The translations under genes were made by a program, and so were the position numbers. Of a stretch of 64,000 nt of DNA, positions 1-64,000 are shown in pieces. The stretch spans positions 1,721,819 to 1,785,818 of the forward strand of contig NZ_FWWY01000001.1 in assembly GCF_900176145.1 (NCBI RefSeq). The letters are read 5' to 3'. Every line of letters begins with the position of its first letter. Position 1 is the stretch's first letter. Below the pieces are notes generated by a model. It ran no database searches. It was not told the origin of the DNA and saw only the letters and a program-made list of their open reading frames with translations. Source of the DNA: Sulfobacillus thermosulfidooxidans DSM 9293 (lineage in GTDB: Bacteria > Bacillota > Sulfobacillia > Sulfobacillales > Sulfobacillaceae).

Positions 1-783
1 ATCAAGGACGGCCCTCCGGAACTGACGGACGGCCTTTTTGATGTGTTGACGGACATGGGCTGTGGGCTCGGTATGGGCATGACAGCAGAAAATTTGGCGG
101 AAAAATACCACATTTCTCGCGAAGAACAAGATGCCTATGCGGCCTTAAGTCATCAGCGCGCAGCCAAGGCCCGAAGTTCTGGACGTTTTGAAGAAGAAAT
201 TATAGGTGTACCGGTTGTAATAAAAGGGAAAACTGAAATGGTTTTACACGATGAACATATTCGTCCCGAGACCAACGTCGAAACGTTAGCGCATCTAAGA
301 CCGGCTTTTAAGAATCCGGGGACAGTGACCGCTGGCAATTCGTCAGGAATTAACGACGGCAGTGCAATGGTGGTTCTGGCAACAGGCGATTTTGTGGCCG
401 CCCATGGTTTAAAGCCTTTAGCCCGACTTGTGAGTTATGGCATTGCCGGTGTGGATCCCCGAATAATGGGGATTGGGCCTGTCCCCGCTTCACGGATTGC
501 CTTAGACAATGCGGGATTGGATATCGAGGATGTAGGCCTTGTAGAAATTAATGAAGCCTTTGCCTCGCAATATCTGGCGGTGGAAAAAGAACTGCATCTC
601 GACCGCGAGAAAACGAATGTCAATGGTGGGGCCATTGCGCTAGGCCACCCCGTGGGTGCGTCAGGGGCCCGGTTACTTTTGACTTTGGCATTGGAATTAC
701 ATCATCGCCAACAACAATTTGGATTGTTATCGCTGTGTATTGGAGGAGGCCAGGGGATTGCGGCCGTTATTGAAGCGGTCTAA
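1..783 (+). CDS. Acetyl-CoA acetyltransferase (thiolase), C-terminal part; 5' end outside window
   Basis: The open frame is already running at base 1, so only the C-terminal part, about 260 residues, is present. Thiolases condense or cleave acyl-CoA in fatty-acid or acetoacetyl-CoA metabolism. Seen here: the family block AENLAEKYHISREEQD, the NVNGGAIALGHPVGASGAR segment carrying the catalytic His, and the LCIGGGQGIA segment carrying the C-terminal catalytic Cys. The nucleophilic Cys of the N-terminal domain would lie upstream of the window. Whether it is biosynthetic or degradative cannot be decided from this part. It overlaps or abuts the rhodanese gene that follows. Confidence 0.93.
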   Translation: MKDGPPELTDGLFDVLTDMGCGLGMGMTAENLAEKYHISREEQDAYAALSHQRAAKARSSGRFEEEIIGVPVVIKGKTEMVLHDEHIRPETNVETLAHLRPAFKNPGTVTAGNSSGINDGSAMVVLATGDFVAAHGLKPLARLVSYGIAGVDPRIMGIGPVPASRIALDNAGLDIEDVGLVEINEAFASQYLAVEKELHLDREKTNVNGGAIALGHPVGASGARLLLTLALELHHRQQQFGLLSLCIGGGQGIAAVIEAV

Positions 784-1798
784 AACGATTTTCTGGATCG
801 GTGTGCTAAGTTTTCTTGGAAGTGTTAGCGTGATGGGGATTGTTCGGCCCGTTTCGCATCCTGCAATTGGTCCGGACAGCCCCTATGGGGTGAATGGTCC
901 CTGGAAAAAGAGATTAGAGCACTATTTTCGTGATGCGGCCATTCATCATAGCTATCAACTTAATGCGTCGGCTCTTAAGTCGTTAATGGCTCAAAGTCGA
1001 AAGCGCCATCAGCTCTTGCTGCTATTAGACGTGCGGCAAACAAACGGCCCGGAAGGATTTCGGCAAGGACACATTGTGGGAGCTCGAAACATTCCCCTGC
1101 AAAGTTTTGGACCTGAACTCATGGAGCTGGTGCATGCATCGCCAACGTCTCCCTTATGGCACGAACCTATTGTCGTAATGTGTTATGACGGTGATGGAGC
1201 GAATCTGGTCACAGTCATTCTGCGACTCTTTGGTTTTCACGCGTGGAATTTGCGAGGCGGCATTGGTACTTGGAATCAAAATATGGCGGGTTGGCTCCAC
1301 AACGCCCCAGTCAATTGGCCGACTATGACAGGGAATGTTAAGGGGCTCGAGAGCACAAGTTCCCCAAAAGCTGGGTCCGATCGTTTGCCCAGGAGCCTTG
1401 TGCGCGCTGTGAGTACGATATTCACCCGCCTCTATCATCCCTATCCTCTAGGCTATGGATATCCCTGGACCATTGATTCGGGAACTTTGTACGCGGCGTT
1501 ACACAGTGCCCATGCGCCGGAAGTGATTGACTTACGAAGTACTGAGGAATTTCGTAGGGGCCATATTGCTGGTAGTATCAATATCCCTTTTGCAGCCCTT
1601 GGTCAACATCTGAATCTGATTCATCCGAAGATGAAAGTCGTCTTGGTGTCCCAAACGCTGCAAACCGCCGCTCAAGCCAATACGATTTTGCGCTTGCTCG
1701 GTTACCACAGTTATGTGTTGAAAATGGGCATGGCAGGATGGCAACCTTCTACCTTTTCCTGGCCTATATCCCATAATTTTCCTCTCGTTCAAGGTTAA
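758..1798 (+). CDS. Membrane-anchored tandem rhodanese-domain protein
   Basis: The protein has about 346 residues, with an N-terminal basic stretch and one hydrophobic segment (TIFWIGVLSFLGSVSVMGIV), so it is probably anchored or exported. Two rhodanese modules follow. The first has LLDVRQ..EGFRQGHIVGARNIP and an active-site loop with Cys142 (VVMCYDGDGA). The second has VIDLRSTEEFRRGHIAGSINIP, but Ser298 stands where the Cys is expected (VVLVSQTLQTA), so it is probably not catalytic. I chose TTG 758 because AGGAGG lies 8 bases upstream; TTG 719 and TTG 770 are alternatives. The start overlaps the thiolase end. A role in sulfur transfer outside the membrane is inferred, in keeping with a sulfur oxidiser. 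Confidence 0.85.
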   Translation: MRPLLKRSKTIFWIGVLSFLGSVSVMGIVRPVSHPAIGPDSPYGVNGPWKKRLEHYFRDAAIHHSYQLNASALKSLMAQSRKRHQLLLLLDVRQTNGPEGFRQGHIVGARNIPLQSFGPELMELVHASPTSPLWHEPIVVMCYDGDGANLVTVILRLFGFHAWNLRGGIGTWNQNMAGWLHNAPVNWPTMTGNVKGLESTSSPKAGSDRLPRSLVRAVSTIFTRLYHPYPLGYGYPWTIDSGTLYAALHSAHAPEVIDLRSTEEFRRGHIAGSINIPFAALGQHLNLIHPKMKVVLVSQTLQTAAQANTILRLLGYHSYVLKMGMAGWQPSTFSWPISHNFPLVQG

Positions 1799-1808
1799 GG
1801 CCCACACT

Positions 1809-2849
1809 CTAAGAGGATGCCTGAGGATGAGGCGCACTCACTATTAGCTTCAGAACTCTGATGGTCGCAGTCGGACCCCCAGGTGTTACCCCGCCAATAA
1901 TCCAAATTTGGTGATTCATGATGCCTGCTGCGAATTGGGTGAGGGCGGTAGGCAAATGAGCGGTAGTCAGGATTAGGGAATGGGAGGTGATCACCCAAAT
2001 AGTGGATAAAAGGTGATGGGGGCTGGTTTCTCCGCCTAATAGCCAAAAATGATGCTGTAGATAGACCATTTGCGCACCCGAGATGCCATACGGCAATTGT
2101 AAGGTGTTGATCAAGTGATGCGAGGACAGCTGGTAAATCCACACCGATGAGTTCATAGACCCGTTCGGTAAAATGCCTCCCGCGACAACGAGCATATTGT
2201 TTCCCACTTGGACTGTCGGATCTTTGACCGCTTGAGGTAATAATCCCCAATTTTGGATGGTTCCATTTGCGGAAGAGAGCTCATAGATTCGCGCTGAAAA
2301 ACCGCCATGGCTATTGCCGCCAACGAGAAAGCTCGCGCGAGAAGTGACCGCTACCCCAGCATTGCTTAAAGCAACTGGCAAAAAATGGGATAAAGTTTGA
2401 TGACTTTGTACGTTGATAGCAGTTGTGCTCGGTGTGTTATGGGGACTTCCCCCGGCCCACCATATCATATTTTGGGAGTTCAGTAGCGCACCCCCGGGGG
2501 GTAAAGACAAAGAGGGACCTTGTACTAAGCCGCCAGGGCTTATGGCGTAGGATACACCTTGGGGATGGGAATTGTCTTGTGAAGTTCCTGCTACCAAAAT
2601 GTTATTGCCTACGGTAATGCCTTGTATATTCTTCAGCGGAAAAGGCAAAGCGAACGCCGGATAATGGGTGAGGCATCTTACGGGCAAAGAGGCCCTGTGC
2701 ACCGCCTGAAGATTTGGTCTTGCCTGAGAGGTATTCGGCGTGTGTGAAAAGCCAGCATGTCCAAAAATGATCCAGATGAGGATCGCTATGAGGGTCATGA
2801 GAAAAACAAAGAAGCGAGGACGTACCCGCCAACGCGATTGAATGATCAT
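1809..2849 (-). CDS. Membrane-anchored kelch/beta-propeller-like protein
   Basis: This 346-residue protein has an N-terminal signal anchor (basic start, then FFVFLMTLIAILIWIIFG). The rest is built of repeats of about 50 residues with a Gly-Gly pair after a hydrophobic strand, such as FWLLGGETSP and IWIIGGVTPGG, as in kelch-type propellers. It is probably displayed outside the membrane. Its start overlaps the stop of the upstream helicase-associated gene by 4 bases, so it is the last gene of a translationally coupled operon. Binding partner and function are unknown. Its link to DNA helicase genes is unexpected. It converges on the rhodanese gene 11 bases away. Confidence 0.7.
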   Translation of the reverse strand: MIIQSRWRVRPRFFVFLMTLIAILIWIIFGHAGFSHTPNTSQARPNLQAVHRASLPVRCLTHYPAFALPFPLKNIQGITVGNNILVAGTSQDNSHPQGVSYAISPGGLVQGPSLSLPPGGALLNSQNMIWWAGGSPHNTPSTTAINVQSHQTLSHFLPVALSNAGVAVTSRASFLVGGNSHGGFSARIYELSSANGTIQNWGLLPQAVKDPTVQVGNNMLVVAGGILPNGSMNSSVWIYQLSSHHLINTLQLPYGISGAQMVYLQHHFWLLGGETSPHHLLSTIWVITSHSLILTTAHLPTALTQFAAGIMNHQIWIIGGVTPGGPTATIRVLKLIVSAPHPQASS

Positions 2850-4579
2850 GATGTCTCAACCTCATAGCTGTCGATTTGGTTCAAATACAAGGTTAAGACC
2901 TGATTATTATCGAGGACCCCGTCTAGCGCAATAGGATCAATGTGAATGGGGCGTAAGCGGATAACTTCTGGCGCATTTTTTCCTGCTGGGCGGTATCGGA
3001 TCCTGACCATTTTGCCCGTGCCAACCAAGTTACGAATCTTTCGACTAAGCCCTAAAGGATTTCCTTGTTGGACGCTACGGCGGCGACTATCAAATGCATC
3101 ATCCTCATAATAATAATCATATGACGTGTACGCGTTCATTTTTGTTTCTCGGTTAGCATCTAATTCATGAACAATCGGGATAAGCGGAATTCCCGATTTG
3201 TCCAACGCTTGTGTTATCCCTTTCAGATCGGCCCGATTTACAATTAGTTCGGTGGGAGAGAGGCGTTTTATGATCAATGGACCTAAAATCCGTTCGGCAT
3301 TATAGGAATCCTCGGCAGTGGCACTGTGAAGAATGGTGGCGTGAATGACACTGTGGCGGGTGAGTTGGCGAAACCAATCACGAATATTATGTTCTAAATT
3401 GCTAGGAATCGGTACGCGTGACATGTCTTGTAACCGCTGTAAATAGGTGTCAGGATCCCAACCATCTAAAACGGCGGTGGTGATACTATGCCGATTAATA
3501 TGATAAACGCGCATTTGGTCATATTTTTTGATCTCGGCCATGCCATCCAAGTCCCATAAAGTCGATAGCGACGTGTTGGGCGGCACAAGAACCTCCCCGG
3601 TGGGTTCAATGACCAACGTTTGATCACTGAGAGGCTCGAATTCATGACGAATCCAGCCAAAATAGTAAGGATTCGTTAACCGTCCTAAGAATTTATTATG
3701 TTTTTCCCATATGCCCAATTGAACCAAATGGTCTAGAAAATAGGAAAGACTGTAGAGATCAAAGGCACCGGGAAGTCTTTGACCTTTTGCCCATTTTAGC
3801 AAGACTTCCGTATCAAGCCATTCGTCGGGAGCTAATAACGCGGCGAGAGCTATGGTGATGAGTTGAAAAGGTGTGCCGTGTTCCAGTGCAAATTGAAGAT
3901 ATCGACTCAAAATTTCTGACAATCCATGGGCAAAAAAATCTTCGACATCTAACGAAGCTTCTATGGTTCGCTCTGGTCCCCGTTGCAGTAGATGATAATA
4001 GAAACCGACTCGCATAGCCTCATCGATCGTGTCATCAGAAATGGAGGCGGGCAATATTTTTTTCATTTTGACCAGGGTGCGGCGATAGATTTGGCCGTTG
4101 GTGGTGATTGGCAATGGTTCTTTTCGGGCTTGGCTGAGCAGGTGAAAGAGAGGCAAAATCGCTTCAAAACCGTTGGTTAAAGGAGACCGAGGTGTTTTTA
4201 CCGGACTCGTTAAGGCTAAGGGACGGTCTATTAACAAGCTATCTAAAATCGCCGGATAAAAGTCAAAAGGAATAACTGGTCTGACGTAGCCATCTGTTAG
4301 GGTAAACAGAAGGAAGCCCTGATTTAACTTCTCGATAAGTTTCTCATCGCGGTGAAGTGCAGACAGGGGATGATATCCGGCTAAATCTTCGACAAGAAAT
4401 TGTAATAAGTTTTGTCCTTCTTTTTTATTTAAGGTCCCAATAACCTGGGAGATGCGCTCAGGATCTAATAAAGTTTCCCAGACGAATTCCCTGGAATATT
4501 GACCAAAGGCGGTCATATGCCATAAAGGTTCTGGTCCTAAACTATCCAAAACTAATGATAAGGAATAGTATGTGCTCAC
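2846..4579 (-). CDS. Helicase-associated protein (XPB N-terminal/Helicase_C_3-like domain)
   Basis: A 577-residue soluble protein starting at GTG with GGAGGG just upstream. It is coupled to the XPB helicase gene by a 4-base overlap. Bacterial xpb-type helicases are often preceded or followed by a protein of this size whose middle region carries the helicase-associated domain found at the N-terminus of XPB/Ssl2. The stretch TLVIEPTGEVLVPPNTSLSTLWDL resembles that domain's PLIVQSDRTLLLEV motif. A short acidic Tyr-rich segment (SYDYYYEDDAFD) lies near residue 500. No Walker motif is visible, so it is more likely a partner or regulator of the helicase than an ATPase. Confidence 0.7.
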   Translation of the reverse strand: MSTYYSLSLVLDSLGPEPLWHMTAFGQYSREFVWETLLDPERISQVIGTLNKKEGQNLLQFLVEDLAGYHPLSALHRDEKLIEKLNQGFLLFTLTDGYVRPVIPFDFYPAILDSLLIDRPLALTSPVKTPRSPLTNGFEAILPLFHLLSQARKEPLPITTNGQIYRRTLVKMKKILPASISDDTIDEAMRVGFYYHLLQRGPERTIEASLDVEDFFAHGLSEILSRYLQFALEHGTPFQLITIALAALLAPDEWLDTEVLLKWAKGQRLPGAFDLYSLSYFLDHLVQLGIWEKHNKFLGRLTNPYYFGWIRHEFEPLSDQTLVIEPTGEVLVPPNTSLSTLWDLDGMAEIKKYDQMRVYHINRHSITTAVLDGWDPDTYLQRLQDMSRVPIPSNLEHNIRDWFRQLTRHSVIHATILHSATAEDSYNAERILGPLIIKRLSPTELIVNRADLKGITQALDKSGIPLIPIVHELDANRETKMNAYTSYDYYYEDDAFDSRRRSVQQGNPLGLSRKIRNLVGTGKMVRIRYRPAGKNAPEVIRLRPIHIDPIALDGVLDNNQVLTLYLNQIDSYEVETS

Positions 4580-6333
4580 GAATTCCCTCCTGGAAAGCGG
4601 ATAATAGGAGCAGATTGTTCGCGGGGCGCTCCCTTTTCATCGGCATGGGCGATTTCATAGCGGTAGCCTTGTTCGCACAAAAAGAGTTGGCGTTTTTGCG
4701 CAAAATCTTGTTCTTTGGTGTCTTCTGAGACGATTGTGTAAAAAGTTGCGGGTCCTCCATCCTTTTTCGGCCGTAAAATACGGCCTAAGCGTTGGGCCTC
4801 TTCCTGTCGTGAACCAAAAGCTCCGGAAACCTGAATGGCGACATTGGCGTCAGGCAGATCAATGGCAAAGTTGGCGACTTTGGAGACAATGAGGACGGGA
4901 ATTTCGCCGTCCCGAAATTGTTGATATAATTTTTCCCGTTCAGCCACAGGCGTTTGTCCCGTAATCATGGGGGCATGAATTTCTTGCCGAATTTGTTCCA
5001 ACTGGTCGAGGTATTGACCAATTATCAAGATGTGGTCGCCTTCGTGATCAGCGAGTAACTCATGGATTGTGCCAATTTTGGCAGGATTGGAGGCCGCAAT
5101 GCGAGCGCGTTCGTTGTCTTCAGCCATGGCATAGCGTTCGCGCCACGATTCGGGCATACACACCCGGATTTCGCGACATGAGGCTTCTGCAATCCACCCT
5201 TGTTGTTCGAGATCTTTCCAAGGCATGTCAAAGCGTTTGGGACCTATGAGGGAAAACACATCATCAGCGCGGCCGTCTTCGCGAATGAGGGTTGCCGTCA
5301 GACCGAGGCGTCTTCTGGCTTGCAAACTGGCTGTTAAGCGAAAAACGGGCGCAGGCAATAGATGGACTTCATCATAAATGATAAGACCCCAGTCATGATC
5401 ATCTAAGCGGTAAAAATGAACGTATTCGCCTTTTTGGCGGTGGCTTAACAATTGATAGGTCGTTAGCGTAACCGGTTTGATGGATTTGGTCCGTGAGGAA
5501 TATTCACCAATGTCCTCTGGGCTAAGCGACGTTTTGTCGAGCAATTCATCACGCCATTGGTGTAAAGAGGCGACTGATGTTGTCAAAATCAAAGTATGGG
5601 CCCTGACTTTTTCCATAACACCAAGTCCCACTAATGTCTTTCCCGCTCCACAGGGAAGGACAATGACGCCACTTCCCCGGTCCACAGCACCATCACCCCA
5701 GAACGATTGAACTGCGTCAATTTGATAGGGCCGGAGCCGAAAATCTTGACCCCGCTTATCCTGTTCGCGTAAGGAGAATGCCAAAGGCGAACCGGGGGTA
5801 TAGCCCGCCCGGTCATCAGCAGGCCACCCCGCTTTGGCCAGTGCTTGTTTTAAGAGCCCCCGGTGAGCGGGGTCGATCCGGTAACCGGGCTTTAGCTCTT
5901 CACCGAGAAATGGATCCACATTTTTATGATGTTTGATCTGAGTCAGTAGCCACGGATCATCGCTGGTGAGCCATAATCCGTGGCCATCTGGGGCCACTTC
6001 TAACCGTAGTTTGCCGTAGCGCCGTCCTTGATCTTCGATGAACTGCTGAACTTCTGTCGGCACTGGATATTGCGCATAGCGGGTTAAACGGCTGAGCATG
6101 TCTTCAGGACTTAAACCTGAGGCCACGGCGTTCCATAATGACAACGAGCTAATGCGATAGGTATGGACATGTTCTGGACTTTTCACGAGCTCGGCAAAAC
6201 CGACAAGGCTATCGCGGGCTTCCTCAAATAAGGGGTTATTCACTTCAAGTAGTAAGGTGCGATCCGACTGAACAATAAGTGGCAGGCGATCCACGAATGA
6301 GCCTCCCCGATTCCAGCATATAGTTAAATCCAT
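4576..6333 (-). CDS. XPB/Rad25-type DNA helicase
   Basis: Superfamily 2 DNA helicase of 585 residues, involved in DNA repair or transcription-linked unwinding. Order of parts: the N-terminal domain PLIVQSDRTLLLEV..SPEHVHTYRIS characteristic of bacterial XPB, motif I PCGAGKT near residue 230, DEVH box near 321, then the XPB signature RED (TATLIREDGR), and motif VI QRLGRILRP near the end. An open frame continues upstream to 6534, but that part overlaps the divergent msrC-like gene. ATG 6333 matches the usual length of the family, although no strong Shine-Dalgarno is seen. The gene leads a three-gene operon with overlapping ends. Confidence 0.92.
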   Translation of the reverse strand: MDLTICWNRGGSFVDRLPLIVQSDRTLLLEVNNPLFEEARDSLVGFAELVKSPEHVHTYRISSLSLWNAVASGLSPEDMLSRLTRYAQYPVPTEVQQFIEDQGRRYGKLRLEVAPDGHGLWLTSDDPWLLTQIKHHKNVDPFLGEELKPGYRIDPAHRGLLKQALAKAGWPADDRAGYTPGSPLAFSLREQDKRGQDFRLRPYQIDAVQSFWGDGAVDRGSGVIVLPCGAGKTLVGLGVMEKVRAHTLILTTSVASLHQWRDELLDKTSLSPEDIGEYSSRTKSIKPVTLTTYQLLSHRQKGEYVHFYRLDDHDWGLIIYDEVHLLPAPVFRLTASLQARRRLGLTATLIREDGRADDVFSLIGPKRFDMPWKDLEQQGWIAEASCREIRVCMPESWRERYAMAEDNERARIAASNPAKIGTIHELLADHEGDHILIIGQYLDQLEQIRQEIHAPMITGQTPVAEREKLYQQFRDGEIPVLIVSKVANFAIDLPDANVAIQVSGAFGSRQEEAQRLGRILRPKKDGGPATFYTIVSEDTKEQDFAQKRQLFLCEQGYRYEIAHADEKGAPREQSAPIIRFPGGNS

Positions 6334-6409
6334 TGTATCGAATTGCGACAAGATCCGCCATGACGCCAATATGATAAAATAAACGGCATATGCATCAAGG
6401 AGCGGATCA

Positions 6410-6907
6410 ATGGAATTCGAAAACATGCTGCAACAAGGAGCCACAATCGACGACGTCAAAACGTTTGCGCGTTCGATTATTGAAGGCGAAAGAAACCGTA
6501 TTGCGACCCTCGCAAATATTTCAGCCCTGCTCAATCAATATCTCTCCCAGATAAACTGGGTGGGGTTTTACCTCTTAATTCCAGGGACAGACTCTCTGGT
6601 TTTAGGCCCTTTCCAAGGGTTGGTGGCGTGTACCCGCATTGCTGTCGGACAAGGTGTGGTCGGACAGTGTGCCAAGCTCCACCAGACGATTGTGGTGCCT
6701 AATGTCTTAGAATTTCCCGGCCACATTGCCTGCGATAGCCAGTCCCGGTCCGAAATTGTCGTTCCTATCCACTCAGCTCAGCAAATGGTTGGAGTCCTAG
6801 ATGTGGATTCCCCAGAGTTTGACCGGTTTCACGAACCAGAACAGGAGGTTTTAGAAACCGTGGCCCAGTTACTGGGAGAGAATTGGACACAGATGACCCA
6901 AAACTAG
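6410..6907 (+). CDS. msrC: Free methionine-(R)-sulfoxide reductase, GAF domain (fRMsr/MsrC)
   Basis: A single GAF domain of 165 residues that reduces free methionine-R-sulfoxide. The family block is clear: INWVGFYLL, LGPFQGLVACTRI, FPGHIACDSQSRSEIVVPI. Of the three functional cysteines, Cys74 (ACTRI) and Cys108 (IACD) are in place. The middle one, normally in GVCG, is replaced by Val84, with a new Cys87 three residues later (GVVGQCAK). Whether Cys87 can substitute in the disulfide relay is not known. It is divergent from the helicase gene, with a 76-base gap, and has AAGGAG before its ATG. Confidence 0.88.
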   Translation: MEFENMLQQGATIDDVKTFARSIIEGERNRIATLANISALLNQYLSQINWVGFYLLIPGTDSLVLGPFQGLVACTRIAVGQGVVGQCAKLHQTIVVPNVLEFPGHIACDSQSRSEIVVPIHSAQQMVGVLDVDSPEFDRFHEPEQEVLETVAQLLGENWTQMTQN

Positions 6908-6939
6908 CCGATTAAAGGCGCAAAGTCGCCTTTAATCGG
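6908..6939. terminator. Bidirectional terminator hairpin between msrC and the HAD gene
   Basis: A perfect 13-base inverted repeat (CCGATTAAAGGCG and its complement) around a 6-base loop lies exactly where the two convergent genes meet. It includes the stop codon of the HAD gene. A short T-rich stretch follows on the plus strand only weakly (GGTTGGGTTT), so efficiency is uncertain. Confidence 0.65.
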
Positions 6940-7370
6940 TTGGGTTTGAGCAAGAGATCAATGGCGTCTTGTCCTTTACGGACAACAATATCTGATGCCA
7001 GCAATGTCTTGGTAAAGGCCCCTTCAAAGCCAATGACACAAATCGCCAAATCGGCGGCTTGGAGCATCTCGGTGTCATTGGCTCCATTTCCTACGGCTAT
7101 AACCCGTTGTAGTTTTTTGACGTACTGCGTTTTATCTTCAGCGACTTGGATGAGAACCGGAGCAATGCCCGTTATCCGGCGGATGGTATCAATTTGGCCA
7201 TGGGTACCAGCAGTCAGAATGTGAACGTGAATCAGCTTGTTAAGATCTTGCAAACTCAGTGCCATCGTTTCACTAATGCGACCATCGGTGGCCAACGTGC
7301 CATTTAAATCAAAAACGACATGATCATATTCTCTGAGGCCGAGGCCTGGGATATCAATACTTAGTGCCAC
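6912..7370 (-). CDS. HAD-family phosphatase resembling the P-type ATPase catalytic domain
   Basis: A 152-residue soluble HAD hydrolase. Motif I is VVFDLNGTLA (nucleophile Asp21, with Asn23 where most HAD phosphatases have Asp), motif II is HILTAGTHG, and motif IV is GNGANDTEML. The DxNGT form and small size match the soluble P-type-ATPase-like group (COG4087) rather than sugar phosphatases. The substrate is unknown. It starts at GTG 7370 with AAAGGAG upstream and its 3' end lies inside a shared terminator hairpin. Confidence 0.8.
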   Translation of the reverse strand: MALSIDIPGLGLREYDHVVFDLNGTLATDGRISETMALSLQDLNKLIHVHILTAGTHGQIDTIRRITGIAPVLIQVAEDKTQYVKKLQRVIAVGNGANDTEMLQAADLAICVIGFEGAFTKTLLASDIVVRKGQDAIDLLLKPNRLKATLRL

Positions 7371-7520
7371 GCGGAATTGCTCCTTTTGACGGGTTAACTG
7401 GTCTTTCTGATGAACTGGATGATTACGGTTTTATTCTCTCTAAGTCAGCAAAACTTGACAATAGTTAAATTCATCCGAATCCTGGAAATCTTCTTGGCAG
7501 ATGGGTGATTTGTTGGTAAA

Positions 7521-7550
7521 CTGTACTACAAATATAGAACAGAGGTACAG
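7521..7550. promoter_or_regulatory. Possible GntR autoregulatory operator
   Basis: CTGTAC at 7521-7526 and GTACAG at 7545-7550 form an inverted repeat with an 18-base spacer, ending one base before the first ATG of the regulator gene. GntR proteins of the short YtrA-like class often bind such sites in front of their own operon. The assignment is inferred from position and symmetry only. Confidence 0.35.
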
Positions 7551-7554
7551 ATGA

Positions 7555-8493
7555 ATGGATGTTTTTGTAAATCCTAAATGGGAATGGCCGATTCATGATC
7601 AATTGTTTCGTCAATTGAAGGCCGCCATCGAAGATGGCTGTTGGCAAGATGGCGAAAGGCTCCCTAGTGTGCGGGAGTTGGCGGCTGTGTTAAGGATTCA
7701 CCGAAACACCGTGGTCAAGGTCTATGCCGCCCTCGAAGAATTAGGGTATGTATCGAGCCACAGCGGTAAGGGATTTTTTGTTCATCCGCCTGCAAAAAAG
7801 CCTCTGTCACACGAAATGGAGCAGCTGATTAAAGAAACCTTGGAGCGTATTCGGGACTTGGGTGAAGATCCTGTGTTATTTGCCCAAGCTTTATTACCGC
7901 GGGCAATGCGCGAACATGCCAAAGAAAAGCCGCGGGTTCGGCTGGCCGTCATTGAGTGTACATCGGAACAAACCACGTTATTAGCCGAAGATTTGGCGCG
8001 TGCGCTCGACGTTGATGTTGAACCTATTGTTTTAGAGGCTTTGGCGCGGTGGAATAAAACGGATTTGAATCAATTCGCCCTGTTTGTTACCACGTTTCAA
8101 CATGTTGAAGAGGTACAACAAGCCCTCCCAGGACGGTCTAATGCGGTGATTCCAGGCCTTCTTAGCGCCCATTTAGAGACCATTAAGGCGTTACAAAACC
8201 TTTCTCAAGGAGACAGAGTTGGCATTGCTTGTGTCAATTGGGAAGGAACACATCGGCTGCGTGACATGATTCATCAAGCCGGATTCGACGATATTAATGT
8301 GGTTGAAGCATCGTTAGAGGAACCCCAAACATTGCCCAGGCTGCTTGAGGACGTGCCGCTTATCGTAGCGGCCACCAAAGTGGCAGAAATACTGAAAGCA
8401 TTTAAGCCTGACGCACCGGTGATCGTGGATGACCGGACTTTTACCGAAGGCACATTGCGAGAAATCCGTTCACGATTGGAGCAAAACGCATGA
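7555..8493 (+). CDS. GntR-family transcriptional regulator
   Basis: A 312-residue protein. Residues 10-75 form a GntR winged helix: WPIHDQLFRQLKAAIEDGCW, then GERLPSVRELAAVL, IHRNTVVKVYAALEELGYV and SGKGFFV. The C-terminal ~220 residues are not an aminotransferase domain and are too long for plain YtrA. Segments such as RLAVIECTSEQTTLLAEDLA suggest a ligand-binding alpha/beta fold. It overlaps the downstream permease gene by 4 bases (ATGA), so it probably controls transport of the permease substrate. A second ATG 4 bases upstream (7551) is in another frame. Confidence 0.88.
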   Translation: MDVFVNPKWEWPIHDQLFRQLKAAIEDGCWQDGERLPSVRELAAVLRIHRNTVVKVYAALEELGYVSSHSGKGFFVHPPAKKPLSHEMEQLIKETLERIRDLGEDPVLFAQALLPRAMREHAKEKPRVRLAVIECTSEQTTLLAEDLARALDVDVEPIVLEALARWNKTDLNQFALFVTTFQHVEEVQQALPGRSNAVIPGLLSAHLETIKALQNLSQGDRVGIACVNWEGTHRLRDMIHQAGFDDINVVEASLEEPQTLPRLLEDVPLIVAATKVAEILKAFKPDAPVIVDDRTFTEGTLREIRSRLEQNA

Positions 8494-9758
8494 CGACCCT
8501 AAGACGCGTATTGACATGGCGAGAAGGCGCGGGCATGACCATTGCCGGAGTATTGGGATCTGGGATTCTTATTCTACCAACCTTAACCGCTCAGTTGGCG
8601 GGGCCGGCAGCAATCATCGCATGGCTTGTTATGACCTTGATGGCAATTCCCATGGCCAAAACATTTGGAAAGCTGGCTATCTACCGTCCCGATGCGGGCG
8701 GCATCGCCAGTTATGCTCGTTTAGCATTTGGACCGAAAGCCGGAAAAATCGTAGGAATTCTTTATTTGGGCACAGTGCCTGTGGCCGCTCCGGCTGCAGC
8801 GTTGATTGGCGCAGGATATTTAGGAGCATTATGTCACTGGTCGCCCGCTGATGTGGTGTTTGTGGCCGCAGGACTATTAGCGACGGCCCTTTTGGTCAAT
8901 TATTTTGGTATTCAATTTTCCGGTTGGGCGGCTACGGCTGTAGTAGTCGCTATTAGTGGCCTTCTATTAATTGCGGTGCTTAGTGCCCTGCCGCATGTGA
9001 GCGCGCGGGCGTTCGTGCCTTTTTTGCCGCATGGGTGGTGGCCTGTTGGAGAATCGGTGGCGCTACTTTATTGGGCATTTGTCGGCTGGGAAATGATCGG
9101 CCATTTATCGGAAGAATTCATAAATCCCGTGCGTGATATTCCAAGAGCCTTGATGGTTGCTGTGGCTGTCGTGGGCATTTTATATCTGGCAGTATCTTCG
9201 GTGAGTATTGGCACTATGGCTTACCACATGCAATCCCATGGAGCGGGGTTATCCGTGCTCATTGGTATGGAACTGGGGAGGGTGGGAGCTATTATTACCG
9301 CGGTGATTGCGCTCTTAATCACCTATGGAACGATGCATACCTATATTGCTGGCTTTTCCCGGCTCGTTTATGCGCAAGCTCGGACGGGTGATTTACCTCG
9401 CTTTTTTGCTCATTTGCATCCCATAAGACGAACGCCCGCGCGGGTGTTTGCTGCGCTGCTGCTGCCCGATGCGGTGGTCCTAGGTAGTGTGTTGGTGTTT
9501 CATACCTCCCTGGCCCAATTGATCGCGTGGCCGTCGGCTGTTTTCATTGTACTTTACCTGGTGGCGATGTTAGCCGCATGGCGCTTGTTGCCGGGATTCT
9601 CAGCACGGCTATTGGCATTGCTCGGGGCGCTGATCAGTGCTCTTGCCTTGATTTTTGTGGGATGGGCGATGATTTTGCCTATCGCATTAGCTTTTCTTGG
9701 GTGGTGGCTTAAAGTCCCACGTGTTGAGAAGGCGATCCCGCCTGAGGAAATAGCGTAA
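8490..9758 (+). CDS. APC-superfamily amino acid permease
   Basis: A 422-residue integral membrane protein with about 12 hydrophobic segments. The first segment carries the APC signature (GAGMTIAGVLGSGILILPTL) with the helix-breaking GSG that binds the substrate backbone. The segment YWAFVGWEMIGHLSEEFINPVRDIP is also typical of the YjeH/amino-acid exporter and APC importer groups. It is coupled to the GntR gene. The substrate cannot be read from the sequence. Confidence 0.87.
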   Translation: MTTLRRVLTWREGAGMTIAGVLGSGILILPTLTAQLAGPAAIIAWLVMTLMAIPMAKTFGKLAIYRPDAGGIASYARLAFGPKAGKIVGILYLGTVPVAAPAAALIGAGYLGALCHWSPADVVFVAAGLLATALLVNYFGIQFSGWAATAVVVAISGLLLIAVLSALPHVSARAFVPFLPHGWWPVGESVALLYWAFVGWEMIGHLSEEFINPVRDIPRALMVAVAVVGILYLAVSSVSIGTMAYHMQSHGAGLSVLIGMELGRVGAIITAVIALLITYGTMHTYIAGFSRLVYAQARTGDLPRFFAHLHPIRRTPARVFAALLLPDAVVLGSVLVFHTSLAQLIAWPSAVFIVLYLVAMLAAWRLLPGFSARLLALLGALISALALIFVGWAMILPIALAFLGWWLKVPRVEKAIPPEEIA

Positions 9759-9777
9759 ACCTACTTGTCAGGCGGGA
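9736..9777 (+). terminator. Possible terminator hairpin after the permease gene
   Basis: A 10-base inverted repeat (TCCCGCCTGA and TCAGGCGGGA) with a 22-base loop spans the permease stop codon. No clear T-tract follows, so it may be a weak or factor-dependent stop, or an mRNA-stabilising hairpin. Confidence 0.35.
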
Positions 9778-9820
9778 AGCTCGTTGTGGCTTTTCGATAG
9801 TCGAATGGGAATGAGATTTG

Positions 9821-10477
9821 TTATTGGGGTTGCTCGTTGTCCGGGTGCGATGCAATGAGTTTCTCAATCTCTGCAATCCGGTCTTCAATGTCAGCTTTCT
9901 GTGCTTCTAGGTGACGTTTCATGCTCTTTAGACTAAGCAAGTCTTCGGGATCATAAAAGGGATTGGACATCATTCCCGGACGACGTCCCATCGCCCCTCC
10001 CATGGCATGCATACCGTGATTCCCCCTGTGCTGACATCCCATTTTGTTCATCATCATGGGTATCTCTTCCTCCTTTGCGATATTGACAAGAGTACCATCG
10101 CCGTTCTGATCGGGATGATCGGTGTCGAGGTGGTATATGGCCGCTTCGAGATGTTCCAAACGTTCGCGTGTGATTTGCTCGCCTGCTTTAACATATCCGC
10201 CAGTCATCAAGAATTTAACGGAGAGGCCCAAATACAAGGCCGCGTCTTGAAGTGAGAACGGCAGGGTAGCGTCCCACTGGGGTTCGGGCGGAAGAGCCTT
10301 TCCTAATTTGAGAGCGAGACGTTGAACATCGTCATACTTAAACCGGCGGTGGTGAATTTGTCCTTGTCCGATGCGGTAGCTGGGTAAATGATATTGATTC
10401 GCATACCAGCGGACAGTCGCCGGCGAAACGCCAAGTAACATGGCAACTTCTTGAACCCTTAAGTAATGGCCAAACAT
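9821..10477 (-). CDS. MerR/excisionase-like HTH protein with C-terminal coiled coil
   Basis: A 218-residue protein. Residues 5-60 form a MerR-like helix-turn-helix (LRVQEVAMLLGVSPATVRWYANQ..LPSYRIGQG..RRFKYDDVQRLA). A second, weaker HTH-like segment follows (FSLQDAALYLGLSVKFL, with GYVKAGEQITRERLEHLE). After a Met/Gly-rich linker (MMMNKMGCQHRGNHGMHAMGGAMGRRPGMM), the end is a predicted coiled coil (LLSLKSMKRHLEAQKADIEDRIAEIEKL) as in MerR dimerisation helices. The Met/His/Cys-rich linker could bind metal, but that is only a guess. Transcribed away from the AT-rich gap before doxD. Confidence 0.7.
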   Translation of the reverse strand: MFGHYLRVQEVAMLLGVSPATVRWYANQYHLPSYRIGQGQIHHRRFKYDDVQRLALKLGKALPPEPQWDATLPFSLQDAALYLGLSVKFLMTGGYVKAGEQITRERLEHLEAAIYHLDTDHPDQNGDGTLVNIAKEEEIPMMMNKMGCQHRGNHGMHAMGGAMGRRPGMMSNPFYDPEDLLSLKSMKRHLEAQKADIEDRIAEIEKLIASHPDNEQPQ

Positions 10478-10964
10478 CTTCTCACCTCAATGTCATCATA
10501 GAATAGATTTCTATTGATTGCAAGAAAATCTTATAATACTTATAAGTTATTCTCCATTAAGCAGAATATCCCATGGTCCTGTGTTTATCCTCATTCTTTC
10601 TCACTTGTTCTTTGGCATCCACTAAAATCTTGAATTTCCCGCATCCTTTCGGAACAAAGATTATCCTTTGTTGCTCTTGGGAACTGATCAAAATCGCATT
10701 ATCTTAAATGACGTCAACGATGTTGATGTGCTCTTATTATTACAACTGTTTTAATACTGCTGCATAGGGTGCAGCAGATCATTGTATGTTTGGCTTTAAA
10801 GAATAAAGTAGAGTGCTCTTTTTTTATGAGAGGGATTTGCCAAAATAGCAAAAGAATGGAAGTAATTAGTGTAAAATAAAAATAGTTCCAAATTTACTGT
10901 CAATTTTTGATTCTAGGTTTACCTTTATTGAATAATTTTGGCGCTGAAATAAGGAGTGATTAAG
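10478..10964. other. AT-rich intergenic region upstream of doxD
   Basis: No convincing gene lies in this 487-base gap. It is clearly more AT-rich than the neighbouring genes. It holds a short perfect hairpin at 10757-10777 (CTGCTGCA, loop TAGGG, TGCAGCAG) that could be an operator, and the probable doxD promoter near its right end. The size suggests complex control of the thiosulfate oxidation genes. Confidence 0.5.
10907..10936 (+). promoter_or_regulatory. Predicted sigma-A-type promoter of doxD
   Basis: TTGATT at 10907-10912 and AATAAT at 10931-10936 are separated by 18 bases, about 29 bases before the doxD ATG. Matches to the consensus are moderate (4/6 and 5/6), so this is a candidate only. 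Confidence 0.4.
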
Positions 10965-11531
10965 ATGGTACAAACGCAAGCTCCGACTGATACGATTGTT
11001 GCGAAAGACCCAGTAGAAACCAACTGGATACCCGTATCTTATTTGTGGCCTTTGCGTTTTATTTTAGGATTTCAGTTCTTATCGGCGTGGGCTCGCCGGT
11101 ACATTAACGCACCAGCGAAATTAGATTGGTATGCCAAAAGTAATATTGCCCACAAGTTTAGCACCATGATGCCGCACGCTTTACCGCCGATTCGGGCCAT
11201 GATGCAATGGCTCTTGTTACATCCCCATTTGGCCTGGGCGTTTTTAATCACGTTTACATGGATTGAATTTACGGTGGGTCTCTTTCTTTTAACAGGTACC
11301 ATGACCCGGTTGGCCGCTTTAGGTGGCACGTTACTATCATTCGGTATGTTATTTGGTAACGGGTGGCTTGGAACGGCATGTATCGACGAGTTTCAAATTG
11401 GGACGGTCGAAGGAATTGGCGCTATGATCTTCCTCTTTATTGGTGCCGGCAGCTTTAGTGTGGATCACTGGATTCACAAATACTGGGACGGTCATGTCCG
11501 CCTTGGCAAATTAGATATTCACTTGACCTAA
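10965..11531 (+). CDS. doxD: Thiosulfate:quinone oxidoreductase, DoxD membrane subunit
   Basis: An integral membrane protein of 188 residues with about four hydrophobic segments (WPLRFILGFQFLSAW; LAWAFLITFTWIEFTVGLFLL; LAALGGTLLSFGMLFG; TVEGIGAMIFLFIGAGSF). The overall pattern matches TQO subunit DoxD. TQO oxidises thiosulfate to tetrathionate and passes electrons to the quinone pool. Identification is strengthened by doxA 1.8 kb downstream on the same strand. ATG 10965 is preferred over GTG 10956 because AAGGAGTG lies 6 bases before it. An IS110 element has separated the two subunit genes. Confidence 0.87.
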   Translation: MVQTQAPTDTIVAKDPVETNWIPVSYLWPLRFILGFQFLSAWARRYINAPAKLDWYAKSNIAHKFSTMMPHALPPIRAMMQWLLLHPHLAWAFLITFTWIEFTVGLFLLTGTMTRLAALGGTLLSFGMLFGNGWLGTACIDEFQIGTVEGIGAMIFLFIGAGSFSVDHWIHKYWDGHVRLGKLDIHLT

Positions 11532-11673
11532 TTAAAAATCGAACAATGGGAATCAGTCGAAATCGCTGTCTCGTGTTTTGAGATCGATAAAGTCCCGCGG
11601 TTAAATGTCAAGAACCGATCAGCTTAGGACAACGACGAACAGGGCCAGGGCAACATAAACCTGCCTAAAAGGA

Positions 11674-11687
11674 GGTGGTAGATAATG
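11674..11687 (+). other. Orphan Shine-Dalgarno and ATG at the IS110 left junction
   Basis: AAAAGGAGGTGG followed 5 bases later by ATG 11685 is an excellent translation start, but the frame behind it (MANQLSIPLV...) immediately enters the antisense of the IS110 transposase. It may be the 5' remnant of a gene, or of the original doxA start, cut by the insertion. The 536-residue open frame that results is not considered a gene. Confidence 0.45.
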
Positions 11688-11708
11688 GCAAATCAGTTGT
11701 CAATCCCT

Positions 11709-12944
11709 TTAGTGCGGCATCAACTTCCTTTCGTCGTAGATTTGGCCCCGGGTCAGCATCCCGTAGACCACGCCGACCAACTTGCGTGCCGTCAAGACCA
11801 ACGCCCGCTTATGCGCGTGGTGCGTGGCTTCGTGGTACTTCTTCTCGTAAAAGGCTTTGAACTGCGGGTCCCGCACCCGGACCCTCTCCGCCGCTTCGAT
11901 GAAGTAGTACCGCAAATAGACGTTCCCCGTCCGCGTCAGCGGACGGATGTCGGCATCAAAATTCCCCGATTGATGCGGGCGCCAGGTCAGCCCCGCATAT
12001 TTGGCCAAGGCATTTTCCGACGGAAATCGTTCGATGGGACCGATTTCGGCCAAGAGGCCCGCGCCATAGACCGGACCAATCCCCGGAATCGTGGTCAGGG
12101 TTTGGCGAAACGCCTGCATGTCACGGGCAATCACTTTGTCCAGCGCCTGTTGTTGATGTTCCAAGGCCCGGATGGTGTCCAAATGCAGGACCAAGCTTTG
12201 GTGCCGCGCGTCCTGCTCGTCCGGATGCAACCGAAAGGCGCGCCGCGCCAAGCGGTGCAAGGTCTGCGCAATGTCATCGGGCGCTTTCAGCCGTTGGCGA
12301 CCGGCCGCCGCGATTTCCGCCACCAGATCCGCCAGCGGGATGGCTGCCAGCGTATCGGGCGTGTAGCGTTCCAACACGGTTTGCGACGCTACCCCAAAGA
12401 CGTTCGAGAAAAACGGCTCCTCCGTATGGGCATACTGCCCCCAGACACAAAACAATTGCACCAACGCGCGATTTTTTTCTTGGGTGATGAGGTGGCTCAG
12501 CTGCCGACGATGGCGGGTCAAGACCTGCAACGCCGCATAGCGCGGATCCGGCGGGGTCCAGGGCGTGACGCGCCCAAACCGCATGACATCCGCAATCAGG
12601 GCGGCATCCGCTCGGTCGGTTTTGCCCCGATCCACATAGGTCTCTCGGAATTTCTGGACGACTTTCGGATTGAGGACGTACCAGGTGGGTTGCCACCGCT
12701 GCAAGTCGGGGGTTTGCGTCAGCCATTCCATCAGCGGCACATGGTACACGGACGTGGCCTCGACGCCAATGGCCAGCCGCGCGTACGGCGCGGCGTGGGG
12801 GTGCAGCCAGGCGACGAATTGCTCGGCCCCCGCCTGATCGTTGGGGACGGTCGTCCGCGCGACGACCTGGCCATCCGCCGCCATCGCGCAGACGACGTGA
12901 GCCCCGAGACTGGTGTCAATACCGACGTACAACACGCTATCCAT
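11709..12944 (-). CDS. IS110-family transposase (DEDD recombinase)
   Basis: A complete 411-residue transposase with AGGGAGGTG before the ATG at 12944. The N-terminal RuvC-like DEDD domain begins LYVGIDTSLGAHVVCAM and has GVEATSVYH and DRGKTDRADAALIADVMR. The C-terminal Tnp domain has TTIPGIGPVYGAGLLAEIGP and AKYAGLTWRPHQSGNF, with the conserved Ser of the AG..P....SG motif. The reading frame has no internal stop, so the element may be active. Recent work on this family (IS621) shows that the enzyme is guided by a bridge RNA encoded in the noncoding end. Confidence 0.95.
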   Translation of the reverse strand: MDSVLYVGIDTSLGAHVVCAMAADGQVVARTTVPNDQAGAEQFVAWLHPHAAPYARLAIGVEATSVYHVPLMEWLTQTPDLQRWQPTWYVLNPKVVQKFRETYVDRGKTDRADAALIADVMRFGRVTPWTPPDPRYAALQVLTRHRRQLSHLITQEKNRALVQLFCVWGQYAHTEEPFFSNVFGVASQTVLERYTPDTLAAIPLADLVAEIAAAGRQRLKAPDDIAQTLHRLARRAFRLHPDEQDARHQSLVLHLDTIRALEHQQQALDKVIARDMQAFRQTLTTIPGIGPVYGAGLLAEIGPIERFPSENALAKYAGLTWRPHQSGNFDADIRPLTRTGNVYLRYYFIEAAERVRVRDPQFKAFYEKKYHEATHHAHKRALVLTARKLVGVVYGMLTRGQIYDERKLMPH

Positions 12945-13290
12945 GGGATTTCACCTCCCTTCGCGGAGGAATGCATCGGGAACGGGATTTCGCCGACGCG
13001 CCGACGCCTTCGCCGCAACCTCGCTTATAAGCCGTCATCGCCACCCGCGGTGTGCGATAGACCGGTGCCACGGGTCTCCACGGGGGGAGCGGCATCCCGC
13101 GCGTTAACTGTGACGAAGCGGCGTCGCCGACTCACAGACTTTCGAAGCCGTCAATCCGGCAGGAGGAATGCAGTCTTGAATCGTCCCGATCTTCTTCGAG
13201 CATCGCCGACGAAACCCGATCTGGCAAGCCTGATCATCCCGAATGCCGATTGCTGCTGGCCGCGAGGCAGGCCTCAAGATAAAGCCTCAG
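12945..13290 (-). ncRNA. Candidate bridge RNA region of the IS110 element
   Basis: The noncoding end 5' of the transposase gene is where IS110-group elements encode their bridge RNA. The stretch is GC-rich and full of short inverted repeats, for example CTGTGA at 13108-13113 with TCACAG at 13132-13137 enclosing CGGCG/CGCCG. The motif GGAGGAATGCA occurs twice (from 12964 and from 13162). RNA ends and the two guide loops were not resolved. Assignment rests on family knowledge plus position. Confidence 0.45.
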
Positions 13291-13331
13291 GGTAGCAGAA
13301 TCAATTTCTTTATACGAGGAGGAATCAGGTC

Positions 13332-13865
13332 ATGCAAGTTGAGCGAGAGTCACGGCAGCCCGCCAAAGCGGCGGTACTGAAAAAACAAAGCATTGGCATG
13401 TTAATTGTCGCCATGTTTTTGACCTTGTGGGCATACCAATTTGAACACCATGGCTTGTGGGGCAAATTGGTGAATTACAACAAAGCGCCGAAACTGGTGT
13501 TAACGGGAACGACAGTGAGCCCTCATACTTTAAACTTAGAAGTGTATCGTCCCAATGGCCCAGACACCTACGGCAACTTTGTGGTTGAAGTTACGGTGCA
13601 AGGTACGACGGAATCGACACCAGCGGAAATCTGGGGACCGAAACAATTGGCGGCGGTGAATCCTTCAGCCATTCACAATAAATACTTCTTTCAAAAAGTG
13701 TCAGAAGGGCCATGGGGATTTGTCGTACCCTTGTCCGCAGAAGCCACGATTCAATTGCCTTTGAGTCCGTCGGCCCAAGCTAAATTGCAAGGCCAAAGTC
13801 AGGCCGTTGTGACCGTGGAAGATGTAAGTGGATTGAAGTGGCAAACGACGGTACCCGTGAAATAA
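13332..13865 (+). CDS. doxA: Thiosulfate:quinone oxidoreductase, DoxA subunit
   Basis: A 177-residue protein with one N-terminal membrane segment (SIGMLIVAMFLTLWAYQ) and a beta-rich outer domain, the layout of the TQO DoxA subunit. Family-like stretches include HGLWGKLVNYNKAP near residue 40 and GPWGFVVPLSAEATIQLPL near the middle of the C-terminal half. The gene starts 15 bases after ACGAGGAGG. The IS110 element lies directly upstream in opposite orientation, so expression would need readthrough past the element or a promoter near its right end. A strong terminator follows. Confidence 0.83.
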   Translation: MQVERESRQPAKAAVLKKQSIGMLIVAMFLTLWAYQFEHHGLWGKLVNYNKAPKLVLTGTTVSPHTLNLEVYRPNGPDTYGNFVVEVTVQGTTESTPAEIWGPKQLAAVNPSAIHNKYFFQKVSEGPWGFVVPLSAEATIQLPLSPSAQAKLQGQSQAVVTVEDVSGLKWQTTVPVK

Positions 13866-13879
13866 ATTTGACGTAAAGA

Positions 13880-13934
13880 GTTTAGACCTCCTCCCCCCAA
13901 AAAGCTTGAAACGGGAGGAGGTCTAAACCTTTAT
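13880..13934 (+). terminator. Rho-independent terminator of doxA
   Basis: A perfect 16-base stem (GTTTAGACCTCCTCCC at 13880-13895 paired with 13913-13928) with a 17-base loop is followed by CTTTATT. It lies 15 bases after the doxA stop codon. Confidence 0.85.
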
Positions 13935-14289
13935 TCCAAATGTCTTTTTTTCTCGATTCGAATTCCCTTGTTGTCCGCACATCTTTTTCCAGAATTTCTT
14001 AGGACCAACTTCCCTTCGAAAATGTCTTTTGAAGTTGTTAAGGTGAAGACTTGTTGCCTTAGACCATTAAAAAATTTGACAAGGGAATAAAAACGGTAGT
14101 CTTCCCATATCCTAGAACCAACGGCTTTTTGGTTTGTACGGCAGCTTGTCTTCAAAATAACAGAGTCACGCATTTTTTCTAACTGATCACTACAGATTGA
14201 CCATCTGGGTCATATCATGGCACAATGTGGTTAACAGGTCATGGTGTTGACCGTGGCTTTAAGGCCCAAATCGCGGACGCTACTTCGCT
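13935..14289. other. Intergenic stretch without a supported gene
   Basis: The only open frame of note is an 80-codon minus-strand frame (13931-14173) with no recognisable family, no membrane segment and a 3' end inside the doxA terminator. I regard it as unlikely to be a gene. The right part (14180-14290) lies just before a strong terminator and could hold a short noncoding transcript. Confidence 0.4.
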
Positions 14290-14341
14290 AATAACACCTT
14301 CAACATAAGTAATGTACTTATGTGTTGGTGTTATTTTTTTC
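14290..14341 (+). terminator. Strong terminator hairpin with no obvious upstream gene
   Basis: AATAACACC..CAACATAAGTA pairs with TACTTATGTGTTGGTGTTAT around an ATG loop and is followed by a run of seven to eight T. It sits 86 bases before the Cys-rich protein gene and over 400 bases after doxA, which has its own terminator. It may end a small RNA or act as an attenuator in the leader of the next gene. Confidence 0.75.
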
Positions 14342-14427
14342 GTCATCATTCCAATCTGTGTGGGAAGGGAGCGAGACCTTGTCCTCATCGTGGGTTTAGG
14401 CCCGGAGGATGAGAGTCTATATCCAAA

Positions 14428-15159
14428 ATGACACTTGTGCAGTGGATAAAAGCCCAGTGGAATCAATTTCACCGCAAATCTCAAAGACCTGAGGAAGTCA
14501 CGGGGTTATCGCCTGAGGATAATGAGGCGTCTACCGTCGAAGCGTTTTCTTCCCAACAGTGTGTGATTTGTCAGGCCCAGGTGCATGCCTTAGATAAATA
14601 TTTTGATATGCTGTTTTATGAAATGGTGAATGATTTTGAGCTGCGACAGATAATTCGCCAAGCGTGGGGATTTTGTCCACGCCATGTGACGCAACTGGCG
14701 ACTTATGGTGATCCCTTAGGCGGATCGATTATTGTTTACGACGTCTTAAGTCATCTTTGTGACATGTCATTCCCGTACGCGAAACCTGAAAAGTGCCCAG
14801 CATGTGTTGTAGAAGATGAAGTCATCCAGCGTTATACACCATTAGTTATACAACGGGTCAGAACAGGAGATGAACACATTGCGTTATGTTGGTCGCATTT
14901 TAAGCATCTGGTGATCAGGTCGGATATTTCTCGTGATGTGCGGCAAAAATTATGGACTTTGGAACAAGAACGATGGAAGGCTTGGTTAGACCCAGTTCAC
15001 AAGGCGGCCCAAGCAGATTATTTGCACCCTCAGGACCGCGACACATTATTAGTCTGGCGTCAGGTTTTAGCCTATTGGTCAGATTCTGCCGTGTCCCAGG
15101 AATCATCAAGCGCACCGCCCGCCCTTGATTCTTTACGTGAACGCCCTCACACATCATAG
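14428..15159 (+). CDS. Cys/His-rich putative zinc protein (DUF6062-like)
   Basis: A 243-residue soluble protein. It has four regularly spaced metal-ligand pairs: Cys45-x2-Cys48 (CVIC), Cys83-x2-His86 (CPRH), Cys123-x2-Cys126 (CPAC) and Cys154-x2-His157 (CWSH). This double zinc-ribbon-like pattern with long helical spacers resembles the uncharacterised DUF6062 family. No enzymatic motif is seen. The start is uncertain because only a weak GGAGGATG lies well upstream. It is followed 83 bases later by an MFS transporter gene on the same strand, now broken by insertion sequences. Confidence 0.65.
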   Translation: MTLVQWIKAQWNQFHRKSQRPEEVTGLSPEDNEASTVEAFSSQQCVICQAQVHALDKYFDMLFYEMVNDFELRQIIRQAWGFCPRHVTQLATYGDPLGGSIIVYDVLSHLCDMSFPYAKPEKCPACVVEDEVIQRYTPLVIQRVRTGDEHIALCWSHFKHLVIRSDISRDVRQKLWTLEQERWKAWLDPVHKAAQADYLHPQDRDTLLVWRQVLAYWSDSAVSQESSSAPPALDSLRERPHTS

Positions 15160-15242
15160 AGTCATGGTGGTGGTAAGAACGACCAGTTTTCTAGATGGAG
15201 CTAAGAAAGTGGCGAGAAGACAGCAATGCGGAGGGATGATGA

Positions 15243-15472
15243 ATGGAACATCACGATGCTGACAAAGAAGGATTTGCAAAAGAAGGATTGGCATTAGCAT
15301 CCTGGCGTACCCGTAATGTTTGGGGATTTTCCCTAGCTTCTTTGTTTTCGGATATGGGACATGAATTAGTCACGACGGTGTTGCCGGCGTTTTTGTTGAC
15401 AATCGGAGCACCCGTTTTTGCTCTTGCAGTGATTGAAGGGATCTCTAATTTTAGTCAATCCCTATCCTCTTT
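15243..15472 (+). pseudogene. MFS transporter, 5' fragment (interrupted by insertion sequences)
   Basis: The first 76 codons of a major facilitator transporter, starting at ATG 15243 after GGAGGGATG. It contains the first membrane segments (WGFSLASLFSDMGHELVTTVLPAFLLTIGAPVFALAVIEGI). The reading frame is cut at 15472 by element IS-A. Removing the insertion and one copy of the duplicated TCTTT joins this part in frame to 18621-19626 and gives a 411-residue protein reading SQSLSSLLGGKWANNT across the join, a normal MFS sequence. The transporter is therefore inactivated. Confidence 0.9.
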
Positions 15473-16316
15473 GAGTTTTTTCCGCTGTAGCCGATTTCAG
15501 TCAATCTGCGGCGACTCCACAGCCGTTTGTCACGCAGATCCCAGAGGGTGAATGGGCCTCAATTATGGCGGAACAGGATGAATCGACGCCGAAGCAGCGG
15601 CCCGACGGGCCGTTCCGGGATTTCGATGAATGGGGGTGGGGTTCACGACCCCACGAGGCGGCGCATCCGCTCCGGTTGCCGTTGCCGTATCCGCCCGAGC
15701 GCCATCGCCAACATCACGATGAGGGCCAACCCGCAGCGGAGTTGCATTTTCTTTAGCCCCCGAATGGTATGGAGTTCCAACCCGAACGACACATCCAACC
15801 GACTGTTCACCCGTTCCACCGCCGTGCGATGGGCATACTCGCGCTTCCATTGATAACTGGCCCGGTCCATGGGCGTAAAAATCCGCCGATCGGTCTGTAA
15901 GGGAATGCGCAGGCCCTGGACGACGGGGCAGGTGTCTTGACCCCGGCAGGACACGCCCGCAAAGCGGGCGGGGCACCGCTTTTTGAGACGTTGGCGCCTG
16001 ACTTCGAATCCGCCGTTACTCATGGTGTGAACCTGACCCGTGACCGGATCCTGACAAAAGACGTCGCCACGATAATTGTAGGTCACCGTCGAATGGCCCG
16101 GTAGCACTCGCGTGGCATCCGGGTCCCGCCACATATTCCGGATATCGATCACCGGCTTAATCTGGTAGCTATCCCAGCAGGCGGCGATCAATTTGGTATC
16201 ATCATAGCCCCGGTCGGCCGTTAAAAGGACGGCACGGGACAGCAGCACCCCGTGGCGATGGTGCAGATGATCCAACATGGGCATCGCCCGGGTCACATCG
16301 GACACCGACGCTTTCG

Positions 16317-18071
16317 TCACCTCCCACGCCACCGGCAATTCGTACGTCGAATCCACCACCAGGTGCAGCTTATACCCGAACCACTTGACCACTTTGGTCC
16401 AGGTAGTCCCGTCCTCATGCACACCGCGGTATTCCTTCCGTCCAAATCGGCATCGACGTCCCGGCGCCCATCGGCGGTGGGGTTTTTGGCGGGCCGCACG
16501 GCCCGCGACGAGATACCCTTGCTGTCCATGGCCAAGCGCTGACCGAAATTCGGGAGCACGGCGGCGAGGTCATCCACCAGCTGCTCAAACATCCCGTCCA
16601 CGGTATCCTGTTCGGCCATCAGACGATGCAGAAATCGGGTGTAGGCCGACGCGGGCGGGACGGCCGCGTTGCGGAACCCGCACAGCATGCGCAGTTGCGC
16701 ATTGCGGGCCAGTTCTCGGCGAAGGCTCTCGATGCTGGGGTGTTGGAAAACCAGAGGTTGTCCCAAGCTTCGTGGAATTTCGCTAGCGCATCCTTTCTCG
16801 TGATTTAACCGATTTGTCTCGGTTTTTTGTTCCGGCGTTTTGGAACACGTGGCTTTTAAGGCCGTTTGCAACACGGGAATCTCGCGATAGCCGGGGATCC
16901 GCGTCAACGTGTCTTCGATAAAAAAGCTCGCCGACGCCAACCAGCGTAAGACTTGTTGCCCATTGGTCCAATGTTTGACATTTTGCGCATGGGTCCGAAA
17001 TTGACTGTTGATGGATTCCATGGCATTGGTGTTCGCCAACGTTTGGCGTAAGAGGCCCGGCAGGCCCAATCGATGGACGGTTAACGTTTCCGCCAGTCCT
17101 TCCCGGAGACTCCCAGCGGCGCCGGGATGATCCCATTCGAGCTCTTTCGCGAGCGCTTCTAATGCCTGCGCGGCCCTGTCCGCATCCGGTTCTTGATACG
17201 CTTTCCGTAAGCGCTGGCGGACCCGATTTTCGGCCGATTTCGGCAGGTGGTCGAGCACATTCCGTTGCTTGTGGATTTGGCAGCGTTGGATGAGGACTTG
17301 GTCTCCCCAGACGTCGTGCACGGCTTTGGCTAAGGCCTTGGCCCCATCGATGACCACGAGTAATCCCTGCGCGGCCGTCAGGCCGCGAGTGATGAGATCC
17401 TGCAATAAGGCCATGACTACGGTATGATTTTCTGTCGCCCCTTCGACCAATCCCAAGACACGCTTGTGACCGTCCGCATCAATCCCTAAGGCGCCCACCA
17501 CCAGATGGTCCGCTACACGCAAACCATCGATCATCACCACCACCCACGTCCGGTCATCCAACCGGCGCTGGAGAAAGCGGTCAAGGGCCTGTTGGGTGGC
17601 TTGGATAAAGCGGCGGCTCACCGTGCTTTTGCTGGGGCCTGGCTGCTCCATCGCGGCTTCAAAGGCTGCATCGGCATGGCGCTGTTGGCGGCTCGCTAAG
17701 CCATACAGCATGCGTTCCAGTACGGCTTGTGTCGCCAGCGTCGGGTCCTGAAACTGATGGTAGGTGTCTAACGGAATTTCCTCCGAGCCATCAGCGGCCC
17801 GCACCCGGGGGTGCGGAACGGAGATTTTGCGATCCCCCAAAAAGACGCTGCCGACTTCGGTCCCGTGTCGGACCGCTTGGCGTTGCGGATCATGACGGCC
17901 TTTAGGCCCTGCCAACTGCTCCACCTCGGCCGCCATCATCTGTTGCAAAACCTGCAATCCGACCCGGATCGACAGCGCCAATAACCCGTCTTCGGCATCC
18001 TGGAGGATGTCCACCCACGGCACCGTCACCGACTGTTCGGGAAGCGATTTTTTCTTTATACTGGTAGTCAC
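16317..18071 (-). CDS. IS256/Mutator-family transposase, reading through into IS-A
   Basis: The Mutator transposase occupies about the first 440 codons: GTEVGSVFLGDRKISVPHPRV, then TWVVVMIDGLRV with the first catalytic Asp, VVIDGAKAL with the second, IQRCQIHKQRNVLDHLP, and TNAMESINSQFRTH with the Glu region. No in-frame stop occurs before the element's end at 16753, so the frame continues for about 145 codons into the host transposase sequence. IS256 proteins are normally about 400 residues, so the tail is extra. It may have lost its original stop by a frameshift near the end. Confidence 0.85.
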   Translation of the reverse strand: MTTSIKKKSLPEQSVTVPWVDILQDAEDGLLALSIRVGLQVLQQMMAAEVEQLAGPKGRHDPQRQAVRHGTEVGSVFLGDRKISVPHPRVRAADGSEEIPLDTYHQFQDPTLATQAVLERMLYGLASRQQRHADAAFEAAMEQPGPSKSTVSRRFIQATQQALDRFLQRRLDDRTWVVVMIDGLRVADHLVVGALGIDADGHKRVLGLVEGATENHTVVMALLQDLITRGLTAAQGLLVVIDGAKALAKAVHDVWGDQVLIQRCQIHKQRNVLDHLPKSAENRVRQRLRKAYQEPDADRAAQALEALAKELEWDHPGAAGSLREGLAETLTVHRLGLPGLLRQTLANTNAMESINSQFRTHAQNVKHWTNGQQVLRWLASASFFIEDTLTRIPGYREIPVLQTALKATCSKTPEQKTETNRLNHEKGCASEIPRSLGQPLVFQHPSIESLRRELARNAQLRMLCGFRNAAVPPASAYTRFLHRLMAEQDTVDGMFEQLVDDLAAVLPNFGQRLAMDSKGISSRAVRPAKNPTADGRRDVDADLDGRNTAVCMRTGLPGPKWSSGSGISCTWWWIRRTNCRWRGR

Positions 18072-18168
18072 TAGCGATTCCTCCTCAAGATGGGTTCAGA
18101 CCTCTCTAGTAAACCAGAGAGCCATCAGGATCGCTAGTTTCAATTTCCACGAAAAATGGGGCATTCTC
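16753..18168 (-). mobile_element. IS256-family insertion sequence nested in IS-A
   Basis: The element is 1416 bases and is flanked by an exact 8-base target duplication GGAAAACC (16745-16752 and 18169-18176), the length typical of IS256. The ends are imperfect inverted repeats sharing TTCGTGGAA and CTAGCG.ATCC (left AGAGGTTGTCCCAAGC.., right complement GAGAATGCCCCATTTT..). It carries one Mutator transposase on the minus strand. The host sequence on both sides matches copy 2 of IS-A. Confidence 0.95.
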
Positions 18169-18620
18169 GGAAAACCACCCCGGCCAACACCGAATTCCAC
18201 ATCGCCCGGACCGGGTACGCATTCCGCCCATGCCCACGGGCGGCTTCCAGGTGGGCCATGAGGGTTTCATCCGGGACCGTCTCGAGGACGAGCACGAGGC
18301 GTTCGAGGTCGCCTAATTCTTCGAGATCTTGCCACGAAAAGAGAGAAAGTTGTGGTATGATAGCCATACGGGAGAGCTCCTTTCGGAAAATTGTGGTTGG
18401 TACTTCAATTTTACCAGAGCTCGGCCCGTTTTTCTTAGGGTTTTGCGGGTTTCGGGGATCGCGGCACGGTGTGCCGCGGGTGGGGTCAAATCGGCCGCCG
18501 GCGGCCGACCGGGAACCGAAAAGCCGCATTCCTCCGTCCATGAATGGGGGAAATTCTTTATGAGCCTCTGCGAATCCCGCGCCCCTCTACGGTTTCAAGA
18601 CAGCGCAAATGCCTCTCTTT

Positions 18621-19626
18621 GTTAGGAGGAAAATGGGCGAATAATACGGAGTCAAGACGGTCCATTGTCGTCGTTGGCTATATTCTAACTGGAATTAAAG
18701 CGTTAATTGCGTTGGTCAGTTATTGGCCATGGATTGTGCTGCTGAGAACGTTGGCGTGGATTGGTCGGGGAGCCAGAGGTCCGATTCGAGATACTATGAT
18801 TGCCGATGAAGTGCCGTCTAGTGACCGCGGCAAGGCCTATGGTTTTCGTGAAACATTTGATACACTGGGTGCGATCTTAGGTCCTTTAGCGGCAACCCTG
18901 CTTATCGCGATGATTTCTTCGCGAACGCTCATTGCCTTGAGTGCGATTCCAGCGGTACTGACAATCCTCGTGATCATGTTATTTATTCGGGAGCCTAAAC
19001 GAGTAGAATTCACCAAGGAAACGTCCTTGGAATCATCTCCTTCAAAACCGGGCGAAGCGATTTCATGGCCCGAACAGTACCGGATTTTCCGCCGCGCAGT
19101 CATTGTGTTTTGGTTTAGCCAAGCGGCGCCAACCTTCTTTATCTTGCGTGTACTACTGGCCCATCCTCACGGTCTGCCTTTTTCTACCGATGTAATAGGG
19201 TTTGCTCTTTACACGATTCATAATATTTTTTATGCCGCTTCGTCCTATCCAGCCGGATTAATGGCTGATCACGGGCATCCAAAATTGGCTACGGTTACGG
19301 GTTATATTTTGTGGACCCTGAGTCTTTTAGGATTTGCAGATTTTCACCTTTTGCCTCTACTGTTCTGGCCTGTCTTGTTTATCTTTTCCGGTCTAGCCAC
19401 AGGCCTTATTGAAACCGGACAGAAGACCCTGACAGTGGCTATTTTATCGCCTCATGTACGCGGGATGGGGCTTGGACAAATTGCCGGGCTTAAAGGACTG
19501 AGTCAACTTGTAGGAACTCTCGTGATAGGCGCTCTGTGGACGTTACACCAGCCCGCTTGGGGATTTCTGGTTTTAAGCGTAGCGGCCGTATTAGGCATAC
19601 TGAACATGGCAGTTGTCAAGGTGTAA
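18621..19626 (+). pseudogene. MFS transporter, 3' fragment
   Basis: This part encodes the remaining ~335 residues of the transporter begun at 15243: GYILTGIKALIALVSYWPWIVLLRTLAWIGRG, then the MFS loop RGPIRDTMIADEVPSSDRGKAYGFRETFDTLGA between segments, and at least seven further membrane segments. It has no start of its own. An artificial frame from 18544 begins inside IS-A. The sequence itself shows no other damage, so inactivation by the insertion was probably recent. Confidence 0.9.
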
Positions 19627-19706
19627 ATCCATGACGGACAAGAAGTCATCCACCTCTCAAAGTCAAGCACCAAAAGATGTCGACTACCGAAGATGTCTTG
19701 TTTAAG

Positions 19707-20987
19707 CTATTCTTGAGACACGATGAGATCATAGGGCCATACAATATTAAGGATTGACGCAAAATGCTCTTCAATGGTTTCAGCAGGGTGAACATGTCCG
19801 CTCGCGTCCATGATGGATAACCATAACGGTAAAGTCCAAATGCCAAACGCATCGAGATGTTGTTGTTCCAGCCAGTGATTAATTTGTTCAAGGTAGCGGC
19901 TGACACCTTCATCGGTCATTAATGCTGTCCCATCGTTCCACGGTTTGACTAATTGGTGCAACCACTGAGCTTGAATGATTCCGCCATGAGATTCAGGATC
20001 ATAAATCCACCGGGGTACAAAGGGTTCTTGACCAGTAATGAAGAGAAGAAATGCCCCCAGATTATAATTTTGCTCCCAATCTGCACTGTCCTCGGCAAAG
20101 CGTAGTAACCGTGTACTCCGAGACCCTTTATCCGCAATCAACCGGAGAATATGTTCTAAATCGGGTATTTCCGGTTCGAAAATTTGCGCAATCACATCAT
20201 CAGAACATTGTAGCGCATATAATAAACGAACGGTAAGCGCCGATTGCTCTAATAATCTTTCATAGTTGACTTGTACTAACGGATAAATGGCCTCATGAAT
20301 CCAGGCATGATTTCCCCTGGTCGCGTTAAAAGGCATTTTCAAAATATGACATGGGGTGCGCGGCAACGCAAGCTGAGCGGGCAAATAATTCCAGGCCGCG
20401 GACTCACTAGGACGGGATAAGATATCGGTCAGTGAGCGCAGACGAATATCTCCCATCCGAATATCCATTGCCTGTAATGCCGGATGCACGATACCATTCG
20501 CTTCGACAACGGGGGTGTGCGCTAAATCGATACGGACTACCTTGTTTTCCGCAAAATGACAAAGAATCTCATTCTTTTCGTCACTCTTGGCGTTTTGCAC
20601 CCAGAATGTGTTCACTTCCTGTTCACAGGCCAATTGACTGGGAACCGCATGCAACACCTGAGCATGACCTTTTAGAGGCAGCTCTTCATCAACCAGGATC
20701 GTGACCGGCTTCGATATAAAGTGCATCCAGTGGCTATCTTCGCCAGGTGATTCCCGCCATTGCAATATGATTTCTAGCGGCGATTCATCAGAACCGTGGC
20801 TCAAAGCATAATCAAGCACAGTGCCTAATTCATGATACATGGGACAAGGGTCTTTGACGATGACCCACAAAAGAGCGTGATCAATGCGTCGCAACTCGGA
20901 AATGATATGGAAGGCATCGGCAAGTTGCCATGGGGTCTTCATCTCTACCTGCGTTAAATCCCATATCAATGTTGGTCTGAGTTGCAT
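19707..20987 (-). CDS. Unknown protein, possibly a cysteine-less radical SAM/SPASM-like partner
   Basis: A 426-residue soluble protein, 34 bases downstream of the radical SAM gene on the same strand. I do not recognise a named family. By eye, its N-terminal part follows the layout of its neighbour: RPTLIWDLTQVE against PHIITWELTRAC, and ALLWVIVKDPCPMYHELGTVLDYALSHG against PMIIFTGGDPLERDDLSDIIKAAVSRK. Residues 161-195 (GIVHPALQAMDIRMGDIRLRSLTDIL) resemble the region leading into a SPASM domain. The CxxxCxxC cluster motif is absent. About 200 C-terminal residues have no visible match. Confidence 0.5.
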   Translation of the reverse strand: MQLRPTLIWDLTQVEMKTPWQLADAFHIISELRRIDHALLWVIVKDPCPMYHELGTVLDYALSHGSDESPLEIILQWRESPGEDSHWMHFISKPVTILVDEELPLKGHAQVLHAVPSQLACEQEVNTFWVQNAKSDEKNEILCHFAENKVVRIDLAHTPVVEANGIVHPALQAMDIRMGDIRLRSLTDILSRPSESAAWNYLPAQLALPRTPCHILKMPFNATRGNHAWIHEAIYPLVQVNYERLLEQSALTVRLLYALQCSDDVIAQIFEPEIPDLEHILRLIADKGSRSTRLLRFAEDSADWEQNYNLGAFLLFITGQEPFVPRWIYDPESHGGIIQAQWLHQLVKPWNDGTALMTDEGVSRYLEQINHWLEQQHLDAFGIWTLPLWLSIMDASGHVHPAETIEEHFASILNIVWPYDLIVSQE

Positions 20988-21021
20988 AACTCTCGCTCCT
21001 TGTTTTTCCGTTTATCTCTTA

Positions 21022-22044
21022 TTATACGGTTTGCATCGACTGTGCGAGTTCTGTTCCGGGGCAACCGGGATCTTCAGCTAAATAATTTCCCGTTACGGCG
21101 TAGGCTCTTGCCCGGGAACCGCCACAAATAGCACGATAAGCACATTGACCACAACGCCCTTCTAATTTGTCGGGATTGCGCAAATCACAGAACAAAGGGG
21201 ATTCCCGGTAGATTTCACTAAAACGCTGACGCTTAACATTGCCAGCCGATACGGGTAAGTAACCGGATGGGAACACATCTCCATAATGACTGATAAAGGC
21301 AAATCCTTGCGCTTCGCGAATGGTGGGACTTTGATTTAAAGGTCTAGCCATGACCCGAGAAAATTGCGGCGCTCCGACGGCTGTTACCCGAAATGACACG
21401 TCTTTTGCATAATCTCTTAGCCATTCCAGTGAGGATTCAATGTGCTTAGCATCCAGACTTTCTGATAAGCGGGCTCGTCCGGTAGGAATGACAAAAAAGA
21501 CTTCCCAGCTTTTGGCTTTCAGGATTTGCACCAGGCGACCCATTTTGGGCAGATCTTGTAGCGTAAAGGGTGAAACTGAGGTGTTGATTTGAAGATCCAT
21601 ACCTTGATTGACGACGGCTTCGGCGATTTCTACACTCCGTGCAAAGGTCCCTAACACGCCTCTAAAGCGGTCATGTACTGCTTGGGTGGCGCCATCTAGA
21701 CTAATGGAAACTGCTTGGACTCCAAGGGTTTTCCAAATTTTGATAATTTGTGGGGTTAACGAAGGCGTCACACTGGGGGCGATCGCCGTGCGGATTTTGC
21801 GGCTAACAGCAGCTTTTATAATATCGGATAAATCGTCACGTTCGAGCGGGTCTCCTCCCGTGAAAATAATCATGGGCTTAGGACGCATACTGGCGATATC
21901 ATCTAAAACATTCTCAATTTGGGGCAACGTCAACTCGCGAAAGTCACGGCGTGGAATTGCTCGGGCCCGGCAGTGACGGCAATGTAATTGGCAAGCCCGG
22001 GTTAATTCCCAGGTAATGATGTGTGGTGCTTCATTGAAATTCAT
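21022..22044 (-). CDS. Radical SAM/SPASM-domain protein (TIGR04053-like)
   Basis: A 340-residue radical SAM enzyme. Cys18, Cys22 and Cys25 (ACQLHCRHC) bind the SAM-reducing [4Fe-4S] cluster. IIFTGGDPLERDDL is the GGDP/GGEP SAM-binding motif. The C-terminal SPASM-type region has GRCGQCAYRAICGGSRARAYAVTG and PGCPG, which would ligate further clusters. It is similar in pattern to the haem-biosynthesis AhbD group and TIGR04053. The substrate is unknown. It forms a two-gene minus-strand unit with the downstream 426-residue protein, which could be its partner. Confidence 0.88.
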   Translation of the reverse strand: MNFNEAPHIITWELTRACQLHCRHCRARAIPRRDFRELTLPQIENVLDDIASMRPKPMIIFTGGDPLERDDLSDIIKAAVSRKIRTAIAPSVTPSLTPQIIKIWKTLGVQAVSISLDGATQAVHDRFRGVLGTFARSVEIAEAVVNQGMDLQINTSVSPFTLQDLPKMGRLVQILKAKSWEVFFVIPTGRARLSESLDAKHIESSLEWLRDYAKDVSFRVTAVGAPQFSRVMARPLNQSPTIREAQGFAFISHYGDVFPSGYLPVSAGNVKRQRFSEIYRESPLFCDLRNPDKLEGRCGQCAYRAICGGSRARAYAVTGNYLAEDPGCPGTELAQSMQTV

Positions 22045-22099
22045 GATGTGTTCCCTCCCCTGGCGGTCTAATTGTATTATGACGGGAAAGCCGGGAGGG

Positions 22100-22146
22100 A
22101 GTTAGGACCATTAGGATCTCCTGATGGTGACCAAATGGTCCTAACT
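22100..22146. terminator. Inverted repeat between korB and the radical SAM gene
   Basis: AGTTAGGACCATT (22100-22112) is perfectly repeated in inverse at 22134-22146, with a 21-base loop, immediately after the korB stop. There is no T-tract on the minus strand, so it may be a weak terminator or a protein-binding site before the radical SAM operon. Confidence 0.45.
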
Positions 22147-22149
22147 GCT

Positions 22150-23013
22150 TTACTCGAAATGCTCAAGGATTTGATTCCATAATGCCGCATCGACATGCCA
22201 ATTTTGATTCACAATGGGTTGTTTTGAAAAACCCGGAATCTGGTCTTCATAGGGCACAGAAGGTTCTTGATAGATGAGACCGGTAACCAGTTCATCTGTC
22301 TCTTCAAGACGGGCTAAGGCGATCGCCCGAGATGTGGGACGATAACTGGGATCCTCATCTAAGTTGACTAAAGTTTTCTTATACCACTCATAAGTATTCA
22401 CCCGGTTATAGGTCACACAGGGCGAGATGACATTAATCATCGCAAAACCCGGATGTTTAATGCCTTCGACAATTAAATGCGTTAACTGGGGTTGCCAGCT
22501 GGAAAATCCCTGCGCAACATAGGTAGCACCACCAGCGACAGCCAACATTAGAGGGTGTACCGGCGTATCAATGCTTCCATCGGGCGAGGTTTTGGTGTGA
22601 AACCCTATTTCGGATGTCGGCGACGTTTGTCCTTTGGTCAAACCATAGACGTGATTATCCATCACGATGTAGGTGATATTGACATTGCGCCTTAAGGCAT
22701 GCATAAAATGTCCCATCCCGATAGCATAAGCATCGCCATCGCCGCCGACGGCCAAGACCGTTAAGTCGCGATTGGCCAATTTGACCCCCATAGCAGAGGG
22801 CAGGGTGCGTCCATGCGTCACGTGCAGATTGTAGGAATTGATATAATTGCCGATTTTACCGGAACATCCAATGCCCGCAATAATGGCTGTTGTCGAAGGA
22901 TCAGCGCCCACCTCTACTAAGGCTTTTTCCAATGCAGCCAGTACGCCGAAATCGCCACAGCCTGGACACCACCATGATTTTTCCTGCGTCTTAAAATCCT
23001 GTAATGTGGCCAT
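22150..23013 (-). CDS. korB: 2-oxoacid:ferredoxin oxidoreductase, beta subunit
   Basis: A 287-residue subunit that binds thiamine diphosphate. Near residue 15 is WCPGCGDFGV, typical of the 2-oxoacid:ferredoxin oxidoreductase beta chain. Further on are GIGCSGK, then the TPP motif GGDGDAYAIG..HALRRNVNITYIVMDNHVYGLTKGQTSPTS. It oxidatively decarboxylates a 2-oxoacid (2-oxoglutarate or pyruvate) with ferredoxin as acceptor. It overlaps korA by 1 base. Specificity cannot be set from the sequence alone; the kor symbol is provisional. Confidence 0.9.
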   Translation of the reverse strand: MATLQDFKTQEKSWWCPGCGDFGVLAALEKALVEVGADPSTTAIIAGIGCSGKIGNYINSYNLHVTHGRTLPSAMGVKLANRDLTVLAVGGDGDAYAIGMGHFMHALRRNVNITYIVMDNHVYGLTKGQTSPTSEIGFHTKTSPDGSIDTPVHPLMLAVAGGATYVAQGFSSWQPQLTHLIVEGIKHPGFAMINVISPCVTYNRVNTYEWYKKTLVNLDEDPSYRPTSRAIALARLEETDELVTGLIYQEPSVPYEDQIPGFSKQPIVNQNWHVDAALWNQILEHFE

Positions 23014-24761
23014 TAATGATTCACCTCGAGTTGGGCTAATAAGTTTTGGGTTTCTTGTGCAACTTCTTCCGGTAAGAAAGGCACACCATCATATTTCAAC
23101 AGTGAGTGGTAGCGACCATCAAATAAACCCGCGCCCTTGAGGAGATGGGCCACTTGGCCGGTGGCATTTTGTTCGACCACCAGAATGTGGCGCGCTTTGG
23201 CGAAGAATCTTTGGCACTGATCTTTGGGAAAGGGTGAAAGGGTTCGTAACCACGCGACTGCCGCACGCACCCCGGATTTTGCCAATATCTCTTTCGCCTC
23301 TTTATTGATGCCGACGGTTGATCCAATGGCTAGTAAGACGACATCGGCATCTTCTGGACCGTCATAACGCACAGGCGTTCTGAGCTGATGAATTTGGAGA
23401 ACTTTGTTGAGTCGTTTGTCCATCATGTGTTGGCGATTAATAGGATCCTCCGATACTTTTCCGTTTTGTCCATGTTCCACGCCTGTCGCTAAGTATTGTC
23501 CGTGAGACATCCCAGGCAGGGTTCTGGGAGAAATATCGTCGAGGGTAAAGGCATAGCGCCTAAAGGAATTCGCCACGGTACTTAGGTCTTGGGCGGAATA
23601 AATGGCGCCTCGGTCAATGGGGACATGAGACCCGTCGACGGCTTGACGTTCTACTGTTTGTTGCCACAAGGCTAAAGAGAGATCCGTGGCAATGATGACA
23701 GGGGTTTGAAAGTGATCGGCGAGATTGAAGGCCTCATAGGCATCTTCAAAGGCTTCTTCAACCGACGATGGGGTAATGACAATCCGTGGAGCTTCCCCAT
23801 GCCCCCCATAAATCAAAGCCAACAAGTCAGACTGTTCTTGTTTGGTGGGCATTCCGGTGCTGGGACCGGCTCTTTGGGTATCCACAATCACGACGGGAGT
23901 CTCGGTCATGGCGGCAAGCCCAATAGCTTCTTGCATTAACGATAAGCCTGGTCCTGAAGTGGCCGTCATGGCCCGGGCTCCAGCAAATCCAGCCCCAATG
24001 GCCGCTGTGATCGAAGCGAGCTCGTCTTCCATCTGCATGACCACGCCGCCGACCATCGGAAAATATTTAGCGAGTGCTTCCATAATATCGGTTGCCGGAG
24101 TGATCGGGTAACCGCACATAATCCGGCATCCAGCAGCCAGTGCTCCAAGAGCCGTGGCATCATTGCCCGTGAGGACAATACGGTCACCCGGCACGGGAAT
24201 GCCTAAAGCGGGAGGCGCGGGAATTTGGTCAAATTGTGCCATAATAGCCTCATAGCCCATCGATAGCGCCCGCTTGTTAGCGTTTATGATACTTTCTCCC
24301 TTTTTCGCAAAACGCTTTACGATATATTGGCCAAATGCATCTAAAGGAAGTCCCAGAAGGGCTGCTGAAGCGCCAACAGCAATCATATTCCGCATTAATA
24401 ATGAGCCCTGATCCTTTGCCATTTGACTCATGGCTAATGGGACTAAAAACGCCTTGGAGTCGTCGGGTAAATAGGGAGAAAACGCGCTGTCAGCCAGGAT
24501 AATCCCCCCGTCCAGCTCATGGTGATTGAGATTGATGGTTTCTTGATTTAAGGCAATTAAGATATCCGTTCTCTTAGTAGTTGCATGGATAGGTTGATTG
24601 GCAATGCGCACTTTGTAATTAGTGTGACCGCCTTTGATCCGGGATGAAAAAGATTTATAGCCGTAGACATAATAGCCCAAGTGATTAGCGACGTGGATGA
24701 CGATGTCTCCCGTGGAATCAATGCCTTCGCCTTGATCTCCACCGATCTTCCAAGCCAACAT
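23013..24761 (-). CDS. korA: 2-oxoacid:ferredoxin oxidoreductase, fused gamma-alpha subunit
   Basis: A 582-residue fusion. The first ~190 residues are the gamma domain (GGDQGEGIDSTGDI..GYKSFSSRIKGGHTNYKVRI). The alpha pyrimidine-binding domain follows (GNDATALGALAAGCRIMCGYPITPATDIME..MEDELASITAAIGAGFAGARAMTATSGPGLSLM, with the YPITP motif). The C-terminal domain II ends the protein. The gamma-alpha fusion is typical of archaeal-type and Actinobacterial/Sulfobacillus KorA. It is divergent from a LysR gene, with a 169-base shared control region, suggesting LysR control. Confidence 0.9.
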   Translation of the reverse strand: MLAWKIGGDQGEGIDSTGDIVIHVANHLGYYVYGYKSFSSRIKGGHTNYKVRIANQPIHATTKRTDILIALNQETINLNHHELDGGIILADSAFSPYLPDDSKAFLVPLAMSQMAKDQGSLLMRNMIAVGASAALLGLPLDAFGQYIVKRFAKKGESIINANKRALSMGYEAIMAQFDQIPAPPALGIPVPGDRIVLTGNDATALGALAAGCRIMCGYPITPATDIMEALAKYFPMVGGVVMQMEDELASITAAIGAGFAGARAMTATSGPGLSLMQEAIGLAAMTETPVVIVDTQRAGPSTGMPTKQEQSDLLALIYGGHGEAPRIVITPSSVEEAFEDAYEAFNLADHFQTPVIIATDLSLALWQQTVERQAVDGSHVPIDRGAIYSAQDLSTVANSFRRYAFTLDDISPRTLPGMSHGQYLATGVEHGQNGKVSEDPINRQHMMDKRLNKVLQIHQLRTPVRYDGPEDADVVLLAIGSTVGINKEAKEILAKSGVRAAVAWLRTLSPFPKDQCQRFFAKARHILVVEQNATGQVAHLLKGAGLFDGRYHSLLKYDGVPFLPEEVAQETQNLLAQLEVNH

Positions 24762-24930
24762 AATAAATGCCTCCTCGCATAAGTGCGTCGAACGAATTTG
24801 GCGCTGTCTTTACTGTAGACCTGATGCAAAAAGTTTGAAAATGAAAAATATTTATCCTAGACATAACCCAATGGAATATCAAAATCGCTTGGAGTACAAT
24901 GACGAGGATAAATAAAGAGAGGCGTCGCGC

Positions 24931-25920
24931 ATGATTTTGTCCCATCTCAAAACATTTGTGCGGATTATTGATGCAGGAAGCTTAACCCGGGCTGCTGAAC
25001 AATTATCGTTAACCCAGCCTGCAGTGACCAAGCAATTAGCTGCATTGGAAGAGAGCTTTCAAACCCGCCTCGTCATCCGGCAAGGTCGTAGACTGCGTCT
25101 GACCCCAAGTGGTGAGGTATTATATCATTATGCCAAGCGGATTTTAGCCTTGGTTGACCAAACGTATGAAGCCATTGCTGAAATTGAACGACCAGGCCAG
25201 GGAGAAATTGATCTAGGGGCCGTCTCGACCATTGCGGTGTTTTCATTGCCGAAAGTGCTGGCCATTTTTACACGGAATTTTCCGAGTCTTAGGGTACGCG
25301 TACACATCGGGGAAATTCAAGATACCTTAGACAAAGTCATTCGTCAGGATGTTGCCGTCGGTCTTGTGACGGTGCCAATTGTCCATCCCCAGGTGGATTC
25401 GGTCCCGCTGTTTCAAGATCCGGTGCGTCTGGTTGTGAGTCCTGAGAAAGCGAAAAAACTGCCCCGTGAACTTGATTTAGAAGAGTTGTCTCATATGGAG
25501 TTTATTTCCTATCAAACCCCATCGCGATTTCGGGCCTTCATGGACGGGGTCCTCGAACAACATGGGATTATTCCTCATGTCCTGATGGAATTTAATAGTC
25601 ACGATTTGGTGAAAAGCATGGTCAAAGTGGGCCTTGGAGTGGCGTTTGTACCGGAATCAGTAGTCGCCGAGGATCTGGCCAATGGCAGCTTGGAGACCAT
25701 CCGGGTGAAGAATTTGCCGCCGTTGGCCCGCACAACGTCGTTGATCCTCGCCAAAGATCCCCCTCGGAGCGGGGGATTGATGGCTTTGTTGACGACCTTT
25801 TTCGATCATTATCAGGTAGAACCGCGGTTATGGCCTCCATGGTATTGGGAAACGCGGGCTTATGAAGCCGCTTTGCCTTGGAACCCACATCAAAAGGAAT
25901 CCAAAGAGCGTAAGCCGTAA
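24931..25920 (+). CDS. LysR-family transcriptional regulator
   Basis: A 329-residue LTTR. Residues 1-60 are the winged HTH (HLKTFVRIIDAGSLTRAAEQLSLTQPAVTKQLAALEESFQTRL). The substrate-binding domain starts near residue 90 (GEIDLGAVSTIAVFSLPKVLAIFTRNFP). It lies divergently next to korAB, the usual arrangement for a LysR regulator and its target, so it probably senses a carbon metabolite. The stop is only 4 bases from the end of the convergent thioesterase gene, leaving no room for separate terminators. Confidence 0.92.
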   Translation: MILSHLKTFVRIIDAGSLTRAAEQLSLTQPAVTKQLAALEESFQTRLVIRQGRRLRLTPSGEVLYHYAKRILALVDQTYEAIAEIERPGQGEIDLGAVSTIAVFSLPKVLAIFTRNFPSLRVRVHIGEIQDTLDKVIRQDVAVGLVTVPIVHPQVDSVPLFQDPVRLVVSPEKAKKLPRELDLEELSHMEFISYQTPSRFRAFMDGVLEQHGIIPHVLMEFNSHDLVKSMVKVGLGVAFVPESVVAEDLANGSLETIRVKNLPPLARTTSLILAKDPPRSGGLMALLTTFFDHYQVEPRLWPPWYWETRAYEAALPWNPHQKESKERKP

Positions 25921-25924
25921 AAGA

Positions 25925-26335
25925 TTAGCTGTGCATTGTCGCTTGAAGGCGCCGTTCCAATGCTTTTTGCGAAATGACGGCTGAGGTTAAACGGACCTCA
26001 ACAATATCGCCAAAATCATCATGCCCGGTAATGTCCCAAGTGAATTTATTGCCATCGCGGGCGGCGAGTGTCACATGAATTGTGACGGTAGAGCCCACGG
26101 GAGTCGGACTGTGATGAGTTAAGGACACATTGACGCCGACAATGAGGCATTGATCATCTAAGAACGGGAGCAATGCTTCAGCAGCGGCCTTTTCACACAG
26201 TCCTAAAAGCACCGGGGTTGCCAAAACTGGGACCGGCGTAGGATTTCCCACGGCTTGGGCTGTCATGTCATCTGTCACCCGAGCTGTTAAGTCATAAATT
26301 AATTGATCGGGAATGTTATCTAATGAACAGGTCAT
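25925..26335 (-). CDS. Hotdog-fold thioesterase, FlK-like
   Basis: A 136-residue single hotdog domain. The segment PVLATPVLLGLCEKAAAEALLPFL has the Thr..Glu arrangement of the FlK (fluoroacetyl-CoA thioesterase) family, and VSLTHHSPTPVGSTVTIHVTL carries the conserved His of that family. It probably cleaves a small acyl-CoA; the substrate is unknown. Its start overlaps the stop of the DUF1054 gene by 4 bases. Confidence 0.8.
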   Translation of the reverse strand: MTCSLDNIPDQLIYDLTARVTDDMTAQAVGNPTPVPVLATPVLLGLCEKAAAEALLPFLDDQCLIVGVNVSLTHHSPTPVGSTVTIHVTLAARDGNKFTWDITGHDDFGDIVEVRLTSAVISQKALERRLQATMHS

Positions 26336-26979
26336 TTGCTTAACGCCTCGCTGGGCACGGAGCCCAAGTATAATGGGGATAGATGGACAATAGCATTATA
26401 TGCTCGGGTAATTAATTCGGCCTTACCGACGATGGGGTTGGTTCGTTCGAAGATGACACCGACAGTAAACCCATGACTTTTGACTTCGGTATGGCGGATG
26501 ATCTCTTGCATTTTTTCTGAGGTGATATGTTCTATAGGAAATGGGTCGACGCCGTGATCATCTTTGTACCAATAAATTGTGGAGGGATCGGAGAGTTGAA
26601 AGGCATCTTGACCACGGCTTTTGAGATATTGCAAAAGAATCGGTTTATCGTCTTCGCCTTCACGCTTGACGACAAAGCGGACAAACACATAATCTAAGGT
26701 AATGCCGACTTCAAAATGGGCAAACCGTTTATAACCGCGTTCGTTGCGCGAAAATGAAACCCAGGTATCATCTGGGGGATTTACGCGTCTTCTAGCATGA
26801 GACGCTGTATGAGGATAAATCGGATGATGCAGGAGTTCTGACAATTTGGGCGCTAAATCGTCCCCAATCATGGCGAGTTTAGGACGGATGCGGGTTCGAA
26901 CAGCGCTCATACGGTCGTGAAATTCGGGAATGAGAAAAATATTAAAATCATCTTGAGTAAATCCTGTGAATTGATACAT
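26332..26979 (-). CDS. DUF1054 family protein (YktB-like)
   Basis: A 215-residue protein matching the YktB/DUF1054 family: GFTQDDFNIFLIPEFHDRMSAVR, IRPKLAMIGDDLAPKLSELL and HARRRVNPPDDTWVSFSRN. The last is the family's most conserved block. Function is unknown in all members. It is the first gene of a pair with the FlK-like thioesterase. Confidence 0.87.
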   Translation of the reverse strand: MYQFTGFTQDDFNIFLIPEFHDRMSAVRTRIRPKLAMIGDDLAPKLSELLHHPIYPHTASHARRRVNPPDDTWVSFSRNERGYKRFAHFEVGITLDYVFVRFVVKREGEDDKPILLQYLKSRGQDAFQLSDPSTIYWYKDDHGVDPFPIEHITSEKMQEIIRHTEVKSHGFTVGVIFERTNPIVGKAELITRAYNAIVHLSPLYLGSVPSEALSK

Positions 26980-27161
26980 GTTGGATCCTTTCTACAATTT
27001 TAGATTGTATAGGGTAATGGTAGCACAGCTTGATCGCTCGGCCAAATGACAGGGGCAGGGCGGATGACACAAATTTCGGGATATCCTGCCAGGATGTGAC
27101 ATTCTAAGGCAAAGGATTCTCGCCGTGAGATGGCGAATTAGCAGGGGTGAGGAGGATCAGT

Positions 27162-27941
27162 GTGGAATCATGGCATGAAATTGCATGGCAAAAATGGCAG
27201 GATGAAATGACGAGCGGGTTGTCCGAAGATATTCGTCAAGCGCTCGAGGAAATGGATGGACCATCCCGGGCCATGTGGATAGCGCGCCTGAGGCAAAGTA
27301 TTAGTCCCTGTGCGAAGATTATGGCGCAATATCTGAAAACCGGTGACAAACCGTGGGTGATTGCCCCGGGATTACAGTGGGATATTGTAGAAACCCGTCA
27401 TATGATTTTTATGGCTTACCCCGAATATCTGGGGGAAGATCCCTTAGCAATGGCGGCTATCGGCTTATTATGGGCGGCGTCGGATGTTGAACGGATGGAG
27501 GTTATCGTCAAGAAACTTGGACCCGCTGCCTTATATGCCTGCTATGAGGGACAATTGCCGTCGTCTTTGGAGAGTCTTTTTGGCGTATTGTGGCATAATT
27601 ACATCCAGAATTTTGGACTTGATGGAATCCGTTCTGAGGTGCGACAATTTTTTTCACAGGCGAGCGGTGCGGACGTGCCCGTCACCAATATTGCGTTGGC
27701 ACCGATGCCCGGGTATGCAATGTATTTAGAAGAGCTGAACTATGGCGTCGTGCCGCATGAAACATCCGGTGAGAGTCCCAAAGACATCCCAGCTGTTCTG
27801 GTGGCTCTCCATTACGTCCCGGCCCCTATGCGTAAAGGAGCGGCGCTTTTAGCCTTTAAGGCCATTGAGGGACGGATTTTAACCGATCAATGGCAAAAAG
27901 CCGCGCTAATGGAAAAACGAGATGGGGTGGACTTATGGTAA
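27162..27941 (+). CDS. Hypothetical protein
   Basis: A 259-residue soluble, mostly helical protein of no family I recognise. GTG 27162 was chosen because GAGGAGG lies about 7 bases upstream; GTG 27147 would place the start inside that site. It overlaps the dCTP deaminase-like gene by 7 bases and is the first of three coupled genes. There are no obvious catalytic motifs; segments are Trp- and Met-rich (WHEIAWQKWQDEM; HMIFMAYPEYL). Confidence 0.6.
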   Translation: MESWHEIAWQKWQDEMTSGLSEDIRQALEEMDGPSRAMWIARLRQSISPCAKIMAQYLKTGDKPWVIAPGLQWDIVETRHMIFMAYPEYLGEDPLAMAAIGLLWAASDVERMEVIVKKLGPAALYACYEGQLPSSLESLFGVLWHNYIQNFGLDGIRSEVRQFFSQASGADVPVTNIALAPMPGYAMYLEELNYGVVPHETSGESPKDIPAVLVALHYVPAPMRKGAALLAFKAIEGRILTDQWQKAALMEKRDGVDLW

Positions 27942-28552
27942 TTGGGGAACAAGTATTAAAAGAGCGCATGGAAAAATCTTTGCCAGAACGTCTTATTGTT
28001 ACACCCCTTTTGAGTCCTGAGCAGATCAAGGGGGGATCGGTTGACGTGCGTTTAGGGACGGAATTTATTTTGATGAAACGGTCGGCACGAGGCCCTATTG
28101 ATCCCATGAATATGGATACGGGGTCTTCGGTGGATTATCAGGAACGGGTTCATGTGGATGTTGGGGACAAAATGATTTTACATCCCAACCAATTAGTCTT
28201 GGGCGTGACTTTAGAGTTTATTCAAGTGCCCCCGGATTTGATGGCTTACGTGATTGGCCGCTCATCATGGGGACGGTTGGGATTGATGGTGGCCACCGCG
28301 GTGATGGTTTCGCCGGGATACCGCGGGAGTTTAACTCTGGAATTAGCTAATTTGGCTGACACCCCGGTTTATTTATATCCGGGGACTCGGGTGGCACAAC
28401 TGGTGTTTCATCAGGTGGAGGGAAGCCATATCGCCTATGCTCAACAAGGTGGGAAATATACCGGGCCTGTCGGTCCCGAATTCTCCAAATTATCGCTAGA
28501 TCAAGATTGGCGAGCCATTAAACTCATTGGCGCGGACAGGGCTGGGGCATGA
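27935..28552 (+). CDS. dcd: dCTP deaminase/dUTPase-family protein
   Basis: A 205-residue protein of the trimeric dUTPase fold. GGSVDVRLGTEFIL is the Dcd N-terminal block. AYVIGRSSWGRLGLMVATA and VSPGYRGSLTLELAN hold the substrate-binding GRSS motif and the catalytic Glu region (LTLEL). It is probably involved in making dUMP or removing dCTP/dUTP. It is somewhat longer than Bacterial Dcd of the 190-residue type, with a C-terminal extension. Coupled to both neighbours by short overlaps. Confidence 0.85.
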   Translation: MVIGEQVLKERMEKSLPERLIVTPLLSPEQIKGGSVDVRLGTEFILMKRSARGPIDPMNMDTGSSVDYQERVHVDVGDKMILHPNQLVLGVTLEFIQVPPDLMAYVIGRSSWGRLGLMVATAVMVSPGYRGSLTLELANLADTPVYLYPGTRVAQLVFHQVEGSHIAYAQQGGKYTGPVGPEFSKLSLDQDWRAIKLIGADRAGA

Positions 28553-29682
28553 GGGTACTTAAAAAACCTGCTGCCGTCTGGATCGCCTTTGGTATGTTTA
28601 GCCTGGTGGAATTGTGGCTGGCGGTCCATTTTCGGGAAAATGACGTAGGCGAATATCACCGCTATGCTCTTCTCGCCTTAACACCACCTTGGTTGCATCA
28701 CTGGCCCAAAGAGTATCCGGCCATGTCCCAATTTATTTTTTTATTGCCATTGCTTTTACCATTTTCCTATCGCTTCAGTTTTGCGGTTTTGACTTTGGTG
28801 GCGCTCGCTGTATTGCTGAGTGAAGGAATGAAACATCATGGCACGCAGTGGGGCATCAAAGTGTTAGGTTATCTTAGCGTGGGTACCATTGGGCTCTTTT
28901 CGGAACGCTATGATATTTTTGCGGCGCTCTTTGGATTTTTAGCCATTGACCAAGCGCTCCAAAAACACTGGTCTTGGGCGTGGACGTTTTCGGTTATTGG
29001 GTTTTTGTTGAAATTGTTTCCCGCTGTTTTTTGGCCGGTATTTCTTATTGCAGAATGGCGAGAAACCCACCGAATTCGGTGGGACAGGTTGGCTTTAAGC
29101 CTTTTAGCGGGTCTTGCTATGGTTGGATTTCAAGCCTTGTTGGCTTCCCATCAAGCCTTTACATCCTACCGGTATTTGTTAAATCGTCCTATTGAAATCG
29201 GTTCCTTAGCGGCGAGCTTAACCGCTTTGCTATCGCACCCCCATTTGTTTTATGCCTTTGGATCGGTTGATGTAACAGCTCATGGTTTAGCACATTTCAT
29301 AGGAGACAGTTTAACCCTTGTTGGCATCATCAGTTGGCTGGCGGTCTTTTGGGCGCAATGGCGAGGATCGTTAGATATCATCGAGGCAGCCATCTTAACT
29401 TTGGGTATCTTGTTACTCACGACCAAGGTGTTTTCGGCCCAATACCTCATTTGGTTAGCTCCAATATTAGCGCTGAAGCGCGGGAATCTATCTTTTATCT
29501 TAGCTTACCTGCTCACCTCTTTGGGATATCCGGTAGGCTATGCGATTCGGGGAATGTTTCCATGGGTCATTTACATCTTTGCGGCACGCAATCTATTGCT
29601 GACATCAGGATTTGTCCTATTTGTTTGGAGACAAACACGCTCTGTCTCGTCTATCGTATACAAACAGGGCATTAGCCGGTAA
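28549..29682 (+). CDS. Polytopic membrane protein, GT-C glycosyltransferase-like
   Basis: A 377-residue protein with about ten hydrophobic segments. Features such as ENDVGEYHRYA in the first outer loop, SERYDIFAALFGFLAI, LLKLFPAVFWPVFL and SAQYLIWLAPILAL match GT-C mannosyltransferase-like (DUF2029) proteins, in which the acidic loop residues hold the polyprenyl-phosphate sugar donor. The acceptor is unknown. It overlaps the dCTP deaminase-like gene by 4 bases. Confidence 0.68.
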   Translation: MRVLKKPAAVWIAFGMFSLVELWLAVHFRENDVGEYHRYALLALTPPWLHHWPKEYPAMSQFIFLLPLLLPFSYRFSFAVLTLVALAVLLSEGMKHHGTQWGIKVLGYLSVGTIGLFSERYDIFAALFGFLAIDQALQKHWSWAWTFSVIGFLLKLFPAVFWPVFLIAEWRETHRIRWDRLALSLLAGLAMVGFQALLASHQAFTSYRYLLNRPIEIGSLAASLTALLSHPHLFYAFGSVDVTAHGLAHFIGDSLTLVGIISWLAVFWAQWRGSLDIIEAAILTLGILLLTTKVFSAQYLIWLAPILALKRGNLSFILAYLLTSLGYPVGYAIRGMFPWVIYIFAARNLLLTSGFVLFVWRQTRSVSSIVYKQGISR

Positions 29683-29849
29683 TACGGCCAAGACCAATCC
29701 ACCATTCATCGCCCTAACGAAAGGCCTGTTAAATAGGAGATGTCACATGTTGGCGGCGTTTTGATGTCGGATTAGCCCTTACACTTCTTTCCGGTTCAAG
29801 GGACTTTTTTGGGTCGAGCTGTCTATGTGATTAAAGCCAGCGTATTTTG

Positions 29850-30218
29850 CTATTCTTTACCAGAGGTTGAATTAGGAGGTATTTTCCGGATTTTAGTGGG
29901 ATAGCTGAGTTTATAGTCCGGGACCAAAGGATGTTCGAGTCTGACCTCTTCACGGTAACCGCGGTAGCCTTTCAGATACTCTTTAACCCGTGCCTCAAAC
30001 TGGATACGGTCTCCGGGTTCCAAATGGACTTGTTGAAATCCTTTGGTCAAGGAGAACCAAATATGATCTGTCACGAGTTGCCCCTGGTCATCCAAAACAT
30101 CGACAAATAGTAGAGTGGTGATGGGATTTCCCCGAAAGGCAGGCTTCTGCCCAAATCGTTTAAACGTGGCTGTAAAAGTCGCTCGCATCTCATCCATGGC
30201 TTGTAGACGTTTTCGCAT
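29850..30218 (-). CDS. Hypothetical protein, possibly OB-fold
   Basis: About 122 residues, starting at ATG 30218 with GGAAAGGAAAAG upstream; the open frame extends to 30299 without a good start. The middle is beta-rich: ATFTATFKRFGQKPAFRG, TTLLFVDVLDDQGQLVTDHIWFSL, LEPGDRIQFEARVKEYLKGYRG. The alternation and the GDRIQFEARV block are reminiscent of OB-fold nucleic-acid-binding proteins. I have no firm family. Confidence 0.55.
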   Translation of the reverse strand: MRKRLQAMDEMRATFTATFKRFGQKPAFRGNPITTLLFVDVLDDQGQLVTDHIWFSLTKGFQQVHLEPGDRIQFEARVKEYLKGYRGYREEVRLEHPLVPDYKLSYPTKIRKIPPNSTSGKE

Positions 30219-30335
30219 GAACACTTTTCCTTTCCGAATATCGTCAGGGCTTATAAGGGCGCGGTAAGATAATCCCCGAACTCCGGGAATGGGGAACAAA
30301 AGGGTCAGATCGTTGAGGCAAAAAGTTCAGTGATT

Positions 30336-31400
30336 CTATCCTGCGGATTTTGTGACGTGAGTGTCGCGCTCGACTATGCGGTGCCATAAAGGTAACTTGA
30401 GTAGTTGCGCATAAGTGATTAAGGCAACCAAAATAATGGCGCCGCTATTGGGATCTGTGCCCATGCCGCCTAAGATGCCAAAATCTTGACCGAACCACCA
30501 GGTGCTAAATGTCACGGTGAGACTTAGCCACCATGTTAACGGTGAGCGTGGTGAAAATGTCCACAGGAAGCCAAGAAGAAAAAATGTCAGGACGAGCGCT
30601 GTATTCCACAACAAGGGGTATTGGCCTAACGAATGAGCCCATGCATACAGGGGCAAGGAAAAGATATGGGGTTGGGGCATTTCGGCCATGCTGAGAATAT
30701 AGCTCGATAACCCCCCGCGATTCCACCAGCCAGAGGAAGGAAGCGCTTGTAACAGGGCGACAAAAAACCATAGGCCTGCCATGAATCGTTGTAGCATCTT
30801 AATGGGACGCGGGGAATGCCAAAATTGTTCCGGAACCAACAAAAAGATGGCGGCGAGTACATAGAGTAATACCGATCCGGGTGCGCCTTCCAAGACGCTT
30901 CCCCCCACAAAAATGCCGCCTAATGCCTCGCCGCCAATCCACACGGCAAGTCCCCAAAACACCGAGATCCATAAACCCAGTCGCCGATATTTGCTGTGGC
31001 CACCAAGGAGAATAGTTAGACCAATGCCGATTTGTATCCACGTCGCGAATTCATTCCACAAGACGGGATTCAACGACCACAAGGTCATAGACCACTTGAT
31101 GATAATGTTAAGCGGCCATGGCTGTCCGCTAATTAAAGGGGCTAACACGCCACCAATAAAGCGCGTGATCATCGACGGTTGTGCCTGTAAAAAGCCATCC
31201 AACAGCCATAATGAGCCTAATGCTCGTGCTAACCATTCATAGGCATGCAAAAAAGAATGTGGGTAAGGAACTGGAGGAAGGTGTTGTCCTTTTCGTGAGA
31301 GCCATCTTACAACCAAAGTGATGAGAACAATGGTGGCAATCAAGAAAAAAAGTCCATAAAACAGCTGTTGTTCATGGCTCGGTGGCAGAAAGGATCCCAT
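30336..31400 (-). CDS. Multi-pass membrane protein, DoxX-like, paralogue A
   Basis: A 354-residue protein with about nine hydrophobic segments. It shares clear blocks with the protein at 34246-35172: LGLWISVFWGLAVWIGGEALGG, GAPGSVLLYVLAAIF, ALPSSGWW and GGMGTDPNSGA. The segment LGSLWLLDGFLQAQPSM looks like the first helix of DoxX-type proteins. A family-specific role, perhaps in respiratory or metal handling, is only a guess. It has an extra N-terminal helix compared with its paralogue. Confidence 0.6.
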   Translation of the reverse strand: MGSFLPPSHEQQLFYGLFFLIATIVLITLVVRWLSRKGQHLPPVPYPHSFLHAYEWLARALGSLWLLDGFLQAQPSMITRFIGGVLAPLISGQPWPLNIIIKWSMTLWSLNPVLWNEFATWIQIGIGLTILLGGHSKYRRLGLWISVFWGLAVWIGGEALGGIFVGGSVLEGAPGSVLLYVLAAIFLLVPEQFWHSPRPIKMLQRFMAGLWFFVALLQALPSSGWWNRGGLSSYILSMAEMPQPHIFSLPLYAWAHSLGQYPLLWNTALVLTFFLLGFLWTFSPRSPLTWWLSLTVTFSTWWFGQDFGILGGMGTDPNSGAIILVALITYAQLLKLPLWHRIVERDTHVTKSAG

Positions 31401-31612
31401 ATTGGAAACGCCTCCGCGATTTGACTTAATGATCTGAATTCGGTGTACGACAACATGTTATGAATCATACGGTAATTCACATTCGCCTTAATGATTTATG
31501 GCTAGAGTAGCATAGCCATCGTCCCAATGACATGGTGAAATGGAGCTACAGGTGTTGGATAAAAGAGTTCAGAAAAGTTAAAAAGTATAACAAGGTAATC
31601 AGTAAAAAATGA

Positions 31613-31640
31613 CCGTTCCGACCACGAATACTCGGAACGG
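31613..31640 (-). terminator. Terminator of the thiamine-binding-family gene
   Basis: A 9-base perfect stem (CCGTTCCGA with TCGGAACGG) lies downstream of the minus-strand gene ending at 31662. On the minus strand the hairpin is followed by TCATTTTTTAC, a reasonable T-tract. Confidence 0.75.
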
Positions 31641-31661
31641 CAAGAGAATACTTAAGGCTTA

Positions 31662-31967
31662 TTAGGCTTCCAAATTATTGATGACGCTATCGACCATGTC
31701 TTCCATATGTTCTTCACGGTCTTGACGTTCATCAATAGTGATCGTTGTGACCACACGTTCGCATCCGAGGTCAAAAGGAGCATCATGCATAGCCCGGGCC
31801 ACCGACATTATTGAGGGGAGAGGACCTTCTAAAATTGTTGAAGTCGGGGTTAATACCGCTTCCACATCTTCATTATTTTCAGCGACACGAAAGCATTGGC
31901 GAATATAAGAAGAGACACTGGCATCGTCAGTCCCAACCGGCCAGACCTTGATTTCAGCAATTGCCAT
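31662..31967 (-). CDS. MTH1187/YkoF-type thiamine-binding protein (UPF0045)
   Basis: A compact 101-residue protein with the family features: IAEIKVWPVGTDDASVSSYI at the start, LTPTSTILEGPLPSIMSVARAMHDAPF in the middle, and RVVTTITIDERQD near the end. Proteins of this group bind thiamine-type ligands or serve as small alpha/beta dimers. Single gene with AGGAGGT before the ATG and its own terminator. Confidence 0.85.
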   Translation of the reverse strand: MAIAEIKVWPVGTDDASVSSYIRQCFRVAENNEDVEAVLTPTSTILEGPLPSIMSVARAMHDAPFDLGCERVVTTITIDERQDREEHMEDMVDSVINNLEA

Positions 31968-32166
31968 TGGACAATACCTCCTTCTGTTTTGGCTATTTCA
32001 GTGTTTTTTCGTCATCTCAGGAAGGATCGACAGGTAGGTGCTGTGGAGTCATCCCTTATGTTATCCCGCTTGGAGGATTTTTACCCAGGGAAATCCTGAT
32101 GAGCACGGATTGGTGTATGGTACTCCTTGAGCCTGATCATACTAACGGCAATAGGGAGGGAAGGCG

Positions 32167-32520
32167 ATGGAACAAGATAAGGCATATAACTCGGAGCATG
32201 AAAATGAGCACCAAGGACAAAGAAATGAGGAGAAAACTCGAACGCACGGAGAATCTTCTCATCAGCCCTCACAAACTCATGACCGATATGCTACCGAATC
32301 GGTGAATTCGCTCAATGAAGCGATACGCAAAGAATTGGGTTATTTAGACATCGTGATTGCAACCCCTTTTCGGGCTGTTCGGCGCACAATGGGAACAGGA
32401 TCCTCACCCTGGGCAAAAAGTCTCGATGAATTGACGTGGGCTCTAGAAGGCATGGCTCGGGTTCCTGTAAAAATGTTGCAATCGGCTTTTGGAGAAAATT
32501 TTTCTCAAAAGGACCGCTAA
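32167..32520 (+). CDS. Hypothetical small hydrophilic protein
   Basis: A 117-residue protein with a strongly hydrophilic N-terminal half (Glu, His, Gln and Ser rich, no hydrophobic stretch) and a more ordered second half (SLNEAIRKELGYLDIVIATPFRAVRR). A GGGAGGG lies just upstream of ATG 32167. Nothing identifies a function. It precedes the MFS gene by 94 bases on the same strand. Confidence 0.5.
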   Translation: MEQDKAYNSEHENEHQGQRNEEKTRTHGESSHQPSQTHDRYATESVNSLNEAIRKELGYLDIVIATPFRAVRRTMGTGSSPWAKSLDELTWALEGMARVPVKMLQSAFGENFSQKDR

Positions 32521-32614
32521 GCATTATCGAATGGTCTAGCCTCCTTTGTCCCCGCGTAGACGTGTAAGGACACGACGTTGTCCTAACGGGTGTCAATGCC
32601 GGGGAGGGACAGAC

Positions 32615-33793
32615 ATGGGAAAAAAGCTCGGGATGACCCATGACCTGTGGTGGTTAACTCTCTCCATGGGATTGTGGGGATTAGGCTTTGGCCTATATGG
32701 GATTTTATGGCCGCTATACATCGAAAAATTAGGGGGCAATGCCGTTTCTGTTGGCATCATGTCGACGATAGCGGGCATTGCCACAGCACTTGTCGTATTT
32801 CCGGGAGGATATTTGGCCGACCGCATAGACCGCCGGACAATTGTCTTGTGGGGCTGGATTTTGGGGGTGCCGGTACCCTTTTTATTTGCATGGGCCCCAT
32901 CCTGGCAATGGCTTATACCCGGGGTTTTATTGTATTTTGGATCGGCGTTTTCTACACCCGCTTTGCAGGCCGTTGTTGTGGAAGAAGCCCAATCGAATCA
33001 CCTATCGACAGCTTACAATATCGTGATGAGTGTTTTTGGCGCGGGGATGGTTGTCGGCCCGCCTATTGGGGCATATTTAGCCACGCATTGGTCATATCAG
33101 ACGGTTTTTATTCTTAGCGGTTTCTTATATTTGCTTTCCACTTTGGCGATTGTGCCGGTTAAGAGTCATCCACCCCAACAATCCATCAAGCCCAAACGAC
33201 CGAGATGGACTCCTAAGGGGCGGCCCAGACTTTTTCAATGGATGATGTTTGCCGCGGGCCTAGCCATTGTGCAAGGCATGGCTTTTCCCTATGTGGTTCC
33301 GTTTTGGAAATCAGTCAGTCACTTTTCCCTACAAACGATTGGCTATTTAGGTAGCCTGGGCATTTTGTGCGGCACTTTAAGTGGACCTGTCTGGGGCAAA
33401 GTCGGTGAGAAATATGGGATTACCAATACCATTGGATGGGGACTGGGCCTGGTAACTCTCGGCTGGTTAGCGATTTTATGGGCACCAACGAGCGTGACAT
33501 GGGCCTTGATCTCCGGAGTTTTTCGAGGAACAGGCGAATCCGCCAGGGGGCTACAAGGGGTGGCCGTGGGCAGAGTGGTTCGGCGTGAAGAAGCGGGAAC
33601 TGCTTATGGATTATTTAACTTGGTCACAGAAAGTGCAGGTGCGTTGGCTCCTTTACCAGGCGGCCTTCTTTATACGCACTGGCCCTATGCACCATTAATC
33701 TTGGCCACTTTTTTAACCGGGTTAATTGCCTGGTGGCTTGTTAATGGATTACCTGGGCGTCCTTTACCCCCGCCTCCTGTGATGGAGTCTTAA
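32615..33793 (+). CDS. MFS transporter
   Basis: A 392-residue transporter with 12 predicted segments. The loop between segments 2 and 3 has GGYLADRIDRRTIVLWGW, the MFS motif A (GxLaDrxGrr). The sixth-seventh loop is basic (KPKRPRWTPKGRPR). ATG 32615 has GGGGAGGGA upstream; the longer frame from 32546 has an Arg/Cys-rich head unlike MFS proteins. Substrate unknown. Confidence 0.85.
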   Translation: MGKKLGMTHDLWWLTLSMGLWGLGFGLYGILWPLYIEKLGGNAVSVGIMSTIAGIATALVVFPGGYLADRIDRRTIVLWGWILGVPVPFLFAWAPSWQWLIPGVLLYFGSAFSTPALQAVVVEEAQSNHLSTAYNIVMSVFGAGMVVGPPIGAYLATHWSYQTVFILSGFLYLLSTLAIVPVKSHPPQQSIKPKRPRWTPKGRPRLFQWMMFAAGLAIVQGMAFPYVVPFWKSVSHFSLQTIGYLGSLGILCGTLSGPVWGKVGEKYGITNTIGWGLGLVTLGWLAILWAPTSVTWALISGVFRGTGESARGLQGVAVGRVVRREEAGTAYGLFNLVTESAGALAPLPGGLLYTHWPYAPLILATFLTGLIAWWLVNGLPGRPLPPPPVMES

Positions 33794-33868
33794 GCGTGGT
33801 ACACTAGAAGAAGAGACCACCACACTTAGGCGTTGAACGCTTTCATGCGGGGAAAGGAGAGGTATAAA

Positions 33869-34249
33869 ATGCTAAAGCGACTTTTAGCTCTCTTCTTAGT
33901 TGTGCCGTTAGTGGAGTTATTCTTGTTATTTCTCATTGCCCATTATTTGGGATGGGGATGGACTATTGGCATTACCTTGGTGTCATCACTATTAGGCGCG
34001 TACTTGGCCAAAATCAGCGGTAAGCAGTGGTGGGAAACCGTCAAACGGGAATGGGCGTCTGAGGGTTTCCCCGTTCACAGGTTAGGTGAGGGGGCATTAC
34101 TGCTCATTTCTATGGCCTTTATGATTACGCCAGGCCCCTTAACCGGCATTATTGGCTTATTATTTATGATTCCGAAAGTTCGTTTGGGAGCTGCCAGGCT
34201 CATCGCCCGCTGGGTGTCCAACCGCTTTCTGGAACGGCTCTGGCGTTAA
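33869..34249 (+). CDS. fxsA: FxsA family membrane protein
   Basis: A 126-residue protein with the FxsA pattern: two N-terminal helices (LLALFLVVPLVELFLLFLIAHYLGWGWTIGITLVSSLLGAYLA) and a third pair around ALLLISMAFMITPGPLTGIIGLLFMIP, where ITPG is the FxsA signature. It is a membrane-fluidity or phage-exclusion-associated protein in enteric bacteria; its role here is unknown. AAAGGAGAGG precedes ATG 33869. Its end overlaps by 4 bases with the convergent gene. Confidence 0.85.
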   Translation: MLKRLLALFLVVPLVELFLLFLIAHYLGWGWTIGITLVSSLLGAYLAKISGKQWWETVKREWASEGFPVHRLGEGALLLISMAFMITPGPLTGIIGLLFMIPKVRLGAARLIARWVSNRFLERLWR

Positions 34250-35172
34250 GAGGCTTGCTTGGAGTGAGTCAGATTGTGCCGCATAAAAGGGAATTGTGAG
34301 CCTAATAAGGTCCAAATGAGCAGGGCAAATGGCAAAATCATTCCCGGGTCGGTACCCGTCCCGCTAAATAGCGTACCAAAAGCTTGGGGAATAGCCCAAA
34401 TAAAGAAGAGCCAAGCGCCGGTTAAAAGCCATGTCCAGCGGGATTTAGGCCGGAATAAACTTAAGAGTGCCAAGATTAACAAGATAGCGCTATAAATCGC
34501 ATTTTCCAATACCGGATGTAATTGACTGGTGATGACCATCGCATTAATAGCCATTTGTAGAAGAGTCGGCTCATTCCCGTTCATGGTGATATCACCAAAT
34601 TGGGCCGCAAGTCCTTGCGGGGTCCAAAATCCCGATGAAGGAAGCACCTCCCAAAGAAAAGTGATGACCCAGAAAATAGCGAGGCCATAACGGGCCACGT
34701 TATAAATGCGTTCTTCGGTCCACCAATCCTTACGTTGCAACAATAACATCGCGGCCATGGCATAAAAAGGAATTGAACCGGGAGATCCTTGAATGAAACT
34801 TGGCGAACCGGACACTAACCCTCCTAAGCCCTCGGCGAAAATCCAAACGACGGCTCCCCAAAACAAGGACAGCCAGAGTCCCAATCTTCCTGCCCGGCTA
34901 TCTGGTCCTTTGAGAATAAGAAGACCAATAAGGGCTTCAATGATGAATAGTAAGATATTGGATAACATGCCTAGTGAAATCCAAAGGCGAGCTCCTTGAG
35001 TCATAATGTGAAAAAGCCACGGAGGCTGGGAATCTGTGGCGGCAGGAGCCAGTACGTTAGCTATGAGCAGCGCGTGAAACATATCAGGCTGGATTTTTAA
35101 TAATGCATCAAAAATCCATAGAAGCCCTAATCCATAAGTTAACGCCCGTCTGCGGTCAAAAGGCATTGTCAT
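34246..35172 (-). CDS. Multi-pass membrane protein, DoxX-like, paralogue B
   Basis: A 308-residue protein with about eight membrane segments. It shares with paralogue A the blocks LGLWLSLFWGAVVWIFAEGLGG, GSPGSIPFYAMAAMLLL, VLPSSGFW and GTGTDPGMILP. It starts with LGLLWIFDALLKIQPDMF, a DoxX-like first helix. It is followed on the same strand by paralogue A 2.8 kb away, and the copper chaperone SCO gene lies 64 bases upstream, so the two may be linked to respiratory-chain biogenesis (inference). Confidence 0.6.
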   Translation of the reverse strand: MTMPFDRRRALTYGLGLLWIFDALLKIQPDMFHALLIANVLAPAATDSQPPWLFHIMTQGARLWISLGMLSNILLFIIEALIGLLILKGPDSRAGRLGLWLSLFWGAVVWIFAEGLGGLVSGSPSFIQGSPGSIPFYAMAAMLLLQRKDWWTEERIYNVARYGLAIFWVITFLWEVLPSSGFWTPQGLAAQFGDITMNGNEPTLLQMAINAMVITSQLHPVLENAIYSAILLILALLSLFRPKSRWTWLLTGAWLFFIWAIPQAFGTLFSGTGTDPGMILPFALLIWTLLGSQFPFMRHNLTHSKQAS

Positions 35173-35236
35173 GATGATCCTCCTACACTCTTCGACGATT
35201 GAAATTTAGGGATCCACATTCTCTCAGGTTCTGAAA

Positions 35237-35971
35237 TCAATGTTGAGCCAAGGCTTTTGCATATTGCACAATTAACGCGGTATATGACGTACTTAAGGAC
35301 TTATCCGCTGAGCCACCTACTAACCACCGTTCATGCCCATGAGGGCCGATAAAATAGATATAGCTGGCGTGATTCACGCTTTTTTGTTTGGGCAACCGCT
35401 GGACCCAAATATAATACTTGCGCCACACAGCTTCTAACTGCCTGGTTGTTCCGGTCACAAAGTACCAATTTTTCATGGTGGTCAGACCATGTTCCTGGTC
35501 AAATTTTTGCAACGACTGGATAGATTCCCAATAAGGATCGACGTTGAACCCTACAAACACTACATTTTTTGCGATAGGACCCAATTCATGATTAGCCGCC
35601 ACAATTTCTCCCGCTAAAACGGGACAGACCGTGGTACAGGTGGGGTCCATCGGCGTGAGGACCACAACTTTCCCCCGAAATTGGCTTAAACGAATAAGGT
35701 GTCCGTTTTGATCGGGGAGTGCAAAATTGGGAGCCATTTTCCCTTGTAATGGTGTCAGGATCCCTGCATCCGCGGCTTGTTTGGCCTTCTCAGAGGGTTT
35801 CAATGCCGTCAATTGGACATTCGCGGGTTTAACAGGGTGAGAGGTTGTCCCTCTCATCCCCCACCACAATCCTGCCGAGAGCGCCAAGAGCGATCCCGCA
35901 ATAGCGATCCATTGTGTGAGTTTTTTGTTCGCTTGACTGTGACCCATGGCACCATCATTTGGTGTTGGCAT
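35237..35971 (-). CDS. SCO1/SenC-family copper chaperone
   Basis: A 244-residue protein with one N-terminal membrane anchor (WIAIAGSLLALSAGLWWGM) and an outer thioredoxin-like domain. The copper site is complete: Cys112 and Cys116 in PTCTTVCPVL and His201 in VNHASYIYFI. It probably delivers copper to the CuA centre of a haem-copper oxidase. ATG 35971 is chosen because GAGGGGTG lies about 10 bases upstream; the longer frame to 36073 would give an unlikely basic head and is mostly within the leader. Confidence 0.9.
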   Translation of the reverse strand: MPTPNDGAMGHSQANKKLTQWIAIAGSLLALSAGLWWGMRGTTSHPVKPANVQLTALKPSEKAKQAADAGILTPLQGKMAPNFALPDQNGHLIRLSQFRGKVVVLTPMDPTCTTVCPVLAGEIVAANHELGPIAKNVVFVGFNVDPYWESIQSLQKFDQEHGLTTMKNWYFVTGTTRQLEAVWRKYYIWVQRLPKQKSVNHASYIYFIGPHGHERWLVGGSADKSLSTSYTALIVQYAKALAQH

Positions 35972-36090
35972 TATCTTTTTACACCCCTCAAGTCGTTGTG
36001 ATGCCATCCAGGATGAACCCGGTCTTTGACCGGGTTTTCTCTTAATATCCCTCTTGACACCGATTCCGTCCACAAATCTTCACTAGTTCT

Positions 36091-36119
36091 ATTGTACCCA
36101 AAGCGTTTCGGTAAGGCAA
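36091..36119 (-). promoter_or_regulatory. Sigma-A promoter of the SCO gene
   Basis: On the minus strand TTGCCT (36114-36119) and TACAAT (36091-36096) are separated by exactly 17 bases. Transcription would begin near 36084, giving a leader of about 110 bases. The leader contains a 9-base stem with a TTT loop (36016-36036) that has a T-rich tail on the plus strand. The rest of the 347-base gap up to the fliN-like gene shows no gene. Confidence 0.7.
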
Positions 36120-36318
36120 AAATGAATAAATTCCCTGAGGTAAAAAGAGGAATTTTGTCGAATTAGAGAGAAAGCAAATGCATAGGGCGCGTTATGGGAC
36201 GCTGCATAGGCGTAGAGTACGGTCCCAAGATTGAGAAAGACGAATGCACTCAAGATATGAAAGTTGTTCCTAGAACCTTATGGACCTTTATGGGCCCTAT
36301 AGAAAAGGAGGGATGATG

Positions 36319-36780
36319 ATGAGTGATGAACCGTTGTCACAAGAAGAAATTGACAAGTTGCTTCAGGCTGTGCTGTCTAAAGAAAATGAAAAATCGCCGG
36401 AAACAGAGTCTAAAGAATCAGAATCAGAAGACCATCTAGCTGCGGAACCGAAAACTGCTGAGGAAGCTGCGGACATTGAGGCTAACAGTGCAACCAATCA
36501 TGACAGCATCAATACGCCAAAGGTGCCACCCCAGATTCTCGAGAAATGGGCGCCACTTGGATCCTTGCAGTTACGGTTTACAGCCGAAATCGGGACAGCC
36601 CCCTTAAAGGTAGGGGAGGTGATGCAGATTGGCATTGGCTCCCGGTTACCGCTTAAGACACGGTGGGTGGAGCCCCTAGTGTTAAAACTGAACGGCAAAA
36701 CCGTCGGCTATGGACGGGTTGTGCTGGTGGGTAATAAGTTTGGCGTCCAAGTGACGAAATGGGGGCGCCTGACTCACTAA
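36319..36780 (+). CDS. FliN/FliY-type flagellar switch protein
   Basis: A 153-residue protein. The N-terminus is LSQEEIDKLLQAVL, the CheY-P-binding type motif of FliM and FliY, followed by an acidic linker of about 50 residues and a C-terminal SpoA domain (LQLRFTAEIGTAPLKVGEVMQIGIGSRLPL..VEPLVLKLNGKTVGYGRVVLVGNKFGVQVT). FliN forms the C-ring of the flagellar motor. The FliM-like head on a short FliN body is a FliY-like arrangement, but the CheC-like middle domain of FliY is missing. AAGGAGG lies 7 bases before ATG 36319. It opens the flagellar cluster. Confidence 0.8.
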   Translation: MSDEPLSQEEIDKLLQAVLSKENEKSPETESKESESEDHLAAEPKTAEEAADIEANSATNHDSINTPKVPPQILEKWAPLGSLQLRFTAEIGTAPLKVGEVMQIGIGSRLPLKTRWVEPLVLKLNGKTVGYGRVVLVGNKFGVQVTKWGRLTH

Positions 36781-36794
36781 AAGGCGGAGATTTT

Positions 36795-37967
36795 ATGGAC
36801 GAGAATCAATGGACGGTTATCGTCAATACATGGGCTTATGACGAGACCCAAATCGAAGAGACGAGTGCCCCCTTTATTGGTTGGGCGAATCGGATTGTGT
36901 TTGTGGAATTAGGACCATGGCATCGTCAACTGGATGATTCACTTTGGCCACCAGGAATTGAAATTCAGCGGGACTGGCCAGGATCGTTTCGATTGCAATA
37001 TGACCAAATTTTGCGCAAGGAACAGGATTTGGACACGGATATGATCCTCTTCCTCGACGGAAATGAAATCATTCGTCGCATGGATCTTCATGACTTGAAT
37101 CACTACACCAGCCGGCATGTGGCGGCTTACCGGCTGCCGGTCCTGCGTTCAGGAGGCGATGAATCAAAAAAGGAACTTCGCATTCTCAGGCTATCGCGTT
37201 GGCATGGGTTTCACGGCGTTTACAAAGCCGACCCCTATCCCGAACTCACCGCATTCAGTGAACCCATTCTCGAGGGCGAGATAAGCATCTTGCGTACGGG
37301 GGATAGTGTGAAGCCCGTTTCTAAGCTGGAAGGGATTATTCGCGAAGCCAAACATATGGACTTGTTGGTCAGAGCCCGGTGGCTTCTTGACACCAGGGAA
37401 TTCTCGGCGGCTTTACGATTATTGAAAAAGGAGGGCACGAAAAGTCTTTTTAGCAATGAGAAGAGTCTTGATGTGCGCACGATGATGGCCGAGGCTCTTA
37501 TGGGCTTGAAAAAACCGCATGACGCATTACAAATGTTAGCGCCTTTAATAGCGCGTTTTCCTAACGCGGACCGAGCTTATCTCATGGGTCACGCGCTGTA
37601 TGCGCTAGACCGGTTTGAAGAAGCGTCGACCTATTTTTTTCAAGCGGGCACGGGCGCTTACGGGTTACGAGAATCCCAGGAACCTGGGGCTGATGGTTAC
37701 CGGGCCTTGTTATGGGCGGCCAAATCACTACATCTTGCCAATCGTCCTAAAGATAGTTTTGTGATGGTGACCCGTCTGTTAGAAGATTTTCCGTTTTTTC
37801 ACGAGGGTTGGAAATTTTTCTTTGCATTACTTGGAGATGCCAAACCCGAGGAATTGTATGAGCTGGTGACGCAAATTGTGTCTCCTCAAACGGTCCGCGA
37901 AGTGTTTGAGCGAATCGGCCAGACCGAAGGCCCAGAGCAAGCTTTTCAACAATGGCTGTTCCGCTGA
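36795..37967 (+). CDS. Glycosyltransferase-like protein with TPR repeats
   Basis: A 390-residue protein. The first ~200 residues resemble a GT-A glycosyltransferase of the family-2/SunS type: VIVNTWAYDETQIEETSAP, then DMILFLDGNEII where DG stands at the usual DxD place. The C-terminal half has TPR-like repeats (ALMGLKKPHDALQMLAPLIARFP; ALYALDRFEEASTYFFQAG; SLHLANRPKDSFVMVTRLLEDFP). It starts 14 bases after the FliN-like stop with GGCGGAG. Its place in a flagellar operon suggests glycosylation of flagellin or another motility protein (inference). Confidence 0.65.
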   Translation: MDENQWTVIVNTWAYDETQIEETSAPFIGWANRIVFVELGPWHRQLDDSLWPPGIEIQRDWPGSFRLQYDQILRKEQDLDTDMILFLDGNEIIRRMDLHDLNHYTSRHVAAYRLPVLRSGGDESKKELRILRLSRWHGFHGVYKADPYPELTAFSEPILEGEISILRTGDSVKPVSKLEGIIREAKHMDLLVRARWLLDTREFSAALRLLKKEGTKSLFSNEKSLDVRTMMAEALMGLKKPHDALQMLAPLIARFPNADRAYLMGHALYALDRFEEASTYFFQAGTGAYGLRESQEPGADGYRALLWAAKSLHLANRPKDSFVMVTRLLEDFPFFHEGWKFFFALLGDAKPEELYELVTQIVSPQTVREVFERIGQTEGPEQAFQQWLFR

Positions 37968-38064
37968 AAAAATGTCCCGCTCGTAAATTGTTGTCAACAA
38001 AAGAAGGAATTGGAAAGACACTGTCGAAACGTGCATGACAAAGAGAATGGAAGGGGGGGTGACA

Positions 38065-38640
38065 TTGGTTAATAAAACGCTGGCCTTTTTCCAAAATGGT
38101 CAAGTCGTTCCGTTGACCACACCCATTTTTCAAGGGCCTAAGACGAGGCGCCGCGGACGAAGACGTGAACAAGACCGTTATTTTCCCAGTGGTGAATTAA
38201 TTCCAACCCGTGAAGAATTGATTCAATATATTCTTAACCATGTCCTCTACCAAATTGATCCGGTGTTAGGGGAACCCATTTTTTGCAAGCACATTATTAA
38301 ACCTAACCGGGAACGGAATCGGGAAAGTATGTATCACGTCGTGCTGGGGCCGCCGTCATGGACCGGGGTCTGGGAAGTTATTGGCAACCGACGGATGTTC
38401 GACATTCATGCTGAATATGTCCCCGAGGAACGCACATGGCTTCCACAGATTACGGTGTCTCCCGGGAATTTTATCGGGGTCGATAATTTGAATGGTATTG
38501 AGCTGGATCCGGTTTGTTTACGGCGCGAGATTATTCGCCGGAAATTTGTTACCGCCGACGAATATGACTGGTTTGCCAGTCCCTATGCTTCGATAAGGCG
38601 CATGGCGATCGCGAAGGCTCAACGCGGTATTTGGATGTAA
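38065..38640 (+). CDS. Hypothetical protein in the motility operon
   Basis: A 191-residue protein starting at TTG 38065 with GGGGGGTGA 5 bases upstream; the longer frame from ATG 38035 has no such site. An Arg-rich stretch (KTRRRGRRREQDRYFPSG) lies near residue 30. The remainder has no recognisable domain (VLGPPSWTGVWEVIGNRRMFDIHAEYV). It lies between the glycosyltransferase and motA on the same strand, so a motility-related role is possible but unproven. Confidence 0.5.
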   Translation: MVNKTLAFFQNGQVVPLTTPIFQGPKTRRRGRRREQDRYFPSGELIPTREELIQYILNHVLYQIDPVLGEPIFCKHIIKPNRERNRESMYHVVLGPPSWTGVWEVIGNRRMFDIHAEYVPEERTWLPQITVSPGNFIGVDNLNGIELDPVCLRREIIRRKFVTADEYDWFASPYASIRRMAIAKAQRGIWM

Positions 38641-38681
38641 AACATGGTGGAATAGACCACGGATGAACCCAAGGAGGAGCT

Positions 38682-39515
38682 ATGCGTTTAGATGTCACGG
38701 CCATAGGCGGCATTATTTTCGGAGTGCTGGCGCTCGTTACCGGATTTGTCTTGGAAGGCGGGCGCGCTGGGGCTTTGCTCCAAGGGACCGCAGCACTCAT
38801 TGTGTTTGGAGGCACAATCGGTGCCACTGCCGTGTCCTTTTCCGTCGATGAATTGAAGAAAGTCCCGACATTGTTTCGGATGGGACTGACACGGAAAAAA
38901 TTTGATCCCATTGTCCTCATTGATCAATTGGCCAGGTATGCAGACATTGCCAGGCGTCAACAACCTTTGGCATTAGAGCCGGAGATTGAATTAACCCATG
39001 ATGAGTTTTTGAGTAAAGGGTTGCAACTCATTGTGGATAATGCGGATCCCACCTTAATGCGACAAATGTTGGAATCCGATATTTACGCGCGCTATTCTCA
39101 ACAGAAAATGGGAGCCAGTATTTTTGAGCAGGCCGGGGGATATGCTCCCACGATGGGCATTGTGGGAACGATTATGGGATTAGTTCACGTTTTGGGAGAA
39201 TTATCGGGTAATCCCAACGACTTGGCTTCAGCCATTGGTCTGGCCTTTATTGCTACGCTCTATGGAGTCTCTAGTGCCAATTTATTATGGCTTCCTATGG
39301 CCACCAATCTCAAAAATAAGGCAAAACATGATCTGTTGATGCGCCAAATTAGTCTTGAAGGCCTGTTAGCGATTAGCCAAGGTATGGCTCCTAGTTTGTT
39401 AAAAGACAAGCTCATGACGATTATTCGTCCCTCCGGATCGCCTGCAGCGCAGGATACTACTTCCCATGCGGAGGGAGATAGTGAGGCGAAATCTGGAGCA
39501 CAGGAGGCATCATGA
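38682..39515 (+). CDS. motA: Flagellar motor stator protein MotA
   Basis: A 277-residue, four-helix stator subunit. It has the MotA family segments AIGGIIFGVLALVTGFVLEG, FGGTIGATAVSFSVDELK and EQAGGYAPTMGIVGTIMGLVHVL, with the conserved Pro in the last. The cytoplasmic loop carries LSKGLQLIVDNADPTLMRQMLESDI. AAGGAGG lies just before the ATG. It overlaps motB by 4 bases. Confidence 0.93.
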   Translation: MRLDVTAIGGIIFGVLALVTGFVLEGGRAGALLQGTAALIVFGGTIGATAVSFSVDELKKVPTLFRMGLTRKKFDPIVLIDQLARYADIARRQQPLALEPEIELTHDEFLSKGLQLIVDNADPTLMRQMLESDIYARYSQQKMGASIFEQAGGYAPTMGIVGTIMGLVHVLGELSGNPNDLASAIGLAFIATLYGVSSANLLWLPMATNLKNKAKHDLLMRQISLEGLLAISQGMAPSLLKDKLMTIIRPSGSPAAQDTTSHAEGDSEAKSGAQEAS

Positions 39516-40261
39516 ACGAGATCTGGGAAAAGGAGACAGAAAACGAAGACGGTGGCAATGAAAATGCCGGAATGATGCGTTGGCTCATAACCTATGCCGA
39601 CTTAATTACCTTATTGCTGGCCTTTTTCATTGTGCTTTATGCCATGAACCGGACCGAACAGGTCAAGTTTTCCTTGGTATCTCAGGCATTAGCTAACCAG
39701 TTTGACTCAAAAAGCATTATCGGAAAGTCACCTGGGCCCTCGATTATAAATGGATTATCCGGGACACATGCGGAATTGGCGAGTTTAAACCGGTTAGAAG
39801 ATGAATTGCAGCAAAAGATTAATCAAGCTCACTTGAGTCAAGCGGTATCCGTGACAAGTAATGAACGGGGCGTAGAAGTGAGTTTGAATGCCTCGCTGCT
39901 CTTTGCCTCGGGATCGGCGAAAGTCTCGCCCCAAGCCGCGTCGTTATTATCACAGTTAGGCAATATCTTAAAAACTGTGCCGAATGATATTGAAGTCGCG
40001 GGCTATACGGACTCGACTCCGATCCGTACGGCCAAGTATCCCAGTAACTGGCAATTGTCGGCAGCGCGCGCAGCAAATGTGGTCTATATTTTGGCCCATG
40101 TACCAGGCATTCATCCGAGCCGTCTCTCTATCGCCGCCTTTGGCCATTACCATCCTATTGCGAGCAATCAAACACCCCAGGGACGCCAGCTCAATAGGCG
40201 GGTGAATATCTTAATTCTCCGTTCATCGGTGGCCCAAGTGGCCATTGGTAACGGACCCTAA
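39512..40261 (+). CDS. motB: Flagellar motor stator protein MotB
   Basis: A 249-residue protein with a single membrane helix preceded by MMRWLITYADLITLLLAFFIVLYAMN. The proton-binding residue is Asp30. The C-terminal OmpA/peptidoglycan-binding domain is present: SLLFASGSAKVSPQAASLL, VAGYTDSTPIR, NWQLSAARAANVV and NRRVNILI. It is translationally coupled to motA, with which it forms the proton-driven stator. Confidence 0.93.
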   Translation: MNEIWEKETENEDGGNENAGMMRWLITYADLITLLLAFFIVLYAMNRTEQVKFSLVSQALANQFDSKSIIGKSPGPSIINGLSGTHAELASLNRLEDELQQKINQAHLSQAVSVTSNERGVEVSLNASLLFASGSAKVSPQAASLLSQLGNILKTVPNDIEVAGYTDSTPIRTAKYPSNWQLSAARAANVVYILAHVPGIHPSRLSIAAFGHYHPIASNQTPQGRQLNRRVNILILRSSVAQVAIGNGP

Positions 40262-40366
40262 ATGTAAACGAGTCAAAGCCTTTCAGTCTTTATGAAGAGC
40301 ATGACACACAAAAAGATTGTGATATTGTAAACCGGTTGTGGTTATTAGAGGTAAGGAGATGACATC

Positions 40367-40729
40367 ATGGGATTATTTGACACGACGGCATCACAAAGTA
40401 TCATCACCACCTTGAATTTGTCTCAAAAAGCGGAAACCATCATTGCCAATAACTTGGCGAATTATGATACCCCCGGATATAAAAGTGAGAGCTTGTCTTT
40501 TCAGCATGAGTTAGCGGCGGCTATCGCCAAAGGTCCCAAAGCCATTGCCCAGGTCAAAGGTCAAGTGATGGTCAACACGATGTCCTTACAGCCTGATTTA
40601 AACAGTGTTTCCATGACGCAACAAACGACGGATTTGGCCAAGACTCAACTGTTGTACCAAACCGCCGTGCAAGCATTTAATTATAAAACCACGGAAATAA
40701 AAATCGTGAGTGAAGGGAGGGCCTTGTAA
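40367..40729 (+). CDS. flgB: Flagellar rod protein FlgB
   Basis: A 120-residue proximal-rod protein. It has the N-terminal rod/hook signature SQKAETIIANNLANYDTPGYKSESLSFQHEL, and near the end DLAKTQLLYQTAVQAFNYKTTEIKIVSEG. GTAAGGAGATG is the Shine-Dalgarno site. It leads the flgB-flgC-fliE-fliF series, with a 105-base gap from motB that probably holds a promoter. Confidence 0.93.
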   Translation: MGLFDTTASQSIITTLNLSQKAETIIANNLANYDTPGYKSESLSFQHELAAAIAKGPKAIAQVKGQVMVNTMSLQPDLNSVSMTQQTTDLAKTQLLYQTAVQAFNYKTTEIKIVSEGRAL

Positions 40730-40732
40730 TTC

Positions 40733-41146
40733 ATGTTTGATGCCCTGAATATTACCGCTTCGGCTTTAAGTGCCGAGTCTTTGCGATTAGATCTGGTTGC
40801 CAATAATTTAGCGAATGCGACGACCACTAAAACGGTGACGGGTTTCCCTTATCAAAGTGAATCGGCCATCTTAGCTGAAGCACCGGCACCATCAAACGGA
40901 CCATACCGCGGCATTGGGCAAGGCGTGGTGGTCAAGGCCATTTTAGACAGCCAAGCCCCTTTTCCCAAGGTTTATGATCCCACCAGTCCCCTGGCGAATG
41001 CGCAAGGTTATGTTTTGGAATCGAATGTCAATTTATCGACTCAAATGGTGGATATGGCCGAGGCATCCCAGGCCTATCAAGCGAATGCGAATGCCTTTTC
41101 GGCCGATAAAAACATGATCTTAAAAGCTTTGACGTTGGGAGCGTAG
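40733..41146 (+). CDS. flgC: Flagellar rod protein FlgC
   Basis: A 137-residue rod protein with DALNITASALSAESLRLDLVANNLANATTTKT at the start and SNVNLSTQMVDMAEASQAYQANANAFSADKNMILKALTLG at the end, both typical of FlgC. It begins 3 bases after the flgB stop and is translated with it. Confidence 0.93.
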   Translation: MFDALNITASALSAESLRLDLVANNLANATTTKTVTGFPYQSESAILAEAPAPSNGPYRGIGQGVVVKAILDSQAPFPKVYDPTSPLANAQGYVLESNVNLSTQMVDMAEASQAYQANANAFSADKNMILKALTLGA

Positions 41147-41153
41147 AATTCAT

Positions 41154-41456
41154 ATGAATCCTGTGGGACTCACTTTAACGAACCCTGCTAATTTAAATAC
41201 CGTGGGATCATCTGTAGGCGGCCATGGTGCGGGTGCCAGCACGTTTGGGGCGTTATTAAAAGGCGCGATTAGCCAACTCGAGTCTAGTCAAGCCCATGCC
41301 AATCAGCAAATTACAGGGGCTATGACCGGCCAAGTGACCATTACTGGGGCCATGGTGGCGATTGCCGAAGCGCAAAGCACATTAGATGTGGCGACAGCGA
41401 TTCGGAATAACGTGGTGCAGGCCTATCAAACCATTATGAACATGTCTGTGGGATAA
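41154..41456 (+). CDS. fliE: Flagellar hook-basal body protein FliE
   Basis: A 100-residue basal-body linker protein. It has the FliE end IAEAQSTLDVATAIRNNVVQAYQTIMNMSVG, and the order flgB-flgC-fliE-fliF supports it. It joins the MS ring to the rod. It starts 7 bases after flgC. Confidence 0.92.
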   Translation: MNPVGLTLTNPANLNTVGSSVGGHGAGASTFGALLKGAISQLESSQAHANQQITGAMTGQVTITGAMVAIAEAQSTLDVATAIRNNVVQAYQTIMNMSVG

Positions 41457-41473
41457 AAGATTAGGGGCGGACA

Positions 41474-43036
41474 ATGAATCAACGAGTCAAACAGTATAGT
41501 CAACAGGTTCTTCAGTGGTGGAAACAGCAGACCCTGACCCAGCGCCTGCGCCTTGGTGTGGTTGTGGCGCTGGTCTTGAGTGTGCTGTTAGTGGCTGTTC
41601 ATTGGGTAACCAGTCCCGATTGGCAGCCCCTTTATACCAACTTAAGCCCTCGGAGTGCGGGACAAATCACCACGCAATTAACGCAGATGAAAATCCCTTA
41701 TGAGCTCGCGGATCAAGGGCGGACCGTCCTGGTACCGAAGAAAGATGTCGACCAGGTGCGGGTGGATTTAGCCGATTTGAATATCCCCTCTAGCACAGTG
41801 GGATTACCGCAGCCGTTAAATTTTAGTTTGGGAGAGACCAATCAAGAGATTACGCTAACCCAATTGGCGGATTTAGAAGCCACACTGGCGCAAACCATTA
41901 ATTCGATTAATGGCGTACATGATTCCCGGGTTCTTATCAATGAACCACCTCCGGCTCTGTTTGGTGAAAGCACAGCGAGTCCCACGGCGTCGGTCTTTTT
42001 AGATTTAAACCCGGGTGCCTCATTAAGTCCTTCGCAAGTGCGGGGGATTATGAATTTGGTGGCACACTCTGTGGCAGGCTTGTCGCCTAACCAAGTGACG
42101 GTCGTCGATCAACAAGGGACTTTGCTGTCGCAAACGGCTCTGAATAATCAACCGGGATCGCAAATCACGGGGACCAATCAAGCAGAACTGCAAGCCGAGG
42201 ATCAGGTCGACAACCAGATTGCACAAAATGTGACGTCGATGCTGGACCAAGTCTTAGGACCGGGAGCAGCGGTCGTCCGGGTCAATGCTACACTGAATTT
42301 TGACCAGTCAACTGTGAACTCGACCCAATATGGGAAGTCCGTCTTATCTTCGCAGTCGGTCACGACCCAAACCAGCTCGCAAGCGGCGGGTACCGCCACC
42401 CCAGCCGGTGCTGGAGGCAATACGCCCACCTATCCCGTCACAACCGGCGCTTTAGGGCCGTCCAAATCGCAAAGCAATTCCACGACGTCACATTGGTTAG
42501 TCGATACCACTAGCACCCATCAAGTGATTCCGTCGGGCAGTATTAGCCGGATGACCGTGGCGGTTGCGGTCGACAAGCCACTCAGTGCGAGCCAGCGCAC
42601 GGCGCTGAAAAATTTGGTGGCATCGGCGGCTGGTATTAATCCGGCCCGGGGTGATGTGGTGACGATTTTGGGCCAACCATTCAACCGTTCTTCGGTCAAT
42701 CAAGCCTTAAAGCAAATGGCCCAGGCGCAAAAGGCCCAGCAAATTCGTCGCGATATTATGGAAGGGCTTTTAGCTTTGTTAGGGATTGTGCTTGCGATTA
42801 TTGTGTGGCGAGGGTTAGCTAAGATGCGGCGGCAAGCGCCGGCCCCCACTTTCGAACCCGCCTTGGCGAGCCCAGGAGGGCAATCGTTATCCGTTACCGA
42901 TTTGCTGAATGAAATTCGCCAGGCTAAAGAACCGACCCTGGCGGAAACAGCCAAGAGTTACTTGCAGGACATGTTACAAAAAGATCCCGAAGGGGCGGCA
43001 CGCTTAATCCGGGCTTGGATTCAGGAGGATGAATAA
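41474..43036 (+). CDS. fliF: Flagellar MS-ring protein FliF
   Basis: A 520-residue protein with two membrane helices, near residues 25-45 (LRLGVVVALVLSVLLVAVHWV) and 425-445 (IMEGLLALLGIVLAIIVWRGL), and a large outer region between them. It has the family motifs LYTNLSPRSAGQITTQLTQMKIPYELADQG, LEATLAQTINSINGVHDSRVLI and VAHSVAGLSPNQVTVVDQQG. It forms the MS ring, and its C-terminal tail would bind FliG. The fliF stop lies just before the preferred fliG start. Confidence 0.94.
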   Translation: MNQRVKQYSQQVLQWWKQQTLTQRLRLGVVVALVLSVLLVAVHWVTSPDWQPLYTNLSPRSAGQITTQLTQMKIPYELADQGRTVLVPKKDVDQVRVDLADLNIPSSTVGLPQPLNFSLGETNQEITLTQLADLEATLAQTINSINGVHDSRVLINEPPPALFGESTASPTASVFLDLNPGASLSPSQVRGIMNLVAHSVAGLSPNQVTVVDQQGTLLSQTALNNQPGSQITGTNQAELQAEDQVDNQIAQNVTSMLDQVLGPGAAVVRVNATLNFDQSTVNSTQYGKSVLSSQSVTTQTSSQAAGTATPAGAGGNTPTYPVTTGALGPSKSQSNSTTSHWLVDTTSTHQVIPSGSISRMTVAVAVDKPLSASQRTALKNLVASAAGINPARGDVVTILGQPFNRSSVNQALKQMAQAQKAQQIRRDIMEGLLALLGIVLAIIVWRGLAKMRRQAPAPTFEPALASPGGQSLSVTDLLNEIRQAKEPTLAETAKSYLQDMLQKDPEGAARLIRAWIQEDE

Positions 43037-43037
43037 A

Positions 43038-44036
43038 TTGCGGATGTCAGGTGCTCGCAAAGCGGCGGTATTGTTGATGTCGATGGGAACCGAACAGGCC
43101 GCGACGCTTCTTCGCTATCTTAGGCGCTCGGAAGTGGAAGCGATCACGATGGAAATCGCCAATCTTAAGCGGGTCGATTCACAAGTGGTTGATGAGGTCG
43201 TGACCGAATTCTATGAGATGTCCAAGGCCGAGAAGCAACTTGCCGAGGGCGGGATTGATATGGCTCGGGATATGCTAGAGCGGGCGTTTGATGGCCCCAG
43301 GGCCCAAGAAATTCTGCAGCGGTTAACCGGATTTTTGCAGCGGCGCCCTTTTGAAGTCTTGCGCAAGGCCGATCCGAGTCAGGTGATGACTTTAATGATG
43401 AATGAACATCCGCAGACCATTGCCGTGGTATTAGCCTATATGGACCCGACGCAAGCATCCCAGGTGTTGTCGTCTTTGGATCCCGAACTACAAAGCGATG
43501 TCGCCCGGCGCATTGCGGTCATGGGCCGGGCTGCCCCTGAAGTGATCAAAGAGATTGAACAATTGATGGAGAAGAAACTGACCAATCTGGCTGCTGAGGA
43601 AATATCGGGGGCCGGGGGCATTAATGCGATTGTCCCCATTTTGAATAACACGGACCGGACTTCCGAGCGCCTGATTTTACAGCGCCTTGAGGAATTTGAC
43701 CCAGAACTCGCTGATGAAATTCGAAACAGGATGTTTGTATTTGAAAATATTGTGCAAATCGATGACCGAGCCATGCAAAAAGTGCTGCGGCGTGTCGATA
43801 ATAAGACCTTGGCACTGGCCTTAAAGGGAACACCGCCTGATGTTTCGCAAAAGGTTATGCGAAACCTGTCACAAAAGGCCGCCGAGTTATTAAAGGAAGA
43901 CATTGATGTCTTAGGACCCGTGCGGATTCGTGATGTGGAACAAGCCCAGCGGGAAATTGTCAATGTCATTCGTCAGCTAGAGGATCAGGGAGAATTGGTC
44001 ATTTCTCGGGGGGAGCGTGATGACTTTGTCGTCTAA
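43038..44036 (+). CDS. fliG: Flagellar motor switch protein FliG
   Basis: A 332-residue C-ring protein with the middle motif LMMNEHPQTIAVVLAYMDPTQASQVLSSL (EHPQ) and the C-terminal torque helix region VFENIVQIDDRAMQKVLRRVDNKTLALALKG. TTG 43038 is preferred over ATG 43029: AGGAGG ends at 43028, so only the TTG has workable spacing (9 bases). The resulting N-terminus MRMSGARKAAVLLMSMG is the standard one. Confidence 0.94.
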   Translation: MRMSGARKAAVLLMSMGTEQAATLLRYLRRSEVEAITMEIANLKRVDSQVVDEVVTEFYEMSKAEKQLAEGGIDMARDMLERAFDGPRAQEILQRLTGFLQRRPFEVLRKADPSQVMTLMMNEHPQTIAVVLAYMDPTQASQVLSSLDPELQSDVARRIAVMGRAAPEVIKEIEQLMEKKLTNLAAEEISGAGGINAIVPILNNTDRTSERLILQRLEEFDPELADEIRNRMFVFENIVQIDDRAMQKVLRRVDNKTLALALKGTPPDVSQKVMRNLSQKAAELLKEDIDVLGPVRIRDVEQAQREIVNVIRQLEDQGELVISRGERDDFVV

Positions 44037-44721
44037 TGTGCTCAAGGCATGGGCCGTGAAAAATGGGATGAAGCCGATCCGGCTTGATCCCCAAGATGAT
44101 GGCAAGGGACAAGTGCAAGTCGCGTTAACGGACGCGAAAGAAGCAGCCATGAACATTGTTACCCGGGCCAAGGAAGAGGCTCGTGCCATCATCGAAGAAG
44201 CGGAAGGCGAGGCCAATCAGATTCGCCAGCAAGCACAGGCTCAAGGATATGAACAAGGACATCAACAAGGCGTGTTGGAGGCCAAGCAGCAAGTTATGAA
44301 CCAGTGGTCAGAGATGGCCCAGCAGGTTCAACATGTATTGAATAAAATTGAACAACTGGGGGCATTCACCAAGCTTTTAGAGCCGGAATTGGTGTTGGCT
44401 CAAGCTGCGGCGTTAGCAGGAAAATTTATAGAAAACGAAGCGATGCACCATCCGGATTCCCTGCGGACGTATTTGACGGATATTATAGGGAGTTTGGAAG
44501 CCCATCAAGTGACCCTATTCTTATCACCCGAATTTCACAACACCTTAGAACACTTGACAAAAAACTGGGGAGATTTGTGGTCCCAGGTCAAAGTAGCGGT
44601 TGACCGGTCCTTGGAGAATCTTGCGATGCGCATAGAGACAGCGGATGGCGAGGAATTTTTAGTAGGGCCCATCCAAGCACTGAGCAAGATGCTCGATGAG
44701 GTGCTCTATGGAAGTGTGTGA
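44020..44721 (+). CDS. fliH: Flagellar export-apparatus protein FliH
   Basis: A 233-residue protein whose middle is a long Ala/Glu/Gln-rich coiled coil (ARAIIEEAEGEANQIRQQAQ, followed by GYEQGHQQGVLEAKQQV), typical of FliH/YscL. The C-terminal half (LSPEFHNTLEHL..LENLAMRIETADGEEFLVGP) resembles the FliH ATPase-binding domain. It overlaps fliG by 17 bases; ATG 44020 has GGGGGGAG upstream. It regulates FliI. Confidence 0.87.
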   Translation: MTLSSNVLKAWAVKNGMKPIRLDPQDDGKGQVQVALTDAKEAAMNIVTRAKEEARAIIEEAEGEANQIRQQAQAQGYEQGHQQGVLEAKQQVMNQWSEMAQQVQHVLNKIEQLGAFTKLLEPELVLAQAAALAGKFIENEAMHHPDSLRTYLTDIIGSLEAHQVTLFLSPEFHNTLEHLTKNWGDLWSQVKVAVDRSLENLAMRIETADGEEFLVGPIQALSKMLDEVLYGSV

Positions 44722-46063
44722 AAAGATTAAACAATTCCCGGTATCACGCCTGCTTGTGCCTATCGGACATATCACGGCAGTGCGGGGACAAAGTCTTATT
44801 GCTTCGGGAGTTCGAATGGCGGTAGGAGAAGTTGGGAAAATCCAGCTGTCTGAAACCCAGGAAGTTGAGGTGGAATGCGTCGGATTCCTCGAAGATCACC
44901 GGGTATTGTTGACCCCCTATCATGATGTCATGGGGATAAGGCCAGGCCTTGCCGTCATCGCTAAGGGACGGCCTTTTAGCATGGTGAGCGGAAAAGAAGT
45001 GTTGGGACGTCTTCTTGATGGCATTGGCAAGCCTTTAGATAGGGGACCGATGCCTATTGGGCCAAGACGTTTTTTGACCACGGTGCCAATGTCCCCATTA
45101 AGCCGTCAAGCCGTTGACAATATTTTATGGACCGGTATTCGAGCGATTGATGGGCTTTTAACAGTGGGCCAGGGACAACGTGTTGGCGTGTTTGCGGGGG
45201 CAGGGTTTGGCAAGACCACTTTATTACAAGAGATTTTAAATGGTACCGAAGCGGATATCGTTGTCGTCGGCTTAATTGGCGAACGGGGCAGGGAAGTCGC
45301 GGAATTCTTTCGCCAGCTCGGACCTGAGGCGAAAAAGCGTACCGTGATCATCGCCGCAACGTCAGATATGCCAGCCATTATGCGATTAAAAGCGGCATGG
45401 GCAGCGACCTTAATCGCGGAAGATTTCCGTGATCAGGGACATCAGGTATTGCTGGTCATGGATTCTTTGACTCGGGTGGCTTTAGCCCAACGAGAAATTG
45501 GCATGGAAACGGGAGAACTCCCCTCGGCTCGAGGATATACTCCTTCGGTTTTGCATTTATTGCCCCGGTTACTGGAACGGGCCGGTGCGACGGAGAAAGG
45601 TTCGATTACAGGAATTTATACGGTATTGGTTGATGGTGATGATCCTTATGAGGATCCGCTATCTGATATCCTTCGGGGATTACTGGATGGCCATATTATT
45701 TTGTCCCGGCAATTAGCTCATCGTGGCCATTTTCCAGCCATTGATGTGGTGGGGAGTTTATCGCGTCTGATGCCCGACATTGTTTCTGAAAAGCATCTGC
45801 AAATGGCTCGATCATTCAAAGAAATTGTGGCGCGGGTTAAAGAGGCGGAAGACTTATTGGAGGTCGGTGCTTACACCCCGGGCCGGGATGAGTTGCTGGA
45901 TCAGGCACTCAATATTTATCCCACCATTCAAGCATTTTTAGATCAAAAACGTGGCGAGCGGTGTCAACCCCAAGAGCTTCTTAGTCAAATGGAAGGAATC
46001 TTTGACACAATCACGCACCTAAGGCGCGACGATCACGCACATGAGAAGGAGAACGATGGCTAG
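44708..46063 (+). CDS. fliI: Flagellum-specific ATPase FliI
   Basis: A 451-residue F1-beta-like ATPase driving flagellar export. Motifs: GQRVGVFAGAGFGKTTLLQEI (Walker A), VVGLIGERGREVAEFF, VLLVMDSLTRVALAQREIGM (Walker B) and PSARGYTPSVLHLLPRLLERAG, the family signature. ATG 44708 follows GAGG by 6 bases and overlaps the fliH end by 14; ATG 44696 in the same frame has no site. Confidence 0.95.
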   Translation: MEVCEKIKQFPVSRLLVPIGHITAVRGQSLIASGVRMAVGEVGKIQLSETQEVEVECVGFLEDHRVLLTPYHDVMGIRPGLAVIAKGRPFSMVSGKEVLGRLLDGIGKPLDRGPMPIGPRRFLTTVPMSPLSRQAVDNILWTGIRAIDGLLTVGQGQRVGVFAGAGFGKTTLLQEILNGTEADIVVVGLIGERGREVAEFFRQLGPEAKKRTVIIAATSDMPAIMRLKAAWAATLIAEDFRDQGHQVLLVMDSLTRVALAQREIGMETGELPSARGYTPSVLHLLPRLLERAGATEKGSITGIYTVLVDGDDPYEDPLSDILRGLLDGHIILSRQLAHRGHFPAIDVVGSLSRLMPDIVSEKHLQMARSFKEIVARVKEAEDLLEVGAYTPGRDELLDQALNIYPTIQAFLDQKRGERCQPQELLSQMEGIFDTITHLRRDDHAHEKENDG

Positions 46064-46565
46064 TCAAAAAGGTTTACACATGTATGTAAGTTATCTCATG
46101 AAAACCATGCAAACAAAGGTTCATGAGATGGACAGCTGGGAACATGCTTTAGAAGATTTGCAAAGGGCGCGTAGCACGCTGGCTCATGTGTCCCAGAATA
46201 TCGGTCCTGATGTAATCGGCTCGACAGAGTTATTGGCATATTATGAGAATTACCAATTCCACCTCCGGAAAATTGCCCAGTTAGAAAAAGAGGAATTGGT
46301 CATATCACGGCGAATTGAAAAATGTCGGGAGGAAATAGTTTCCTTACGCCAGTCGCTCAAACAGGTACAGCGCCTGATGGCACGTCGGCAAGCACGAAAG
46401 AACGACCGACAAAATCGCCTGCAGGCTGAAGGGTTCTTGGCGTTAGGACTCTCCCGTAAGCTTATGATCAGGGAGGCCTCTTTGTTCCGTGTCCCTTTTG
46501 GAGTCACATCAATCCGTATATCTCGTGGTACGGCCCGGAAAATTGGTCAGCACTCGAGTCATTAG
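46056..46565 (+). CDS. fliJ: FliJ-like flagellar export chaperone
   Basis: A 169-residue, highly charged, helical protein directly after fliI. It has the FliJ-type pattern of two long helices (DSWEHALEDLQRARSTLAHV; EKEELVISRRIEKCREEIVSLRQSLKQVQRLMARRQARKNDRQNR). Identity rests mainly on position and coiled-coil character, since FliJ is poorly conserved. AAGGAG lies 4 bases before ATG 46056. Confidence 0.7.
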   Translation: MASQKGLHMYVSYLMKTMQTKVHEMDSWEHALEDLQRARSTLAHVSQNIGPDVIGSTELLAYYENYQFHLRKIAQLEKEELVISRRIEKCREEIVSLRQSLKQVQRLMARRQARKNDRQNRLQAEGFLALGLSRKLMIREASLFRVPFGVTSIRISRGTARKIGQHSSH

Positions 46566-47115
46566 ACGGGTACGCCAAGAAGTTTATTTGGATGCCCTCA
46601 AAGACCATGATATGGAATTGACGCCCTTACCGGGAACGACAATTACCATACGCTGGCCTTTTGACGATTTATTGTATGAACAACAAGGGGTAATCACGGA
46701 AGTTTTAGATCCGATTCCGATCATTGTCGTTAAACTCCAAGGACAGTCTAAGGTTATCGAACAACGGGGCAGTTTGCGGGTCAAAGTGCAAGTGCCGTTG
46801 GAATACGGCCTAATTCGACCCGATTCGGAGCTCCTAATGACCACAACATTTGACCTCTCGGCAACAGGCCTCAGGTTTCCTAGTGCCGTTGAACTGTGGC
46901 GCGGATTGCACTTGAAAATGCGCTTGCGGCTAGGAACAGATGAAGTCATTCTCTTATCACAAGTGACGCGGGTTGCCACCAAACCTCGGGAAATCCGTGG
47001 TAAAAAAACATGGGAAAGTGCAGTGACCTTTATCCAGATTAAGCCACAAGACCGGACTCTTATCGAACGGTTTGTCAGAGGACAGTATCACCGGCAACAA
47101 ACTCGGAGGGACTGA
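46489..47115 (+). CDS. PilZ-domain c-di-GMP receptor, YcgR-like
   Basis: A 208-residue protein with a YcgR-type N-terminal domain (TITIRWPFDDLLYEQQGVITEVLDPIPIIVVKL) and a PilZ domain bearing the c-di-GMP motifs RGSLR (RxxxR) near residue 103 and DLSATG (DxSxxG) near residue 133. It probably slows the flagellar motor in response to c-di-GMP. It overlaps the fliJ end by 77 bases. The start is uncertain: GTG 46489 has GGGAGG 12 bases away, GTG 46525 is an alternative. Confidence 0.8.
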   Translation: MSLLESHQSVYLVVRPGKLVSTRVIRRVRQEVYLDALKDHDMELTPLPGTTITIRWPFDDLLYEQQGVITEVLDPIPIIVVKLQGQSKVIEQRGSLRVKVQVPLEYGLIRPDSELLMTTTFDLSATGLRFPSAVELWRGLHLKMRLRLGTDEVILLSQVTRVATKPREIRGKKTWESAVTFIQIKPQDRTLIERFVRGQYHRQQTRRD

Positions 47116-47160
47116 TTTTTATGATGGTTGATCATCGGGATTAAAGGAGGTGAATCGTAT

Positions 47161-48480
47161 ATGCCAGCAGTCCATTTCATGACACGAACGACACTTTCAG
47201 ATAGCGGGAAACTGGCTACTCAAGGGATCAGGGAGAAGCATGGTCACAACGAAGCCAAATTTTCGCGAGTTGTCGCGCATAAGCTGGGTGGGAGAAAATC
47301 CCGTGTTTCTCATCGGGCACACGAAAATTCCGTATTAAAGTCACCTACAACACTACGCCTAAGCTCCAAATGGGTGAAGGTTAAAAAAGTCCAAGTGAAG
47401 AAGACGTTATCTCGACCGAGCCCTACATCCCATCACCCCTACCGCCTTCACACCCAACACCAACTGATTGCTCGTAAACATTCTCACAGTCATAAAAAGC
47501 ACCAGTTGCCCCGTGAAGCTGTGTTGGGAACGGTTGTTCCAGGACTGTTACTGGGTTCCATGCATACTGGCCATGAGTTGGAAACAACTTTGGTGGGGCA
47601 TGTCATGCGCCAGGTGTCTTTGCACAAAGCGAATTCGGGGTCCTTAAAATCTGGATTGGCAAGTCAAAGTCAGATAACATTGAGGAAGGCGCCTCAACCC
47701 CCAAATTTGTTAACAAATTCGGAAAGCTTGGGCAACAGTCACCGTAATCCCAGCACCACGGAAACAGGGACCACCCCAAAGCTTGTCTTTATCCGTAAAT
47801 TTACTATGCCCACGATTAGGCGATCCGTGTCCCTTTCCGGGAAGAAGACTTTACAGTCTTCGGGAAACACAAAGCTACTTCCTAAACGCCGCAAAGATTC
47901 TGGTGAGATTACTTCAGGGGGACTGGGCGGGATAAGTTCCATAGAACCTAACCCATCACCCATAGCTTTGAAGGCGTCGGTCATGTCTCCCAGTAATGGT
48001 GTGCCTGTACATGCTATATTAGGCCAAGCAATTCACAAAGGTATTTTGCAGCGGCATGTTGGAGGCTGGGTGATCAAACCGGTACACTGGAAAGCTCCGA
48101 ACGGGACGCCTGGTAGCAAGTGGATTTTAACGATGCCCAAACAATCAGGGCCCTTAATTATGACACTTCTTCACATGCAAAACAGCTGGAAGGTCAATTT
48201 CGAGGTGAATTCAGCAGGATTAGCAGGAGCCTTGGCCGAGAATTTGGGACAAGTTCAAAATATAACTGCAGCATCCCTTCCTGTATCCCAAGTCTCGGTC
48301 TTTTTAGGCATGGGACAAAATGCGATGGGACAAGGTAATTCTTCGCAGGGCGGGGGATACTTTGGGGCTCTTTACGAGCCACCCATGCAGCCGATGCCGT
48401 GGCGTGCCAGGCATGGAACCGCTACGAGCGTTAGACATCCCTCTCTTAAGTCGCAGACGGCAGTGGATTACCAAGCATAA
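47161..48480 (+). CDS. fliK: Flagellar hook-length control protein FliK (divergent)
   Basis: A 439-residue protein starting after AAAGGAGGTG. The long N-terminal half is unusually rich in His, Lys, Arg and Ser (HHPYRLHTQHQLIARKHSHS). The C-terminal part matches FliK in layout: KWILTMPKQSGPLIMTLLHMQNSWKVNFEVNSAGLAGALAENLGQVQ. Gene position between fliJ/PilZ and flgD is the usual place for fliK. It measures hook length and switches export specificity. The basic, low-acid N-terminus is not typical of better studied FliK proteins. Confidence 0.75.
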   Translation: MPAVHFMTRTTLSDSGKLATQGIREKHGHNEAKFSRVVAHKLGGRKSRVSHRAHENSVLKSPTTLRLSSKWVKVKKVQVKKTLSRPSPTSHHPYRLHTQHQLIARKHSHSHKKHQLPREAVLGTVVPGLLLGSMHTGHELETTLVGHVMRQVSLHKANSGSLKSGLASQSQITLRKAPQPPNLLTNSESLGNSHRNPSTTETGTTPKLVFIRKFTMPTIRRSVSLSGKKTLQSSGNTKLLPKRRKDSGEITSGGLGGISSIEPNPSPIALKASVMSPSNGVPVHAILGQAIHKGILQRHVGGWVIKPVHWKAPNGTPGSKWILTMPKQSGPLIMTLLHMQNSWKVNFEVNSAGLAGALAENLGQVQNITAASLPVSQVSVFLGMGQNAMGQGNSSQGGGYFGALYEPPMQPMPWRARHGTATSVRHPSLKSQTAVDYQA

Positions 48481-48564
48481 GAAGACCGGAGATCACCCAT
48501 GGCGTGGGGAAATGAGAACGACGCCAAATCAATAACCATTGAACGAAAGGATGGATAACAAACA

Positions 48565-48990
48565 TTGAGTATGCCTATCAACAATCTCTTAAACCTCGGC
48601 ACGAGTTCGGCCAACTCCCCCACATCCACGGCGTCGCAGGGGCCTGGTGGGAACTTAGGTGAGTCCGCCTTTCTGACCTTGTTAGCGGCGGAATTACAAT
48701 ATCAAAATCCGTTGCAACCCATGGACAATACGCAATTTGTGGCACAGTTAGCCCAGTTTTCCAGCCTGGCGGCGGTGACCAAGCAATCGACGACATTGAA
48801 TGATATTCTCTCAACCCTACAACAACAAAATCCTGTGGTTCAATTATCGCAACTGATTGGAAAGACGGTCAGTACGGCCCAAGGAAGCGGTATCGTAACA
48901 GCGGTGTTGCAACAAGGTCAAAATTTGCTTGTTGATGTTAAGGGAATCGGAAGCGTGCCAGTCAATGACATTACTCAGGTGCAAGCGTAA
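48565..48990 (+). CDS. flgD: Flagellar hook-capping protein FlgD
   Basis: A 141-residue scaffold for hook assembly with the FlgD block LGESAFLTLLAAELQYQNPLQPMDNTQFVAQLAQFSSL. The C-terminal part is short (LVDVKGIGSVPVNDITQVQA) as in compact Gram-positive FlgD. TTG 48565 is chosen over ATG 48571 because GAAAGGATGG is nearer. It abuts the next gene through TAATG. Confidence 0.88.
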   Translation: MSMPINNLLNLGTSSANSPTSTASQGPGGNLGESAFLTLLAAELQYQNPLQPMDNTQFVAQLAQFSSLAAVTKQSTTLNDILSTLQQQNPVVQLSQLIGKTVSTAQGSGIVTAVLQQGQNLLVDVKGIGSVPVNDITQVQA

Positions 48991-49472
48991 TGTCAGGCTA
49001 TTCTCATCCAGTTGGTTCATCTCACGGAACACCACAAGTCAGGGAGAATTCCTCAGCTTCTGCTGTGGTCGGGCAAGGCAGTCGCTTTGAGAGTCTTTTG
49101 CAGGAGAAACTGGTCTTTAGCCAGCATGCCCAAGAACGCATGCAGACCCGGGGTATTCATCTAACCCAGATGGAAGCAAATCAACTCAGCAAAGCGATTG
49201 ATGAGGTGCACAGAAAAGGATCACGACAAGCCGCGATTATCATGGGTTCCGATATTTTTATTGTGGCTCCGCCAACAAGAACTGTCATTACGAGTCTTGA
49301 ATCCCCGGCGGATGGGATGAAAGTCATTACTCAAGTGGATGCGGTGGTTTATGTAAGCCGGACCTCAAACAAAGAAAATGGTTCAGAGGAAGCTTCGAGC
49401 ACTCGACAGACTGCGAGTACTCCCTCCGTTCCGCACTGGAGCTTGTTGGCTATGCCAAACGCCGACGGATAA
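48990..49472 (+). CDS. Flagellar operon protein (TIGR02530 type)
   Basis: A 160-residue protein with FSQHAQERMQTRGIHLTQMEANQLSKAIDEVHRKGSRQAAIIMGSDIFIVAPPTRTVITSLE, the family core of TIGR02530 that lies between flgD and flgE in Firmicutes. Function is unknown. Its start overlaps the flgD stop by 1 base. N- and C-terminal tails are Ser/Thr-rich. Confidence 0.85.
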   Translation: MSGYSHPVGSSHGTPQVRENSSASAVVGQGSRFESLLQEKLVFSQHAQERMQTRGIHLTQMEANQLSKAIDEVHRKGSRQAAIIMGSDIFIVAPPTRTVITSLESPADGMKVITQVDAVVYVSRTSNKENGSEEASSTRQTASTPSVPHWSLLAMPNADG

Positions 49473-49547
49473 TCACGGCGGCTTAAGATCAAAACGCGCT
49501 TTTGCATTATGACCTGATCAAATTTTAGAAATTAGGAGGAAGGTTTT

Positions 49548-50810
49548 ATGTCTGGAACATTGTATGCGGCGATATCAGGACTCAATGCCGAACAAGCGCT
49601 TTTGGGTGTCGTCTCCCAAAATATCGCGAACGTGAACACAACGGGCTACAAAAGTAGCAATATGAGTTTTGCCCAAACCATGGAGCAAACGTTATCGGGG
49701 GGCACAAGTCCCACGGCAACCCTAGGAGGCACCAATCCCGAACAAGTCTCATCAGGTGCGGCTGTTGGCATCGGCGCGGTCGATGTTAACATGAGCCAAG
49801 GTAGTCTTCAGACCACTGGGATCAAGACGAACATGGCGATTTCAGGGCATGGATTCTTTGTGATTAAAACGCCGACTGGCTACGCTTATAGTCGCAGTGG
49901 TGATTTTACTCTAGATGCGCAAGGACAACTGGTTAATCCGCAAGGATATTTCGTCATGGGGTGGACAGCACAAAATGGCCAGTTGACGGGTGAAACGGCT
50001 GGTAACATTGCCCCCATTACGATTCAACCAGACATGACGATGCCGCCATCAGCAACGACCACGATGACCGTCACAGGTAATCTCAATGCATCTCTGGCAA
50101 CTCCCGCAGGAACCTCCAATACAACTACGCGAACGGTTCCGGTCACAGTTTACGATTCCTTAGGAAATCCGGTTACTTTGGATGTTAACTTTTCGGATCC
50201 TCAAGCAACAACCAACAACGGAGTGTCGTGGACCGTCAATGTTACCGACCCGCCATCTACCACCTCATTAGGATCCGGAACGGTTACCTTTAATAGTAAT
50301 GGTAGTATTGCTAGTGGCAGCACGGTGACTGTGCAACTGACGACAACGGATGGGTCCACGTCACCTCAACAAATCACTCTGAATCTACAGGGGTTAACCT
50401 CTGATGTGGCGTCTACTTCACTATCAGGTACTGCCAACGGATATCCCCAAGGAACCTTGGCCAATTATACGATCGGGTCCAATGGCGTCATTACCGGGAC
50501 ATTTTCCAATGGGCAAACGCAACCGATTGCCCAAGTGGCTTTAGCGAACTTCAATAACGATGCCGGGCTGGTGAATATCGGGAATAGCCTGTGGCAGCAA
50601 TCGGCCAATTCGGGAACGGCGAAGATAGGACAACCGGCTTCCGGTGGATTTGGTTCTATCGCATCGGGTTCTCTTGAAGAATCCAATGTGTCTTTGGCCA
50701 ATCAGTTTGTGAGTATGATTATGGCGCAGCAGGGATATCAAGCCAATGCTAAAGTAATTTCGGTAGACCAAGCGTTAGATACCACCCTGGTAAATAGCAT
50801 TGCCCCATAA
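49548..50810 (+). CDS. flgE: Flagellar hook protein FlgE
   Basis: A 420-residue hook protein. N-terminus: GTLYAAISGLNAEQALLGVVSQNIANVNTTGYKSSNMSFAQT; C-terminus: ANQFVSMIMAQQGYQANAKVISVDQALDTTLVNSI, both in the form of FlgE. The middle is Thr/Ser/Gly-rich (SATTTMTVTGNLNAS), probably the surface domain. AGGAGGAAGG precedes ATG 49548. A terminator and then an insertion sequence follow directly. Confidence 0.93.
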   Translation: MSGTLYAAISGLNAEQALLGVVSQNIANVNTTGYKSSNMSFAQTMEQTLSGGTSPTATLGGTNPEQVSSGAAVGIGAVDVNMSQGSLQTTGIKTNMAISGHGFFVIKTPTGYAYSRSGDFTLDAQGQLVNPQGYFVMGWTAQNGQLTGETAGNIAPITIQPDMTMPPSATTTMTVTGNLNASLATPAGTSNTTTRTVPVTVYDSLGNPVTLDVNFSDPQATTNNGVSWTVNVTDPPSTTSLGSGTVTFNSNGSIASGSTVTVQLTTTDGSTSPQQITLNLQGLTSDVASTSLSGTANGYPQGTLANYTIGSNGVITGTFSNGQTQPIAQVALANFNNDAGLVNIGNSLWQQSANSGTAKIGQPASGGFGSIASGSLEESNVSLANQFVSMIMAQQGYQANAKVISVDQALDTTLVNSIAP

Positions 50811-50829
50811 TTCTTTGATCGTTAGGTCT

Positions 50830-50858
50830 GCTCCGCTTAAGAGCCTCTTAAGCGGAGC
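50830..50858 (+). terminator. Terminator after flgE
   Basis: A 29-base palindrome, GCTCCGCTTAAGAG with its exact complement around one base, lies 20 bases after the flgE stop, followed by a short T-containing stretch. It marks the end of the first flagellar transcription unit, just left of the insertion sequence copy. Confidence 0.7.
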
Positions 50859-50874
50859 TTCCGATTTCCCAGAA

Positions 50875-52594
50875 GAGGCATTTGCGCTGTCTTGAAACCG
50901 TAGAGGGGCGCGGGATTCGCAGAGGCTCATAAAGAATTTCCCCCATTCATGGACGGAGGAATGCGGCTTTTCGGTTCCCGGTCGGCCGCCGGCGGCCGAT
51001 TTGACCCCACCCGCGGCACACCGTGCCGCGATCCCCGAAACCCGCAAAACCCTAAGAAAAACGGGCCGAGCTCTGGTAAAATTGAAGTACCAACCACAAT
51101 TTTCCGAAAGGAGCTCTCCCGTATGGCTATCATACCACAACTTTCTCTCTTTTCGTGGCAAGATCTCGAAGAATTAGGCGACCTCGAACGCCTCGTGCTC
51201 GTCCTCGAGACGGTCCCGGATGAAACCCTCATGGCCCACCTGGAAGCCGCCCGTGGGCATGGGCGGAATGCGTACCCGGTCCGGGCGATGTGGAATTCGG
51301 TGTTGGCCGGGGTGGTTTTCCAACACCCCAGCATCGAGAGCCTTCGCCGAGAACTGGCCCGCAATGCGCAACTGCGCATGCTGTGCGGGTTCCGCAACGC
51401 GGCCGTCCCGCCCGCGTCGGCCTACACCCGATTTCTGCATCGTCTGATGGCCGAACAGGATACCGTGGACGGGATGTTTGAGCAGCTGGTGGATGACCTC
51501 GCCGCCGTGCTCCCGAATTTCGGTCAGCGCTTGGCCATGGACAGCAAGGGTATCTCGTCGCGGGCCGTGCGGCCCGCCAAAAACCCCACCGCCGATGGGC
51601 GCCGGGACGTCGATGCCGATTTTGGACGGAAGGAATACCGCGGTGTGCATGAGGACGGGACTACCTGGACCAAAGTGGTCAAGTGGTTCGGGTATAAGCT
51701 GCACCTGGTGGTGGATTCGACGTACGAATTGCCGGTGGCGTGGGAGGTGACGAAAGCGTCGGTGTCCGATGTGACCCGGGCGATGCCCATGTTGGATCAT
51801 CTGCACCATCGCCACGGGGTGCTGCTGTCCCGTGCCGTCCTTTTAACGGCCGACCGGGGCTATGATGATACCAAATTGATCGCCGCCTGCTGGGATAGCT
51901 ACCAGATTAAGCCGGTGATCGATATCCGGAATATGTGGCGGGACCCGGATGCCACGCGAGTGCTACCGGGCCATTCGACGGTGACCTACAATTATCGTGG
52001 CGACGTCTTTTGTCAGGATCCGGTCACGGGTCAGGTTCACACCATGAGTAACGGCGGATTCGAAGTCAGGCGCCAACGTCTCAAAAAGCGGTGCCCCGCC
52101 CGCTTTGCGGGCGTGTCCTGCCGGGGTCAAGACACCTGCCCCGTCGTCCAGGGCCTGCGCATTCCCTTACAGACCGATCGGCGGATTTTTACGCCCATGG
52201 ACCGGGCCAGTTATCAATGGAAGCGCGAGTATGCCCATCGCACGGCGGTGGAACGGGTGAACAGTCGGTTGGATGTGTCGTTCGGGTTGGAACTCCATAC
52301 CATTCGGGGGCTAAAGAAAATGCAACTCCGCTGCGGGTTGGCCCTCATCGTGATGTTGGCGATGGCGCTCGGGCGGATACGGCAACGGCAACCGGAGCGG
52401 ATGCGCCGCCTCGTGGGGTCGTGAACCCCACCCCCATTCATCGAAATCCCGGAACGGCCCGTCGGGCCGCTGCTTCGGCGTCGATTCATCCTGTTCCGCC
52501 ATAATTGAGGCCCATTCACCCTCTGGGATCTGCGTGACAAACGGCTGTGGAGTCGCCGCAGATTGACTGAAATCGGCTACAGCGGAAAAAACTC
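50875..52594 (+). mobile_element. Insertion sequence IS-A copy 2 (intact, 1720 bases)
   Basis: Flanked by a 5-base duplication CAGAA (50870-50874 and 52595-52599). The ends are imperfect inverted repeats GAGGCATTTGCGCTGTC.. and (complement) GAGTTTTTTCCGCTGTA... The same element sits, in the opposite orientation and broken, at 15473-18615. The single transposase frame is intact here, so this copy may be functional. I could not settle the family: DUF772 plus DDE_Tnp_1 suggests IS5/IS1182-like. Confidence 0.93.
51123..52424 (+). CDS. IS-A transposase (DUF772 + DDE_Tnp_1)
   Basis: A complete 433-residue transposase; ATG 51123 has AAAGGAG 9 bases upstream. N-terminal DUF772-like part: YPVRAMWNSVLAGVVFQHPS.ESLRRELARNAQLRMLCGF. 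The catalytic domain has the first Asp in LAMDSKG, the second in LLTADRGYDD, and the Glu in YAHRTAVERVNSRL (Y-R-E pattern). A Cys-rich stretch lies near residue 325 (CPARFAGVSCRGQDTCP), common in such proteins. An upstream in-frame extension to 50949 is noncoding IS sequence. Confidence 0.93.
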   Translation: MAIIPQLSLFSWQDLEELGDLERLVLVLETVPDETLMAHLEAARGHGRNAYPVRAMWNSVLAGVVFQHPSIESLRRELARNAQLRMLCGFRNAAVPPASAYTRFLHRLMAEQDTVDGMFEQLVDDLAAVLPNFGQRLAMDSKGISSRAVRPAKNPTADGRRDVDADFGRKEYRGVHEDGTTWTKVVKWFGYKLHLVVDSTYELPVAWEVTKASVSDVTRAMPMLDHLHHRHGVLLSRAVLLTADRGYDDTKLIAACWDSYQIKPVIDIRNMWRDPDATRVLPGHSTVTYNYRGDVFCQDPVTGQVHTMSNGGFEVRRQRLKKRCPARFAGVSCRGQDTCPVVQGLRIPLQTDRRIFTPMDRASYQWKREYAHRTAVERVNSRLDVSFGLELHTIRGLKKMQLRCGLALIVMLAMALGRIRQRQPERMRRLVGS

Positions 52595-52637
52595 CAGAAA
52601 TAAAAATCGAGACAATCCCAATATCATTTGTTATTAT

Positions 52638-52653
52638 ATCGATAGATATCGAT
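52638..52653. promoter_or_regulatory. ArsR operator, site 1
   Basis: The 16-base sequence ATCGATAGATATCGAT, two ATCGAT palindromes separated by four bases, lies 14 bases before the arsR-type start. The identical sequence recurs at 53021-53036 before the next gene, strongly suggesting binding by the ArsR product. Confidence 0.7.
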
Positions 52654-52667
52654 GAAAGAGGCGATTT

Positions 52668-53003
52668 ATGAATCCGGTCATGATTTTTAAAGCGCTCGGT
52701 CATGAAACGCGATATCGGTTATTCTGTGATCTTTTTGGGACATCATCTTCCGCGTGTGAGATCAAAGATAATGTGCCAGCCTGTTGTGTGATGGATTTGA
52801 TGGAAAAATATCCATTGTCCCAATCCACCATTTCGCATCATTTAAAAATATTAGTCGAGGCCGAATTAGTGGAACAAGAAAACTACGGCACGTACCATTA
52901 TTATCGTGTCAATCTCGCGACTTGGAATGCTTTTCGTGATTACTTAAACCGTCTTAATCTCAGCTGCGGAACTCCTTTATGCCCACCACAGGGACGGATT
53001 TAG
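52668..53003 (+). CDS. ArsR/SmtB-family transcriptional regulator
   Basis: A 111-residue winged-helix repressor (IFKALGHETRYRLFCDLFG; PLSQSTISHHLKILVEAELVEQENYGTYHYYRVN). It has six cysteines: 20, 30, 39, 40, 100 and 105. CCVMDL (from Cys39) stands where arsenic-responsive ArsR proteins carry the metal-binding CVCDL, and Cys30 is nine residues before it. It probably senses a thiophilic metal(loid) or a reactive sulfur species. Lies just after IS-A copy 2, with its own operator upstream. Confidence 0.88.
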   Translation: MNPVMIFKALGHETRYRLFCDLFGTSSSACEIKDNVPACCVMDLMEKYPLSQSTISHHLKILVEAELVEQENYGTYHYYRVNLATWNAFRDYLNRLNLSCGTPLCPPQGRI

Positions 53004-53020
53004 GTTTTTTTGATTGATAA

Positions 53021-53036
53021 ATCGATAGATATCGAT
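53021..53036. promoter_or_regulatory. ArsR operator, site 2
   Basis: An exact second copy of ATCGATAGATATCGAT, 16 bases before the start of the small Cys-rich gene and directly followed by its Shine-Dalgarno. It indicates that this gene has its own ArsR-controlled start, or that the site limits transcription into it. Confidence 0.7.
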
Positions 53037-53052
53037 ATAAGGAGGAATCAAG

Positions 53053-53355
53053 GTGAGTCAAATTAAGCAAGCGTGTAAGGTTGTTGAAGAAGCCGGAGAA
53101 GTTCAGATTGTTTTCCCTAAGGACTTTTCGTTAAACGTCATTCAAGAAGCTGTGCAGGCATGTCAAGAGGGACAATGCGGCTGTCATGATTCGGACGCTT
53201 GGGTGCAGGTGGAAGACATCAAAGTTGTCGAGCATAATGGAGAAGTGCGTATTCACGTCAAGGGTGAGAATTTGTCGCGTGAGAGTGTTGAGGCATGTTT
53301 TCAAGATTGCGATCAAGAACTCCCATCTTCAAGCAGCGACACTTCGGATCATTAA
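53053..53355 (+). CDS. Small Cys-rich protein under ArsR control
   Basis: A 100-residue acidic protein starting at GTG after AAGGAGG. It has six cysteines at 8, 37, 42, 44, 82 and 86; CQEGQCGCHD in the middle could be a metal-binding loop. The N-terminal part (GEVQIVFPKDFSLNVIQEAV) and the repeated-looking C-terminal part (GEVRIHVKGENLSRESVEAC) suggest an internal duplication of an alpha/beta unit. No family is recognised. It may bind or buffer whatever the neighbouring ArsR protein senses. Confidence 0.65.
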   Translation: MSQIKQACKVVEEAGEVQIVFPKDFSLNVIQEAVQACQEGQCGCHDSDAWVQVEDIKVVEHNGEVRIHVKGENLSRESVEACFQDCDQELPSSSSDTSDH

Positions 53356-53364
53356 ATCCATAAC

Positions 53365-53415
53365 ACGAAGCCCCTATGGACAAGGAATTTCTGTTGTCTG
53401 CCAAAGGGGCTTCGT
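53365..53415 (+). terminator. Terminator after the ArsR operon
   Basis: ACGAAGCCCCT at 53365-53375 and its complement AGGGGCTTCGT at 53405-53415 can pair across a 29-base loop; a CGTTTA tail follows. It lies 10 bases beyond the stop of the small Cys-rich gene. Confidence 0.55.
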
Positions 53416-53471
53416 CGTTTAGGACCTTAGATTGTTGCTATTATCTTGCTGCTTGCTATCTTGTTTCGTTA

Positions 53472-53966
53472 TTACTGATAGGTTCCGTCTTTTTGTGCGA
53501 GAGATACGGTCTGTTGATAGGCACTGTGCATGGCTTGAACCGGCGTTTCCTTGTTAAGCAAGACGGCAATTATGGCATTGAGCAGAACCTCGTGGGAGAA
53601 TTGATCCCACCAAGCGACTTTGGGCTCGGCAATTGCTGTGTTGAGGACGCTTAATGAAACCTGCTGAGCAGGATGGGTGCTTAGGAACTGAGTGGCTTCT
53701 GCCGCGACATCACTGCGGACGGGAAGATAGCCTTCGCTGTGTTCCATCCAATACGTCTGTCCTGCTTTTGATGTGAGATATTTGATAAAGGCAAAGCCGG
53801 CTTGCTGCTGGGCACGGCTCGCTTTCGAAAACATTCCCAAATACCCACCAAAAAGTGAAGTGGCTTGTTTGACATTCCCCGGTAACGGCGCTTCAGCAAT
53901 GGTGAACTTATTGCCCACGGCTTGGGAATCGGAAATGAATGGATTCAGATTTGGCAAACGGCGCAA
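53472..53966 (-). pseudogene. Extracellular solute-binding protein, C-terminal remnant
   Basis: Only the C-terminal ~160 residues of a family-1 ABC sugar-binding protein are present: APLPGNVKQATSLFGGYLGMFSKASRAQQQAGFAFIKYLTSKAGQTYWMEHSEGYLPVRSDV. The first residues have no signal peptide, and the N-terminal domain is missing upstream; no transporter genes accompany it. It is a relic, left by deletion or rearrangement, inside the flagellar cluster on the opposite strand. Confidence 0.8.
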
Positions 53967-54051
53967 ATTCCTGACTGTAAAATTCTACACAATTCCTGTG
54001 AACTTTTTTGCAATAAATACTGCTTGTTATTTCCTGTCGAACCATGGAAAT

Positions 54052-54060
54052 TTATATAAT
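54052..54060 (+). promoter_or_regulatory. Possible promoter -10 element for fliO
   Basis: TTATATAAT, containing a perfect TATAAT at 54055-54060, lies 28 bases before the fliO start TTG 54089. No good -35 box is seen at the proper distance (TTCCTG at 54031 is weak). If real, the flagellar genes from fliO on are transcribed separately from those before the insert. Confidence 0.4.
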
Positions 54061-54088
54061 ACCCCATGAAGTTAGGGGGATTAGGGCT

Positions 54089-54448
54089 TTGAATTCTGTT
54101 GCGGTCTTTTTAAATTTTCTATGGGCTATGGCTTTAGTGGTGGGTTTAGCGTACTTTGCCGCCCGCTTATTAAAAAAGATTGGGTGGGGGCGGGTCAGTC
54201 AGGCCCATTATCTTCAACAGATCGATTATTTGCCACTGGGTCCCAAACGGGGAATTGCACTTGTCCAAATTGCGGACAAGACAGTAGCTTTAGGTATTAC
54301 CGAGCAAAACATTTCCTTACTAATGGAAGTGGATGAAGAGGTAATTGCCCGGCAAGCACCAGCAATCATTGCCATGCAAGAAACGACCTTATCGCAATTT
54401 GCGGAGGACTTGTGGCATAAGATTCGGCGTAACGAGGGAAAGTCATGA
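54089..54448 (+). CDS. fliO: Flagellar biosynthetic protein FliO
   Basis: A 119-residue protein with one N-terminal membrane helix (VFLNFLWAMALVVGLAYFAARLLKKIG) and a cytoplasmic domain with QQIDYLPLGPKRGIALVQIADKTVALGITEQNISLL, the FliO/FliZ pattern. TTG 54089 follows AGGGGGA by 8 bases. An upstream in-frame ATG (54044) lies before the probable -10 box. It overlaps fliP by 4 bases. Confidence 0.85.
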   Translation: MNSVAVFLNFLWAMALVVGLAYFAARLLKKIGWGRVSQAHYLQQIDYLPLGPKRGIALVQIADKTVALGITEQNISLLMEVDEEVIARQAPAIIAMQETTLSQFAEDLWHKIRRNEGKS

Positions 54449-55209
54449 AATTACGAGTTAAGAGAACGCTGTGGGTGCTGGCTACGGTGATCGGAACGGT
54501 CATCACAGGACCTTTGGCTTTTGCTCAAGGTCCATCGATTCCGCAAATCTCGGTGAGTACTCATGGAAGCAGCTCACCATCCCAAGTGATCAGTATTTTA
54601 GCGCTCTTGACCCTGTTGTCATTTTTGCCAGCCATCTTACTGACGATGACGGCGTTTACGCGTGTGATTACCGTGTTGGCGTTTGTACGAAGTGCTTTAG
54701 GCTTGCAGCAAACTCCCCCTAACCAAGTGTTAATTGGCTTGGCCCTTTTTCTCACTTTTTTCATTATGGCGCCCACGTTTGGTCAAATTGATCATCAAGC
54801 CTTAATCCCTTACTTACATGGACAAATCGGATTAGAACGCGCTTCGGTCAGGGCTTTAGACCCTTTGCGAGTGTTTATGTATCAGCAAACTCGTCCTAGT
54901 GATTTGGCATTGTTTTTGCATTTGGATCATGTGCCGCCACCAAAGAATCTCAGCCAGGTTCCCACGGTGGCTCTGATTCCAGCCTTTATTATTTCCGAAT
55001 TGAAAACGGCCTTTGAAATTGGTGTGTATATTTTTATTCCTTTTATGATTGTGGACCTCGTCGTGTCGACGGTATTGATGTCATTAGGAATGATGATGGT
55101 TCCCCCGACATTGATTTCTTTGCCCTTAAAGCTGTTGTTGTTCGTATTAGCTAATGGTTGGAATTTAGTGGTGCAGTCTTTGGTGATGTCCTTTCATGGG
55201 GTGAGATAG
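54445..55209 (+). CDS. fliP: Flagellar export protein FliP
   Basis: A 254-residue export-gate protein. An N-terminal signal peptide (LWVLATVIGTVITGPLAFA) is followed by the FliP blocks SILALLTLLSFLPAILLTMTAFTRVITVLAFVRSALGLQQTPPNQVLIGLALFLTFFIM and AFIISELKTAFEIGVYIFIPFMIVDLVVSTVLMSLGMMM. Both are near-invariant in the family. Confidence 0.95.
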   Translation: MKLRVKRTLWVLATVIGTVITGPLAFAQGPSIPQISVSTHGSSSPSQVISILALLTLLSFLPAILLTMTAFTRVITVLAFVRSALGLQQTPPNQVLIGLALFLTFFIMAPTFGQIDHQALIPYLHGQIGLERASVRALDPLRVFMYQQTRPSDLALFLHLDHVPPPKNLSQVPTVALIPAFIISELKTAFEIGVYIFIPFMIVDLVVSTVLMSLGMMMVPPTLISLPLKLLLFVLANGWNLVVQSLVMSFHGVR

Positions 55210-55220
55210 GGGTGAGGGAA

Positions 55221-55493
55221 ATGTTTGATCATGCGATTGCCTTAAGTCGGTCGGCTATGATGACGACGGGAATTATTTTGGGCCCGATTTTAATTGCCGC
55301 GTTAGTTGTCGGACTTTTAGTCGGAATATTTCAAGCGACAACACAGATTCAAGAACTCACGCTATCATTTATGCCCAAATTGATTGTCGTGGGCATCATG
55401 CTGTATTTGGCGGGTCCATGGTTTCTAAGGCTTTTGGTGACCTTTACCCAAAATGATTTATCAACATTTTGGCACGTGGCGTATCTGCCCTAA
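55221..55493 (+). CDS. fliQ: Flagellar export protein FliQ
   Basis: A 90-residue protein with two membrane helices (IILGPILIAALVVGLLVGIFQATTQIQELTLSFMPKL; VVGIMLYLAGPWFLRLLVTFT). ATG 55221 follows GTGAGGGAA; the longer frame from 55158 overlaps fliP and has a non-family head. Part of the export gate. Confidence 0.93.
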   Translation: MFDHAIALSRSAMMTTGIILGPILIAALVVGLLVGIFQATTQIQELTLSFMPKLIVVGIMLYLAGPWFLRLLVTFTQNDLSTFWHVAYLP

Positions 55494-55544
55494 AACACAA
55501 ACACACGAGGACAAAGGGGTCATAACAAGATCCGTGAGAGCACA

Positions 55545-56321
55545 ATGACAATGACGGTGAGTGCGCAAACCTTAACACAAGAATATTTTTTGATTGCGGC
55601 GCGGATTAGCGGGTTAGTGTTTAGTGCCCCTGTGCTGAGTTCATCTTACCTGCCGCGAATGCTCAAAGTCGTCATCATTATTATGCTCGCCGCTGTGCTA
55701 GCGCCGACCCTAAAAATCGCTGCCATGCCCTCATTGTTGTGGACCTTGGGACTTGTGATTCAGTTTGCGATTGGCGTTTTAATGGGGTTGATTTTATCGC
55801 TTTTTCTTTCCGTTTTTGATATGGCGGGCCAGGTGGTCACCTATGAACTGGGCTTAGGTCTAGCCATTACCTCGAATCCCGCCTTAGATAATAGTGGGTC
55901 ATTCTTATCTGAATGGCAAACACTCTTGGCCTTATTTGTATTTGTGGGTTCCGGCGGCTTGGAATTATCGGTCATTGCGCTGCATGCTTCATTTCAGGCT
56001 ATTGGCCTTAATGTGGTGAGCTTTCCAACCTCAGCCCTGTCGTTTGTGATAGGTCTGATGTCAAGCGCCTTGACAATGACGTTACTAGTGGCTTTTCCCC
56101 TCATGTTAGCCGGCTTAGTGGTGAACATGGCAGTGGGGATTTTATCCCGGGCTTTTCCTCAAATGAATGCCTATTTTCTGTCATTGCCCGTTAATTTCGG
56201 GGTCAGTCTTTTGGTGTTTGCGGCCATGATTCCGATATTAGTCGGGATCTTACCCGAGTTTTGGAATCACGCTTTTGTGGATGTGAGTCGGCTTTTGGCG
56301 ATTTTGGAGGGAAAATCATGA
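55545..56321 (+). CDS. fliR: Flagellar export protein FliR
   Basis: A 258-residue protein with about six membrane helices, starting MTMTVSAQTLTQEYFLIAARISGLVFSAPVLSS. Typical FliR features: IQFAIGVLMGLILSLFLSVFDMAGQVVTYELGLGLA, LALFVFVGSGGLELSVIALHASF and FPLMLAGLVVNMAVGILSRAFPQMNAYFLSLPVN. It overlaps flhB by 4 bases. Confidence 0.94.
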   Translation: MTMTVSAQTLTQEYFLIAARISGLVFSAPVLSSSYLPRMLKVVIIIMLAAVLAPTLKIAAMPSLLWTLGLVIQFAIGVLMGLILSLFLSVFDMAGQVVTYELGLGLAITSNPALDNSGSFLSEWQTLLALFVFVGSGGLELSVIALHASFQAIGLNVVSFPTSALSFVIGLMSSALTMTLLVAFPLMLAGLVVNMAVGILSRAFPQMNAYFLSLPVNFGVSLLVFAAMIPILVGILPEFWNHAFVDVSRLLAILEGKS

Positions 56322-57415
56322 GTCACTTGAGCCTCAGCCTGCCTCGTATGTATTTCGCTTCCGCTGGCGAAAAAAGTCAACAAGCGACTCCCCATAAAAA
56401 GCAGCAATTACAAAAACAGGGACAACACTGGAAAAGTCCGGATTTTCAGGCTGCCCTCGCCTTAGCGGTGGGTTTTGTCGTGATTCGCCATTATTTGCCG
56501 TGGGCTGGAACCCAATTAGGCGAGATGGAATCGGCTGTCCTGCAACTAGCCGAAAATCCGCAAGGAACGATGGCGTCGGCATGGCTTTTAGCCTTTTCGG
56601 TGATGATCCGCATTCTCTTACCTTTGACGCTCCCTTTACTGGTGGCGGGACTATTTGCGAGCAGTCTAGAAAAGGGCTTTCGGCTATCATTCAGCGCCCT
56701 TAAGGCGGATATGACCCGTTTGAATCCGGTTGAAGGTCTCAAACGCATGTTTTCCCGAGATAGTGTCTGGCAGCTTTTTAAGGGCTTATTAAAAGTCGGG
56801 ATCATGGGAGCCTTAGCCGCATGGGTTATTCATCAGCAATTGGCTAATTACGCTGGGCTCATGGTGGAATCCCTCGGCCAAGCTTTAAGCACGTCGCTCA
56901 ATATGTTGAGCCAGGTACTTTTGGTGATGTCCGTCGCCTTTTTTATCATTGGTGTCTTAGACATGGCTTATCAAGCCTATGCCTTTCAATTGAAAATTCG
57001 TATGACTACGCAAGAGGTGCGGGACGAATTGAAAGAGACGGAGGGCAATCCCCAAATAAAAGGTAAACGGCGGGAAATGGCGCGTCGCATTTGGCGTTCA
57101 GGGGTGCGGCAAGTGAAAAATGCGCAAGTGGTGATTACCAACCCAACGCACTATGCAGTGGCTCTGAAATGGGATGAGAAGACCATGCCGGCCCCCGTTG
57201 TGATTGCCAAAGGTGCGGATGAAATGGCTTATAACATCCGGGAAATCGCCGTCCGCCATGGGGTACCCCTAGTGGAAAATCCCCCTTTAGCCCGGTCGCT
57301 TTACGAAGTGCCGATTGGCCATGTGATTTTAGAAGAACATTATCAGGCGGTGGCGGATATCTTGGCGTTTTTGATTCGCAAACGTCATGCACACCGAATG
57401 GAGAGGAGGCATTAA
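56318..57415 (+). CDS. flhB: Flagellar export switch protein FlhB
   Basis: A 365-residue protein with four membrane helices and a cytoplasmic domain bearing the autocleavage site NPTHYAVAL (ITNPTHYAVALKW) near residue 275. Before it is LKIRMTTQEVRDELKETEGNPQIKGKRREMAR, typical of FlhB. It sets export specificity together with FliK. ATG 56318 has TGGAGGGAAA upstream; the longer frame from 56261 overlaps fliR. Confidence 0.95.
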   Translation: MSHLSLSLPRMYFASAGEKSQQATPHKKQQLQKQGQHWKSPDFQAALALAVGFVVIRHYLPWAGTQLGEMESAVLQLAENPQGTMASAWLLAFSVMIRILLPLTLPLLVAGLFASSLEKGFRLSFSALKADMTRLNPVEGLKRMFSRDSVWQLFKGLLKVGIMGALAAWVIHQQLANYAGLMVESLGQALSTSLNMLSQVLLVMSVAFFIIGVLDMAYQAYAFQLKIRMTTQEVRDELKETEGNPQIKGKRREMARRIWRSGVRQVKNAQVVITNPTHYAVALKWDEKTMPAPVVIAKGADEMAYNIREIAVRHGVPLVENPPLARSLYEVPIGHVILEEHYQAVADILAFLIRKRHAHRMERRH

Positions 57416-57418
57416 TTG

Positions 57419-59455
57419 ATGGCCAAAAGCCGAGCGTTGTTAAAAGAAGCCTTTGTGCCTGTCGCTGCGGTTATTGCAATCTTAATGCTGGTGATTCCCA
57501 TTCCACCATGGGCTCTGGATTTCTTTCTCATTATCAATATTGCCTTATCTATTGCTGTGCTTGTGTCAACCATGTTTATTAATGAAGTGTTAGACTTGTC
57601 GGTGTTTCCTTCCCTTTTATTGCTGACCACCTTATTCCGCCTGGCACTCGAGGTCACGGCGACCCGGCTTATTTTGCTATCAGGAGATCCGGGCTCTGTC
57701 ATCCAGACCTTTGGACGGCTCGTGGTCGGCAATAACGTCGTGGTGGGTATTATCATTTTCATCATTCTGATCGTGATTCAATTTATGGTGATCACCCGAG
57801 GGGCCGAAAGGGTGAGTGAAGTGGCCGCTCGGTTTACGCTCGATGCCATGCCTGGTAAACAAATGGCTGTTGATGCGGAGCTGAATGCGGGTTTAATTCG
57901 CGAGCAAGAGGCCAAAAAACGACGTCAGGATATTGAGCGGGAGGCCGATTTTTATGGGGCCATGGATGGGGCGTCCAAATTTGTTCGTGGAGATGCGATT
58001 GCCGGTATTATCATCGTCTTTATCAATATTATCGGTGGTCTGATTATTGGGCTATCCGAAAGGCACTTGGCGATCACGACCGCGTTAAATACCTATACGA
58101 TATTGACCATTGGGGAAGGCATTACCACCCAAATTCCTGCCCTCTTATTATCCACTGCAACCGGAATTCTCGTCACCCGTTCGGGATCGCAAGGGACTCT
58201 CAACAAAGATGTCTTAAACCAACTGACACAATTGCCGCGGGTGTTATACATTGTCGCCATTGTGCTGTTTTTGATGGCCGCCCTCGGATTGCCTCCTTTT
58301 GTGCCTCTTTTGTTGGGAGCTATAGCCTTTTATGGGGGATGGCAAATCGAACAACGACAGAAGGCACAAAAAGCGCAAGAAATTGCGCGACAAAACCAAC
58401 AAAATCAAGAATTGGCCAAAAAACCGGAAGCGGTCATGCAGTTGATTGGGTTTGATGTGATTGAGTTAGAGGTGGGAGTGGGTTTGGTGCCCCTGGTCGG
58501 TGGACAAGCCGGACAAGACTTAAGAGATCGTATTATGGCACTGAGACGTCAAATAACCGCTGAACTAGGACTGGTTGTGCCCCCGGTGAGGGTGCGCGAC
58601 AGTTTGGAATTGACCCTTAATCAATACCGCATCCGTATTCGCGGCGCGAGTGTGGCGACCTCTGAAGTCCGTCCCGACAGATTTTTGGCAATGGGTGGGC
58701 AGGAACTGGGAATCGATGGCGCGATTTTAACCAAGGATCCGGTCTTTGGACTGCCTGCCTATTGGATCCGTGAAGATGCCCGTGACCGGGCGGAATTGGC
58801 CGGTGCCACGGTGATTGATGCCGGCTCAATTTTGGTGACCCATTTAGCTGAAGTGATTCGTCACCATGCGCATGAAATTCTCGATCGTGAAGAAGTCAAG
58901 AAACTCGTAGATTATGTCAAGTTAACTCACCCCGTGGTGGTCTCTGAACTGATTCCCGATCTCTTGACTCTCGGTGAAGTCGAGCGCGTCTTAGCCAATT
59001 TACTCAGGGAAAAAGTGTCGATCCGCGATATGCCGACCATTTTGGAGGCCTTGGCGGATGGGGCCAGGACAAGTCGCGACATCGATTTGTTAACCGAACA
59101 GGTCCGCCAACAATTGTCGCGTCATATCACGGAGCCGTTGATTAAACAAGGATTTTTGCATGCAGTCGTCTTATCGCCTGCGATAGAGCAGGAAATGAAA
59201 GACGCCTTAGAGCAAACGGACCGGGGGACCTATTTAAACCTCGATCCCACGATTGCCCAAAAAGTCGTGAATGCCCTCAATACCCAGCTTTTGAAGTTGC
59301 CGCAAGGCGTCCCCAAAGTGGTTATTTCATCCCCCTATGTGCGCTTGTATTTTAAGCGTTTGACGGAACGGCTGTTTAAAGATTTGACCGTTTTGTCCTA
59401 TGCCGAAATTCAAAGTGATATCGGAATTAAAACAATGGGAGTGGTAGAGATATGA
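57419..59455 (+). CDS. flhA: Flagellar export protein FlhA
   Basis: A 678-residue protein. The first ~330 residues hold eight membrane helices and the FHIPEP signature region (TLFRLALEVTATRLILL; RFTLDAMPGKQMAVDAELNAGLI; AKKRRQDIEREADFYGAMDGASKFVRGDAIAGI). The rest is the cytoplasmic nonamer domain (LELGVG-like LEVGVGLVPLV). ATG 57419 has AGGAGG 9 bases upstream; TTG 57416 is also possible. It overlaps flhF by 4 bases. Confidence 0.95.
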   Translation: MAKSRALLKEAFVPVAAVIAILMLVIPIPPWALDFFLIINIALSIAVLVSTMFINEVLDLSVFPSLLLLTTLFRLALEVTATRLILLSGDPGSVIQTFGRLVVGNNVVVGIIIFIILIVIQFMVITRGAERVSEVAARFTLDAMPGKQMAVDAELNAGLIREQEAKKRRQDIEREADFYGAMDGASKFVRGDAIAGIIIVFINIIGGLIIGLSERHLAITTALNTYTILTIGEGITTQIPALLLSTATGILVTRSGSQGTLNKDVLNQLTQLPRVLYIVAIVLFLMAALGLPPFVPLLLGAIAFYGGWQIEQRQKAQKAQEIARQNQQNQELAKKPEAVMQLIGFDVIELEVGVGLVPLVGGQAGQDLRDRIMALRRQITAELGLVVPPVRVRDSLELTLNQYRIRIRGASVATSEVRPDRFLAMGGQELGIDGAILTKDPVFGLPAYWIREDARDRAELAGATVIDAGSILVTHLAEVIRHHAHEILDREEVKKLVDYVKLTHPVVVSELIPDLLTLGEVERVLANLLREKVSIRDMPTILEALADGARTSRDIDLLTEQVRQQLSRHITEPLIKQGFLHAVVLSPAIEQEMKDALEQTDRGTYLNLDPTIAQKVVNALNTQLLKLPQGVPKVVISSPYVRLYFKRLTERLFKDLTVLSYAEIQSDIGIKTMGVVEI

Positions 59456-60558
59456 TTGTTAAACGCTTTACGGGCCAAAGTGTCGAAGAAGCCTTAATCC
59501 GGGCGAAATGGGAATTGGGCGATGAGGCTGTGCTCTTGTCATCCGGTCCCGCCAAAGACCGCTGGTGGAAGTTTTGGGAGCGCGGCTATCAGGTGTTAGC
59601 CGCTACTGACTATCCTCTTCCGTCCTCAGCCCCTGTTTCTGAACGGGCTCGCGAAAGTGAGAGTTCCCGCCCGGAAATTGCCGTAACCAGTACCTCTGCG
59701 GAACGGGAGAGCCGTGATGAGCGGTTAGAAGAAATGATGTCCCTGTTAATGCAGATGGATAAAAAAATATCGCAGGTCAGTGCTCCCCGCAAAGCCAAAG
59801 ATAGTCCGATTCTTGCCCATTTATTGTCGCTCGAAGTGGATGAAAAGTGGGCGCGAGAATTAACCGGGGCCCTCCCTAAGGGCGAGAAGGATACGCAGCT
59901 CGACATGTTGCAAGAACTCTTGGGAGAGCGTATTGTGCTGTCTCCGCCCTTGAGTGGTGATACCCCTCATGTTGTAGTGTTTATTGGACCGACCGGGGCT
60001 GGAAAAACCACGACGATTGCTAAACTTGCCAGCAAATTGGGTTTAGAAGAGGGCAAGCGCGTTCTTCTCATTACGACGGACACCTTTCGTGTCGCAGCCT
60101 CCGAACAACTGCAGACCTTCGGCAGTATTTTGGATGTGCCTGTCGTGATTGCCAAACGTCCGCAGGATGTACCCAAGTATATTCAAGATTATCCCGCCGA
60201 TGTTGTCTTGATTGACACCCCTGGACATAGCATCAGTGAGCCGATGGGGATACGCTCTGGACTCAGTGTGGTGAAGCATGCCAAAGCCACCGATGTTCTC
60301 TTGTGCATGCCCGCAACCTATTCCCGTTCATTGTTTGTAGATACGGCGAAAAAACTGTCTCAGGATATCGCGGTCACCTTGTGTTTGACCAAGGTGGACG
60401 AGGCGTTGTGCCCGGGACCCGTTCTGTCCGCCTTGTTAGAGTTGAAAAATCCAGTAATGTATGTCACCACCGGGCAACAAGTGCCCCATGACATCGAAAG
60501 TGCCCGGGAAGGTCATTTACTGCAGTGGCTGGTTAAAGGAGGAGCTTACCATGGCTGA
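59452..60558 (+). CDS. flhF: Flagellar SRP-like GTPase FlhF
   Basis: A 368-residue protein that sets flagellar number or position. The N-terminal segment VKRFTGQSVEEALIRAKWELGDEAVLLSS is the FlhF head. The NG domain has FIGPTGAGKTTTIAKLASKLG near residue 180, TTDTFRVAASEQLQTFG and VLIDTPG. The usual DTAG is DTPG here. CLTKVDEA and the end QQVPHDIESA follow. It overlaps flhG by 8 bases. Confidence 0.95.
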   Translation: MIVKRFTGQSVEEALIRAKWELGDEAVLLSSGPAKDRWWKFWERGYQVLAATDYPLPSSAPVSERARESESSRPEIAVTSTSAERESRDERLEEMMSLLMQMDKKISQVSAPRKAKDSPILAHLLSLEVDEKWARELTGALPKGEKDTQLDMLQELLGERIVLSPPLSGDTPHVVVFIGPTGAGKTTTIAKLASKLGLEEGKRVLLITTDTFRVAASEQLQTFGSILDVPVVIAKRPQDVPKYIQDYPADVVLIDTPGHSISEPMGIRSGLSVVKHAKATDVLLCMPATYSRSLFVDTAKKLSQDIAVTLCLTKVDEALCPGPVLSALLELKNPVMYVTTGQQVPHDIESAREGHLLQWLVKGGAYHG

Positions 60559-61459
60559 GCAGGCCGACCAGTTGCGCGCCTGGATTAAACGCCAAAGCGC
60601 CAAAGTGCAAGAAGAGATCTTCGAAAGACGGAATCAAGGCAGCCGGATCGTGGCTGTGACCTCGGGGAAGGGAGGAGTGGGCAAAAGCCAACTCACCTTG
60701 AATTTGGCCATCGCCTTACAACAAAGAGGGCAGCGGGTGGTGATATTAGATGCCGACTTGGGCCTTGCCAATATCAATATTCTCTTGGGCTATGAACCTA
60801 GCTTTACCCTATGGGATGTGGTGCAAAAACGCGTGAGCATGAAAGATGTGCTCCAACAAGGACCCCTTGGATTGCGCATTATTCCTGGTGCGTCAGGGAT
60901 TAGTCAATTGGCGTCTTTGGATGATGTCGAAATCTCCGGCATCATAGAAGGATTTCAGGACCTAGAGGGCGAATGTGATTGGTTATTGGTGGACACAGGG
61001 GCTGGCATTGCTGCGAATGTGCTGTCATTTGTGTTAGCTGCCGATGAAGCGTTAGTAGTGACCAATCCTGAACCCCCGGCTTTGGCCGATGCGTATGGTT
61101 TGATTAAATCCATTTGGGAAGCGCAAGGGAATGTTCGCTTGCAACTCGTGATGAACCGTAGCAAGTCCCTAAAGCATGGGGAAGAAATGGGAATGCGGGT
61201 GATTAACTTGGCGGAGCGCATGTTAAATCAACCTGTCGGATTTTTTGGCGTAGTTCGCGAAGATCTGCATGCTCAACAAGCCGTGTCTCGCCAAGAGCCC
61301 TTGATTCTGTTGTACCCCAGTTCTATGGCTGCGCAAGATATTGGGGATTTAGCTGACCAGATGATTCACCGCGTTAAACCTCCCAAACGGGGACGGTGGG
61401 GACAGTTTGTTCATCGCATGAGTTCGCTTCTGTCTTCCTTACCGAAGGAATTCGGATAA
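60551..61459 (+). CDS. flhG: Flagellar site-determining ATPase FlhG (MinD-like)
   Basis: A 302-residue ParA/MinD-type ATPase. After the N-terminal QADQLRAWIKRQ comes VAVTSGKGGVGKSQLTLNLAIAL (deviant Walker A), then ILDADLGLANINILLGYEPSFTLWDVV, typical of FlhG/YlxH, and LLVDTGAGIAANVLSF. Together with FlhF it limits flagellar number. ATG 60551 has AAAGGAGGAG upstream. The stop codon lies inside a 19-base tandem duplication. Confidence 0.94.
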   Translation: MAEQADQLRAWIKRQSAKVQEEIFERRNQGSRIVAVTSGKGGVGKSQLTLNLAIALQQRGQRVVILDADLGLANINILLGYEPSFTLWDVVQKRVSMKDVLQQGPLGLRIIPGASGISQLASLDDVEISGIIEGFQDLEGECDWLLVDTGAGIAANVLSFVLAADEALVVTNPEPPALADAYGLIKSIWEAQGNVRLQLVMNRSKSLKHGEEMGMRVINLAERMLNQPVGFFGVVREDLHAQQAVSRQEPLILLYPSSMAAQDIGDLADQMIHRVKPPKRGRWGQFVHRMSSLLSSLPKEFG

Positions 61460-61481
61460 CGGGAAGGAATTCGGATAACGG
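61444..61481. repeat. 19-base tandem duplication across the flhG stop codon
   Basis: GAAGGAATTCGGATAACGG at 61444-61462 is repeated exactly at 61463-61481. The first copy contains the flhG stop codon TAA (61457-61459), so the protein is unaffected. Likely a recent slippage event. Confidence 0.9.
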
Positions 61482-61564
61482 GCGAATGGATCTTGTTATG
61501 AGAAATCAAAAGAGCGACAACGAGGGCAATCAGGAAAACGAGACGGACACGAAAGGTTGTGAGG

Positions 61565-62293
61565 ATGATGAATGCACTCTATACCGGTGCCGCGGGCTTA
61601 TTAACTCAGCATCAAGTGCTCGAAACGGTGGCAGGCAATCTGGCCAATCAAAATTCTTTGGGATATTTAGCCCAGCATAGTCAAGTGGTCGGTCTATTAC
61701 CGGAAACGGTGATGGGGCAAGGTCCGTCCGGTATGGTTCCGATTGGTCAGGTGATTACCGAGCAGGCCGTCCTTTCTGGAGTGAATTTGACCCCGGGTCA
61801 GGTACGAACCACAGGCCATTATACGGATTTGGCAATCATGGGCCAAGGCTTCTTTGTGGTAAAAACCCCGAAAGGATTGGCTTATACACAAGACGGGCGG
61901 TTCTCGGTCAATGCCCAAGGACAGCTCGTTACCGCTACGGGCGATTTCGTCCTGTCTTCTAGCGGACAACCTATTGACGTCGGCCTTGCTCCGTTTCATG
62001 TGAGCCCCGGAGGACAAATTACGCAAAATGGTCAGGTGGTGGCCACCCTAGGGCTGGTTGATTTACCTAACCAAGGGATTAAGGCGCTCGGAAATAGCTT
62101 GTACCAGGCGCCTAGACGTCTGCCCTTTACCGGTCAAGTGATGCAAGGAGCGGTTAATACATCCAATGGCAATATGACGCAAGAAACTATGACGATGATG
62201 GAAGCTGAACAGACGTACCAATCTTTAACCACTCTCATTAATGAAGAAAGCAGTCGCTTAAAGACGGCAGCGTCTCTCAGCATTATTGCCTAG
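61565..62293 (+). CDS. flgF: Flagellar rod/hook protein, FlgF/FlgG family
   Basis: A 242-residue protein with NALYTGAAGLLTQHQVLETVAGNLANQNSLGY at the start and MMEAEQTYQSLTTLINEESSRLKTAASLSII at the end, both rod-protein features. The middle has DLAIMGQGFFVVKTPKGLAYTQDGRFSVNAQGQLVT. ATG 61565 gives the usual MMNALYTG start. Two such genes in tandem are normally FlgF and FlgG (FlhO/FlhP in Bacillus). Which is which is uncertain. Confidence 0.82.
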   Translation: MMNALYTGAAGLLTQHQVLETVAGNLANQNSLGYLAQHSQVVGLLPETVMGQGPSGMVPIGQVITEQAVLSGVNLTPGQVRTTGHYTDLAIMGQGFFVVKTPKGLAYTQDGRFSVNAQGQLVTATGDFVLSSSGQPIDVGLAPFHVSPGGQITQNGQVVATLGLVDLPNQGIKALGNSLYQAPRRLPFTGQVMQGAVNTSNGNMTQETMTMMEAEQTYQSLTTLINEESSRLKTAASLSIIA

Positions 62294-62396
62294 TTGAGAT
62301 GAGATGAGTTGAGAGGGAAAACGCTGAGATGAGATTTTAAGCCCCTGTTGTTGTTAATGGCTAGAGGCTACTGGCGAGTTGAAGGAGGAATGGAAC

Positions 62397-63173
62397 GTGT
62401 TTAGTGTGATGAGTGCGGGGACGAGTGGTCTAGAAAGCCAAAATTTATGGCTAAATGCAATTGCGACCAATATCGCGAATAACCAGACGCCGGGGTTTGG
62501 CGAGCGCGTCAGCGTTCTTGCATCGAGTTCGGGCGAAAGACTCAGGCCTGCGCTTCGCGCTGTGGGCAAGCAAATCATCGAGCCGTCATTGTCCCTGACT
62601 TCCGGGGCCCATTTGGCAGAAAATGTGCCAGTATTTTCAAATCAGATGATGGCGACATCAAATCCCCATGATGTGGCCATTGATGGTAACGGGTTTTTTG
62701 TCGTAAAAACGGCAGATGGCAGCTTAGCCTATACGCGGTCAGGAACGCTTCAAACGGATAGCCAAGGCCATTTAGAATTACCTAATGGCAATGTGATGTA
62801 TCCGCCGATTACCATCCCTGCGGGTTCGAGCTGGTATGTGACCCAAGACGGCACGGTGATGGCCGGCCTACCGGGTCAATCGTTTAAACCGGTTGGCCAG
62901 CTGCAAATCGCTTTGATTCCCAATCCTGCCGGATTAATTAGCTCAGGCTACAATCTCTATGGTTTAAGCGTGGCGAGTGGTACACCCGTGCTGGTAAAAC
63001 CAGGCCAGAGAGGCGCTGGTCTGTTGCAAACATCCTCACTTAATGCCAGTGGGGTGAATATGGCTTCGGAGTTAACGGATTTGATCCAAGCGCAGGGGGC
63101 CTATCAAATGAATGCCAAAATTCTCGCTATCTCTCAAAGTTTAGACAAGGGGTTGACCCAAATTATCACTTAG
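62397..63173 (+). CDS. flgG: Flagellar distal rod protein, FlgG family
   Basis: A 258-residue protein starting at GTG 62397, 8 bases after AAGGAGG. N-terminal block: SVMSAGTSGLESQNLWLNAIATNIANNQTPGFGERVSVL. Middle: DVAIDGNGFFVVKTADGSLAYTRSGTLQTDSQGHLELPNG. C-terminus: SGVNMASELTDLIQAQGAYQMNAKILAISQSLDKGLTQII, as in FlgG/FlhP. Between it and the preceding gene lies a 100-base stretch with short GATGA/GAGTTGAG repeats. Its end overlaps the antisense transglycosylase gene by 4 bases. Confidence 0.85.
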   Translation: MFSVMSAGTSGLESQNLWLNAIATNIANNQTPGFGERVSVLASSSGERLRPALRAVGKQIIEPSLSLTSGAHLAENVPVFSNQMMATSNPHDVAIDGNGFFVVKTADGSLAYTRSGTLQTDSQGHLELPNGNVMYPPITIPAGSSWYVTQDGTVMAGLPGQSFKPVGQLQIALIPNPAGLISSGYNLYGLSVASGTPVLVKPGQRGAGLLQTSSLNASGVNMASELTDLIQAQGAYQMNAKILAISQSLDKGLTQIIT

Positions 63174-63721
63174 GTGCTCTCTGGTGATGAGGCCAAGGCT
63201 TGATAAGTGGACAAGACCTTTTGGACATAATCTTGGGTCTGTTGGTAAGGCGGAATGCCTCCAAAGTGGTCAACCGCTCCAGGCCCCGCGTTATAGGCGG
63301 CAAGAGCGAGGGTCAAATTGCCATGGAAATTGTCTAAAAGGCTCTTGAGATACTCGGCACCACCTAAAATGTTTTGTTCCGCATTGTAGGGATTGACTCC
63401 TAAAGACTCTGCGGTTTGCGGCATGAGCTGCATCACCCCAATGGCGCCAGCTGAGCTTACCGCTGCCGGATTCAGTGACGATTCCACCGTCGCGACGGCT
63501 TTTAGCAGGGCGGGGGATAGTCCAGTACTCAAGGCAGCTTGTTGGATGGCTTGGTCAATCCCGGCAATGTTGCTAGGGCCAGACGGAGCCTCTTGGGAAG
63601 ACCCGGGCAATAGCTGATTGGTTACATCGGTTAGCATGTTTTGGAATGGGGAATTGGATGAGGATGGCTGAAAGTCATTAAACAATAATGTTTCCAAGGC
63701 CCAAAACAATAATGGTTCCAT
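63170..63721 (-). CDS. Lytic transglycosylase (Slt type)
   Basis: A 183-residue protein whose Slt domain begins near residue 65: LSPALLKAVATVESSLNPAAVSSAGAIGVMQLMPQTAESLG, in which the Glu of VESSLN is catalytic. It goes on with NILGGAEYLKSLLDNFHGNLTLALAAYNAGPGAVDHFGGIPPY. No clear signal peptide. It probably opens peptidoglycan for the flagellar rod, given its site between rod genes and fliL, though it is on the opposite strand. ATG 63721 has GGAGGAG upstream. Confidence 0.88.
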   Translation of the reverse strand: MEPLLFWALETLLFNDFQPSSSNSPFQNMLTDVTNQLLPGSSQEAPSGPSNIAGIDQAIQQAALSTGLSPALLKAVATVESSLNPAAVSSAGAIGVMQLMPQTAESLGVNPYNAEQNILGGAEYLKSLLDNFHGNLTLALAAYNAGPGAVDHFGGIPPYQQTQDYVQKVLSTYQALASSPEST

Positions 63722-63810
63722 AATACGTCTACTCCTCCTTGGTTTCAGTGTACAGGGAGTCATGACGGAACCTGTAAATTTTAGATGGATTTTTCAAGGA
63801 GGATTTCATT

Positions 63811-64000
63811 GTGAAAAAAATATTGAGCTATTTTCTAATTTTTCTTTTGGGTGCCGGTTCGGGTGCTGCCGCTCTGATTTTTGGAGATCCCTCATTGTTA
63901 AGCCACACTCCGAAGCCCGTCGTGGCGTCCCTGCCCTACAATCCTCTCACGGCAATTTCTGTGACCGAGACCGGAATTGAAAGTAACCTCGGCAGTTCAG
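63811..64000 (+). CDS. fliL: Flagellar basal-body protein FliL, 5' part; cut by window end
   Basis: GTG 63811 follows AAGGAGGATTTC. The 63 codons present have a single N-terminal membrane helix (KILSYFLIFLLGAGSGAAALIFG), then a linker and PLTAISVTETGIESNLGSS, which resembles the start of the FliL outer domain (V..E..TNL). Position in the flagellar cluster supports FliL, which is usually followed by fliM. The remainder lies outside the window, so the call is moderate. Confidence 0.65.
   Translation, partial: MKKILSYFLIFLLGAGSGAAALIFGDPSLLSHTPKPVVASLPYNPLTAISVTETGIESNLGSS

Follow-up and report, generated by a model that had tools for sequence, protein, structure and literature searches.

A radical SAM/SPASM enzyme gene of Sulfobacillus thermosulfidooxidans DSM 9293 is directly followed by a gene for a 426-residue protein that lacks the CxxxCxxC motif, and the two form a conserved gene pair. 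We read the 426-residue protein as a pseudoenzyme derived from the AhbC/NirJ family, which would serve as a non-catalytic subunit of the adjacent enzyme, a member of NCBIfam family TIGR04053, with a tetrapyrrole as the probable substrate. Taken whole, this reading has in our judgement about an even chance of being right. The pair lies in the window, which is the complete 64,000-nucleotide stretch of DNA that was analysed, and the host genome (3.86 Mb) is nearly complete. An earlier, sequence-only reading had named both open reading frames, and both are present:

19707..20987, minus strand: candidate pseudo-radical-SAM gene, 426 aa, without CxxxCxxC; four further Sulfobacillus species have its orthologue next to a TIGR04053 gene
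20988..21021, minus strand: intergenic spacer of 34 nt, with an AGGAG-like ribosome site ahead of the 426-residue open reading frame
21022..22044, minus strand: TIGR04053 radical SAM/SPASM enzyme gene, 340 aa, with an intact CxxxCxxC motif and a four-cysteine SPASM motif

The gene pair and its distribution

The 340-residue protein scored 401.7 bits against the TIGR04053 model, above the cut-off of 395, and matched PF04055 at 4.4e-20. It carries a CxxxCxxC motif at residues 18–25 (C18, C22 and C25), a TGGDP motif, and the SPASM motif C298xxC301x5C307...C328, and the cysteines of both motifs are unchanged in 13 orthologues. For the closest species pair, dN/dS of the enzyme gene was 0.019. Searches of a defence library revealed only general radical SAM similarity to viperins, and our literature search found no paper on TIGR04053 or on pseudo-rSAM.

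Orthologues of the 426-residue protein were sought in 61 relatives. Five genus members have it, the other four copies being 93, 61, 59 and 57% identical to it, and a single distant relative of 584 residues (L026:5331-7085) was recovered from another genus of the order (genome G035). In 5 of the 7 near-complete genus genomes the two genes are adjacent and on the same strand, with the partner directly after the TIGR04053 gene. Spacers in the four other species measure roughly 33–45 nt, and an orthologous contig of the pair comes from S. benefaciens AMDSBA1. The dN/dS of the partner gene, again for the closest pair, was 0.045, indicating strong purifying selection, with looser constraint on the N-terminal half (0.056) than on the C-terminal half (0.026). 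Adjacency in these genomes, together with a dN/dS of this size, establishes a real, selected gene pair, and the pairing postulated in the sequence-only reading recurs in five species.

Outside the genus the family thins out abruptly. Among 154 genomes of the class, the C-terminal domain occurs in six, namely the five genus members and G035. A two-peptide-pattern scan of 84,980 species returned only 3 loci, all from or near the genus (one in a named Sulfobacillus, the other two on MAG contigs of Bacillota with matches to genus members), and in a phylum sample of 398 genomes the pattern scan matched only the window's own genome. The 426-residue family is thus new and confined to one small lineage. 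Genus members G001 and G004 carry the TIGR04053 enzyme with no adjacent partner and form a single clade in the enzyme tree; no remnant of the partner was found beside their enzyme genes, the G001 contig stopping ~300 nt downstream. The distribution of the partner in the genus is explained by a single gain or a single loss. At the partner's usual site in G004 (L022:9329-9948), just downstream of the TIGR04053 gene, an apparent toxin-antitoxin pair, a PHD-like antitoxin and a PIN-like toxin, was recognised by eye.

The partner gene would most likely be co-transcribed with the TIGR04053 gene, and a non-catalytic subunit of the enzyme is the simplest interpretation of a conserved pair with so short a spacer. 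It would also be compatible with a shared operon for the partner, a dead AhbC/NirJ derivative, to act alone, for example as a sensor or carrier (tetrapyrrole or redox) that operates through its helical domain. The G035 homologue is solitary, sitting ~1 Mb from the TIGR04053 gene of that genome and beside a GAF histidine kinase, and elsewhere in the class TIGR04053 enzymes nearly always occur with no partner, as would be expected of an independent protein. Strict adjacency and a short spacer have nevertheless been maintained in five species while the partner diverged to 57% identity, and on this ground we consider independent action rather unlikely. Because the G035 homologue is so distant from its TIGR04053 gene, and because G001 and G004 have no adjacent partner, the subunit that we favour would not be needed by the enzyme in general.

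Terminator and promoter scans around the pair found nothing above shuffles. An inverted repeat at 22100-22146, with 16-nt arms that are 94% complementary, separates the radical SAM gene from the 2-oxoacid oxidoreductase beta gene; it was not called in the terminator scan but perhaps ends the upstream operon. An MFS transporter gene next to the pair is split in two (region 15243-19626), and its N-terminal (15243-15551) and C-terminal (18544-19626) parts flank nested transposase genes, of which a Mutator-type element (16317-18071) was apparently inserted in a DUF772/DDE transposase; the MFS gene is intact in G003 (L017:6261-7487). Within region 10956-13865, a minus-strand transposase (11709-12944), of IS110 type by eye, separates a DoxD-like gene (10956-11531) from doxA (13332-13865) of thiosulfate:quinone oxidoreductase; these two genes are adjacent in G003.

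Ancestry and predicted fold of the partner

The 426-residue protein matched no Pfam or NCBIfam model, and PDB sequence searches with the protein and with its profile returned nothing significant. Its parts are as follows:

20367..20987, minus strand: N-terminal part, residues 1–207, proposed shrunken radical SAM barrel and truncated SPASM region
20364..20513, minus strand: SPASM lead-in region, residues 159–208, homologous to AhbC/NirJ-type enzymes
19710..20336, minus strand: C-terminal all-helical domain, residues 218–426, common only to the G035 homologue
residues 5–12: first strand, PTLIWDLT
residues 39–49: DP after a hydrophobic strand, LLWVIVKDP
residues 165–193: SPASM-like lead-in, GIVHPALQAMDIRMGDIRLRSLTDILSRP

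The sequence-only reading had described the protein as a cysteine-less look-alike of its neighbour, with the same order of segments. The CxxxCxxC motif for the SAM cluster is indeed absent, but the protein is not devoid of cysteine: residues occur at 48, 121, 143, 213 and 261, and Cys48, 121, 143 and 213 are invariant in the four Sulfobacillus species aligned. Since two of these four are followed by an invariant histidine, a metal site is possible. The CxxCx5C...C motif of the SPASM auxiliary cluster is lacking; only C213 aligns, and this first cysteine of the SPASM set, just past the lead-in, seems to have been kept.

All three segments of the proposed order (the start strand, the DP motif and the lead-in) can be found, but the lead-in is the sole landmark with statistical support. 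Compared with AhbC/NirJ-type enzymes, it gave an hhalign score of 37.1, with a shuffled maximum of 23.4 and 0 of 150 shuffles as good, and it also matched the G035 homologue above all 150 shuffles. Residues 1–150 did no better than shuffles when compared with two radical SAM profiles (22/80 and 17/80 as good). Against TIGR04053 the lead-in scored 16.0, a chance level reached by 43 of 150 shuffles. Likeness to the adjacent gene is therefore unsupported: the only stretch with a detectable match resembles AhbC/NirJ-type enzymes, not TIGR04053.

The homologue from G035 connects this fragmentary signal to a complete protein. Its SPASM motif, CRACAWERVCGG...C, is intact, and comparison with AhbC/NirJ-type sequences showed that the CxxxCxxC and GGEP motifs are absent. 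Residues 59–371 align with AhbC/NirJ-type proteins of the class (alignment A3) over 310 columns with an hhalign E-value of 4.6e-18, and the SPASM region matched NirJ (2.8e-12), the TIGR04347 pseudo-SAM family (6.5e-10) and AhbC (4.9e-9). A plasmid search with this protein returned NirJ proteins only, mostly through the SPASM part. The C-terminal domains of the homologue and the 426-residue protein match at E 5.2e-21 over residues 222–423, and the two proteins are colinear, with the 426-residue protein ~160 residues shorter owing to loss in the barrel and the SPASM motif. Judged from these alignments, the homologue is a complete-barrel pseudoenzyme of AhbC/NirJ ancestry and would be the missing link to the 426-residue protein, a further-shrunk version of it.

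An AlphaFold2 model of the 426-residue protein, built on only four usable sequences, had a mean pLDDT of 43, with block values of 25–80 over residues 1–207. It predicts a beta-alpha-beta-alpha-beta start (E6-10, H21-32, E39-45, H51-62, E72-78), strands in the SPASM region and an all-helical C-terminus; modelled alone, the C-terminal domain reached a pLDDT of 35 and gives secondary structure only. Foldseek with the model returned no significant match, the best being triosephosphate isomerases at E 0.018 or worse. When the Foldseek candidates were aligned with VIA, the top nine were all radical SAM enzymes, with Z of 7.1–8.3 in this low-confidence model, for which a Z of ~8 can come from a chance arrangement. 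These matches, structures of BtrN, AbmM, EpeE, SuiB and a sactipeptide thioether enzyme, fall within residues 1–208, and the next unrelated barrel has a Z of 6.3 or less. The ranking is supportive of, but does not prove, a radical SAM fold for residues 1–208. Structure prediction and fold search, which the sequence-only reading had proposed, thus gave a weakly positive answer: VIA favoured radical SAM enzymes, but model confidence was low and Foldseek fell short of significance.

If only the SPASM lead-in had been borrowed, residues 1–150 would be some other small alpha/beta domain rather than a barrel remnant. The missing sequence signal in that segment, the low-confidence model and the triosephosphate isomerases at the head of the Foldseek results are in keeping with such a domain. 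Two observations speak for a remnant: the colinear G035 homologue, which has an equivalent start and shares the lead-in and the C-terminal domain, has a full barrel in between, and VIA places nine radical SAM enzymes above every other barrel. A borrowed lead-in accordingly strikes us as decidedly improbable. The notion that the 426-residue gene is a decayed tandem copy of its TIGR04053 neighbour on the way to being lost, suggested by adjacency and by the similar landmark order in the sequence-only description, is barely credible, and tandem duplication was rejected, given chance-level similarity to the TIGR04053 profile where AhbC/NirJ matches, low dN/dS with intact frames in five species, and a C-terminal domain that is absent from TIGR04053.

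The preferred reading remains that of a radical SAM derivative that has lost catalysis and has an additional domain at its C-terminus, a proposal of the sequence-only reading that the G035 homologue and the nine VIA matches largely bear out. In this scheme, an AhbC/NirJ-type ancestor would have lost the cysteines of the SAM cluster, ~120 residues of the barrel and most of the SPASM motif, and the resulting pseudoenzyme would carry an added all-helical domain of ~200 residues.

A possible two-subunit enzyme and its substrate

In the mechanism we propose, the TIGR04053 protein would make the 5'-deoxyadenosyl radical, and the dead partner, as a non-catalytic subunit, would hold or present the substrate or stabilise the enzyme. 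Since the usual mode of binding the radical-generating cluster is closed to the 426-residue protein, any effect it has would be exerted through binding.

The substrate is probably a tetrapyrrole. We base this guess on the nearest characterised models of the 340-residue enzyme, on HemY-like neighbours and on Ahb genes elsewhere in the class. The second-best NCBIfam match of the enzyme is the AhbD heme synthase, followed by NirJ2 and NirJ. In L036 the TIGR04053 gene is preceded, on its own strand, by a HemY-like gene, and in L027 the two kinds of gene face each other. In class-mate G059, AhbAB-like genes, AhbC and an AhbD-like gene lie within ~4 kb on one contig, and the same Ahb-type set is found, more loosely, within ~9 kb in G057. 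Two further kinds of gene were noticed in the neighbourhood of TIGR04053. Family-mates have nearby a protein that combines a UbiE-like methyltransferase at its N-terminus with a C-terminal part that looks like a universal-stress-protein domain (L023:7053-8189, L024:1776-2954, L030:3246-4364, L031:6833-7969). In several genera, the enzyme gene is adjoined by one for a ~360-residue protein with no NCBIfam match, the C-terminal half of which looks like a class II aldolase (L027:5431-6528, L030:1101-2168, L035:8513-9592).

The host genome encodes CgoX, CpfC and ChdC, the coproporphyrin route to heme, and TIGR04053 as its sole heme route was rejected. An Ahb pathway is likewise not supported, since neither an AhbAB match nor an AhbC-type match above 100 bits was found in this genome. 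With the coproporphyrin route present and an AhbAB match absent, a heme role is not required of the pair and would be that of a back-up for anoxic growth, which for Sulfobacillus is speculative. A division of this kind is known from Haloferax, which uses AhbD anaerobically and ChdC aerobically (PMC5746218). Our leading guess for the reaction would be an oxygen-independent back-up to ChdC. The most specific version is a long shot: an oxygen-independent enzyme for tetrapyrroles (possibly heme) made of two subunits, one active and AhbD-like, the other a dead AhbC/NirJ-derived chaperone that holds the substrate and has a new helical fold.

Comparison with known systems

AhbC and NirJ are radical SAM enzymes that trim side chains of siroheme-derived tetrapyrroles, and both the G035 homologue and the lead-in of the 426-residue protein descend from their family. 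The 426-residue protein differs from them in having no CxxxCxxC, a shortened barrel, no SPASM cysteine set and an extra C-terminal domain. Among the models, AhbD (TIGR04545) is the closest characterised relative of the 340-residue enzyme at 286.9 bits; this is far below the 500-bit cut-off, and the genome has ChdC and no AhbAB match.

For the division of labour, a close parallel is TrnC/TrnD of thuricin CD. These two radical SAM proteins are tightly complexed, and just one of their radical SAM activities is strictly required (PMC12093266). A radical SAM protein may therefore have a place in a complex even when the chemistry it performs itself is not strictly needed there. TrnD, however, is still an active enzyme, and the substrates are peptides (PMC12093266).

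The sequence-only reading knew of no described two-component system of this form, a statement that does not hold, because NCBIfam already names both a pseudoenzyme family and a SPASM-only partner. TIGR04347, pseudo-SAM/SPASM and haloarchaeal by its NCBIfam name, is a relative with no working SAM site; the G035 homologue matches its SPASM part at 38.8 bits, whereas the 426-residue protein gave no hit (cut-off 525), has also lost SPASM cysteines and has gained a C-terminal helical domain. GeoRSP combines, by the NCBIfam names, a radical SAM/SPASM protein (TIGR04303) with a SPASM-domain protein (TIGR04304). Against TIGR04304 the 426-residue protein again gave no hit (cut-off 300) and the G035 homologue scored 17.5 bits; unlike that of GeoRSP, the partner described here carries a new domain, stands closer to AhbC/NirJ and has lost SPASM cysteines. 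The arrangement thus has precedent in dead or SPASM-only radical SAM relatives, and by score the 426-residue family belongs to neither TIGR04347 nor TIGR04304 and would be distinct also in its pairing with TIGR04053. Together with its relatives it makes up a graded series, from active AhbC/NirJ enzymes in class-mates, through the G035 pseudoenzyme in which barrel and SPASM motif are kept, to a shrunken protein encoded beside an active gene. If the partnership is real, the pair would offer a handle on the function of TIGR04053 and a natural case for studying the use of a radical SAM fold that has given up its chemistry.
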